From assembly GCA_902612235.1 (NCBI GenBank), contig CACMCJ010000008.1, positions 1 through 44,684 of the forward strand: a stretch of DNA of 44,684 nt, in the 5' to 3' direction. Positions within the stretch are counted from its first letter, which is position 1, and each line of letters opens with the position of its first letter. The notes below the pieces were generated by a model. That model made no database searches, was not told where the DNA came from, and saw only the letters and a program-made list of their open reading frames with translations. Made by a program: the position numbers and the translations under genes. Shown here piece after piece: positions 1 to 44,684 of the stretch. This DNA is from an uncultured Pelagibacteraceae bacterium. Lineage in GTDB: Bacteria; Pseudomonadota; Alphaproteobacteria; Pelagibacterales; Pelagibacteraceae.

Positions 1-193
1 TAAATGTTTCTAATTGCCAGCCTTTCATTCTTGTAATTATGATTTTAAGATTTTTGGCTTTCCATTCATAAGATGTAACTTCATTTTTCCACTTTTTTTT
101 TTCATCAATTGTTCTTGCACATCCATAGCAATAGCCTGTGATTGGGTCAGTTTTACATATACTAATACATGGAGAAACTATTTTGTTGCTCAT
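1..193 (-). CDS. DUF1289 family cysteine-rich protein (3' end cut by window edge)
   Basis: I translated this reading frame by hand: 64 codons open from an ATG at 193-191 to the left window edge with no stop, so the gene is partial at its C-terminus. Near the N-terminus it shows P-C-I-S-I-C at 8-13 and G-Y-C-Y-G-C at 20-25, giving cysteines 9, 13, 22 and 25, followed by ARTIDE and a Trp. This matches the DUF1289 family of short (roughly 60-90 aa) proteins, whose cysteines are thought to bind metal or an Fe-S cluster; the function is unknown. The start codon overlaps the stop of the quinone oxidoreductase gene by one base (TAATG), so it is probably the last gene of the same transcript and translationally coupled. 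The family match is from memory of the motif. Confidence 0.8.
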   Translation of the reverse strand, partial: MSNKIVSPCISICKTDPITGYCYGCARTIDEKKKWKNEVTSYEWKAKNLKIIITRMKGWQLETF

Positions 194-1167
194 TACGGGA
201 TCAAAATTGCAGGGCCAGTCAACTTTCTATCTTGAAGGTCTGAATGAGATTGCTTTGCATCGACAAGCTTATATTTTTTAGAAATCCTAATTTTTATTTT
301 TCCAAATTTTACTTTTTCAAAAACTTCATCAGCTCCAACTTGAATTTCTTTTCTATTTGTGAAATATTGAGCTATAGAAGGTCTTGTTAAATAAAGACCT
401 TTTGGTTGAATGTCTTTTGGCACATCAACTGGATCCAAAGGGCCTGATGCATTTCCAAAACTAACCAACATACCTTTTGTTTTAAGACTTGCCAAAGAAC
501 CATGAAAAGTTTTTTTCCCTACCCCATCAAATACTGCATCAACACCTTTGTTATTAGTTATTTTCATTACTTCTTTTGCAAAATCGTTTTTTGAGTAATT
601 AATTACATGAGAATATCCATTTTCTTCAGCAATTTTAATTTTATCATCTGAGCCAACCGTGCCTATAACTTTTGCACCAATACTATTTGCCCATTGTGCA
701 AATATTTGACCTACACCTCCAGCTGCTGCATGAAACAAAACTGTTTCACCTGCTTTTAGATTATATGTTTTAGTGATTAAGTAGTTAGTTGTTAAACCCT
801 TTGTCATTAAAGTTGCTGCTAATTCATAAGAAATAGCATCAGGAACTTTGACTGCAATTTTAGCTGGTATAATTCTTTGTTGGGCATATGCACCAAGAGG
901 GACAGATGCGTAAGCAATTTTATCACCTTTATTAAATTCTGTAACGTTAGTCCCAACCTCATCAATTTTTCCAGAGGCCTCTAATCCTATACCACTCGGA
1001 AGTTTAACAGGGTATAAGCCAGATCTATGATAAGTATCAATATAGTTCAAGCCAATCGCGTGATTAGTAACTTTAATTTCATCAGGACCCGGAGATCCAA
1101 CCTCAACATCGTGTAGTTCTAATACCTCAGGCCCTCCATTTTTTTTAATAATAATTGATTTTGGCAT
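193..1167 (-). CDS. qor: Quinone oxidoreductase (zeta-crystallin-like, zinc-independent MDR family)
   Basis: A 324-aa medium-chain reductase, the normal length for NADPH:quinone reductase. Residues 38-52 carry the family stretch around NYIDTYHRSGLYP, the acidic catalytic-domain motif GLEASG is at 61-66, and the nucleotide-binding Rossmann loop AAAGGVGQ is at 147-154. The zinc-binding cysteines of true alcohol dehydrogenases are missing, as expected for this branch. It would reduce quinones or other electrophilic carbonyls with NADPH in the cytoplasm. It lies 24 bp downstream of a pirin gene and overlaps the following DUF1289 gene by one base. The broad family is certain; the natural substrate is not. 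Confidence 0.9.
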   Translation of the reverse strand: MPKSIIIKKNGGPEVLELHDVEVGSPGPDEIKVTNHAIGLNYIDTYHRSGLYPVKLPSGIGLEASGKIDEVGTNVTEFNKGDKIAYASVPLGAYAQQRIIPAKIAVKVPDAISYELAATLMTKGLTTNYLITKTYNLKAGETVLFHAAAGGVGQIFAQWANSIGAKVIGTVGSDDKIKIAEENGYSHVINYSKNDFAKEVMKITNNKGVDAVFDGVGKKTFHGSLASLKTKGMLVSFGNASGPLDPVDVPKDIQPKGLYLTRPSIAQYFTNRKEIQVGADEVFEKVKFGKIKIRISKKYKLVDAKQSHSDLQDRKLTGPAILIP

Positions 1168-1191
1168 TATTTGGAAAACGTACTTTAACTT

Positions 1192-2034
1192 TTAATATTT
1201 AGCAAATGTTCCGTTATTATAGTCTTGAATAGCTTCAAGTATTTCAGCTTTTGTATTCATTACAAATGGACCACCTCTTGCAATTGGCTCACCAATTGGT
1301 TTACCAGCAATAAATAATAACTCAGATTTTTTGTTTGACTTGACTTTAAGACTAGTGCCTCGTTCTAGCAATATTAAGTTCGAGTCAACAGTTTTATCAT
1401 GTTTTTTTTCCCCGATTTTTAATTCACCTTTTAATAAGTATATAAAAGAATTATGTCCAGCAGGAACATCACAGCTAAATTCTTTTCCTTCATTTAAAAC
1501 TATATGAAAGTATATTGGTTCCACGTTGTGATTTTTTTCAGGTCCCTCGGCTTTTTTATATTTTCCTGCTATAACTTTTACAATTTTTTCACTGTCTTTA
1601 TGCTCACCTAGCTCTTTACCTTTAATATATAAGTACTCTGGCTTATTCTTTTTCATTTTTGCTGGCATGTTAATCCAAAGTTGAAAGCCTAATAGCTTAC
1701 CTTCTTTCATAGCAGGCATTTCAGAATGGATTATTCCTCTTCCTGTCTTCATCCATTGCACATCTCCAGATGACATAATACCTTTAGCCCCTGTACTATC
1801 TTGATGTTCGAATTCTCCATTTAACATATATGTTACTGTTTCAATTCCTCTATGAGGATGTGAAGGAAATCCAGCTACATAATCATCTTTATTTTCAGAA
1901 CCAAATTCATCAAGCATTAAGAATGGATCAATATAATCTGCCTCTGGAGTTCCTATACTTCTTTTTAATTTAACTCCTGCACCATCCGAGGCACTTAATG
2001 CTCTTACAATTTTTTTTACTTCAATTTGTGACAT
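1192..2034 (-). CDS. Pirin family bicupin
   Basis: A 280-aa pirin. The N-terminal cupin holds the expected metal ligands: H59 and H61 in FPSHPHRGIET, then H103 and E105 in GRGIIHSE, corresponding to the Fe-binding 3-His/1-Glu set of human pirin. The second cupin spans roughly 165-265. Bacterial pirins include quercetinase-like enzymes and redox-sensing regulators, and substrate cannot be assigned from sequence. It sits between a HAD dehalogenase (21 bp upstream) and a quinone reductase (24 bp downstream) on the same strand, a neighbourhood suggesting handling of electrophiles, quinones or oxidative damage. That role is inference. Confidence 0.9.
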   Translation of the reverse strand: MSQIEVKKIVRALSASDGAGVKLKRSIGTPEADYIDPFLMLDEFGSENKDDYVAGFPSHPHRGIETVTYMLNGEFEHQDSTGAKGIMSSGDVQWMKTGRGIIHSEMPAMKEGKLLGFQLWINMPAKMKKNKPEYLYIKGKELGEHKDSEKIVKVIAGKYKKAEGPEKNHNVEPIYFHIVLNEGKEFSCDVPAGHNSFIYLLKGELKIGEKKHDKTVDSNLILLERGTSLKVKSNKKSELLFIAGKPIGEPIARGGPFVMNTKAEILEAIQDYNNGTFAKY

Positions 2035-2055
2035 ACTTACATATATAACTTAAGT

Positions 2056-2715
2056 TTAAAGTATATCAAGTAGATGCGATAAATTGCTAATTTCATTTTT
2101 TGGTTGATAATCAAGGAAATCAAATTGTGAATTATTTCTATTTACCCAAATGGAATTATAACCATAATTTCCACCCCCAGAAACATCCCATGTGTTGGCA
2201 CTTAAAAAAGTAATTTCTTTTGGCTGAATGTTAAATTTTTTAATAGGAAGTTCATAAACTCTTGGGTCAGGTTTATAAACTTTTACTTCTTCAATAGAAA
2301 AAATTTTATCAAATAAATTTTTTAAATTATTACTTGAAACTAACTCATTTAGAAGTTCAGGAGTTCCATTAGAAAGAATACAAAGTTTTAAATTTTTCTT
2401 TTTTAAACTTTTTAAAACCTCTTCAACCTCAGGATATGGAGATAAAACTTTATAAAGATTTAACAAATCATCTCTTAAACTTTTATCAATATTATAAACA
2501 CTCATAGATTTATCCAAGCTATCTTCAGTAATCTGCCAAAAGTCTTTATGTCGTTTCATTAAGCTTCTTAGCCAAGTATATTCAAGTTGAGTAGTTCTCC
2601 AAAAATTTGCAAACATCTCCCACTTGTCACCAATTTTATTTTTACATTTTTTAGCAGCTGAATTAACATCAAACAGCGTACCATAGGCATCAAACACTAC
2701 AGCTTTGGTATTCAT
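2056..2715 (-). CDS. Haloacid dehalogenase type II (HAD superfamily)
   Basis: A 219-aa HAD hydrolase with the L-2-haloacid dehalogenase signature. The nucleophile is D9 in VVFDAYGTLFD, followed by the substrate-pocket R40 in FWRTTQLEYTWLR, SNGTPE at 115-120 with S115 and N116, catalytic K148 in VYKPDP, and SANTWDVSG at 172-180. Full length and all core motifs are present, so this looks like a real (S)-2-haloalkanoate dehalogenase rather than a generic HAD phosphatase, though actual substrates in this organism are unknown. The ATG overlaps the stop of the upstream CDGSH gene by one base (TAATG at 2717-2713), indicating co-translation with that Fe-S protein. Confidence 0.88.
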   Translation of the reverse strand: MNTKAVVFDAYGTLFDVNSAAKKCKNKIGDKWEMFANFWRTTQLEYTWLRSLMKRHKDFWQITEDSLDKSMSVYNIDKSLRDDLLNLYKVLSPYPEVEEVLKSLKKKNLKLCILSNGTPELLNELVSSNNLKNLFDKIFSIEEVKVYKPDPRVYELPIKKFNIQPKEITFLSANTWDVSGGGNYGYNSIWVNRNNSQFDFLDYQPKNEISNLSHLLDIL

Positions 2716-2957
2716 TATGATTTGATATTATGAGATCCATCACACATCGGCGGATCGTTTGTTTGTTTGCATGTACAAAAAAATACTTTTTTTGACTGTT
2801 CAGCTTTATATAGAAGAGGTCTAAAGGTAGTTGATTTGTGAGATCCATCACACATTGGTTGTTTTGAACTTTTTCCACACGAGCACCAGAAATAAGATTT
2901 TCCCTCGACTACATTAACTCCATTAGGAGCTTCACCTGCTCTTTTTCCTTTTTCCAT
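2715..2957 (-). CDS. Double-CDGSH iron-sulfur protein
   Basis: An 80-aa protein with two CDGSH-type [2Fe-2S] motifs: C25-x-C27 with C36-D-G-S-H40, and C61-x-C63 with C72-D-G-S-H76. Each motif gives the 3-Cys/1-His ligand set of mitoNEET-like proteins; tandem arrangement in a soluble protein of about 80 aa is the common bacterial form. No membrane anchor is seen, so it is cytoplasmic. It probably has an electron or cluster transfer or redox-sensing role. It is the first gene of a five-gene minus-strand run (HAD, pirin, quinone reductase, DUF1289 follow) and has one of the few clear Shine-Dalgarno sites in the window. Confidence 0.92.
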   Translation of the reverse strand: MEKGKRAGEAPNGVNVVEGKSYFWCSCGKSSKQPMCDGSHKSTTFRPLLYKAEQSKKVFFCTCKQTNDPPMCDGSHNIKS

Positions 2958-3005
2958 AATAAGCTCCTTTAATTTAATTTATAATTTTATATTATATGTT
3001 TATTT
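2958..3005. promoter_or_regulatory. Divergent intergenic region, CDGSH operon / rsmE
   Basis: This 48-bp gap separates two genes read outward, so it should contain at least part of two promoters. It is almost pure A/T with TATAAT-like hexamers on both strands, but base composition makes any one -10 assignment unreliable and I see no convincing -35. The only unambiguous element is AAGGAG on the minus strand at 2969-2964, six bases before the CDGSH ATG. Confidence 0.4.
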
Positions 3006-3716
3006 ATGAATATTAGATTATATCATCCAAACAGTATAGTTGAAAATACTATAGGTTTGCTTTCAAAAGAGCATATGCATTATGTTGTTAATGTAATGAG
3101 ATTAAAAAGGGGATCTGAGATAAACTTTTTTAACAAAGAGGGTGAATGGAAAAGTGAAATTGTTTTTTTAGATCAAGGCAGAGTAGAAGTAAAGTATATA
3201 GAAAAAATCAAACACGCAAACAGTAAATCTAAAATTGAATTAGCAATTTGTTTAGTAAAAAAAAATCCAATGGAAAATATTTTACAAAAAGCTGCTGAAC
3301 TTGGAGTTAGTAAAATAATTCCGATAGTTTCAGAAAGAACTGAAGTAAAAGAAATAAATCTTGATAGAGCAAAAAAAATAGTTGTAGAGGCAACTGAGCA
3401 ATCTAATCAATTTATGCCACCTGAAATATCAAAGATTATTAAATTAAAAGATTTTTTGAAAACTTTTGATGAAAATTCTAAACTTCTATTTGCTGATGTT
3501 AATTCAAAAGATAATTTAAAAGTTGAAGATTTAAAAGATAAGAAATCTTTATGTGTTTTAATTGGTCCAGAGGGTGATTTTTCTTCTGCTGAACGCGAGG
3601 CTATCTTTAAAAATACAACAGTTAAACCTTTTACGTTATCCAAAACCATACTTAGGACAGACACTGCTGTAATAAGCGCGATTTCATTAGTTAATTTTAT
3701 CAATAACTTTCATTAA
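3006..3716 (+). CDS. rsmE: 16S rRNA (uracil(1498)-N3)-methyltransferase RsmE
   Basis: A 236-aa SPOUT-class methyltransferase that methylates N3 of U1498 in 16S rRNA. The N-terminal PUA-like RNA-binding part (about 1-70) begins with RLYHPNSI. The C-terminal trefoil knot contains the SAM-binding loop GPEGDF at 187-192 and the knot segment LSKTILRTDTA at 211-221. Length is typical. No Shine-Dalgarno sequence is evident. It is followed after 51 bp by the cox operon on the same strand, so read-through is possible. Confidence 0.93.
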   Translation: MNIRLYHPNSIVENTIGLLSKEHMHYVVNVMRLKRGSEINFFNKEGEWKSEIVFLDQGRVEVKYIEKIKHANSKSKIELAICLVKKNPMENILQKAAELGVSKIIPIVSERTEVKEINLDRAKKIVVEATEQSNQFMPPEISKIIKLKDFLKTFDENSKLLFADVNSKDNLKVEDLKDKKSLCVLIGPEGDFSSAEREAIFKNTTVKPFTLSKTILRTDTAVISAISLVNFINNFH

Positions 3717-3734
3717 TTGTCGCATTAATTGAAA

Positions 3735-3762
3735 TTGTGAAATAATTTAAAAACTGTATAAA
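3735..3762 (+). promoter_or_regulatory. Candidate promoter upstream of coxB
   Basis: In the 51-bp gap between rsmE and coxB there is TTGTGA (3735-3740), 16 bp, then TATAAA (3757-3762). The coxB ATG begins 6 nt after the -10-like box, so transcription from it would give an essentially leaderless mRNA; no Shine-Dalgarno is visible before coxB. In such AT-rich DNA this match could be chance. Confidence 0.3.
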
Positions 3763-3767
3763 AACTC

Positions 3768-6199
<2,432 letters not shown>

Positions 6200-6200
6200 A

Positions 6201-7121
6201 TTGAGCCAGATACTAACAAAATCAAGAAGCAATAAGTTAGGTTTAGTTTTTAATTTACAGTCTTTTTTTAATTTAATGAAACCGAGAGTGATGTCTCTAG
6301 TATTATTTACTTGTATGGTTGGAATGATAATTTCACTATCAGAGGTATCATTATCAAATTCTATTATATCTTTATTAGCCGTTGCTATGGGTTCTGGAGC
6401 CGCTGGTGCTCTTAATATGTGGTATGAGTCAGATTTAGATGCTTTGATGAGCAGAACTTGTCTTAGACCAATACCAACAGGAAAAGTTAAAAAAAAACAG
6501 GCTTTGTATTTTGGTATTATACTATCAGTTTTATCTACAGTGATACTTTATTATGCATCCAATTTATTATCTGCAGCTTTATTGATTTTTACTATCGGAT
6601 TTTATTTTTTTATATACACGATCTGGTTAAAAAGAAAGACTCCTCAAAATATAGTTATCGGAGGTGCAGCCGGTGCTTTACCCCCAGTAATTGGTTGGAC
6701 TATAGCCACGGGTCAAATCTCAATTGAGCCAATTATATTATTTTTAATAATATTTCTTTGGACACCATCTCATTTTTGGGCACTAAGTCTTTACAAAGCT
6801 GGTGATTATAAAAGAGCAAAAATCCCTATGTTACCAATTATTGCAGGCACACATACAACTAAATTTAATATACTTATGTACTCTATAATGATGACACCAA
6901 TTGTTATAGCTCCATATTTTTTCAATTTGGGAGGATTAATTTACTTAACTGTTTCTCTAGCCATGACTAGTTATTATGTCTTGCTATGCTATAAATTATT
7001 CAAAGAGAATAGACCAAAAGACTCTAATGTAATAGCTAGAAAAATATTTGTGTATTCCATATTTTACTTATTTGTAATATTTTTTCTATTATTAATAGAA
7101 AGTTTACTTAAATTGATTTAA
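6201..7121 (+). CDS. ctaB: Protoheme IX farnesyltransferase (heme O synthase)
   Basis: A UbiA-family membrane prenyltransferase that farnesylates heme b to heme O for the aa3 oxidase. The polyprenyl-binding signature (N, YESDLDALM, RT, RPIPTGK) and about eight or nine hydrophobic helices are present. I choose the TTG at 6201, two bases after the coxA stop, giving 306 aa. An in-frame ATG at 6123 would put 26 unlike, His-rich residues inside coxA and is unlikely. The stop overlaps the next small ORF by one base (TAATG). CtaA (heme A synthase) is not in the window. Confidence 0.92.
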   Translation: MSQILTKSRSNKLGLVFNLQSFFNLMKPRVMSLVLFTCMVGMIISLSEVSLSNSIISLLAVAMGSGAAGALNMWYESDLDALMSRTCLRPIPTGKVKKKQALYFGIILSVLSTVILYYASNLLSAALLIFTIGFYFFIYTIWLKRKTPQNIVIGGAAGALPPVIGWTIATGQISIEPIILFLIIFLWTPSHFWALSLYKAGDYKRAKIPMLPIIAGTHTTKFNILMYSIMMTPIVIAPYFFNLGGLIYLTVSLAMTSYYVLLCYKLFKENRPKDSNVIARKIFVYSIFYLFVIFFLLLIESLLKLI

Positions 7122-7231
7122 TGAAAAAAAAGAATAAAAATTTAATAACTGCTATGATATTAATTTTGTTTATGGTTTTCTTGTTTGTGCTTACTTTTTA
7201 TAATATTGGTATTTATAATAGGGAAATTTAA
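7121..7231 (+). CDS. 36-aa single-helix membrane protein in cox operon (CoxF-like position)
   Basis: A short ORF read by hand between ctaB and ctaG. It starts with a Lys-rich cytoplasmic stub (MKKKNKN), has one strongly hydrophobic helix at about 8-27, and ends NIGIYNREI. Its ATG overlaps the ctaB stop by one base (TAATG at 7119-7123), and its own stop overlaps the ctaG ATG the same way (TAATG at 7229-7233). That double coupling argues strongly that it is translated. Many alphaproteobacterial cox operons carry a small single-helix protein (CoxF) here, thought to aid oxidase assembly; sequence similarity cannot be judged at this length. Confidence 0.75.
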   Translation: MKKKNKNLITAMILILFMVFLFVLTFYNIGIYNREI

Positions 7232-7782
7232 TGAATATTAATAAAAAAAAAATTACACCAGTAATACTGATATCAATTTTTTTCCTTATGTTGGGTTTAT
7301 CTTTTGCGGCTGTTCCTTTGTATGATTTATTTTGCAGGGTAACTGGTTTTGGGGGCACAACTCAAAATGCATCTAACAAAGAAATTCCTAAAATCGTTGT
7401 AAATCAGGATTATAAAATGAGATTTGATACAAATATTAATAGTACTCTAGACTGGAAATTTACACCGGAGATAAAAACTTTAAACCTTAAGCCAGGAGAG
7501 GTTCATACTGTCAAATTCTATGTTGAAAATCCAAACAACCAGATTTCATCGGGTTCAGCCTCATTTAATGTTTCACCTGCTCCTTTTGGAATTTACCTAA
7601 ATAAGATTGGCTGTTTTTGTTTTGAAAAACAAACACTTAAAGCTGGTGAAAAAAGAGAATTTAATTTAACATTTTTCTTGGATCCAAAAGTTGTAGATGA
7701 TAGTAAAACTAAAAACATTGCTGATGTAACATTGTCTTTTACTTTTTTTTCATCAGACTACTATAAAAAAGATAAAGCTTAA
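7231..7782 (+). CDS. ctaG: Cytochrome c oxidase assembly protein CtaG (Cox11)
   Basis: A 183-aa Cox11 homologue that delivers copper to the CuB site of subunit I. One N-terminal membrane helix (about 9-29) is followed by the conserved VPLYDLFCRVTGFGGT at 28-43 with C35, and the periplasmic domain carries the copper-binding C128-F-C130-F pair. Full length for the family. It starts by one-base overlap with the 36-aa ORF and is followed 3 bp later by coxC. Confidence 0.95.
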   Translation: MNINKKKITPVILISIFFLMLGLSFAAVPLYDLFCRVTGFGGTTQNASNKEIPKIVVNQDYKMRFDTNINSTLDWKFTPEIKTLNLKPGEVHTVKFYVENPNNQISSGSASFNVSPAPFGIYLNKIGCFCFEKQTLKAGEKREFNLTFFLDPKVVDDSKTKNIADVTLSFTFFSSDYYKKDKA

Positions 7783-7785
7783 ATT

Positions 7786-8577
7786 ATGTCTTCAAAGGAA
7801 AAAAAACATGGATTTCACTTAGTAGACCCAAGTCCCTGGCCTATATATGTTTCATTTGCAACTTTGGTTTTAGCTTTTGGAGCTGTGTACTACTTTCATT
7901 CAAAAGCTTTGTGGTTACTGTTAGTTGGTTTTGCATTAGTTATTTATGGTGCATTTATGTGGTGGAGAGATGTAATCAAAGAAGCTGAATTCGACGGACA
8001 TCATACTCCAATAGTTCAAATAGGCCATAGGTATGGAATGACTCTTTTCATAGCCTCTGAAGTAATGTTTTTTGTTGCATGGTTTTGGGCATATTTTAAT
8101 GCAAGTTTATTTCCCACAGAAGCAGTGGGAGCAACGTGGCCACCCCCAGACATTGAAACTTTTGATCCATGGGATATCCCTTTGATAAATACTTTGGTTC
8201 TCCTTTTATCAGGCACCACTGTAACTTGGGCGCATCACGCAATGCTTGAGAATGATAGGAAAGCTCTAGTTAATGGTTTGATATTAACTGTATTTTTAGG
8301 TTTCATTTTTTCTTGTTTTCAAGCTTACGAATACCAACATGCTTCTTTTACAATTGACGGAAATATTTATGGGTCAACATTCTATATGGCGACAGGTTTC
8401 CACGGTTTCCATGTGATAGTAGGAACTATTTTTTTAGCGGTTTGTTTATTTAGATCTATGAAAGGACATTCCAATTCAGAACATCATTTTGGATTTGAGG
8501 CTGCAGCTTGGTATTGGCATTTTGTAGACGTTGTATGGCTATTTTTATTTGCTGCAATATATATTTGGGGAAGTTAA
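7786..8577 (+). CDS. coxC: Cytochrome c oxidase subunit III
   Basis: A 263-aa, seven-helix subunit III. Characteristic stretches include the N-terminal HGFHLVDPSPWPI, WWRDVIKEAEFDGHHT, SEVMFFVAWFWAYF, GTTVTWAHHAM, ATGFHGFHVIVGT and the C-terminal AAWYWHFVDVVWLFLF. It stabilises the catalytic core and sustains proton uptake. It sits between ctaG and surf1; the DUF983 gene often found next to coxC in alphaproteobacteria is absent here. Confidence 0.97.
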   Translation: MSSKEKKHGFHLVDPSPWPIYVSFATLVLAFGAVYYFHSKALWLLLVGFALVIYGAFMWWRDVIKEAEFDGHHTPIVQIGHRYGMTLFIASEVMFFVAWFWAYFNASLFPTEAVGATWPPPDIETFDPWDIPLINTLVLLLSGTTVTWAHHAMLENDRKALVNGLILTVFLGFIFSCFQAYEYQHASFTIDGNIYGSTFYMATGFHGFHVIVGTIFLAVCLFRSMKGHSNSEHHFGFEAAAWYWHFVDVVWLFLFAAIYIWGS

Positions 8578-8584
8578 TCTCAAA

Positions 8585-9247
8585 TTGAAAAAAACATTTT
8601 TATTTCAATTATTCGTAATTTTTTTCATAACAACATTTTGTGCATTAGGTACTTGGCAACTCTATAGATTACAATGGAAACTAGATTTAATTAGTGAAAT
8701 TACTTATGGACTAGACTCTAGCCCTATAGAATATTCAAATTCAATAAAAAAAAATTATCAAAGGGTTACTATCAAAGGAAAATACTATTACGATAAACAA
8801 ATTTATCTTTATAGTTTGAACGATAGTGGAAAACCTGGATACGATGTAGTAACTCCTTTCAGAACAAATAAAAATGAAAACGTCCTTATCAATAGAGGCT
8901 GGATAATTAAAGAATTAAAAGACAATCCAAGCATAAATCTTAAAATCGACTCTGAGATAAAAATAACTGGAATTTTAAGAGAAATTTATAAACCAAATAT
9001 TTTTAAGCCCAATAATGATATTAAAAATAATATTTGGTTTTCAATAAATTTAGAAGATTTAAAAGAGACAACGGGCGAACAATTTAATGAATTCATAATT
9101 TTTTTAGAAGATAATCAAGCTAAGACGCCGCTTCCAAAAAAGATTAGTATAGATGTGCCAAATAATCACCTTAAATATGCTATAACATGGTATGCAATAT
9201 CAATTTCGATAATTTTTTATTATTTATATTTTAGAAGAAAAAAATGA
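8585..9247 (+). CDS. SURF1 family cytochrome oxidase biogenesis protein
   Basis: About 220 aa from the TTG at 8585, seven bases after the coxC stop. An in-frame ATG at 8531 would overlap the coxC membrane helix region and is less likely. The layout is typical for SURF1: N-terminal helix (FLFQLFVIFFITTFCALG), the motif GTWQLYRLQWK, a periplasmic domain with VLINRGWI, and a C-terminal helix preceded by NNHLKYAITWYAIS. SURF1 assists heme a insertion into subunit I. It overlaps thrC by 4 bases (ATGA). Confidence 0.9.
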   Translation: MKKTFLFQLFVIFFITTFCALGTWQLYRLQWKLDLISEITYGLDSSPIEYSNSIKKNYQRVTIKGKYYYDKQIYLYSLNDSGKPGYDVVTPFRTNKNENVLINRGWIIKELKDNPSINLKIDSEIKITGILREIYKPNIFKPNNDIKNNIWFSINLEDLKETTGEQFNEFIIFLEDNQAKTPLPKKISIDVPNNHLKYAITWYAISISIIFYYLYFRRKK

Positions 9248-10620
9248 ATTATTTAAGCACTAGGGACAAATCTTTAAAATTTAGTTTTAAAGATATTTTC
9301 TTAAGAGGACTTGCGCCAGGCGGAGGGTTATTTTTGCCTGCTGAAATAAAGAAGTATAGTCAAGAAGAACTTAATAATTTAAGTCAACTAAATTATAACG
9401 AACTTGCTACAGAAATTATCTTTAATTTCTGTTCAGGTGAAATTAAAAAGGAAGAACTTAGCTCACTGATACAAAAATCTTATAGTAGTTTTAAAGATAA
9501 AGAAGTCGTAAATATAAAAAAAATTGGAAATATAAATCTTCTCGAACTTTATCATGGACCCACTTTAGCTTTTAAAGACATTGCAATGCAAGTAATTGGC
9601 AATATGTATGACCATTTAGAAGTCGCTAAAGATAAAACTGTAAATGTCATAGTTGCTACATCAGGAGATACTGGTTCAGCGGCTATAGCTGCTTTAAGCA
9701 ATAGAAAAAATATAAATCTTTTTGTACTGCATCCGCATAATAAGATTTCAAATATTCAAAGAAAAATAATGACAACAATTGGTGGAGCTAATATTTATAA
9801 TATAGCTATTGAGGGTTCATTTGATGATTGTCAAAAAATTGTAAAAGAGCTTTTTAATGAAAATAGTTTTAGATCAAAAATAAATATGTCAGGTGTAAAT
9901 TCTATCAATTGGGCGAGAATTGTTTGTCAAATTGTTTATTATTTTTATTCTTTCTTTAGATTAAAAAAAAACAATATAAGCTTTTCAGTACCAACTGGTA
10001 ATTTTGGAGATATCTATGCTGGATACGTTGCAAAAAAAATGGGTTTACCAATTAATAAACTTATAGTTGCAACAAATAAAAATGATATTTTACAAAGAGT
10101 TATTAATACAGGTGAATATAAACCTGATAAAGTAAAAGCAACTATTACACCGAGTATGGATATACAAGTTGCCAGTAATTTTGAGAGGCTGCTTTATTAT
10201 ATATTAGATGAAAGCGATAGTAAGGTAGGGTCATTAATGAATGATCTATCATCAAAAAGTTTATTTAATTTAGACAAAAAAGAAATCGATAAAATTAAAA
10301 AGGATTTTGAAGCAGTAAAAGTTACAGATGAAGAGACAGTATCTATAATAAATGAAATTTATAAAGAGCATCAATTTATAATTGATCCTCATACTGCTAC
10401 TGGAGTAGGAGCAGCAAAAAGTTTTAAAAATTTAGGAGATATAGTTGTTCTTGGTACAGCTCATCCTTACAAGTTTAACGATACTATTAAAAAAGCTATA
10501 GGAAAAAATTTAGACTCACCTAAGCATTTAAAATTGAATATAGATAAAAAGGAAACATTTGATATTATCAGGAATTCAAATTCAGAAGTAAAAAATTATA
10601 TTTTGGGCAAAATTCAATGA
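9244..10620 (+). CDS. thrC: Threonine synthase
   Basis: A 458-aa fold-type II PLP enzyme converting O-phosphohomoserine to threonine. N-terminal hallmarks YLSTRDKS and GLAPGGGLFLP, the PLP lysine K111 in TLAFKDIAMQ, the phosphate loop ATSGDTGSAAIAA and SVPTGNFGDIYAGY are all present. Length fits the bacterial/fungal class. It is embedded after surf1 with a 4-base overlap and overlaps the peroxiredoxin gene by 4 bases, so threonine synthesis appears tied to the cox transcript. The partner kinase thrB lies just beyond on the opposite strand. Confidence 0.95.
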   Translation: MNYLSTRDKSLKFSFKDIFLRGLAPGGGLFLPAEIKKYSQEELNNLSQLNYNELATEIIFNFCSGEIKKEELSSLIQKSYSSFKDKEVVNIKKIGNINLLELYHGPTLAFKDIAMQVIGNMYDHLEVAKDKTVNVIVATSGDTGSAAIAALSNRKNINLFVLHPHNKISNIQRKIMTTIGGANIYNIAIEGSFDDCQKIVKELFNENSFRSKINMSGVNSINWARIVCQIVYYFYSFFRLKKNNISFSVPTGNFGDIYAGYVAKKMGLPINKLIVATNKNDILQRVINTGEYKPDKVKATITPSMDIQVASNFERLLYYILDESDSKVGSLMNDLSSKSLFNLDKKEIDKIKKDFEAVKVTDEETVSIINEIYKEHQFIIDPHTATGVGAAKSFKNLGDIVVLGTAHPYKFNDTIKKAIGKNLDSPKHLKLNIDKKETFDIIRNSNSEVKNYILGKIQ

Positions 10621-11102
10621 GAATAAAAATAGGAGACAAACTACCTGACTCGGAGTTATTTTATCTTGACCAAAATAATGATATTAAAAAAATTGATATT
10701 TTAGATCTTTGTAAAGGCAAGACTATTATTTTAGGTATGCCTGGAGCTTTTACAAAAACTTGTTCGGCTCTTCATCTTCCTGGGTATATAAAAAATTACG
10801 ACTTAGCTACTCAAAAAGGAATTACAAAAATTATATGCATCGCTGTGAATGATCCCAATGTTATGAAAGCTTGGGGTGAAAACCAAAATGCTGGCAGTAA
10901 AATTTTTATGGCTGGCGATCCCTTTCTTAAATTTACAAAAGCTATTGGAGCAGAAGTAGATAAATCCGAAAAGGGATTAGGAATTAGATCAAATAGATAC
11001 ACTATGCTTGTGGAGAAAGGCGAAGTTAAAAAAGTAGAGGAAGAAAAAGAAACAGCTATTTGTGAATTAACTTCAGCCGAAAGCTTTTTAAAATCTATTT
11101 AG
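10617..11102 (+). CDS. Peroxiredoxin (Prx5/AhpE-like hybrid-type thiol peroxidase)
   Basis: A 161-aa peroxiredoxin of the PrxV class that reduces H2O2 or alkyl hydroperoxides. The active-site motif PGAFTKTCS has the peroxidatic C49, with downstream CIAVNDPNVMKAW and AGDPFLKFTKAIG typical of the class. C149 near the C-terminus (CELTSAE) could serve as the resolving cysteine, as in atypical 2-Cys PrxV; C32 is another candidate. It is last in the cox-thrC run, next to the main site of oxygen chemistry. Its 3' end overlaps rnhA tail-to-tail by 8 bases. Confidence 0.92.
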   Translation: MRIKIGDKLPDSELFYLDQNNDIKKIDILDLCKGKTIILGMPGAFTKTCSALHLPGYIKNYDLATQKGITKIICIAVNDPNVMKAWGENQNAGSKIFMAGDPFLKFTKAIGAEVDKSEKGLGIRSNRYTMLVEKGEVKKVEEEKETAICELTSAESFLKSI

Positions 11103-11517
11103 TGTTCGAAACTGCTAACTCATCAACAAGATTATTATATTTGTTGCCTGCGTGAGCCTTAACCCATTTCCAAGTAACTTTATGTTTAAGACAAGCATTA
11201 TCCAATTTAATCCAAAGATCTTTATTTTTAACTTGTTTCTTATTTGAATTTTTCCAATTATTAACTTTCCACTTTTTAATCCAATCAGTTATTCCATCTT
11301 TCACATATTTCGAGTCAGTAAAAATTGTAATCTCTGATTTCTTTTTTATTTTTTTTAATGCCATAATTGGAGCCATTAATTCCATCCTATTATTAGTTGT
11401 ATTATTTTCACTTCCAGAAATATTAGATTGATTAGAGTCGTCTAATATGATTGCTGCCCAACCTCCTTTCCCAGGATTGCCAGAGCAAGCGCCATCAGTA
11501 TAAATCTTTAATTTCAT
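11095..11517 (-). CDS. rnhA: Ribonuclease HI
   Basis: A 140-aa RNase HI that cuts RNA in RNA:DNA hybrids. The catalytic acidic set is visible: D8 in IYTDGACSGNPG, E46 in NRMELMA, D68 in IFTDSKYV and D132 near the C-terminus (VDELA), along with the WVKAHAGNKYNN histidine loop. It is the last gene of the ispH-thrB-rnhA string typical of alphaproteobacteria, with one-base TAATG overlap with thrB upstream. Confidence 0.96.
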   Translation of the reverse strand: MKLKIYTDGACSGNPGKGGWAAIILDDSNQSNISGSENNTTNNRMELMAPIMALKKIKKKSEITIFTDSKYVKDGITDWIKKWKVNNWKNSNKKQVKNKDLWIKLDNACLKHKVTWKWVKAHAGNKYNNLVDELAVSNTK

Positions 11518-12485
11518 TAAAAAAAATAATCCTCATGATTTTTTGCATTCTTGTGAAATTCTAATCTTTTTAAATACTCCATTGGATCTTTAATTTTAAC
11601 AATTGCTCCTTCTACCTTATTTAATGCATCGAATACTCGGGTTAACAAAAATCTCAAAGCAGCTCCTTGAGATAATACTTTAATACTATTTAATTCTTCA
11701 TCTGATAATTTCCTTACGGACGTATATCCATCTATAAAATTTTTAGCTTTAGTTACATTGAAGCTTAAATTATTTTTTAATCCATCAAAACATAATGCAT
11801 TAAAGCAAATAGCAATTTCAAATGCAAAAAAATCTTCACATGAAAAATAAAAGTCGATTAGGCCACTAAATTTATCTTGAATAAAAAAAATATTATCTTG
11901 AAATAAATCTGCATGAATTATTCCTCTTGGCAAATTTTTTGGCCATTTCTTTTCAACATCATCAAGATTTTCCTCAATTAATCTTGGAAGATCTTTATGT
12001 ATATTTTCACATTTATCTTTAACTGAATTAAACAACTTTCTCCAGGAATTAACCGAGAGATCATTTTGTCGATTAAGTTTAAGACTCGTTGTGAGCTCAT
12101 GCATTTTAGCTACTTCAGACCCAACTGTTTTACAGTTGGCAGGTGAAAGATTTTGTTTTGCCTTTCCTTCAAGAAACGAGACAATCATTAGTTTTTTTCC
12201 CTCAAAATTTGTAATTGTTTCATTATTTACATTTGAAATGGGATCAGGGCATTTAAAATTAGCCTTATTTAACGACGACATCAAATTTGAAAAAAATGGA
12301 AGATCAGCAGATCTTACTCTTTTTTCGTAAATAGTTAGTATAAATTTTTTTTTATTAATTGATAAAAAATAGTTTGTATTTTCAATACCTTCCTCAATTC
12401 CTTTGAATGAGTCTAGCTTACCTAATTTATAATTAGATAAGATTTTTTCAATTTTATTTTGATTTAACTTTGTATAGACAGCCAT
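11517..12485 (-). CDS. thrB: Homoserine kinase (ThrB type II, APH fold)
   Basis: A 322-aa kinase of the aminoglycoside-phosphotransferase fold, the alphaproteobacterial type of homoserine kinase rather than the GHMP type. It starts AVYTKLNQ, has the P-loop-like GIEEGIENTNYFL, the catalytic loop IHADLFQDNIFF and the metal-binding GLIDFYFSC. It makes O-phosphohomoserine, the substrate of ThrC encoded on the other strand 0.9 kb away. One-base TAATG overlaps on both sides (ispH upstream, rnhA downstream) suggest translational coupling. Confidence 0.94.
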   Translation of the reverse strand: MAVYTKLNQNKIEKILSNYKLGKLDSFKGIEEGIENTNYFLSINKKKFILTIYEKRVRSADLPFFSNLMSSLNKANFKCPDPISNVNNETITNFEGKKLMIVSFLEGKAKQNLSPANCKTVGSEVAKMHELTTSLKLNRQNDLSVNSWRKLFNSVKDKCENIHKDLPRLIEENLDDVEKKWPKNLPRGIIHADLFQDNIFFIQDKFSGLIDFYFSCEDFFAFEIAICFNALCFDGLKNNLSFNVTKAKNFIDGYTSVRKLSDEELNSIKVLSQGAALRFLLTRVFDALNKVEGAIVKIKDPMEYLKRLEFHKNAKNHEDYFF

Positions 12486-13429
12486 TAATTAAGTTCTTTC
12501 GGCAATTTAAAAACAATCTTTTCTTCTGCAACTATCACTTCCTCAATAGAGACCTTCCTATCTTTTTTTATATTAGTCAGCAACGCTTGTACTAATTTTT
12601 CCGGCGCTGAAGCGCCAGAGGAAATTCCAATAGTATTAGAATTCTCTATTTCGTGAAAAGGTATTTCCTTTTCTGAATGCATTAATTGAGAGTTTACACA
12701 TCCAGCTTTTTTTGCGACCTCAACTAGTCTTACCGAATTAGATGAATTTCGACTCCCAACTACAAAAAATAAATCACACTTAGATGCTATTTCTTTCACA
12801 GCTAATTGACGATTAGTTGTAGCGTAACAAATATCTTCCTTGATCGGCCCCTTGATTTTAGGAAATTTGTTTTTAAGAGTATTAATTATTTCTGCTGTAT
12901 CATCTACTGAGAGGGTTGTCTGAGTTATATAAGCCAAAGGTTTTTTAAAATTATTAGCCTGTAGATTTTCAACATCACTTTTAGTTTCTATCAATTTAAT
13001 TGATCCTAACGGTAGTTGACCCATTGTGCCAATAACCTCAGGATGATTTTTGTGCCCAATTAAAAATATATCGTATCCTTTTTTATGTAACTGTTCAGAC
13101 TCTCTATGAACCTTCGAAACCAAAGGGCAAGTTGCATCCACATAAGATAAATTTTTAAACTTTGCTTCGTCAGGAACTGATTTAGGAACTCCATGTGCAG
13201 AAAAAATCACAGGTCTACTATTATCTTTTACTTCAGAAAGTTCGTCTACAAATATTGCCCCTTTTTCTCTTAGTTCATCAACAACTTGTTTATTATGAAC
13301 AATTTCATGTCTCACATATACAGGAGCTCCATATTTATTTATTGCCTTTTCGACAATTTCAATAGCTCTTTTTACACCGGCACAAAATCCTCTGGGGGAA
13401 GCTAAATAAATTTTAAGTTCTTTTTTCAT
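12485..13429 (-). CDS. ispH: 4-hydroxy-3-methylbut-2-enyl diphosphate reductase
   Basis: A 314-aa [4Fe-4S] reductase for the last step of the MEP pathway, making IPP and DMAPP. The three cluster cysteines are in ASPRGFCAGV (C16), VDATCPLVSKVH and EDICYATTNRQ. Catalytic E and H motifs (VRHEIVHN, IFSAHGVP, SSGASAPE) are present and the length is standard. Its start lies inside the end of blh (17-base overlap), so it is the direct downstream neighbour of the retinal-synthesis genes that consume its products. Confidence 0.97.
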   Translation of the reverse strand: MKKELKIYLASPRGFCAGVKRAIEIVEKAINKYGAPVYVRHEIVHNKQVVDELREKGAIFVDELSEVKDNSRPVIFSAHGVPKSVPDEAKFKNLSYVDATCPLVSKVHRESEQLHKKGYDIFLIGHKNHPEVIGTMGQLPLGSIKLIETKSDVENLQANNFKKPLAYITQTTLSVDDTAEIINTLKNKFPKIKGPIKEDICYATTNRQLAVKEIASKCDLFFVVGSRNSSNSVRLVEVAKKAGCVNSQLMHSEKEIPFHEIENSNTIGISSGASAPEKLVQALLTNIKKDRKVSIEEVIVAEEKIVFKLPKELN

Positions 13430-14318
13430 TCTTTTCTAACAAGTATTCGAGCAATATATGCGGAAAAGTAAGAGACGCCAAACCAATAAATATTACCTTA
13501 TAAATAGCCTCGTCGAGCTTATAGGAGCTATTAAGAAAATACACTGCTATTAAAAATATCGCACCAGTTACGAAAGTTAAAGGAATAGCTTTATTAATAA
13601 ATTTCTTTAGTCCTGATTTAAAAGACTTATCTAGTTCGAAAATTAACGTAATTGAATGTCTTATAGAATGAAGAAAGCAAAAATAAATTGTGAAAGCCAA
13701 AACAGGAGTTAAAAAGAGATTTAATATAATTAAGGAAAAAAAATCCATTATCATCAATACTTTCAAGTCAGCCTTTTTTTTATTAGAGATAATGAGAGAT
13801 GATAAAAAGCTTAAACACAAAAAAGTTATTAAGAATTGATTATTAAATAATTGAGACTCAAAAACATTAAAATTTAAAACTTCAAATATTTCGTTAGTTT
13901 TCTCTCTCTGAAATAATAATGGAGTTAAAATTACGGCTGATCCTTTTAAAAAGTACAAAAATTCATCTATTAGAAATTTTTCTTTAAAAGAGAATACCGT
14001 ATCTTCCTTACCAAAGTGATAAGCCGCTACGATAAGAAATAATAATAAAACAGTATTAGGAAATAATATCCACAAAAAAACTATTAAAATAGAGATCAAA
14101 ATGTACACAAAGTAAAAAGAAAAAAGAGATCTATGACCAAATAAATATAAAAGTTTTTTTCCTTTCAAATTATCTAAAGCTCCATGTGAAATTCCTAAAA
14201 TTAATATTAAGATTAAACAAAATATTATCGGTTCATAATTTATTATAAAGTAGCATGGGCTAATCAAAATACAAAAATTAAAAAATATAAGTGAGTGTTT
14301 AAAACTTATCTTTTCCAT
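13413..14318 (-). CDS. blh: Brp/Blh-type beta-carotene 15,15'-dioxygenase
   Basis: A 301-aa polytopic membrane protein with about eight hydrophobic helices. The histidine motifs of the Blh family, which ligate the active-site iron, are present: GISHGALDN in the first third, AAYHFGKED, and FLHSIRHS in the C-terminal third. It cleaves beta-carotene into two retinals, the chromophore of proteorhodopsin. No rhodopsin gene follows; instead ispH does. Its ATG overlaps the crtY stop by one base. The family assignment rests on these motifs and the crt context. Confidence 0.92.
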   Translation of the reverse strand: MEKISFKHSLIFFNFCILISPCYFIINYEPIIFCLILILILGISHGALDNLKGKKLLYLFGHRSLFSFYFVYILISILIVFLWILFPNTVLLLFLIVAAYHFGKEDTVFSFKEKFLIDEFLYFLKGSAVILTPLLFQREKTNEIFEVLNFNVFESQLFNNQFLITFLCLSFLSSLIISNKKKADLKVLMIMDFFSLIILNLFLTPVLAFTIYFCFLHSIRHSITLIFELDKSFKSGLKKFINKAIPLTFVTGAIFLIAVYFLNSSYKLDEAIYKVIFIGLASLTFPHILLEYLLEKNEKRT

Positions 14319-15385
14319 TAGTTAAATAGAGCTCTCATAAAAATTAATTTTGGCATTCTTCTTATAATATTAATATCTTCAAAGATATTACTTTTATTAG
14401 ATAAAAATTTTATTATACAGCCTGATGAAGCTTTAAACATTTCAAAAAATATTTTTGGCATTTTATCTGGGTTATTTTTTAAAACTCTTAAAAATATTTT
14501 ATCCAAAAACTGATATTTCTTTCCTATATTGTACATTTTTATTTTTTCAATTTTATCAATATTTTCGACAATATATTTACTATGCTCTTGGATATTTAAA
14601 AAAGTATACCCTGTACTAAGCCTTGTCATTCCACCAGCAGATCCAATATAAATAGTTTTATTATTATTTTTAATTAATGGGTGGAATAATGGTATAGCAC
14701 CTCTTTCAGTAAAATTTATTTTATAGTTTTTAATACCTAGATTATTTTTGATGTAATTTTCTAATTGAAGATCGTAATCCATTAAGCTTTTATCTTCTAA
14801 ATCTGAAAGCCATGTTGTTTCAATTAAAGCTTTATTTTTACTAAATGGCAATGTGTAAAAAAAGTGAACATCATTTCTCTGATCACAATTAAAATCCATC
14901 AGATTTATTATTTCCTCATCAAAAATATTTTTAGGTGTTTCTATCTCGATACCTTGAAAGTGTTGCCACAATTTAGATTTATCTAATTCTTTTTCATGAA
15001 CACTATTAAAAATTATGGAATTTTCTGAGTTGATTTCACTTAGGTTTTTAAAAAAGCTTATATTGGAATTTGTAGATAGCTTAGAATTTATTTTTTTATA
15101 AAATTTACCACTATCGATACTTTGATAGGGAAATTTTTTATTAGTTAATTCATGTGAACTATCCGGAGAATTTATGGTAAAGTTGTTCCAACTTTTAATT
15201 ACACAATCATCAAAGTTATGATTAAAAACTTTCCAAAAAGACCACGTTTTGTCTCTTTTATATTCCTCACGAGTTTCAATAATTGCTAAAGTTTTTTCTT
15301 TTAATTTATCATTAATTTCAAGCTCATAAGCTAAAGATAAACCTGCACATCCACCACCAATAATTATATAATCAAACTCTTTCAT
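14318..15385 (-). CDS. crtY: Lycopene beta-cyclase
   Basis: A 355-aa flavoprotein cyclising lycopene to beta-carotene. It opens with the dinucleotide-binding motif GGGCAGLSLAYEL (10-22). Family landmarks follow: DKTWSFW, the FYTLPFSKNKALIETTWLS region, GAIPLFHP, and GSAGGMTRLSTGYTFLNIQ. Slightly short against the usual 380-390 aa. It overlaps crtB by 14 bases and blh by one, in the order crtI-crtB-crtY-blh. Confidence 0.93.
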   Translation of the reverse strand: MKEFDYIIIGGGCAGLSLAYELEINDKLKEKTLAIIETREEYKRDKTWSFWKVFNHNFDDCVIKSWNNFTINSPDSSHELTNKKFPYQSIDSGKFYKKINSKLSTNSNISFFKNLSEINSENSIIFNSVHEKELDKSKLWQHFQGIEIETPKNIFDEEIINLMDFNCDQRNDVHFFYTLPFSKNKALIETTWLSDLEDKSLMDYDLQLENYIKNNLGIKNYKINFTERGAIPLFHPLIKNNNKTIYIGSAGGMTRLSTGYTFLNIQEHSKYIVENIDKIEKIKMYNIGKKYQFLDKIFLRVLKNNPDKMPKIFFEMFKASSGCIIKFLSNKSNIFEDINIIRRMPKLIFMRALFN

Positions 15386-16220
15386 TTAGATTAATCTCTT
15401 GTTCTAGAATATTATGATTTTCTTGATTATCGTAATTTAAATTTTTGATGAATAGTAATTTAATAAAGTCAAAAATAGCCAAAAAGGTCTGAATTATCTT
15501 TTCAAACATGGGAACATAAATTTTGCCAGCCTTATTATAATTATCTATATTTTTTTGTTTAAGGATGTAGTCACCTATTTTTCTGTAAACACGTCTTGCA
15601 ACAATTACTGAAAATCTAGATTTTAGTGGTATATCGCTTATAGAATTAAATGATTTTTCATAAAACGCTTGAGAGTCTTCTATTATAGATCGAATTGATG
15701 AAAAATCGTGTTTAACATATTGTCTATTACGCGCTTTATCCTCACAAACATCTCGAGCTATATTTGTAAGTTGCATAGCTATCCCAAGGTCAATTGCACC
15801 TTTTAATGACTCTTTATTTTTAACTTTCAGTATTTTTGACATCATCAATCCAACTGTTCCAGCAACTCTGTAAGAATAAACAAGTAAATCTTTTTTTGAG
15901 TCAATAACTACTTTTTCTTCTAAGTCGGTTTCAACTCCATCAAATAAATCTATTACTATTTTTTTAGAAATACTTTCACTTTCAATAATTGACCACATAT
16001 CTTTTATTACTTGATTGTTAATATTTTTATTCTCAAAATCCTTTTTAAATTTTGAGAAAATTTCTCTTTTTAAACTCAAATTATTATTATCATCAACTAT
16101 ATCGTCTAAGGTTCTACAGAAATTATATAAAGATGAGCATTTGTCTAAAGTATTACTTGGCAGAAAAATACTTGCCCAATAAAAAGATTTTGCATGTTTT
16201 TTTAATAGATTGCTCTTCAT
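15372..16220 (-). CDS. crtB: Phytoene synthase
   Basis: About 282 aa, a trans-isoprenyl diphosphate synthase-type enzyme joining two GGPP into phytoene. The two aspartate-rich motifs are RTLDDIVDD and DVCEDKARNR, with FYWASIFLP near the N-terminus and the QLTNIARDV helix. I start at the ATG 16220-16218, which overlaps the crtI stop in TGATG; an upstream TTG at 16223 is possible but less likely. No crtE is in the window, so GGPP must come from an enzyme encoded elsewhere. Confidence 0.94.
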   Translation of the reverse strand: MKSNLLKKHAKSFYWASIFLPSNTLDKCSSLYNFCRTLDDIVDDNNNLSLKREIFSKFKKDFENKNINNQVIKDMWSIIESESISKKIVIDLFDGVETDLEEKVVIDSKKDLLVYSYRVAGTVGLMMSKILKVKNKESLKGAIDLGIAMQLTNIARDVCEDKARNRQYVKHDFSSIRSIIEDSQAFYEKSFNSISDIPLKSRFSVIVARRVYRKIGDYILKQKNIDNYNKAGKIYVPMFEKIIQTFLAIFDFIKLLFIKNLNYDNQENHNILEQEINLNERV

Positions 16221-17686
16221 CAAAATAATTTTTCTAAAACTTTTGCTGATGAAAGAACTCCGGGCATTCCCGCACCTGGGTGTGTTCCAGCACCAACAAA
16301 GTATAAATTTTTATATATTTCAGATTGATTATGAAATCTAAAATAAGCAGACTGAGAAAACTTTGGTTGAATTGAAAATCCAGATCCATATAGAGTTGCT
16401 AGATCTATTTCGAAGTAATCAGGCGTTAAATAAAAATCACTTACCACATTTTCTTTAATTCCAGGTAAAATAGTCTGATCCATTTTATCTAAAACTAAAT
16501 TTTTAAATTTGTCACCTTCTGTGATCCAATCAACTTTAGATAAATTATTTGGGACCGGAACCAATACATAAAAAGCGTCTTGCCCTTCTGGGGCCATATT
16601 AGGATCTGTTGCAGATGGTCGATGTAAATAATAACTTATATCATCAGATAGTATTTTCTTTTCAAAGATTTTATCAAGATGCTTTTCATAAGCTTCTCCA
16701 AAATAAATTGTATGGTGTGCAACATCGTTATATTTTTTTTTAGATCCAAAATAATAAACAAATAAACCCATTGAATAATCCATTCTTTTCATTTTTTGTT
16801 TAAATAAAAAATTATAATCTTCCTTTGATTTTATTAAGTTGTTGTAAACATTTGGGGGATCGGAGTTACAAATTATATAGTCGCTATTAATTATTTTTGA
16901 GTAATTAATTTTAACCCCTTTAATCTTTTTGTTTTCTGTGAGTATCTCTGTAACTTCAGCATTTTTAATAATTTTGATATTTTCCTCAATCATTAATTTT
17001 TCTAAAGCTTTAACAACACTTCCTGTCCCTCCCATTGAGTAGTGAATACCCCATTTTTTCTCTAAAAATAAAATCAATGCATATATTGAAGTAGTACTAA
17101 AAGGATTCCCACCTACTAAAAGAGGGTGCATACTAAATACTCTTCTTAATTTCTCATTGGATATATAGTTAGAAACTAGACTATAAACAGACTTATAACT
17201 TTTTAATTTTAATAAAGATGGAATTTGTTTCATCATAAAGACCAAATTATTAAAGGGCTTGTCAGATAAATCTGTAAAACCTTTATCAAAAATTTTTTCA
17301 GTAAAATTTACTAAATTTTTATATCCTTCAAAATCAGCAGGGTTAAATTTTTTAACTTGCTGCTCCATAGATTTATCATCACCATTGTAATCGAACTTAT
17401 CGCCATTACTGAATACAAATCTGTACCACAAATCTAAAGGCACTATTTCTACATAATCAGAAATGTTTTTATTAAATAGTGAAAATAATTCTTCAAATAA
17501 GTATGGGGCAGTTATTACTGTTGGGCCACCGTCATAAGTAAACTCACCTCTTTTAAATACTCTTGCTCTTCCTCCTAAGTCAGGATGTTTTTCTACTAAA
17601 GTTACATCAAAACCTTTAGCTTTTAATCTTAATGATGCAGCTAAACCTCCAAAGCCTGAGCCTATAACTATAATTTTTTTTGCCAT
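16220..17686 (-). CDS. crtI: Phytoene desaturase
   Basis: A 488-aa FAD-dependent desaturase converting phytoene to lycopene. N-terminal FAD motif IVIGSGFGGLAA, then LVEKHPDLGGRAR, YDGGPTVIT, and the C-terminal GAGTHPGAGMPGVLSSAK signature. First of four retinal-pathway genes. It starts only 17 bp after the stop of atpF (ATP synthase b subunit) on the same strand, and I see no obvious promoter between them, so it may be read from the F0 transcript or from a promoter inside atpF. Confidence 0.95.
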   Translation of the reverse strand: MAKKIIVIGSGFGGLAASLRLKAKGFDVTLVEKHPDLGGRARVFKRGEFTYDGGPTVITAPYLFEELFSLFNKNISDYVEIVPLDLWYRFVFSNGDKFDYNGDDKSMEQQVKKFNPADFEGYKNLVNFTEKIFDKGFTDLSDKPFNNLVFMMKQIPSLLKLKSYKSVYSLVSNYISNEKLRRVFSMHPLLVGGNPFSTTSIYALILFLEKKWGIHYSMGGTGSVVKALEKLMIEENIKIIKNAEVTEILTENKKIKGVKINYSKIINSDYIICNSDPPNVYNNLIKSKEDYNFLFKQKMKRMDYSMGLFVYYFGSKKKYNDVAHHTIYFGEAYEKHLDKIFEKKILSDDISYYLHRPSATDPNMAPEGQDAFYVLVPVPNNLSKVDWITEGDKFKNLVLDKMDQTILPGIKENVVSDFYLTPDYFEIDLATLYGSGFSIQPKFSQSAYFRFHNQSEIYKNLYFVGAGTHPGAGMPGVLSSAKVLEKLF

Positions 17687-17703
17687 TTTTTATATGGCCT
17701 ATA

Positions 17704-18201
17704 TTAGCTGGATTTTTTCTTAAGTGCTAATTTTGTTTCTTCAATACTAGAAAGGTATATTTTGTCTAACTTGCTTTTATCTATAGAATTTTTAAAGAGT
17801 TTTTCTACTGTCTCAATTGCTATTTTTACAGATGCATTTTTAATATCCTTTAAAGCCTGATTTTTCATTTGTCTGACTCTTTCTTCAGTATTCTTTTTTC
17901 TATTTTCCATCATTTTATGAAATTCTTTATTAGTTTCTAAAATATTTTTTTCTACTTCTTCGTTTGCATTATCAATCATTAATTTAACCTTAGCTTTTGA
18001 ATTACTTATTTTTTTTTCATATTCACTTAGGATATTTTTTGCTTCTTCTCTTAATTTTTCAGCCTCAACAATTTGATTTTTTATATTTAAGATATTTTTA
18101 TTAAGAACATCTTTTATTTTTTGAGGTATTTTAAAATAAACTAAAATTCCAAGAAAAATAAAAAAAGAAACCGCAACCCAAAAAGTAGCATCAATAATCA
18201 T
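17704..18201 (-). CDS. atpF: ATP synthase F0 subunit b
   Basis: A 165-aa peripheral-stalk subunit: N-terminal helix (about 5-23: FWVAVSFFIFLGILVYF) and a long charged amphipathic helix for the rest. Paired with a divergent b' encoded just upstream (4-base overlap), as in other alphaproteobacteria. The last F0 gene; crtI follows after 17 bp. Confidence 0.93.
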   Translation of the reverse strand: MIIDATFWVAVSFFIFLGILVYFKIPQKIKDVLNKNILNIKNQIVEAEKLREEAKNILSEYEKKISNSKAKVKLMIDNANEEVEKNILETNKEFHKMMENRKKNTEERVRQMKNQALKDIKNASVKIAIETVEKLFKNSIDKSKLDKIYLSSIEETKLALKKKSS

Positions 18202-18773
18202 AAGTATTTAACTAAATTTTTTTTAGAAATCTCCTCTGCTGTAGCTTTTATACTGCTTTCATTTAGTTTATCGCCAGTTATTTTTTCGATTATATCAGCG
18301 GCGATTTTTTCAGAAATAGAGTTAATTGAATTAATTGACTCTTTTTTTAAATTAATAATTTCTCTTTGCGCTTTAGAAATTTCACTCTCTATTTCTTTTT
18401 CCATAGCACTTTTTTTAACTTGAATTTCTTTATTAAGGATATTTTTACTTTCTAATAATATTTTTGTAACTTCTCTTGTAGCGTTAGTCATGATATTTTC
18501 ATAATCTTTCAGTTTTTTTTCAGATATATTTTTTAAATTGTTAGCTTCATCTAAATCTTCTTTAATTTTATTTTCTCTGTCTTCAAGATTTTTTTTTATT
18601 TTTGGCAAATAGAATTTTGAAATAGATATGTAGAGTATAGAAAAAACTAAAATAAGCCAAAATGCTTGAGACGCCCAATATTTTGGATCCAGCTGAGGCA
18701 TTCCAGCCTCAGCTGCAAACAAATCGCTCAAATAAAGCATTTGAACTAAGATTAAACTTAAATTTCGCATCAT
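18198..18773 (-). CDS. atpG: ATP synthase F0 subunit b'
   Basis: A 191-aa b-type stalk subunit. It begins with a hydrophobic stretch, has the b' landmark MPQLDPKYWASQAFWLILVF before its membrane helix, and then a coiled coil rich in Lys and Glu. b' is longer at the N-terminus than b, as expected. In the peripheral stalk it pairs with b to hold F1 against rotation. It is located between the c subunit (9 bp) and b (4-base overlap). The symbol atpF' is also used. Confidence 0.9.
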   Translation of the reverse strand: MMRNLSLILVQMLYLSDLFAAEAGMPQLDPKYWASQAFWLILVFSILYISISKFYLPKIKKNLEDRENKIKEDLDEANNLKNISEKKLKDYENIMTNATREVTKILLESKNILNKEIQVKKSAMEKEIESEISKAQREIINLKKESINSINSISEKIAADIIEKITGDKLNESSIKATAEEISKKNLVKYL

Positions 18774-18782
18774 ATTATTTTA

Positions 18783-19010
18783 TTAAAAAGCAAATAAAAT
18801 AATTAATGCCACTACTAGTCCAAACAATCCAGTTGCTTCAGCTAATGCAAATCCTAAAAGTAAATTAGGAAATTGTTTTTGTGCTGCTGATGGATTTCTC
18901 ATAGCTCCTGACAGGTAGTTACCAAAAATTATTCCGATACCTACGCCTGCACCAGCTAGAGCGATTGCAGCAAGTCCTGCTCCAATCATTTTTGCCGCTT
19001 CTAGTTCCAT
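18783..19010 (-). CDS. atpE: ATP synthase F0 subunit c
   Basis: A 75-aa two-helix proteolipid. The first helix has an intact GxGxGxG packing motif at 20-26, the loop has RNP (38-40), and the ion-carrying residue is E58 in FALAEATGLF. The absence of a Na+-type ligand set around this Glu points to proton coupling. It has the strongest ribosome binding site in the window, which suits a subunit needed in about ten or more copies. Confidence 0.97.
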   Translation of the reverse strand: MELEAAKMIGAGLAAIALAGAGVGIGIIFGNYLSGAMRNPSAAQKQFPNLLLGFALAEATGLFGLVVALIILFAF

Positions 19011-19014
19011 TTTT

Positions 19015-19022
19015 CCTCCTTT
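19015..19022 (-). promoter_or_regulatory. Strong Shine-Dalgarno site for atpE
   Basis: On the minus strand AAAGGAGG lies 4 bases before the atpE ATG, an extended match to the anti-Shine-Dalgarno. Most genes here start by overlap or show no clear site, so this stands out and would raise c-subunit synthesis relative to its operon neighbours. Confidence 0.75.
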
Positions 19023-19027
19023 AATTG

Positions 19028-19762
19028 TTAATGGTGTAAATTTAATGCATCATTTAAATATATGCAGGTTAAAATTGCGAAAACATAAGCTTGAAGAAAA
19101 GCTACTAAGATTTCTAAGCCTGTTAACGCTACTGAAAAACTAAGCGGTAACCACCCACCTAATAATCCTAAACTGATAACGAAACCTCCAAAAACTTTTA
19201 ACATTGTATGTCCAGCCATCATATTTGCAAATAATCTTACTGATAAACTAACTGGTCTACTTAAATATGATATTATCTCTATAATAGTAATTAGCGGAAG
19301 TAATACTGCTGGTACACCACTTGGAACAAATATACTTAAGTATTTAAATCCGTGTTTTATAAAACCAATTACAGTTACGGCTATAAAAATAAATATCGCC
19401 ATTATTAGAGTTACTATTATGTGACTTGTAACGGTAAAAGCATAAGGGAGCATTCCAACCATATTGCAAATTAGAACAAATACAAATAAACTAAATATGA
19501 AAGGGAAATAAGGTTTGGCTTTAGACCCTGCAGTGTCGCTTATCATTTTAGCAACAAATGAATAAAGCATTTCAGAAATTAGTTGTAATTTATCAGGAAT
19601 AATTTTTTTTTGTTTAGTGCTTAAAAATAAAAATAAGCAAATTAATGATGCGCTAATGACCATGAATAAACTTGCATTAGTAAACGATAAATCTATCCCT
19701 GCAATTTTGATCTCAGGTCCGATTTTATGGACAGTAAATTGTTGCATTGGATTATTAGCCAT
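19028..19762 (-). CDS. atpB: ATP synthase F0 subunit a
   Basis: A 244-aa membrane subunit forming the proton half-channels. The essential arginine is R176 in PVSLSVRLFANMMAGH, with the helix-5 residues E217 and Q224 in LEILVAFLQAYVF. About five or six membrane helices, standard length. A modest AAGGA sits before the ATG. Lies between atpI and atpE. Confidence 0.97.
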   Translation of the reverse strand: MANNPMQQFTVHKIGPEIKIAGIDLSFTNASLFMVISASLICLFLFLSTKQKKIIPDKLQLISEMLYSFVAKMISDTAGSKAKPYFPFIFSLFVFVLICNMVGMLPYAFTVTSHIIVTLIMAIFIFIAVTVIGFIKHGFKYLSIFVPSGVPAVLLPLITIIEIISYLSRPVSLSVRLFANMMAGHTMLKVFGGFVISLGLLGGWLPLSFSVALTGLEILVAFLQAYVFAILTCIYLNDALNLHH

Positions 19763-19781
19763 ATCGTTTTTCCTTTTTGTT

Positions 19782-20063
19782 CTATTTTTTTTGCATTCTA
19801 TTTGCTGATCTTATGACATTTAAAATTCCCGCAGCAGTGCCTAAAAAAAAGAAAACTATCATTAACCAAGGTTTAGTACCAAACCAATTATCTAAAATAA
19901 ACCCAATTATTGTCCCAACTATTACAGCTGCTACTAATTCTGTGCCTAATTTAAAGGCGCTACCCATTAATGAACCTTTTTTTTCACTTTCAGAAAGAAT
20001 TTTTTTTTGAACTTTTAATTTTGCAATTTTTAGGCGAGTTTTAAAATCTTCTTCGTTTGTCAT
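19782..20063 (-). CDS. atpI: AtpI/AtpZ-type F0 assembly protein
   Basis: A 93-aa protein with a charged N-terminal third and two membrane helices (about 36-56 and 65-84), containing GTIIGFILDNWFGTKPW, the signature of the AtpI/AtpZ family. Members help assemble the c ring or carry Mg2+ and usually precede atpB, as here. It follows smc by only 6 bp. Confidence 0.87.
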   Translation of the reverse strand: MTNEEDFKTRLKIAKLKVQKKILSESEKKGSLMGSAFKLGTELVAAVIVGTIIGFILDNWFGTKPWLMIVFFFLGTAAGILNVIRSANRMQKK

Positions 20064-20069
20064 TCGACG

Positions 20070-22514
20070 TTAAGCCACTAATCCCTCTGCCCTTTGTAAG
20101 TCAACAGCTACTAGTTGACTCACACCTTGTTCAGCCATGGTAACACCGTAGAGCCTATGCATTCTTGACATCGTTAACGCATGGTGGGTGATAATAACAA
20201 ATTTAGTTTTTGTGATTTTAGTCAATTCATCCAATAATGCGCAAAATCTAGTCACGTTCGCGTCATCCAATGGTGCATCCACTTCATCTAAAATACATAT
20301 TGGAGAAGGATTGACTAAAAAAACCGCAAATACTAAAGATAAAGCAGTAAGAGCCTGCTCTCCTCCAGATAATAAAGTAATTGATTGCAATCTTTTACCA
20401 GGGGGAGACACAAACATTTCTAATCCGGCCTCTAGAGGATCGTCGGAATCCACAAGTTCGATCTTAGCGCTTCCTCCACTAAATAATTTTGTATAAACTT
20501 CATTAAACTTTCTGTTTACTTTTGTAAAAGCCTCTAAAAGTCTTTCTCTTCCTTTTTGATTGAGCTCATCTATGCTTGTTTTTAATTTTACAATTGCGGA
20601 ATATAGGTCAGCTCTGTCATCTTCCATTTTTTTGATTTCAGTTTCATATTTTTTTGTTTCTTCATCCGCACGAAGATTAACGGATCCTAAAGACTCTCTT
20701 TGTTTCTTTATTTTTTCTACTTTAAGTTTTTGTTCCTCAATATTAGGTAATTTCTCAACTGAAAACTCACTTAGATCTGATTGAGCTAGAAGAAAAGTTT
20801 CATTATCAATTCCTAGTTCACTTTTTACAGAATACATTAAATCTTTTTTTCTATTATCTATTCCTTCTATTGTAGCTTCATTTCTGGCTTTATTCTCTTT
20901 AAGATCTGAAATTTTTAATTGTATATCTTTTAAGTTTTCATTAATTAAATTGTATTTATTTTCAGCTTCAATCAGTTCTTGTTCAATTTCCTCATTTCTT
21001 TTTTTTGTATTTTCTAAATTTTGTAAATTTTGCCCTTTAGAAGTTGCTATTTTTTCAGGGTTTTTTTGATTTTCACTAATCTCTAATTGTATCTTATTTT
21101 TCCTCTCATTTAATTCTGACATCATTTTTTCTGAATTTGCTTTTAAATTTCTCCAGTTTTCAAGTTCCACATCAATATTTTTAATTCTTTCTTTTCTTTT
21201 AATAGAATCACTTTGTATTGATTTATTTTTTCCATATTTTTCAGCATATTCTTCTTGAGATAAAGTTATTTGTTTAACAAGTTTTTTTAAATTCTGAAAA
21301 AGATCTTTGGTCAATTTTTTATTTTGATCGATATAATCTTCAATCATGTTTAGCAAATTATCCAATTCATTTTGTAAATTGTTTAAATTCATTTTTGACT
21401 GATTAAGCTGATTAGAAGATTTATTCTCAACTTCTATAAGCTCTTTTTCAGTTTTTAAAAGCTCATCTTTTTCTTTAAGAATTCTCTTCTCATTTATTCC
21501 AGCATCAAGAGATATACTTCTTTCTCTTTCAAGGTCAGACTCTATAGTTTTAATTGATTTTTCAAGTTTCAATTGTAAAGATTTTACTCTTGTCTCTTCT
21601 TCGTCGAGATTTGAAATTTCTAGATTTAATTTTTGTAGTTTTGCAGCGGCCTCCATTTTTTTATCTCTTAATGGCGATATCTTTTTATTTTCTTCTTCTA
21701 ATAAAGTGCTATTATGATTAAGATCGATATTTACAGCGCTGATTTCATCTTCAATTTCACCCAATTTATCTTTAATCTTATATTTATCCTTCTCAATTTC
21801 TTGAATTTTAAGATAGTACAATCCAGCCTCGACTTTTTTAATTTCTTTTGAAATTTCTTTATATCTTGTAGCTTCCTCGGCTTGCTTTTTTAAATTATCT
21901 AATTGTTTTTGTTGTTGCTTTTTTAATTCATCGGCTCTCTTCAAATTATTTTCAGCAGCATTAAGTCTAGTTTCAGCTTCGTGTCTTCTTGCATGTATAC
22001 CAGATATACCAGCAGCTTCCTCTAAGATTGATCTTCTTTCGATCGGCTTTGAGGTAACTAATTGTCCAATTTTTCCTTGACTTATAAGTGATGGAGAATG
22101 AGCCCCAGTTGATAAATCTGCAAAAAAAGTTTGAACATCACGTGCTCTAACTTCCTTATCGTTAATATAATATTTAGACCCTTTGTCTTTTTCTATTTTC
22201 CTTCTAACTGTTAATTCATCTAATTCATTATAATTTGACGAAAAACTTTTAGACTTATTATCTAAAAAAAGTGACACTTCAGAAATATTTTTTGCTGGTC
22301 TTTTTGATGTTCCAGAGAAAATTACATCTTCCATTCCTGAACCCCGCATACTTTTTGCTGAGTTTTCGCCCATACACCATCTTAAAGCTTCAACAACATT
22401 TGATTTTCCGCAACCATTTGGGCCAACAATTCCGGTTAAACCATCCTCAATCAAAAAAGATGTTTTGTCAAAGAATGATTTAAAACCATTAATTTCGAGT
22501 TTTTTAAATATCAT
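20070..22514 (-). CDS. smc: SMC-type chromosome segregation ATPase, short form without visible hinge
   Basis: An 814-aa SMC-family ATPase, against roughly 1,150-1,200 aa for typical bacterial SMC. The N-terminal head has Walker A GPNGCGKSN at 31-39 and ENSAKSMRGSGMEDVIFSG. The C-terminal head has the signature SGGEQ starting at 716 and Walker B ILDEVDAPLD at 741-750, ending in THHALTMSRMHRLYGVTMAE. Between about 165 and 640 I see only Lys/Glu/Asn/Leu-rich coiled coil, with no glycine-containing globular hinge. Both heads look intact, so it is shortened rather than broken. It is located between the dsbA-like gene (adjacent, 0 bp) and atpI (6 bp). RecN and SbcC are alternatives, but the head motifs are SMC-like. 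Confidence 0.88.
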   Translation of the reverse strand: MIFKKLEINGFKSFFDKTSFLIEDGLTGIVGPNGCGKSNVVEALRWCMGENSAKSMRGSGMEDVIFSGTSKRPAKNISEVSLFLDNKSKSFSSNYNELDELTVRRKIEKDKGSKYYINDKEVRARDVQTFFADLSTGAHSPSLISQGKIGQLVTSKPIERRSILEEAAGISGIHARRHEAETRLNAAENNLKRADELKKQQQKQLDNLKKQAEEATRYKEISKEIKKVEAGLYYLKIQEIEKDKYKIKDKLGEIEDEISAVNIDLNHNSTLLEEENKKISPLRDKKMEAAAKLQKLNLEISNLDEEETRVKSLQLKLEKSIKTIESDLERERSISLDAGINEKRILKEKDELLKTEKELIEVENKSSNQLNQSKMNLNNLQNELDNLLNMIEDYIDQNKKLTKDLFQNLKKLVKQITLSQEEYAEKYGKNKSIQSDSIKRKERIKNIDVELENWRNLKANSEKMMSELNERKNKIQLEISENQKNPEKIATSKGQNLQNLENTKKRNEEIEQELIEAENKYNLINENLKDIQLKISDLKENKARNEATIEGIDNRKKDLMYSVKSELGIDNETFLLAQSDLSEFSVEKLPNIEEQKLKVEKIKKQRESLGSVNLRADEETKKYETEIKKMEDDRADLYSAIVKLKTSIDELNQKGRERLLEAFTKVNRKFNEVYTKLFSGGSAKIELVDSDDPLEAGLEMFVSPPGKRLQSITLLSGGEQALTALSLVFAVFLVNPSPICILDEVDAPLDDANVTRFCALLDELTKITKTKFVIITHHALTMSRMHRLYGVTMAEQGVSQLVAVDLQRAEGLVA

Positions 22515-23108
22515 TTATAAAAATTTTTTTAATACTTTCTCAAATGATTTATAATTGTGTTTACCTTCATATTTTTTATCATTTATAAAAATTGTTGGCG
22601 TTGATTGGATTTTATATTTTTTTTGTGCTTCAATTCTCTCATTTAAAATTTGATTTTGCGTATCCTCATTTTTTAAACAATTGTCTATTTTAGCATTTTC
22701 CAGTCCAGAATTTAAACCAATTTTCTTGATAGCTTTGTTGATATAATTAATATCAGAGCCTACAGCCCAGTTGTTTTGCTCTTCATAGAGATCACTTAAT
22801 AATTGAAATTTCTTGGTGCTGTTCTCGTGACATCTAATTACAATTTCTGCATTTAATGCCGCCATATCTAGAGGAAAACTATGATGCTCGAATTTTACCA
22901 TTTTTTTATCAATATAATCTTTTTTAAGATCTTCATAAATATTTTTATGAAAATTTGCACAATGTGGACATGTGAGAGAAGAAAAAACTTTTACAATAAC
23001 CTTTGCATTGTCGTTTCCAATCACCAAAAAGTTATCATCAGCTTGTGTTGAAAATGAAATAGAAATAATTAAAAAAATCTTTAAAAAAAAAAATTTAATT
23101 CTTTTCAT
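22515..23108 (-). CDS. Periplasmic thiol-disulfide oxidoreductase, DsbA-like
   Basis: A 197-aa thioredoxin-fold protein with an N-terminal signal peptide (about 1-23, cleavage near TQA/DD). The active site is C47-P-H-C50 in SSLTCPHCANFHK, the same CPHC as DsbA, and a cis-Pro loop is seen in QSTPTIFIN. The helical insert is reduced compared with E. coli DsbA, resembling the BdbD/DsbA-like group encoded next to mutY and smc in many alphaproteobacteria. It probably oxidises secreted proteins. It overlaps the dciA gene by 14 bases and abuts smc. Confidence 0.9.
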   Translation of the reverse strand: MKRIKFFFLKIFLIISISFSTQADDNFLVIGNDNAKVIVKVFSSLTCPHCANFHKNIYEDLKKDYIDKKMVKFEHHSFPLDMAALNAEIVIRCHENSTKKFQLLSDLYEEQNNWAVGSDINYINKAIKKIGLNSGLENAKIDNCLKNEDTQNQILNERIEAQKKYKIQSTPTIFINDKKYEGKHNYKSFEKVLKKFL

Positions 23109-23577
23109 TAAAAGCCTTTATTAAATTTGAAAGAGAATTTTTAAGGTTTTGATTTTTTATCTTTTCTATTCTCTCTTTCACTTTTGAAAAATCTTTAATT
23201 TTTGATGTTTTGTGGCTATCTGTTTTAACTTTTTCTTGAACAATTTTTAATTTTATTTCGTTAATACAGTTATAACCAAAAAAACTATTTATTTTATCAA
23301 TTATCTGTTTTTTCTCGTATTCTACTTCAAGCTCCTTTCCATGAATAACATTTAAAACTAAAGTGCCGTTCCGCATCTCTTTGCCCATTTTTACTGTAAT
23401 CGGATAGCAAGAGCTTGATACCTTATGGCTTACTATTTTGGTCCAGTTATCAATTATGTTTGAATAATTGTACCCACCTTTTTTTAAATGTTTTTTTAGG
23501 CTCTTAGGTATCGAATTCGAGAAAGGTCTTAACCCTTGTACGAAATTATTAGTTTTATTATTATCTTTACTATGCAT
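23095..23577 (-). CDS. dciA: DUF721/DciA family protein (helicase loader candidate)
   Basis: A 160-aa protein with a DUF721 domain at about 37-115: IIDNWTKIVSHKV, then the beta strand NGTLVLNVIHGKELEVEYE and the INSFFGYNCINEIKLKI helix-strand. DciA interacts with the replicative helicase DnaB in bacteria lacking DnaC/DnaI. The C-terminal 45 residues are charged and likely disordered. The start codon abuts that of mutY on the other strand within ATGCAT. Family assignment is from pattern; the helicase-loading role is established for other species. Confidence 0.82.
   Translation of the reverse strand: MHSKDNNKTNNFVQGLRPFSNSIPKSLKKHLKKGGYNYSNIIDNWTKIVSHKVSSSCYPITVKMGKEMRNGTLVLNVIHGKELEVEYEKKQIIDKINSFFGYNCINEIKLKIVQEKVKTDSHKTSKIKDFSKVKERIEKIKNQNLKNSLSNLIKAFNEKN
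23572..23577. promoter_or_regulatory. Shared palindromic double start ATGCAT (dciA / mutY)
   Basis: The self-complementary hexamer ATGCAT supplies the ATG of mutY on the plus strand (23572-23574) and the ATG of dciA on the minus strand (23577-23575). There is no intergenic DNA between these head-to-head genes, so each promoter and ribosome site must lie within the other gene's coding sequence. Confidence 0.7.
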
Positions 23578-24573
23578 TTAAAAATTAATTTATCAAAAAA
23601 AATTCTTCGTTGGTATGATAATAATAAACGCACGCTACCTTGGCGTGTTGGCAAAAAGTCACCTAAAAAGCTATATTATAGACTTTTGAGTGAGTTTATG
23701 TTGCAACAAACTCAAGTTAAAACAGTAATTCCTTATTTCAATAATTTCGTAAAAAAATTTAGAACATTAAAGTCTTTGTCCAAAAGTAATGAGGAGGAAG
23801 TTTTAAAGATGTGGGAGGGACTTGGTTACTATAGAAGAGCAAGAAATCTTTTAGCGTGTTCTAAAGAACTTGTAAAAAAATATAATTTAAAACTTCCAGA
23901 TACTCTTGATAAAATAAAAAGCCTCCCAGGAGTAGGGGATTATACTGGAAATGCATTATTAGGTTTGGTGTATAATAAACCGACCATAGCAGTTGATGGC
24001 AACGTAAAAAGAGTTTTTTCAAGAATATTTAATAAAGAAGAAAAAAAAATAAATTTTGAAGAATTTATAAAAAGAAATAAAAAAAAACTTTTTTGTACAA
24101 ATCGAAATGCAGATTTTGTTGAGGCTATTATGGAATTTGGGGCATTAATATGCAAACCAAAAGACCCAAATTGTTATGTGTGTTGTTTGAATAAAACTTG
24201 TAAGTATTTTAAATCTAGCAGTAAAATTAAAAATATAAGAAATAAAATGATCAAAAATAGAAATTATGACATATTTTGTTATGTTAACAAAAAAAAACAA
24301 ATTGCACTGACAAAAAATAATAAAATTAGTTTTTTGAAAAATTTTAATTTACCAGTAATAAGAGTGTCTAATGGTTTTCATAATGATCAAAATTGGAAAT
24401 TTTTAAAAAATTACCAAAACTCTATTTCAAATTTGAAATTAAATATTAATTTATATTATAAATTTTCTGATAAAATTCCCGCTAACTACCGGTGGTTCTC
24501 TTTAATATCAAACAAAGAGTTTGTACCAAGTTTCACAAAAAAAATATTTAGACAGGTTTCAACTTTATTTTAA
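23572..24573 (+). CDS. mutY: A/G-specific adenine glycosylase MutY
   Basis: A 333-aa base-excision glycosylase removing A opposite 8-oxoG. From the ATG at 23572: TLPWR at 21-25, catalytic E41 in LSEFMLQQTQ, helix-hairpin-helix LPGVG at 118-122, catalytic D142 in AVDGNVKRV, and [4Fe-4S] ligands C194, C201, C204 and C210 with the standard 6-2-5 spacing. An in-frame ATG at 23536 adds 12 hydrophobic residues not seen in the family. The C-terminal 8-oxoG-reading NUDIX-like domain is present in length but poorly conserved. It overlaps the next gene by one base. Confidence 0.95.
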   Translation: MHLKINLSKKILRWYDNNKRTLPWRVGKKSPKKLYYRLLSEFMLQQTQVKTVIPYFNNFVKKFRTLKSLSKSNEEEVLKMWEGLGYYRRARNLLACSKELVKKYNLKLPDTLDKIKSLPGVGDYTGNALLGLVYNKPTIAVDGNVKRVFSRIFNKEEKKINFEEFIKRNKKKLFCTNRNADFVEAIMEFGALICKPKDPNCYVCCLNKTCKYFKSSSKIKNIRNKMIKNRNYDIFCYVNKKKQIALTKNNKISFLKNFNLPVIRVSNGFHNDQNWKFLKNYQNSISNLKLNINLYYKFSDKIPANYRWFSLISNKEFVPSFTKKIFRQVSTLF

Positions 24574-25703
24574 TGAAAAAAAAAATAGCGATAATTGGCG
24601 CTGGCATTGCAGGGTTAACATTTGCAAATTTAATTAAAAAAAATACAGCACATGAATTTATGTTGTATGAAAAACAAGAAAGTTTATCTCTTGAAGAAGG
24701 TTACGGAATTCAACTTTCCTCTAATAGTACGAAAATTTTAAATAAGATAGGATTTAATAAAATAAATAATGAGAAAATCTTCCACCCAATAGGAGTTGAT
24801 TTTTACAACATAGCAAATAAAAAAATTTGCGATTTAGATCTTACCCAGTTTAATACTGCGGGAAATAAATATACAACTTTACAAAGATCAACTTTAATTG
24901 AGTTTTTAAAAGATGATATTTATACTCAACATTTACGTTTTGGAAAAAAAATAATAGAGGTTTCAGAATTAAAAGGAAAAATATTAATTAAATTTGAAGA
25001 TAACACCAACGATCTTGTTGATGTAGTTATCTGTGCAGATGGTATTTTTTCAAATACTAGATCTTTTTTTGAAAAGAAAAAAAATGAACCAAAATTTAAA
25101 AAAGCTATAGCTATCAGAACAATACTTAAGTCAAAATCTGAATTAAATATTGACGAGCAAAGAATTAGTCTATTGATGGGAAACAATTGTCATATAGTTG
25201 TTTATCCGGTAAATAAAAACAAAGAATTGAATTTGGTTTGTATTATCAGAGAAAAGAAATATGAACCAGAGAATATAAAAAAATTGCTTGATAAAGTTAT
25301 AAGTCAAAACTCTAATTTAAAAAAAGTTTTTGAAGGAAATTTAAAATCTTGGCCTTTGTATTTTACACCTCAAATACTACCATCTTCTAACAGTAAAGTT
25401 TTTTATATTGGTGATGCGTTTAATGGTTTTTTACCAACCTTAGCCCAAGGCGCAGGACAATCGATAGAGAGCGCATATGAGCTTTTTAGATTATTAGATG
25501 AAAACAAAAAAGATATTCAAAATATTTATTTTCAAGAAAGATTAAAGAGAGCAAAGACTATCAGAAAAAGATCAAATCTTAACTTTTTTGCTTTTCATTT
25601 TTCAAGTTCAATAATGCAATTAATTAGAAATTTTATTTTAAAATTTTTGATTAAAAGAAAGAATTTTATTAATTTTTATTTAGGAACAGTTTATAAAAAT
25701 TAG
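24573..25703 (+). CDS. FAD-dependent monooxygenase (UbiH/salicylate-hydroxylase family)
   Basis: A 376-aa class A flavin monooxygenase. The FAD-binding GxGxxG is IIGAGIAGLTFA near the N-terminus, the middle DG motif is VVICADGIFSNTR, and the second FAD motif is YIGDAFNGFLPTLAQGAGQ. A positively charged hydrophobic C-terminus (about 340-376) may associate with the membrane. It could hydroxylate a ubiquinone precursor or a small aromatic; the substrate cannot be told from sequence. It follows mutY by a one-base TAATG overlap, and its 3' end stops 2 bp short of the convergent ccrM gene. Confidence 0.85.
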   Translation: MKKKIAIIGAGIAGLTFANLIKKNTAHEFMLYEKQESLSLEEGYGIQLSSNSTKILNKIGFNKINNEKIFHPIGVDFYNIANKKICDLDLTQFNTAGNKYTTLQRSTLIEFLKDDIYTQHLRFGKKIIEVSELKGKILIKFEDNTNDLVDVVICADGIFSNTRSFFEKKKNEPKFKKAIAIRTILKSKSELNIDEQRISLLMGNNCHIVVYPVNKNKELNLVCIIREKKYEPENIKKLLDKVISQNSNLKKVFEGNLKSWPLYFTPQILPSSNSKVFYIGDAFNGFLPTLAQGAGQSIESAYELFRLLDENKKDIQNIYFQERLKRAKTIRKRSNLNFFAFHFSSSIMQLIRNFILKFLIKRKNFINFYLGTVYKN

Positions 25704-25705
25704 TT

Positions 25706-26773
25706 TTATTTTCCTGTGATGAACTTTTGTCTAAGGTTATCAATTAATACAGAAGATCCATTAAGTTTATAATGCCAATAAGTCCAACCATTGTAACTTT
25801 CAGTACCCATTATTTTTGCTGCAATTTTGTGAATTGATCCTTCGGATTCTTTATATTTTATACTTCCATCAGCCATTATTTTTGCATTAATTTTTTTCTT
25901 CGGGTCAAATAATGATGTTCCTGGTTTTATAATTCCTAATTCAACAAGTGAACCAAAAGGTATTCTTAGTTTAGACTTATTATTTTCAATTGTATCTAAG
26001 TATTCATCCTCAATTTTATTAGTTACGCTAATTCTTGCTTTTGCTGCCGTAAAATATTTTCTGTCTTTTTCAATTCCACAATAAATTCTACCTAATTTTT
26101 TAGACACTACTGCAGTGGTCCCAGTGCCCAAAAAAGGGTCCAAAATTGTGTCACCTTTATTTGTAGTTGCTAATATAATTCGATGTAGCAACGCTTCTGG
26201 TTTTTGAGTAGAATGAATTTTTTTTCCATTTTTCTTTAATCTTTCTTTTCCATTACAAATTGGAAAGTTCCAGTCAGATCTCATTTGTAAATCATCGTTT
26301 AAACATTTTAGAGATTGATAATTAAAAGTATACTTTGATTTCTTATTTTTTGATGCCCAAATTAAAGTCTCATGGGCATTAGTGAATCTTGTGCCCCTAA
26401 AATTAGGCATTGGATTATTTTTTCTCCAAATCACGTCATTAAGTAACCAGTAACCCAAATTTTGTAAGTGATAACCTAATCTAAAAATATTATGATAAGA
26501 GCCTATCACCCATATACTCCCATTATCTTTTAAAATTCTTTTGCATTCGGTTAACCAAGCTTTACAAAAAATATCATAATGATTAAAACTATTAAATTGG
26601 TCCCATTTGTCATTAACTCCATTAACTTTACTTGAGTCTGGGCGAGTTAATTTTTCGCCGAGTTGCATATTGTAAGGTGGATCGGCAAAAACTAAATCAA
26701 AAGTTTTGTCAGGAATTTTTTTTAATTCCTTTAAACAATCACCGTTATAAATTTTGTTAGAAAATTTTGACAT
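25706..26773 (-). CDS. ccrM: Cell-cycle DNA adenine methyltransferase CcrM (GANTC)
   Basis: A 355-aa beta-class N6-adenine methyltransferase. Catalytic DPPY is at 31-34 and precedes the SAM-binding motif DPFLGTGTT (about 215), the order of the beta class. The alphaproteobacterial CcrM stretch with KLTRPD, VNDKWDQF and NPMPNFRGTRFTNAHETLIWA is present, and the last 80 residues form the C-terminal DNA-recognition domain of CcrM enzymes (GIIKPGTSLFD, YNGWTYWHY). It is predicted to methylate GANTC once per cell cycle. The rnhB gene lies upstream, as in other alphaproteobacteria. The leader between them holds four GANTC sites and an inverted repeat. Confidence 0.95.
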   Translation of the reverse strand: MSKFSNKIYNGDCLKELKKIPDKTFDLVFADPPYNMQLGEKLTRPDSSKVNGVNDKWDQFNSFNHYDIFCKAWLTECKRILKDNGSIWVIGSYHNIFRLGYHLQNLGYWLLNDVIWRKNNPMPNFRGTRFTNAHETLIWASKNKKSKYTFNYQSLKCLNDDLQMRSDWNFPICNGKERLKKNGKKIHSTQKPEALLHRIILATTNKGDTILDPFLGTGTTAVVSKKLGRIYCGIEKDRKYFTAAKARISVTNKIEDEYLDTIENNKSKLRIPFGSLVELGIIKPGTSLFDPKKKINAKIMADGSIKYKESEGSIHKIAAKIMGTESYNGWTYWHYKLNGSSVLIDNLRQKFITGK

Positions 26774-26776
26774 TTT

Positions 26777-26803
26777 CTAGATTCAACCCGAAATTGAATC
26801 TAG
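26777..26803 (-). promoter_or_regulatory. Perfect 10-bp inverted repeat with GANTC in each arm, ccrM leader
   Basis: CTAGATTCAA (26777-26786) and its exact complement TTGAATCTAG (26794-26803) flank a 7-base spacer. Each arm contains a GANTC site (26780-26784 and 26796-26800). In the ccrM mRNA it would fold into a 10-bp stem that ends three bases before the AUG and covers the normal ribosome-binding region. No U-run follows on the minus strand, so it is not an ordinary terminator. Confidence 0.7.
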
Positions 26804-26851
26804 GGTCAAACTAATTTATTTAAAAAATGAATCCTCTTGTGTTAAAGATTC
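26780..26851. promoter_or_regulatory. Cluster of four GANTC (CcrM target) sites upstream of ccrM
   Basis: GATTC 26780-26784, GAATC 26796-26800, GAATC 26829-26833 and GATTC 26847-26851 all lie in the 78-bp rnhB-ccrM gap. With base frequencies near 0.35 A/T and 0.15 G/C roughly 0.2 sites would be expected. Methylation-sensitive sites in the ccrM leader/promoter are established in Caulobacter; the same autoregulation is inferred here. Confidence 0.7.
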
Positions 26852-27421
26852 TTACTTCGACAATATCTTGTGTACAGGTTTAAATCCTTTTCTGTGATGA
26901 GCCGTTACGCCAAACTTTTTTAAACCTTCCAAATGAGCTTTGGTACCGTATCCAAAATTCCTTTCCCAAGCGTAATTAGAAAATCTTTCTGATAATTTAA
27001 TCATAAATTTATCTCTATAAACTTTTGCTACTATAGATGCAGCACTAATGACTTTAATTTTTTCATCTCCATTAATTATTGTTTTGTAATTTTTTAACCC
27101 TTTAGGTGCAAAATTTCCATCTATTAAAGTCAAACCTGGTTTTACAGTTAATTTTTTAATCGCTCTTTTCATAGAAAGTAAAGAGGCTTGTAAAATATTT
27201 AGATTTAAGATTTCTTCTACAGATGCAATACCAATTGAAAAATAAGAGTTATTTTTGATATGTTCTGAAATTTCTTCTCTTTTATCAAATCTAATTTTCT
27301 TAGAGTCTTTTAAAAAATTTAAATTAATACCTTTTTTTAGTACCACAGCTGCTGAAACAACTGGACCTGCTAAACATCCCCTGCCAACTTCATCAACTCC
27401 AGCAACGATTAATTCTCTCAT
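26852..27421 (-). CDS. rnhB: Ribonuclease HII
   Basis: A 189-aa RNase HII that removes ribonucleotides from DNA:RNA hybrids. Catalytic D10-E11 in GVDEVGRGCLAGPV, the third acid in LIDGNFAPKG, and the later KVISAASIVAKVYRD with its conserved Asp are present, with the C-terminal NFGYGTKAHLEGLKKFGVTAHHRKGF. It directly abuts the uracil-DNA glycosylase gene upstream (0 bp) and shares its strand with ccrM. Confidence 0.96.
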   Translation of the reverse strand: MRELIVAGVDEVGRGCLAGPVVSAAVVLKKGINLNFLKDSKKIRFDKREEISEHIKNNSYFSIGIASVEEILNLNILQASLLSMKRAIKKLTVKPGLTLIDGNFAPKGLKNYKTIINGDEKIKVISAASIVAKVYRDKFMIKLSERFSNYAWERNFGYGTKAHLEGLKKFGVTAHHRKGFKPVHKILSK

Positions 27422-28117
27422 TTAAATTCTCAAGTTTTTTTTTTTATCTCTTATCATTTTTAAATCAATCCAAGCCATTTTTTTTTGTGCTGGCTGTCTC
27501 ATCAAAAATGCTGGGTGAAAGGTAATAATTACTGATGTGTTACAACTTCCAAATTTTTTTTCAATCCATTTGCCTCTCATCTTAGAAATTACCACCTCGT
27601 CTCCGATTAGCGCATTCATTGCAGTACTTCCAAGCAGCACAAGAATCTTAGGATTTATGATTTCAATATGTTTTGAAATAAACGGCAAATATCTTTTGAT
27701 TTCTATTTCTGTAGGTCTTCTATTTTCAGGAGGGCGATAATTAACGATGTTAGATATATATACTTTTTTTCTATCTAAATTTATCGAAGCTAACATTTTA
27801 TCAAGCAACACCCCTGCTCTACCTACGAAAGGCAATCCTTCCTGGTCTTCATTAGCTCCAGGAGCTTCACCAATAAACATAATTTTTGATTTAGGATTAC
27901 CATCGCTAAAAACAATATTTTTGGCTTGTTTTTTAAGATCACAATTTTTTTGATTTACAATAGATTTTTTTAATAATTTTAAGCTTTTTGCCTTATCTTC
28001 TGAAATTTCAAAATTGTCCCTTTTATACCTATTGATTGCCTTATTATTGTAAATTAAATTATGATTTATAAAATTATAATATTTTATTAATTTAACAGAA
28101 CTATTTTTTTTTAACAT
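27422..28117 (-). CDS. Uracil-DNA glycosylase, family 4-like, with most Fe-S cysteines missing
   Basis: A 231-aa UDG-superfamily protein. Motif 1 is GEAPGANEDQEG (83-94) followed by PFVGRAG, and the closing motif is FHPAFLMRQP. Family-4 enzymes hold a [4Fe-4S] cluster with four cysteines; here only C59 is retained. The partner three residues earlier is Q56, the Cys of the KCRPP position is Y127 (NYRPPENR) and the later Cys is Y143. It should excise uracil from DNA, but cluster binding is doubtful. Its ATG is 2 bp from the start of the divergent TPR gene. Confidence 0.87.
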   Translation of the reverse strand: MLKKNSSVKLIKYYNFINHNLIYNNKAINRYKRDNFEISEDKAKSLKLLKKSIVNQKNCDLKKQAKNIVFSDGNPKSKIMFIGEAPGANEDQEGLPFVGRAGVLLDKMLASINLDRKKVYISNIVNYRPPENRRPTEIEIKRYLPFISKHIEIINPKILVLLGSTAMNALIGDEVVISKMRGKWIEKKFGSCNTSVIITFHPAFLMRQPAQKKMAWIDLKMIRDKKKNLRI

Positions 28118-28119
28118 TT

Positions 28120-29820
28120 ATGTTTGTATTTAAAAAACATTTTAAGAATATAGCACCTATAACATTTGTCATTATTTTTATTTTTTTTTCCACACTTCAA
28201 GCTAAAAATTTAGAAAAATTCAATAAAGCAGAGAAAATTGCTGATTATTTTTCAGCAATTTTACTCCTTCATGATAGTCAATACGAGGAGTCAAATAAAT
28301 TTCTTCAAAGATTAGATGGTTTAGAATTAAACCATATAAATTACTCATCTAAATTTTTATATTCTCTGGTGAATTCAGGTAAATTCGAAGAAGCATTTAA
28401 GTTCTCAAAAAAATTAGAAAGAAGAAATATAGATAATTTTGAGAGTAATCTCGTTTTAAGTGTTTATTACCTTAAAAACGGCCAGGATAAACAGGCTCAG
28501 AAATATTTATTAAAGATAAAGAATTCAAATTCTGTCTTTATATTAAATAAATTTTTGTCAGATTCTCTTTTAATATGGTCAGATGTTGATAATAAAGATT
28601 TTTTTGAGTCTCAAACTAAAATTAATGCACTAGATAAAAGGTTTGAAAATCTTAAGAGTATAGAAACTGTTTTTTTACATTGTTTTTATAAAAGTAAAAA
28701 AGTAGACAATCAATTTGAAAAATTAATTTCAAATAAAGAGGTGAATTTTTCAAGATATAACTATTTTTATTCCTCTTATTTGGTAGAAACAGGAAGAGTG
28801 AATAAAGCAAAAGAAGTGATAAAGTCATCGTTAGAACTATTTCCAAGAAATTTACTCCTTAATCAACAAAAAATCGATTTAAACAGTAAAAGAGAAAAAA
28901 TTGACTTTAATTGTCAGAACAAATTACATGTGATAGCTGAAATTTTTTATATAACTGCAAATGCACTTTCATCACAGTCGATCTTCACGTTTTCAAATTT
29001 TTATGTAAATTTAGCTAAGTATTTAAACAGTGATTTCTATCCTTTTAATACATTAATTGCAGAAAATTTTTATAATATTGATAAATTACATCAAGCAAAG
29101 CAGGTCTATAGAAATTTAGAAAAAAAAGGTGAAGCATTTATGTGGTTTGCCGCAAAACAAAACGCAAGAATTCTCATAAAAGAAGAAAATAAAGAAAAGG
29201 CTATAAAAGATTTAACTAAAAAATTTTTGAAGGTTAAAAATAAAAATATTTATACAATCTATGAATATGCGGATTTTTTAAAAAGTAATGAGCAATTTTT
29301 GAAATCCATTGAATTTTATACAGACATAATAAATATTATAGATAAAACTCATCCAATTTTTCCTGAAGCTTTAGAGGGAAGAGGAGTTTCTTACGAAAGA
29401 ATTGGAGAATGGAATAAAGCAGAAAAAGATTTATTGGCTTCTCTGGAGATTAAACCAGATGAACCTTATGTGATAAATTATTTAGCTTACTCTTGGATCG
29501 AACAAGGGGTAAATATTGAAAAATCATTAAAAATGCTTGAACGCGCTAACAAACTAAGATCTAACGATCCATATATTATTGACTCCTTGGGTTGGGCTCT
29601 ATTTAAATTAAACAGATATAAAGAGGCCAAAGATTATCTTAAGCTTGCAGTTCAATTATTGCCAGCTGATCCTATTGTAAGTGATCATTATGGTGATGTG
29701 TTATGGAAAAACGGGGAGGAGATACAGGCTCGATATTATTGGAATTACGTTTTAAATTTGAAAGAAACTAAAAAAGAGCTCAAAGATATTATAAAAAATA
29801 AATTAATCTTGGGTTTATAG
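28120..29820 (+). CDS. Secreted or periplasmic tetratricopeptide-repeat protein
   Basis: A 566-aa protein with an N-terminal signal or anchor (about 9-28, FVIIFIFFSTLQA) and helical repeats. Clear TPR units lie in the last third: EALEGRGVSYERIGEWNKA, KPDEPYVINYLAYSW, SNDPYIIDSLGWALFKLNRY and PADPIVSDHYGDVLWKNGE. The N-terminal two-thirds are more divergent repeats. Alphaproteobacteria commonly encode such a TPR protein just before ispE. It is probably a periplasmic scaffold; the partner is unknown. The start is 2 bp from the divergent UDG start, leaving no intergenic promoter space. Confidence 0.85.
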   Translation: MFVFKKHFKNIAPITFVIIFIFFSTLQAKNLEKFNKAEKIADYFSAILLLHDSQYEESNKFLQRLDGLELNHINYSSKFLYSLVNSGKFEEAFKFSKKLERRNIDNFESNLVLSVYYLKNGQDKQAQKYLLKIKNSNSVFILNKFLSDSLLIWSDVDNKDFFESQTKINALDKRFENLKSIETVFLHCFYKSKKVDNQFEKLISNKEVNFSRYNYFYSSYLVETGRVNKAKEVIKSSLELFPRNLLLNQQKIDLNSKREKIDFNCQNKLHVIAEIFYITANALSSQSIFTFSNFYVNLAKYLNSDFYPFNTLIAENFYNIDKLHQAKQVYRNLEKKGEAFMWFAAKQNARILIKEENKEKAIKDLTKKFLKVKNKNIYTIYEYADFLKSNEQFLKSIEFYTDIINIIDKTHPIFPEALEGRGVSYERIGEWNKAEKDLLASLEIKPDEPYVINYLAYSWIEQGVNIEKSLKMLERANKLRSNDPYIIDSLGWALFKLNRYKEAKDYLKLAVQLLPADPIVSDHYGDVLWKNGEEIQARYYWNYVLNLKETKKELKDIIKNKLILGL

Positions 29821-29824
29821 ATAC

Positions 29825-30661
29825 ATGATATTAAAATCTTTCTCTAAAATAAATTTATCTCTTCGTATTAACAAAAAATTAAAAAATGGTTTACATGACA
29901 TACAATCTTACTTTTGTTTGATTAATTTGTATGATAAAATTATGATTAAAAAAGCAAAGGGAAAAAAAGATAAAGTTAAATTTGTTGGTGAATTTGCAAA
30001 CGACGTAAAAATAAAAAATAATTCAGTTTTAAAAGTTTTGTCATTATTAAGAAAAAACAAAATTCTTTCAAATTATTATTCCATCATAGTTCAAAAGAAA
30101 ATTCCCGTTTTTGCAGGACTAGGGGGAGGCACTAGTAATGCTTATAGTTTACTTCGATATTTTAACAAAGGTAAATTTAAAAAAGATTTAAATAATATGT
30201 TTTTTAAAGAAATAGGTTCAGATTTTGAATTATTTAAACATAACCAAGGGTTTTTAGAAAACTTAAAAGATGTAAATAATTTTAAAAAGCAATTTAAATT
30301 AAATTTTTTGTTAGTTTATCCTTATATAAAATGTTCTACAAAAATGATTTATTCAAAAGTTGATAAGTATAGCTTAAAATCAAAGTTAAATTCTAAAAAC
30401 TTAAAAAATAAAAAAAAGTTTATTAAATTTTTAAGTTTTAATAGAAATGATCTACAACAGATTGTGGAGAAAAAAGCGCCAATAATAAAAGAACTAACGT
30501 CAGAATTAGCGCAGAAAGAAGGGTGCTATTTTTCAAGGTTGACCGGATCAGGTTCTGTTTGTTTTGGATTATTTTCTAGCAAAAGAAGTGCTAGGGCCGC
30601 TTTATATGAAATGAAGTTAAAGTATCCAAAATTTTGGTTTATAGTTACAAAAACTATTTAA
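29825..30661 (+). CDS. ispE: 4-diphosphocytidyl-2-C-methyl-D-erythritol kinase
   Basis: A 278-aa GHMP kinase of the MEP isoprenoid pathway. Lys8 in SFSKINLSLRI and D133 in IGSDFELF match the catalytic Lys/Asp pair. The ATP loop is GLGGGTSNA (98-106) where most homologues have GGGSSDA, a mild change. The C-terminal GSGSVCFGLF glycine motif is present. It joins ispH as the second MEP gene in the window. It lies 4 bp after the TPR gene and 34 bp before tRNA-Gln. Confidence 0.93.
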   Translation: MILKSFSKINLSLRINKKLKNGLHDIQSYFCLINLYDKIMIKKAKGKKDKVKFVGEFANDVKIKNNSVLKVLSLLRKNKILSNYYSIIVQKKIPVFAGLGGGTSNAYSLLRYFNKGKFKKDLNNMFFKEIGSDFELFKHNQGFLENLKDVNNFKKQFKLNFLLVYPYIKCSTKMIYSKVDKYSLKSKLNSKNLKNKKKFIKFLSFNRNDLQQIVEKKAPIIKELTSELAQKEGCYFSRLTGSGSVCFGLFSSKRSARAALYEMKLKYPKFWFIVTKTI

Positions 30662-30695
30662 ATTTATAAATTTATGATATATCAAATTCTTAAAT

Positions 30696-30769
30696 TGGGG
30701 CATAGCCAAGCGGTAAGGCAGCGGTTTTTGATACCGCCATCCTAGGTTCGAATCCTAGTGCCCCAGCCA
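30696..30769 (+). tRNA. tRNA-Gln (anticodon UUG)
   Basis: A 74-nt cloverleaf: acceptor TGGGGCA/TGCCCCA (30696-30702 with 30759-30765), D-arm with AGCGGTAAGGCA, anticodon stem GCGGT/ACCGC closing loop TTTTGAT with anticodon TTG, and T-arm CCTAG-GTTCGAA-CTAGG. Discriminator G30766 is followed by encoded CCA (30767-30769). It reads CAA, and CAG by wobble. It sits between ispE and cca on the same strand, with cca starting 7 nt after the CCA end. Confidence 0.96.
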
Positions 30770-30776
30770 ACAATAT

Positions 30777-32042
30777 ATGTTTAGTCTCAAATTTATCGAA
30801 AAAATCAAAAATAGAATTTTTCCATTTTATAAAAATAGCGACCTTAGATTTATATTTAAAAAACTAGATGAAGGTTCTTCAGATGGCAATAATACTGTAA
30901 TGTTTGTAGGAGGTTGCGTAAGGAAATATTTACTTAATCAAAATATAGACGACATAGATATCGCAACAACTCTTACAATAGATGAGGTAAAAGAACGACT
31001 AAAAGATACAAAAATAAAGATATTAGACACAGGCGTAAAACACGGAACAATTACTTTAATTTCTAAAAAATCAAAGCTTGAAATAACAACATTAAGAAAA
31101 GATATTAATACTGACGGCCGTCACGCTGAAATTGTTTACACTGATAACTGGAAAGAAGATTCTAATCGAAGAGATATAACTATTAATGCCATATATTTAG
31201 ATATTAAAGGAAAAATTTATGATTTTCAAAATGGGGTTGAACATTTAAAGAAAAATATTGTAAAATTTATCGGCAATCCAAGTAAAAGAATTCAAGAGGA
31301 TTATCTAAGAATAATAAGATTTTTAAGATTTGCTATTCAATATGATAGTATAACAGATATTGACACAATTAATGCATTAAAACTCAATTTAGATGGAGTT
31401 AAAACTTTATCTAAGGAAAGAATTTCTGATGAGTTATTTAAAATTTTAAAACTTAAAAATTTTGATAATATTTTAAAACACAAAAATAAAAAAAAAATTT
31501 TTTCACTTATTTTCCCAGAGTTTAAAAACTTAGATAGAATAAAAAAATTAAAATATTTTAAGAATTCTAGTGAATTTCCTAGTTTAACATTAATTTTGGG
31601 TATTTTACTCTTTGATAATTCTAATAATTATGAATATTTCTGTTACAAATACAAGACCTCAAATAAAATCAGCAGTAATTTAACAAATCTATTTAAACTA
31701 TATAATGATTTTAAATCAAACAATAATTTTTTAAAAAAAAATCTTACTAAAAATATTTATTACTATGGAACTGAAAATATAAAGAATGTAGCTAAACTGC
31801 ATTTCTTTGAAAAAAGCAAAATTAGTATCAATGAACTAAATAGTACTTTGAAAAAGATACAAGAAGTTAAAATCCCTAAATTTAATTATGATGGTCTTTA
31901 TCTAAAAAGTAAGGGTATGAAAGAAGGTGAAAAAATTGGCAAAACTCTTAAATTAATTGAGAGGGAATGGTTGAGCAATAATTTTAACATTTCAGAGAAC
32001 AAAATAACGGAAATAATAAATACGCAAAAAGATCAAATATAA
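30777..32042 (+). CDS. cca: CCA tRNA nucleotidyltransferase / poly(A) polymerase family
   Basis: A 421-aa class II nucleotidyltransferase. The active site GGCVRKYLL followed by D59 and D61 (DDIDIATT), the template motif RRDITINA, and [12 protein letters not shown] are those of CCA-adding enzymes; the C-terminal half is helical and Lys/Asn-rich. The enzyme repairs or adds tRNA 3' CCA. Only 7 nt separate its ATG from the encoded CCA of tRNA-Gln, with no ribosome site, so its mRNA begins inside or just after a tRNA. The 3' end overlaps greA tail-to-tail by 10 bases. Poly(A) polymerase is an alternative. Confidence 0.92.
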
Positions 32043-32509
32043 TCTACACTTTTGATTTCAAAATTTCTCTCTCCTGAAGGTGTATTTACTGTCACCATAT
32101 CACCTAAACTTTTTCCTATTAAAGCCTTGCCTATCGGGCTCTTAAAAAAAATCAAATTTTTAGATATTTCAGCTTCATCTTGACCGACTAATCTGTAAGA
32201 AATTTCTTTGTTAGTTTCTAGATCTGCTACAGTAACAGTGGATCCAAAAATAATTTTTCCATTGTTTTCAATTTTTGTTACATCTATCACATTTGCTCTA
32301 GCGATTATATCATTAATTGCAAGCACTCTACCTTCAATTAAGCCTTGCTGTTCTTTCGCCGCATGATACTCTGCATTTTCTTTAAGATCACCATGAGATC
32401 TTGCTTCAGCTATTGCAGCTACTATTTTTGGTCTTTGAACACTTTTTAAATTTTCCAATTCTATTTTAAGTTTTTCTAAACCTTTTACTGTAACTGGTTC
32501 TTTATCCAT
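32033..32509 (-). CDS. greA: Transcription elongation factor GreA
   Basis: A 158-aa GreA of standard length: N-terminal coiled coil with the acidic tip ([17 protein letters not shown]) that inserts into RNA polymerase, and a C-terminal FKBP-like domain ([19 protein letters not shown]). It stimulates cleavage of backtracked transcripts. Last in a trmL-hemF-greA run, 3 bp after hemF. Confidence 0.97.
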
Positions 32510-32512
32510 AAT

Positions 32513-33334
32513 TTATTCCCACTTCGCATTAGGAGGAAGAGACATTAATATAGCCTCAGTATTTCCACCAGTGTTTAATCCAAATTTTGTACCTCTATCA
32601 AATAATAGATTAAACTCAACATATCTTCCTCTTTTTATAAGTTGTCTTTCTTTATCTCTTGTTGTCCATTTTAAATTTCTTTTTCTTTCAATTATTTCTT
32701 TTGAAATTTTTATAAATGAAACACCTAACTCTCTAACAAATTTAAAATTTTTTAACCAATCATCAGATTCATAATCAAAAAATATTCCCCCTATACCTCT
32801 TGTCTCATTTCTATGAGATAAATAGAAGTATTCATCACACTGTCTTTTATATTTTCTATAATTTTTTTTATTTTGAATACAAACTTCTTTTAGAGATGTA
32901 TGTAGTATTTTTTTTTCTTTTTGATCGAAAAAGCTAGGAGTAACATCCATGCCACCACCAAACCACTGGCGACTTGTCGAAATAAATCTCGTATTAAAAT
33001 GAATAGCTGGAATCTTAGGGTTTTTCATATGAGCTACAACTGAGATGCCTGAGGCCCAATATTTACCATTTTTTTCAGCTCCTAATATTTTTTGTCTAAA
33101 TTTTTTCTCAAATTTTCCAGTAACGGTAGATTTATTAACTCCGACTTTCTCAAATATGTTACCATTTTTTAAAATAAACGAAGTTCCACCACCATTCCTT
33201 TTATTTTTTTTATACCAGTTTCTTTTAATAAATTTTTTCTTTTTTTCTATTAATTCAAATTCTTTGCAAATTTGATTTTGAAGATATGAAAACCAACTAT
33301 CTGCTATGTTTTTTTTATATTCTAAAGTAATCAT
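32513..33334 (-). CDS. hemF: Oxygen-dependent coproporphyrinogen III oxidase
   Basis: A 273-aa HemF converting coproporphyrinogen III to protoporphyrinogen IX with O2. Landmarks: GGGTSFILKNG, IPAIHFNTRFI, WFGGGMDVTPSF, HRNETRGIGGIFFDYESDDW, RGRYVEFNLLFDRGTKFGLNTGGNTEAILMS (in pieces) and the terminal PP-x-W. Slightly short of the usual 300 aa at the N-terminus. It feeds heme synthesis for the oxidase and bc1 complex in this window. It overlaps trmL by 4 bases. Confidence 0.96.
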   Translation of the reverse strand: MITLEYKKNIADSWFSYLQNQICKEFELIEKKKKFIKRNWYKKNKRNGGGTSFILKNGNIFEKVGVNKSTVTGKFEKKFRQKILGAEKNGKYWASGISVVAHMKNPKIPAIHFNTRFISTSRQWFGGGMDVTPSFFDQKEKKILHTSLKEVCIQNKKNYRKYKRQCDEYFYLSHRNETRGIGGIFFDYESDDWLKNFKFVRELGVSFIKISKEIIERKRNLKWTTRDKERQLIKRGRYVEFNLLFDRGTKFGLNTGGNTEAILMSLPPNAKWE

Positions 33335-33783
33335 TTTTTTAAAAAGTTGTTTTGTCTCAAGGCTTCCGAAGCGACTATTGCAACTGTCATTGCAACGTTT
33401 AGAGAGCGCGTGTTTTTATTAATAGGGACTTTAAGTTTATTTTGAATTTTAGAGTGTAAAGCCTTAGGAACACCAGCGCTTTCTCTTCCAAATAAAAGTA
33501 TATCTCTTTTCTTAAATTTAAATTTATAATAAGGCTTAGTTGCTTTTGTAGTCATCAAAATGATTCTAGAATTAGTATTTTTTTTTAAAAATATATCATA
33601 ATCTTCATATCGAAAAATCTTACTATGCCCAATATAATCCATGACGACTCTTTTAAATCTCTTATCTTCCAGACTGAATCCGCATGGTTCGATAATATGA
33701 ATCTTAAGATTTAAACATGAACCTAACCTTATAATAGACGCTGTATTTTGAGGTATATCAGGTTTATAAAGAGCTATGTGCAT
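33331..33783 (-). CDS. trmL: tRNA (cytidine(34)-2'-O)-methyltransferase TrmL
   Basis: A 150-aa SPOUT methyltransferase, the minimal size of TrmL/YibK. N-terminal IALYKPDIPQNTASIIRL, the SAM-knot elements LLFGRESAGVP and KVPINKNTRSLNVAMTVAIVA are characteristic. It methylates the wobble ribose of certain tRNA-Leu. First gene of a minus-strand trio diverging from petA. Confidence 0.94.
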   Translation of the reverse strand: MHIALYKPDIPQNTASIIRLGSCLNLKIHIIEPCGFSLEDKRFKRVVMDYIGHSKIFRYEDYDIFLKKNTNSRIILMTTKATKPYYKFKFKKRDILLFGRESAGVPKALHSKIQNKLKVPINKNTRSLNVAMTVAIVASEALRQNNFLKK

Positions 33784-33881
33784 TATTTTGGCTCAATTTA
33801 CTTAATTTATGTGTCATTCTGACCCTAGATAATAGAATTATTTACTCTTATTTATAAATTACATTATAAACACATACATAA
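33784..33881. promoter_or_regulatory. Divergent intergenic region trmL / petABC with candidate petA promoter
   Basis: At 98 bp this is the longest non-coding gap in the window. For petA, TTTACT (33841-33846), 18 bp, TATAAA (33865-33870) is a reasonable sigma70-like pair, which would leave a leader of only about 5 nt; no Shine-Dalgarno is visible before the ATG at 33882. I see no inverted repeat or clear operator. Confidence is low because of base composition. Confidence 0.35.
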
Positions 33882-34403
33882 ATGAGCAAAGAAGAAAAAA
33901 AAGTTAATCGAAGAGATTTTTTATTTACAGCCACTTATACAGTAGGAGCAGTAGGACTAGGAGCTGTTATTTGGCCTATGATAGATCAAATGAATCCTGA
34001 TAAAGCGCAAAAAGCACTTGCGACAACAGAGGTTGATATAAGCCAAATCGAGCCAGGAAATTCAATAACAGTTTTATGGAGAGGGAAGCCAGTTTTTTTA
34101 AAAAGAAGAACTCCAGATGAAATTGCAGAGGCAAGAGCAGTAAACATGGACGATTTGCCCGATCCCCAGCGAGATGAAGAAAGAGTAAAAGAGGGTAAAG
34201 ATGAATGGTTAGTAATGCTAGGTGTATGTACTCATCTTGGATGCGTGCCTCTGAAAGATAAGGGAGACTATAACGGTTGGTTTTGCCCTTGTCATGGTTC
34301 TCATTACGATGTGTCTGGCAGGATTAGAAAAGGTCCTGCTCCAACTAACATGGAGATACCTAAGTTCGAGTTTGTAGACAATAACACAATTAAGATTGGA
34401 TAA
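33882..34403 (+). CDS. petA: Ubiquinol-cytochrome c reductase Rieske iron-sulfur subunit
   Basis: A 173-aa Rieske protein. Twin-arginine export signal/anchor VNRRDFLF (R10-R11) followed by the helix at about 15-33. The [2Fe-2S] ligands are C116 and H118 in CTHLGC and C135 and H138 in CPCHGSH, with C121 and C137 forming the stabilising disulfide. It moves electrons from ubiquinol to cytochrome c1. First gene of petABC. Confidence 0.97.
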
Positions 34404-34408
34404 AAAAT

Positions 34409-35668
34409 ATGAGTGATCACGAATATCAACCAAAATCAAAAGTTGGAAAATGGTTTAATGACCGTTTACCTTTATTGACTCTAGGTGCACATTTGACTGA
34501 CTATCCAACTCCTAAAAATTTAAATTATTGGTGGACATTTGGAGGAATTTTAACATTTTGTTTAATTACACAGATAATTACTGGAATAGTTCTTGCAATG
34601 CATTATGTAGCCCATGCAGATTTAGCGTTTGGCAGCGTTGAACATATTATGAGGAATGTAAATTACGGTTGGTTAATAAGGTATATTCATAGCAATGGGG
34701 CGTCGATGTTTTTTCTTGCAGTCTATATTCATATTTTTAGATCTTTATTTTACGGATCCTATAAATCGCCAAGAGAGATAATTTGGATCTTAGGATTGCT
34801 AATCTATTTACTTATGATGGCTGCTGCGTTTCTTGGTTATGTTTTGCCTTGGGGACAGATGAGTTTTTGGGGAGCAACGGTAATAACAAACTTATTTAGC
34901 GCAATTCCTTTAGTGGGTGAAAGCATAACAACATGGTTGTGGGGAGCATATTCAGTTGACAATCCCACTTTAAACAGATTTTTTAGTTTACATTATCTTT
35001 TCCCTTTTTTAATTTTAGGGTTAGTAGTTTTACACATATGGGCATTACATATTCCCGGGAATAATAACCCTGTGGGAATTGACATAAAAAAACCTTCTAA
35101 AGATACTGTTCCTTTTCATCCCTACATTACTATAAAGGACGCATTTGCGTTACTAATGTTTATGATTATTTTTGCTGGTTTCGTTTTCTTTTCTCCTAAT
35201 GTTTTAGGCCATTCAGATAATTATATACCAGCAAATCCAATGGTAACTCCTGCGCATATAGTTCCTGAGTGGTATCTATTGCCATTTTATGCGATTTTAA
35301 GATCTGTGCCAGACAAGTTAGGTGGAGTAATTTTAATGTTTAGCGCCATATTTATTTTATTTGTATTGCCTTGGTTAGATACATCTAAAGTTAGATCAGC
35401 AGTATTTAGACCTATTTATAGGCAGTTTTTTTGGATTTTAGTAATCGATGTGTTAATGCTAGGTTACGTAGGCGCTATGCCTGCCGAAGGTATTTATTTA
35501 GTTTTAGCTAGAGTAGGCACAGTCTATTATTTTTTACATTTCATTGTAGTTTTGCCTGTAGTTGGATTACTAGAAAAAACTGATCCAGTGCCAATGAGCA
35601 TATCAGAACCAGTCATGACTGGTGGGGCAGAGACGTCTCTAGCACGAAAAATAAATGAAAAAATTTAG
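34409..35668 (+). CDS. petB: Cytochrome b of the bc1 complex
   Basis: A 419-aa fused-type cytochrome b with about eight helices. Heme ligands include H94 and H108 on helix B and the paired HYLFPF and VLHIWALH histidines on helix D. The quinol-oxidation-site PEWY motif is [13 protein letters not shown]. Starts 5 bp after petA and overlaps petC by 14 bases. Also called fbcB. Confidence 0.97.
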
Positions 35669-36437
35669 AAAAAAAACATTTTATTTAATCTTAACAATTT
35701 TTTTGTCATTCAATCATCTTAATAGTGCAGAAATGACTGAGCCGATTAAGGTAAATTGGAGTTTTAAAGGGATTACGGGTAAATTTGATAGGGCATCACT
35801 TCAAAGAGGTTTTCAGGTGTATAAAGAGGTATGTGCATCCTGTCATTCAATGCAATATCTAAGCTATAGAAATCTTGGTGAGCCAGGTGGACCTGAATTT
35901 TCTGAGGAAGAGGTAAAGGCAATAGCAGCAAGTTTTGAAGTCACTGATGGACCTGACAGTCAAGGTGAAATGTTTACTAGACCTGGAAGACCTTCAGATA
36001 TGTTTGTAAGTCCACATCCTAATAAAGAGGCTGCTGCAGCGGCAAATGGAGGTGCATATCCTCCAGATATGTCTGTTTTAGTAAAAGCAAGAAAAGGTGG
36101 AGCAAATTACATTTACTCAGTCTTAGTAGGTTATGAAGATCCGCCCCCAGGAGTTAAATTGGATCAAGGGGTTTATTACAATAAGTATATGATAGGAAAT
36201 AAGATTAAAATGCCAAATAATCTAGAGGATGGACTTGTGGAATATGCCGACGGCACTGCATCAACGGTAGATCAAATGGCAAAAGACGTAACTACTTTTC
36301 TAGCTTGGGCTGCCGAGCCAGAACTTGAGGAGAGGCACAAGCTAGGAGTAAAAGTTTTAATCTATCTTATTCTTCTTACGATACTAGTTTATTTAAGTAT
36401 GAGAAAGATTTGGTCAAGGATTGACTCTAAAATGTAA
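35655..36437 (+). CDS. petC: Cytochrome c1
   Basis: A 260-aa cytochrome c1 with a signal peptide (about 1-25), the heme-attachment motif C60-A-S-C63-H64, a distal Met ligand in the [10 protein letters not shown] region, and a C-terminal membrane anchor (about 233-250). It passes electrons to soluble cytochrome c, which feeds the cox enzyme encoded at 3.8-9.2 kb. Its 3' end overlaps ychF by 24 bases tail-to-tail, the longest such overlap in the window. Confidence 0.97.
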
Positions 36438-37484
36438 AACATCTCCGTCTTTAACTATATAGTCTTTACCTTCTATCCTGAGTTTTCCGTTTTCTTTACA
36501 TTTCTCCATACTTCCAAATTTAAAAAAGTCTTCATAACTAACTGCTTCTGCTCTAATAAAATTTTTTTCAAAATCACTATGAATTACACCTGCGGCTTGT
36601 GGTGCAAGGGTATTTTTTTTAACTGTCCATGCTCTACTTTCCTTAGGTCCTGAGGTAAAAAAAGTATCTAAATTAAGAAGATCGTACCCTTCTTTAATCA
36701 GTTGACTCAGGCCTGTTTTATTTAGTCCAATTTCCTTCATAAAATTTTCTCTTTCACTTTTATCTAAACCCATTATTTGATCTTCTATGTCAGCACAAAC
36801 GATAATAATTTTTTCATTAGTATTATTAGACTTTATAATTTCGGTAAATTTATTTCCTTTTTCTAGGCTCGACTCATCTACATTACATACAATTATTTTA
36901 GGTTTTAGACTTAAAAGACCAATATTTAATAAAAATTTTTTTTCTTTTTCATTTTCTAATTCTATATTTTTACCTCGATTTAGTTGATCTAATTTACTTT
37001 TAAGAATATTTAATTCATCACTCGATAGAGTTTTTTTTTTACTTTTTTCCATTTTTTTTTGAATTAAATCAATATCTGATAGTATAATTTCTGTGTTAAT
37101 TGTTTCTAAATCATTTTGGGGGTTAATCTTAGTGTTGACATGAGTGATCTTCTCTGATTCAAAGCATCTAACCAAGTGTATAATTGCATCTACTTCTCTA
37201 ATATGTGAGAGAAATTTATTCCCTAGACCCTCACCTTTTGAAGCCCCTTGCACTAATCCTGCAATATCAACAAAAGTGATATTTGTATAAATTTTTTTGG
37301 CTGAACTAGATAATTTTGATAGATGATCTAACCTTTTATCGATTACATCAACTACACCAATGTTTGGATCAATAGTGCAAAAAGGAAAATTACCTGCTTC
37401 TGCGTTTTTAGATGCTGTTAAAGCATTGAAAAGTGTAGATTTCCCTACGTTGGGGAGTCCTACAATTCCACATTTAAATCCCAT
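36414..37484 (-). CDS. ychF: Ribosome-binding ATPase YchF
   Basis: A 356-aa Obg-family P-loop protein. G1 is GLPNVGKS (9-16), the switch region has [21 protein letters not shown]4 is VCNVDE in place of NKxD (consistent with ATP preference), and the C-terminal TGS domain ends with the [12 protein letters not shown] motif. It binds ribosomes and is linked to oxidative stress response in E. coli. It overlaps pth by 11 bases, the usual pth-ychF pair. Confidence 0.97.
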
Positions 37485-38046
37485 TGAGGCTTTGATTTAC
37501 TTTACTTGAAAATAGATCTATCTTTTTATCAATTAAAGTAGGAATTAACTTAACTATATTATCTGCAATTTCTTTTATTTTTTCTTCTTCGTCATCCTTA
37601 AAATCTTCTAAGACATGATTATTAACTTTTTTCTTTTCTTTTGGGTGTCCAATACCAATTCGAACTCTTGAATAATCTTTACCAATAAATTTATCAATAG
37701 AGTCGATACCATTGTGACCTGCGCTGCTACCTCCAAATTTTACTTTAATTTTACCGAAATCTACATCCATATCATCATGAAAAACAAAAACGTCTTTAGC
37801 GTCTATTTTGAAATAATCAATTAATTCTTTGATAGCTGTTCCAGAGTTATTCATAAAAGTAAGTGGTTTAATTGCGTAAATTTTCTTTGAGTCAATATTA
37901 CCAGTCGTTAACAGACCTTTAAATTTTGGTTTTTGCTTCGATAGTTTAAAATGAGCGTTAATTGCATCGATTATCTTAAAACCTATATTATGTCTTGTAT
38001 TAGTATAATCGGAGCCAGGATTTCCTAATCCTACAAGTAAAAGCAT
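37474..38046 (-). CDS. pth: Peptidyl-tRNA hydrolase
   Basis: A 190-aa Pth. N-terminal LLVGLGNPGSDYTNTRHNIGF includes the catalytic His19; KPLTFMNNSGTAI, FHDDMDVDFGKIKVKFGGSSAGHNG and SRVRIGIGHP are all conserved (given in pieces). It frees tRNA from stalled peptidyl-tRNA. It lies 5 bp after rplY. Confidence 0.97.
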   Translation of the reverse strand: MLLLVGLGNPGSDYTNTRHNIGFKIIDAINAHFKLSKQKPKFKGLLTTGNIDSKKIYAIKPLTFMNNSGTAIKELIDYFKIDAKDVFVFHDDMDVDFGKIKVKFGGSSAGHNGIDSIDKFIGKDYSRVRIGIGHPKEKKKVNNHVLEDFKDDEEEKIKEIADNIVKLIPTLIDKKIDLFSSKVNQSLNGI

Positions 38047-38051
38047 ATTAA

Positions 38052-38819
38052 TTATTTTTTCTCTGGTGGTTTTTTCTCAGCAGGTTTTTTGTCAGGAGTT
38101 TTTTTGTCATCTGACTTCTTATCTCCTGGCGCAGCTTCTTTACCTTTTTCATCTTTCTTCGCTGCATCACCGTCTTTAGCTGTAGCTTCAGCACCTTCTG
38201 CAGGAGCTTCCCCTTCAGCACCTTCAGCTGTTTCTTCAGCAGGTTTCTCAGGTTCTTTTATTACAGTAGGAGCAGCTACTGTCGCAATTACGAAATCTCT
38301 GTCAGTAATTGTTGGGATGACGTTATCAGGCAGTTTTACCGAGGATATCTTTAAGCTGGTTCCAATGTCAGTCCCAGTCAAGTCAATAGTTATATCGTCA
38401 GGTATACTATCTCCTGGACATTTCAATTCTACTTTTCTTCTCACTATATTTAAAACACCGCCCCTTTTTAACCCAGGTGACTCAGGATGGTTTTTAAAAA
38501 CTACAGGCACTTCAATTACGACTTTCTTGCCTGCCATAATTCTCATAAAGTCAATATGAATTGGCTCCTCAGAAACTACGTGATAAGCAACTTCTCTAGG
38601 TAAAACTTTTTCTTTTTTTCCATCAATTTCAATTTCTAGAACTTTAGATAAAAAATTATCGGAGTTAATTATATCTCTAATAAGTTTTTTCTCGATAGAA
38701 ATTTTCTGATTTGGATTTTTACCTCCATATAAAATTGCTGGAATGAATCCAGAGTCTCTTAATTTATTAATTGATCCGGATGAGCTACTATCTCTTTTTA
38801 TTGCTTTTAAATTGTTCAT
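38052..38819 (-). CDS. rplY: Ribosomal protein bL25 (CTC form) with long charged C-terminal tail
   Basis: A 255-aa bL25/TL5/CTC protein binding 5S rRNA. Residues 1-95 are the L25 core (GFIPAILYGG) and 96-185 the CTC beta domain. Residues about 187-255 form a low-complexity tail: first acidic and Ala/Gly-rich (PAEE, GEAPAEGAEA), then Lys/Asp/Pro-rich ending in KPAEKKPPEKK. Short tails occur in alphaproteobacterial homologues, but about 70 residues is long and stands out in such a compact genome. It lies upstream of pth and ychF in the usual order. Confidence 0.94.
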   Translation of the reverse strand: MNNLKAIKRDSSSSGSINKLRDSGFIPAILYGGKNPNQKISIEKKLIRDIINSDNFLSKVLEIEIDGKKEKVLPREVAYHVVSEEPIHIDFMRIMAGKKVVIEVPVVFKNHPESPGLKRGGVLNIVRRKVELKCPGDSIPDDITIDLTGTDIGTSLKISSVKLPDNVIPTITDRDFVIATVAAPTVIKEPEKPAEETAEGAEGEAPAEGAEATAKDGDAAKKDEKGKEAAPGDKKSDDKKTPDKKPAEKKPPEKK

Positions 38820-38839
38820 CTAATTTTTATTGGAAAAGT

Positions 38840-38868
38840 TATATAACTCAACTTATTTCATAAAACAA
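38840..38868 (-). promoter_or_regulatory. Candidate promoter of rplY-pth-ychF
   Basis: On the minus strand TTGTTT (38868-38863), 17 bp, TATATA (38845-38840) precedes the rplY ATG by about 20 nt. The -10 region sits in a 12-bp perfect palindrome AGTTATATAACT (38837-38848). The assignment is plausible but unproven in AT-rich DNA. Confidence 0.35.
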
Positions 38869-38871
38869 GTA

Positions 38872-39804
38872 TTAATTGAATAAATCTGACACAGAGTTTG
38901 AATTTGCTATTCTTTTAATTGCCTCTGACATTAATGATGACACAGATAAAACCTCAATTTTATTGTTATTTTTAATTTTTTGAGAATTATCAATTGTATC
39001 TGTAATAATAAGTTTTTTAATTTTAGAATTTTTAATTTTTTTTACAGCATCTCCACTTAGTACTGCATGAGTTATGAAAACATACACATCTACTGCTCCA
39101 GCTTTTTTAAGTGCAGCAACTGCATTTACAATTGTACCTCCACTGTCAATTATATCGTCTACAATAATACATGTTTTTCCTTTAACATTTCCGATTATAT
39201 TCATTACCTGTGATTGACCAGGTTTTGGTCTTCTTTTATCAATTATTGCTAAATCTGCTTTTATTTTTGTTGCTAAGCCCCTAGTTCTTTGCACACCTCC
39301 AATATCAGGTGAAACACAAATTAAATTTTTACTCTTAAACTTTCTTTTAATATATTTCGCGAAAAGCGGAGTAGTAAATAAATTATCAACTGGCATATCA
39401 AAAAATCCCTGAATTTGTCCAGCATGTAAATCTACAGTTACAACTCTATTTGCTCCTGCGTTAGTTATAAGATTTGCAACAACTTTCGCAGAGATGGAAG
39501 TTCTTGGTACAACTTTTCTGTCCTGTCTAGCGTAACCAAAGTATGGGATCACTGCAGTAACATTTTTTGCTGAAGATCTTTTTAAGGCGTCAATCACTAG
39601 TAAAAGTTCCATCAAGTTATCATTAGCAGGATTTGATGTTGATTGAATAACGAAAACACTATTACCTCTTATATTTTCGTTTACCTCAATATATATTTCA
39701 CCATCTGCAAATCTTTTAATATTTGTGTTAACAAGCTTTAGTTTTAATTTTTTTGAAATCTCTTTGCTTAATCTAAGATTGCTAGTTCCAGATAAAATTT
39801 TCAT
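38872..39804 (-). CDS. prs: Ribose-phosphate pyrophosphokinase (PRPP synthetase)
   Basis: A 310-aa class I PRPP synthetase. I take the ATG at 39804 because homologues begin MKILSG; an upstream TTG at 39813 adds only three residues. The family motifs are present: VFVIQSTSNPAND, YFGYARQDRK with the ATP-binding Arg/Gln, VDLHAGQIQGFFD, and the PRPP loop VDDIIDSGGT. It makes PRPP for nucleotides, His and Trp. Followed after 52 bp by rplY. Confidence 0.96.
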   Translation of the reverse strand: MKILSGTSNLRLSKEISKKLKLKLVNTNIKRFADGEIYIEVNENIRGNSVFVIQSTSNPANDNLMELLLVIDALKRSSAKNVTAVIPYFGYARQDRKVVPRTSISAKVVANLITNAGANRVVTVDLHAGQIQGFFDMPVDNLFTTPLFAKYIKRKFKSKNLICVSPDIGGVQRTRGLATKIKADLAIIDKRRPKPGQSQVMNIIGNVKGKTCIIVDDIIDSGGTIVNAVAALKKAGAVDVYVFITHAVLSGDAVKKIKNSKIKKLIITDTIDNSQKIKNNNKIEVLSVSSLMSEAIKRIANSNSVSDLFN

Positions 39805-39868
39805 GAAATACAATTACTTATATAGCTATTTTTTAATGTTTTCAAACCAAATTCAATCAAATATCGTA

Positions 39869-40195
39869 TTAATTAAGATCTAAGCTTTCCCAAGACCCCG
39901 TCTCGTAAACTATTTTGTTTTCAGTTAAAAACTCCTTTAGAAAACTAAATCTATCTTCTTTTCTTTTTTTCAGCAGTGAATAAAAATACTCAAGAGTCAG
40001 TTTCCCTAGGTTTTGTCTTTTAATATGTAACCAATCTTCTAGATCCATCCTCTGGTTTTTAACATAAACATTTTCATGGTAACAAATTTTATCTTTGTCT
40101 TCACTTATGTTATCGTGCCAGGAGATAATTTGATTTTCTCCTTTGCTAATAGTTTTTGATCTATAAGGATATAAATCCAGTTTGAGTTGATACAT
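39869..40195 (-). CDS. Uncharacterised 108-aa protein
   Basis: An intact ORF between pgeF and prs that I do not recognise. It starts MYQLKLDLYPY and ends GSWESLDLN. It is soluble (no membrane segment or signal), has one Cys, and is rich in charged and aromatic residues. A helical middle (about 52-85: DLEDWLHIKRQN, TLEYFYSLLKKRKEDR) suggests a small alpha/beta or winged-helix-like fold, but this is a guess. Flanking gaps are 53 bp upstream and 64 bp downstream, large for this genome, so it may have its own promoter. A nearby TTAA-N7-TTAA at 40206-40220 resembles a CtrA box but is expected by chance at this base composition. Confidence 0.7.
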   Translation of the reverse strand: MYQLKLDLYPYRSKTISKGENQIISWHDNISEDKDKICYHENVYVKNQRMDLEDWLHIKRQNLGKLTLEYFYSLLKKRKEDRFSFLKEFLTENKIVYETGSWESLDLN

Positions 40196-40248
40196 ATTTT
40201 TGTTGTTAATTTTTCGTTAAAGAGCTTTAACAATTATTAATATACTAA

Positions 40249-41019
40249 TTAATTTTGGCTAAAATTTGTCAGGCTAATCACAGAAATACATCTACCATAA
40301 TCATTATCACCTAACTTTTGTGATCTTCTATAGCTAAAAAATCTGTTTTTTTCTTTAAAAGTGTCATAGTTAATATGATCAACTTTAACCTTAAGCTTAA
40401 CAAGTTTATCATTAACATATTTTCTTAAATTAAATAATTTTTTAAATTCATTTTTTTTTAAAAAATAAGCAGAATTATTTTTTGATTTAGCCATAAATCT
40501 TTTATAAAAATTTAAATCAACTTCGTAGCTTTTAAAACCTATACACGGTCCAATAGTTGCAAAAATCTTATTTTTTGAATTAAGTTTTTTAAATTTTTTT
40601 ACAGTATTTTCTATTATTCCAAATAATGCTCCTTTCCAACCAGCATGAATACAGCCAATTATATTATTTTTAACATCATAAAGAATAATTGGAACACAAT
40701 CTGCTGTTACAACTCCTAAAGCAAATCCACCCAACTTTGTTATTAGCGCATCTGATTTAAATTTTTTTAATTTTTTATTTTTGTTAGTAATCACAATTAC
40801 TTTATTACTGTGTGTTTGATGCATAAGAAAAAGTCTATTCACATTTATGTTAATTTTTTTTGATATAAAATTTAAGTTTTTATAAATATTTTTCTTCTTG
40901 TCTCTCGAGCCTTTGCCGCAATTAAGACTTTTGTAAATACCTTTTGAAAATCCCCCTCGGCGCGAAAAAAAACAATGATTGATATGTTTGAACTTTTTGA
41001 GTTTTTTTGAATAAAACAT
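40249..41019 (-). CDS. pgeF: Laccase-domain protein PgeF (YfiH/polyphenol oxidase family)
   Basis: A 256-aa DUF152 protein. Metal and active-site motifs LFLMHQTHSNKV, TADCVPIIL and CIHAGWKGALFG are present, plus the C-terminal NDYGRCISVI. The E. coli member edits peptidoglycan precursors by removing misplaced L-Ser; purine nucleoside phosphorylase and laccase activities have been reported for others. Its ATG overlaps the stop of the upstream methyltransferase by one base, in the alphaproteobacterial lgt-midA-pgeF order. Confidence 0.92.
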   Translation of the reverse strand: MFYSKKLKKFKHINHCFFSRRGGFSKGIYKSLNCGKGSRDKKKNIYKNLNFISKKININVNRLFLMHQTHSNKVIVITNKNKKLKKFKSDALITKLGGFALGVVTADCVPIILYDVKNNIIGCIHAGWKGALFGIIENTVKKFKKLNSKNKIFATIGPCIGFKSYEVDLNFYKRFMAKSKNNSAYFLKKNEFKKLFNLRKYVNDKLVKLKVKVDHINYDTFKEKNRFFSYRRSQKLGDNDYGRCISVISLTNFSQN

Positions 41020-42083
41020 TATCTAAATCCCTCAAAGTTATTTTTTTTATGCTTGTAAGTAAATATTACTTTAAATAATTCCCCCATTAACTTTTTATCT
41101 AAAAGTCTTTTCATTCTAAGATATAAATTTGATTGCTCGTTGAAACTCATTTTTTTACTCAATATATTTGCCCTTGCGATAATTCCCATTCTTTCCAAAA
41201 AAAACTTTTGTGAAACTATTTTTTTAACTTTTAAATTTTTTTTTTTAAAATATTCTTCTAATAAACTAAAATTTACCAAAGATGTTATATCTGCTTTACC
41301 CAGATTGTTAAAAAGATTGTTTTTTTTGTGTTTTAAAACAGATTGAATTGAGCTAATATTTTTTGGTTTTAGATAACCATAATCAATTAGTAAAATCCCC
41401 CCTGATAGTTTTATCACCTTTTGAATCATTTTATTTAATTCATTTAAACCCAATTTTGGAAACTCAATAAATTTTAAATTTTTTAATGTATTTAGATTAT
41501 TAATTTCTATCCCATCCTTAAATGATGCTTTTTTATAAGCTTCAATTACTTTATCATTTTTATTGAGGACAAAATATTTTTCATAAAGAGAATTTTTCTT
41601 TCGAGAAAATTGTTTTATTGGTATTGCATCAAAAAATTCATTACCAAAAAAAATTATTGGACCCTTTCTTATATCTTTAAAATTATGTATCCATTTAACT
41701 TTTTTACTTTTAATATTTTTTTTTTGTAATTTTTTTAAGTAAATACTCTTTTCGTATAAAAATATTTTTAAAGCTTTATTAAATTGTGGAAATTTTTTGA
41801 ATGTCTTTATTAATACTTTGGCCAAACTTCCATCACCAGGGCCGAGCTCTACTATATTGAATCTAGTTGGTTTACCAAATGTTATCCAAGTTGAAACAAG
41901 CCAAATTCCAATTATTTCTGAAAACAAATTAGAAATTCCGGGTGCAGTTAAGAAATCACCCCTTTTTCCAAATGGTAGTTTAGTTGAGTAATAGCCAAAC
42001 TTTTTATCAAAAAGAACATTTTCAATAAATTTATCGACTTGTAAAAAATTTTTTTTTTTGAAAAAGCTTTTATTTAATGTCAT
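41019..42083 (-). CDS. SAM-dependent methyltransferase, MidA/NDUFAF7 family
   Basis: A 354-aa class I methyltransferase. N-terminal FGYYSTKLPFGKRGDFLTAPG, SAM-binding IVELGPGDGSLAKVL, FFGNEFFDAIPIKQF and GGILLIDYGY are the DUF185/NDUFAF7 landmarks. The mitochondrial member dimethylates an arginine of complex I subunit NDUFS2; a similar role for bacterial complex I is plausible but unproven. It overlaps lgt by 14 bases and pgeF by one. Confidence 0.9.
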   Translation of the reverse strand: MTLNKSFFKKKNFLQVDKFIENVLFDKKFGYYSTKLPFGKRGDFLTAPGISNLFSEIIGIWLVSTWITFGKPTRFNIVELGPGDGSLAKVLIKTFKKFPQFNKALKIFLYEKSIYLKKLQKKNIKSKKVKWIHNFKDIRKGPIIFFGNEFFDAIPIKQFSRKKNSLYEKYFVLNKNDKVIEAYKKASFKDGIEINNLNTLKNLKFIEFPKLGLNELNKMIQKVIKLSGGILLIDYGYLKPKNISSIQSVLKHKKNNLFNNLGKADITSLVNFSLLEEYFKKKNLKVKKIVSQKFFLERMGIIARANILSKKMSFNEQSNLYLRMKRLLDKKLMGELFKVIFTYKHKKNNFEGFR

Positions 42084-42855
42084 CTTTTTTTAAAAAAATA
42101 ATTATCCCTGAAAATATCATTAAAATACTAAGAACTGTGCCCATACTTAAAAAGTTATAAAAGTATCCAACTTGAATATCAGGTTCTCTAAATAATTCTG
42201 CAATTATTCTAAAAATTCCGTATAAGATTAAAAATAAAATAGAACAAGTTCCAGTTTTATGGTTAATTTTTATGACAATATTTAAAATTAAAAATAAAAT
42301 TACTCCCTCTAAAAATGCCTCATAAAGTTGTGATGGATGCCTAGTTAAATTATCTATTTTTGGAAAAATCACACCCCAATATACATCTGTTTTTTTTCCA
42401 ATTAATTCTCCGTTTATAAAATTAGCAACCCTACCGAAAAAAATTCCTATAGGAGCAACACAAGCTATAATATCAAGAAAGAAAAAAGTTGATAAATTTC
42501 TTTTTGAAGCAAATAAATAAGTTCCAATTATAATTCCTACCAATGCTCCATGGAAGGACATCCCTCCTTCCCAAACTTTAAAAATATCTATAGGATTTAA
42601 AAAGTAATAATCAAAATTATAAAAAATTACGTAACCCATTCTGCCACCTAATATTATGGATATAATTAAATAAGTAACGAGATCATCGAATTCGCTGACA
42701 TTAAACTTTAATGAATTATAATTTAATTTTTTTTGTATCAATTTTTTTCCTAGCCACCATCCAGCTAGAATACCTAGTATATAGGCCAAGGAATACCATC
42801 TTACAGACAAGAACCCTAATTCTAATAAAATAGGGTCTAAATTATGGGTATACAT
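42070..42855 (-). CDS. lgt: Prolipoprotein diacylglyceryl transferase
   Basis: A 261-aa polytopic membrane enzyme with about seven helices. The Lgt signature GRVANFINGELIG and the HPSQLYEAFLEG motif are present, as is the N-terminal VRWYSLAYILG. It attaches diacylglycerol to the lipobox cysteine, the first step of lipoprotein maturation. It heads the lgt-midA-pgeF run and diverges from ubiK. Confidence 0.96.
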   Translation of the reverse strand: MYTHNLDPILLELGFLSVRWYSLAYILGILAGWWLGKKLIQKKLNYNSLKFNVSEFDDLVTYLIISIILGGRMGYVIFYNFDYYFLNPIDIFKVWEGGMSFHGALVGIIIGTYLFASKRNLSTFFFLDIIACVAPIGIFFGRVANFINGELIGKKTDVYWGVIFPKIDNLTRHPSQLYEAFLEGVILFLILNIVIKINHKTGTCSILFLILYGIFRIIAELFREPDIQVGYFYNFLSMGTVLSILMIFSGIIIFLKKDDIK

Positions 42856-42865
42856 GTTTACTTAT

Positions 42866-42901
42866 AACATATTTGAAATTAATTTTTCTATCAAATAAGA
42901 T
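42866..42901. promoter_or_regulatory. Overlapping divergent promoters for lgt and ubiK (candidate)
   Basis: Within the 51-bp gap, the plus strand has TTGAAA (42873-42878), 17 bp, TAAGAT (42896-42901) for ubiK. The minus strand has TTGATA (42894-42889), 17 bp, TATGTT (42871-42866) for lgt. The two overlap almost completely. Predicted leaders would be only 0-5 nt. Good spacing on both strands makes it better than most candidates here, but still unproven. Confidence 0.4.
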
Positions 42902-42906
42902 TATGT

Positions 42907-43140
42907 ATGAGAAATTCTGAAAAATTCTTAAAAACCATATCTACTTTAATCGAAAATGGAATTTTAAGCTCAAAGGATGTTAAAAAAGAGATATCTAATG
43001 ACCTGAAATTTACTAGAGATAAACTAATAAATAAATTAGATTTAGTATCAAGAGAAGAATTTGAAGTTTTAAAAAAAATGATACAAAAACAAGAAAAGGT
43101 ATTAAAAAAGATTGTAAAAAAAAAAAAATTAAAAAGGTAA
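42907..43140 (+). CDS. ubiK: UbiK/BMFP family accessory factor for ubiquinone synthesis
   Basis: A 77-aa, all-helical protein with a C-terminal coiled coil (VSREEFEVLKKMIQKQEKVL) and a Lys-rich tail, the layout of the BMFP/UbiK family (DUF526). UbiK assists the ubiquinone hydroxylation complex in E. coli. Placement divergent from lgt is common in alphaproteobacteria. Its 3' end overlaps the histidine kinase gene tail-to-tail by 12 bases. Confidence 0.8.
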   Translation: MRNSEKFLKTISTLIENGILSSKDVKKEISNDLKFTRDKLINKLDLVSREEFEVLKKMIQKQEKVLKKIVKKKKLKR

Positions 43141-44445
43141 ATAAATTTTTACCAACAAACCATTGTATTCACTTTTCCCTAGCTGAATATTGCCTCCATG
43201 TGAATTTATTACATCTTCAACAATTGCGAGCCCTAAACCAACCCCTGATTTATTTAAATTTCTACTCTTATCAAGTCTTACAAAGGGTTTGAAAACATTT
43301 CTATAGTGTTCTTCAGGTATGCCAGGGCCATTGTCCTCTATATTAACTATTACACTATTAGAACCTTTCTGAAGTGAAACATAAACTTTTTCTCCATACA
43401 TCAATCCATTTTGAATTATGTTTTCAAAGCATCTAGTTAAAGATGATAATCTCCCTTTTAAATTTACACTCTCTAGCTTTTCTATAATTAAATTTTTGTT
43501 ATTTAAATTTTTTTGAATTTTGTAAAGAAGACTCGATAAATTTATTGATGTTGTATTTTCTTGAGATTGGGTTTTTGCAAATTGTAGATAATCATTAAGC
43601 ATATTTTCCATCTCATCTATATCCTTTGACATTTTTTCAGATATCTCTTTTTGACCGATCATAGCTAATTGCAACTTAAGTCTTGTTAGTGGCGTTCTTA
43701 AATCATGACTTATGCCAGATAACATTTCAGATCTTTGATTGAGATGTCTATTAATTCTTTTTGCCATTCTATCAAATTCATAAGCAGCTTTTCGAATTTC
43801 TGAGGCTCCAGATGGTCTAAAATCATTTACGTAGTCACCTTTGCCAAATCTTTCCGCAGCTTTTGCGAGTCGAACCAGAGGCTTAGTTTGATTTTTAAGA
43901 AATAAAAGAGCAATTAAAATTAAAACAATAGATGGTAAAGTGGTCCAAAGCACAAAAAGTCTTACTGAGGATGCTGAAACCATTTCTCTAGGCACTAAAA
44001 ATGCCATAGTACCATTCTCAATTCTAATTTTAATTTCTACAGCATTTTTAAATTTTGTAGTGTTGAACCAATAATTATTATTTCCAAAAGCTGATTTTAA
44101 CTCTCTTCTTAACGATCTATCTATTGGACTATATCTTCTTTCACCTGAAAAGGATGGAAACGGATTATTATTTATATCAATTTCAAAATTAAAATTGTTC
44201 CTATAGCTATCAGTAAAAAAATCTAAATTGTCATTATCATTTATATATATATCTTGGATAGTTTTCAGTTGTGAAACTAGTGATCGAGTAATATTTTTAT
44301 TCGCTTTTATCCATATACTGTCATAAAAAACAATTGTTATAATTATTTGTAAAATAATTGTTGGAGCAGCAACAATAATCAATGCTCTATAGAATAATCT
44401 TTTAGGTAAAATTATTTTTAAAAATTTATTCAATCCAGAGAACAT
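43129..44445 (-). CDS. EnvZ-type sensor histidine kinase
   Basis: A 438-aa membrane kinase: TM1 about 20-41, periplasmic sensor about 42-160, TM2 about 162-184, HAMP about 185-238, the phosphoacceptor H247 in SGISHDLRTPLTR, then the HATPase domain with IIQNGLMYG (N box), IEDNGPGIPEEH (G1) and GVGLGLAIVEDV (G2). Domain order and partner fit EnvZ/OmpR-like envelope sensing; the signal is unknown. It overlaps the response regulator gene upstream by 20 bases. Confidence 0.93.
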   Translation of the reverse strand: MFSGLNKFLKIILPKRLFYRALIIVAAPTIILQIIITIVFYDSIWIKANKNITRSLVSQLKTIQDIYINDNDNLDFFTDSYRNNFNFEIDINNNPFPSFSGERRYSPIDRSLRRELKSAFGNNNYWFNTTKFKNAVEIKIRIENGTMAFLVPREMVSASSVRLFVLWTTLPSIVLILIALLFLKNQTKPLVRLAKAAERFGKGDYVNDFRPSGASEIRKAAYEFDRMAKRINRHLNQRSEMLSGISHDLRTPLTRLKLQLAMIGQKEISEKMSKDIDEMENMLNDYLQFAKTQSQENTTSINLSSLLYKIQKNLNNKNLIIEKLESVNLKGRLSSLTRCFENIIQNGLMYGEKVYVSLQKGSNSVIVNIEDNGPGIPEEHYRNVFKPFVRLDKSRNLNKSGVGLGLAIVEDVINSHGGNIQLGKSEYNGLLVKIYLPF

Positions 44446-44684
44446 AGCCTGAACCTCTTATAGTTTGAAGATATTTTGGATTTTTTGGATTAATTTCAAT
44501 TTTTTGTCTTAATCTAGTTATCATAACATCTATTGATCTTTCTTGATTGATACCAGAAATTTTTCCTATTTCCTCACGAGAAAATGTTTTACCCGGATTA
44601 GATAACATTTCTATTAGTACTTTTTTTTCTGACATATTTATTTTCTTATTCATTTCATCAATTCTAATATTCATTTTATTTAAA
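44426..44684 (-). CDS. OmpR-family response regulator, C-terminal part (cut by window edge)
   Basis: The frame stays open to the right window edge, so only the C-terminal end (about 85 residues) is visible. It is an OmpR/PhoB-type winged helix: SEKKVLIEMLSNPGKTFSREEI, then the recognition-helix region ERSIDVMITRLRQKIE and the closing TIRGSGYVLW. The receiver domain with its phosphorylated Asp would lie beyond the window. It is partnered with the overlapping histidine kinase gene. Confidence 0.9.
   Translation of the reverse strand, partial: LNKMNIRIDEMNKKINMSEKKVLIEMLSNPGKTFSREEIGKISGINQERSIDVMITRLRQKIEINPKNPKYLQTIRGSGYVLWIE

Follow-up and report, generated by a model that had tools for sequence, protein, structure and literature searches.

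A predicted methylation-sensing ccrM promoter in Pelagibacterales and a class-wide promoter architecture to which it is related

The short gap between rnhB and ccrM in this Pelagibacterales (SAR11) genome reads as a sigma70 promoter for ccrM that carries target sites of CcrM itself, would give rise to a leaderless mRNA and would have its methylation state sensed, with the inverted repeat in the gap acting as a DNA element and not as a hairpin. We assign this reading, which rests on comparative sequence analysis, a probability of about 0.68. In general terms, CcrM probably controls its own gene via marks on the DNA rather than via a folded mRNA. The window (the whole stretch of 44,684 nucleotides that was analyzed) is best described as holding a derived variant of a predicted class-wide ccrM promoter, TTGAC-GANTC-GANTC-AnnnT, in which the second site has come to lie on the −10 element and is fused to the dyad ATTCAA-N7-TTGAAT. 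The class-wide conservation is the more interesting part of the finding.

The rnhB-ccrM gap and its GANTC sites

The source genome (965 kb) has uncultured Pelagibacteraceae as its closest relatives, and both genes flanking the 78-bp gap at 26774-26851 lie on the minus strand. We assign the downstream protein as CcrM from its agreement with a family model (NCBIfam NF050803, E 5.3e-170, with 565 bits falling below the 830-bit equivalog cut-off) and from its match to a solved structure, that of Caulobacter CcrM (PDB 6pbd, E 2e-135); the gene is present in a single copy within its own genome. Regulators of the Trans_reg_C type are present, CtrA and other members not being told apart. The features of the locus are as follows, with GANTC positions counted from the first T of TTGAC and conservation given for 81 leaders of the window's genus (80 loci from a collection with one genome per species, plus the window), where counts refer to species and not to independent events.

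25706..26773 (minus strand): ccrM, GANTC adenine methyltransferase, 355 aa (NCBIfam, PDB match)
26773..26774 (minus strand): predicted start of a leaderless transcript, at the ATG or 1 nt ahead of it, placed by the distance from the −10 to the start codon
26780..26784 (no strand): GANTC overlapping the −10, at +25; 74/81 leaders, with counterparts at +20 in the genus g3 and +19 in the sister family
26781..26786 (minus strand): probable −10 element TTGAAT, weak, without the −11 A, doubling as the right arm of the dyad; invariant in 81/81
26781..26799 (minus strand): dyad ATTCAA-N7-TTGAAT; invariant in 81/81
26796..26800 (no strand): GANTC in the promoter spacer, 3 bp past the −35, at +9; 75/81
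26804..26809 (minus strand): −35 element TTGACC; invariant in 81/81
26829..26833 (no strand): upstream GANTC, −24 from TTGACC; 48/81, and at the same place in 24/37 leaders of g3
26847..26851 (no strand): upstream GANTC adjoining the rnhB stop codon, −42 from TTGACC; 55/81
26852..27421 (minus strand): rnhB (RNase HII), the gene upstream of ccrM (NCBIfam RNase HII, E 1.5e-65)

A preliminary description of this DNA had pointed to four GANTC sites in the gap and to a perfect 10-bp inverted repeat. Both are indeed there: the sites lie at the four places listed above, and the arms CTAGATTCAA (26777-26786) and TTGAATCTAG (26794-26803) enclose a 7-nt spacer, the repeat stopping 3 nt short of the ccrM ATG. 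It is clear that neither the four sites nor the repeat is expected by chance. The cluster stands out because the window as a whole is depleted in GANTC (67 sites seen vs. 117 expected in shuffles); at the window's own rate only 0.12 sites would be expected in 78 bp and the probability of at least four is ~7e-6, and composition shuffles of the gap itself give 1.5e-5. An inverted repeat of at least 10 bp with a short loop arises in 168 of 100,000 shuffles (0.17%).

Conservation of the sites in the rnhB-ccrM gaps of relatives, a check suggested along with the preliminary description, was found to hold, with GANTC recurring at fixed places. Across the 74 of 81 genus leaders in which the rnhB stop could be located, GANTC occurs at 41 per kb compared to 1.6 per kb in the flanking DNA, a 25-fold enrichment. 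The two core sites, in the spacer and on the −10, are both kept in 69/81 leaders, and in one leader (L047) neither is kept. Several sites have been lost in the genus, L047 included, which means that the leader can do without methylation at these places. In L047 each core site has exchanged its outer bases (A-T in place of G-C), and the dyad core is perfect. We also observe that the upstream motif ACACAA-N3-GANTC, about 24 bp before TTGACC (26829-26842 in the window), is common to the window's genus and g3.

The predicted promoter and its class-wide counterparts

The core that is invariant in all 81 genus leaders, TTGACC-N3-(G)ATTCAATTT-NNN-GTTGAAT(C), ends 6–7 nt before the start codon. TTGACC and TTGAAT are separated by exactly 17 bp in every leader, and TTGAAT is followed by the start codon after 6 nt in 31 leaders and after 7 nt in 50. 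This conserved core reads as a sigma70 promoter, with a transcript predicted to begin at the ATG or beside it. What weakens this assignment is the −10 element, as TTGAAT has no A at the usual −11 position; a consensus promoter scan of the leader, with a scanner that needs an A at the second position of the −10, accordingly did not call TTGAAT and found nothing. Once the promoter assignment is presupposed, GANTC is present between the −35 and −10 elements, with the site at 26796 in the spacer and that at 26780 on the −10 itself.

All other SAR11 leaders that were read have TTGAC together with a −10-like hexamer at 17 bp. The genus g3, which is large and Pelagibacter-like, carries GANTC at +8/+9 in 37/37 leaders, at +20 in 36/37 and at −24 in 24/37, and the sister family carries it at +8 in 9/14, at +19 in 14/14 and at −14/−15 in 14/14. 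A related dyad, ATTC(A/T)A-N7-TTGA, overlies the −35 in g3 (31/37) and in part of the sister-family leaders; in genera g5 and g2 it is found downstream of the −10. Since the dyad takes other registers elsewhere in SAR11, it and the GANTC pair are distinct elements that fall together in the window's genus.

In other alphaproteobacterial families, the arrangement TTGAC-N2-6-GANTC-N3-9-GANTC is found in 32 of 77 ccrM leaders, as compared with a mean of 0.005 and a maximum of 1 in 200 dinucleotide shuffles. The two gaps sum to nine in 28 of these 32 (3+6, 5+4, 4+5, 2+7), which means that the second GANTC is locked to the −35 and the first slides. In those 28 leaders, without exception, A-NNN-T comes directly after the second GANTC, with the −11 A and the −7 T invariant, so that the predicted −10 reads CAnnnT and takes its first C from the GANTC site. 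To describe the arrangement in a non-circular manner, promoters were also located by TTGAC-N19-A-N3-T alone, with no use of GANTC. This pattern is present in 55/77 class leaders and in none on the opposite strand. GANTC falls at exactly +19 in 36 of the 55 promoters so located, the next commonest position being +8 (17), and 41 sites fall at +6 to +10 over the same 55 leaders.

The doublet pattern occurs 0–4 times per genome in 20 genomes and is nearly specific to ccrM. It is absent in two of the 20, the window's own genome, where the sites have shifted, and a genome of the SAR11 genus g2, where they have been lost. The shorter TTGAC-GANTC signature is not enriched genome-wide in SAR11 over a reversed control, and only the doublet is specific. 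One TTGAC-GANTC-GANTC occurrence outside ccrM was noted in a Pelagibacter-like genome (G003:C1:940421-940443, L303), with no frame of at least 55 codons starting within 400 bases behind it. Many class ccrM leaders have a third site upstream of the −35 (~−14 to −21 from TTGAC), often GATTCAAA followed by A/T-rich DNA. Separately, about half of the scanned genomes from outside SAR11 carry, immediately ahead of a septum gene resembling ftsB/divIC, an element of the form TTGAC-N4-6-GANTC-N6/7-GATTC that closes with GTGATTC. This element (close to position 2000 in each of L294-L297 and L299-L302, which come from other Alphaproteobacteria) has the look of a further promoter built around methylation sites.

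Weighing a hairpin, an operator and a methylation-sensing promoter

The preliminary description had envisaged a dual device, in which methylation is read on the DNA and an mRNA hairpin masks the ribosome site. The first part is plausible, since GANTC recurs at constant positions ahead of ccrM, while the second part does not hold up as a main explanation. A hairpin that represses translation would fit with a stem that stops 3 nt ahead of the ATG and with a leader RNA that folds better than its shuffles (z −3.4). However, the strict −35/−10 pair and the 6–7 nt from it to the start codon predict a transcript that starts past the repeat and does not contain it, and few relatives retain all 10 bp of the repeat. 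The compensatory changes that had been suggested as a check were not convincing either: the six inner pairs never vary, and such invariant pairs say nothing in favor of a hairpin. In a set of 63 unique leaders, the pair just outside these six does vary and forms no more often than in shuffles; for the three outermost pairs the counts are 27, 44 and 37 leaders, compared to 27.0, 37.1 and 34.2 in shuffles, the middle one reaching p 0.013 before any correction. The related dyads of other SAR11 genera take other places relative to the promoter, over the −35 in g3 and past the −10 in g5 and g2, which also speaks against a hairpin. An Rfam search of the leader gave no family above threshold, with one match, far below threshold, off the repeat, and no intrinsic terminator was found in the leader. 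We therefore reject the hairpin as the main explanation, given the lack of covariation and a predicted start past the repeat, and consider it quite improbable in that role. Read-through RNA from rnhB would contain the repeat, so a minor role for a hairpin there is possible.

A more serious competitor, although still an unlikely one, is that the dyad serves as the operator of a dedicated transcription factor, for instance a repressor covering the promoter, with GANTC being secondary and tuning its binding. The dyad core is invariant in 81/81 leaders, as compared with 75/81 and 74/81 for the G and C that complete the GANTC sites at its ends, and this difference means that something other than methylation also constrains it. 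The recurrence of ATTC(A/T)A-N7-TTGA near ccrM in g3, g5 and g2, at differing places, has a shuffle frequency of <0.5% in each, albeit for a motif that was chosen post hoc. There is also a loose resemblance to the NtrX motif CAA-N2-5-TTG, although the N7 spacing is outside the published range, and in Sinorhizobium ntrX mutants show raised ccrM (PMC9223101). On the other hand, part of the conservation is explained simply by the right arm of the dyad doubling as a −35 or −10 element. A SAR11 regulon built on the dyad was considered and rejected: the perfect dyad is found once per genome in each listed genome of the genus where it was found, the GANTC-ended form has one perfect copy in the window's own genome, and the recurrent near-copies checked are either intragenic or fall on the start codon of a gene that neighbors one resembling acetyl-CoA synthetase. 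Finally, GANTC could mark the region for a purpose other than transcription, such as protection or chromosome structure, with no effect on ccrM expression. Other promoters, and not that of ccrM, are named as unmethylated in a Pelagibacter methylome survey (PMC9516812), which can be taken in favor of this explanation. We regard it as the least probable of all, as the positions of GANTC are locked to the −35 and −10 to the base pair class-wide in a pattern nearly specific to ccrM.

In the methylation-sensing promoter that we favor, a sigma70 promoter (TTGACC, 17 bp, and a weak TTGAAT) would bear CcrM targets in its spacer and −10, the ccrM mRNA would start on or directly beside the ATG, and the state of the sites (unmethylated, hemimethylated or fully methylated) would be sensed at initiation. 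Such sensing would couple ccrM expression to replication and, in an autogenous manner, to the activity of CcrM. The dyad would be either a DNA operator or an element fitted to the promoter. In keeping with this reading, the methylome survey describes Pelagibacter GANTC sites as methylated both in culture and in the sea, with a replication-linked gradient (PMC9516812).

One candidate reader is GcrA, which could help RNA polymerase to open methylated promoters as it does in Caulobacter, where it brings the polymerase to m6A promoters and speeds their opening (PMC3667746, PMC7403470). GcrA is found in 128 of 147 Pelagibacterales genomes, including the window's own, in which the copy is intact (PF07750, E 2.4e-40; L115, ORF 1501-1995). 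A GcrA match is present in 24 of 32 genomes with the class architecture and in 38 of 45 without it, a comparison that could overlook divergent GcrA. Presence of the protein and presence of the architecture thus do not go together, and this counts against GcrA as the only reader. The other candidate is a direct effect of m6A within the −10. In the window's genus the −10 itself would hold the methylated base, which might then act on melting directly.

Comparison with known systems

We tentatively suggest, with somewhat less than even confidence, that the class-wide architecture is an ancient sensor, with two GANTC sites placed to the base pair between the −35 and −10, of which the second shares its C with the −10, that would give CcrM direct feedback on its own transcription at each replication and was rebuilt in this SAR11 genus, part of a lineage reported to lack CtrA, within a −10 and an operator dyad. 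The papers that were searched hold no description of the TTGAC-GANTC-GANTC-AnnnT architecture of ccrM. The finding bears on the question of how DNA methylation is timed, in the absence of CtrA, in the most abundant bacteria of the sea, and it offers a concrete circuit in which CcrM would switch its own gene on or off through its own sites, with GcrA as a possible reader. It also provides a short signature for seeking deeply conserved methylation-controlled promoters, and ftsB-like genes appear to bear a similar one.

The ccrM gene of Caulobacter is activated by CtrA. GANTC sites lie ahead of ccrM there as well, and Stephens, Zweiger and Shapiro (1995) reportedly thought that they contribute to shut-off; the difference from the present case is the activation by CtrA, as Brilli et al. 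2010 (PMC2877005) report no ctrA ortholog for Pelagibacter. That study likewise deals with GANTC upstream of cell-cycle genes, but in the text consulted it counts sites in 500-bp windows rather than placing them relative to the −35 and −10, and its authors concluded that methylation control could not be derived. The dyad is similar to NtrX sites in being a CAA/TTG dyad near a cell-cycle gene, but the published sites are CAA-N2-5-TTG (PMC9223101) and here the spacer is 7 with a single perfect site per genome, and NtrX is at most a putative binder.

The closest parallel is with the GcrA/CcrM-dependent promoters of Caulobacter (ftsZ, mipZ, ctrA P1, podJ), which are of the sigma70 type and have GANTC close to the −35 and −10 elements or between them, and both CcrM and GcrA are encoded in this organism too. 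Caulobacter ftsZ is activated through a GANTC between the −35 and −10 and responds to CcrM (PMC3708114), and cell-cycle-regulated start sites of Caulobacter with GANTC in this position form a separate timing class (PMC4287350). The promoter proposed here differs in that the regulated gene would be ccrM itself, with two fixed sites and a putative dependence on GcrA, and in that the second site, in the window's genus, lies on the predicted −10 and within the dyad.
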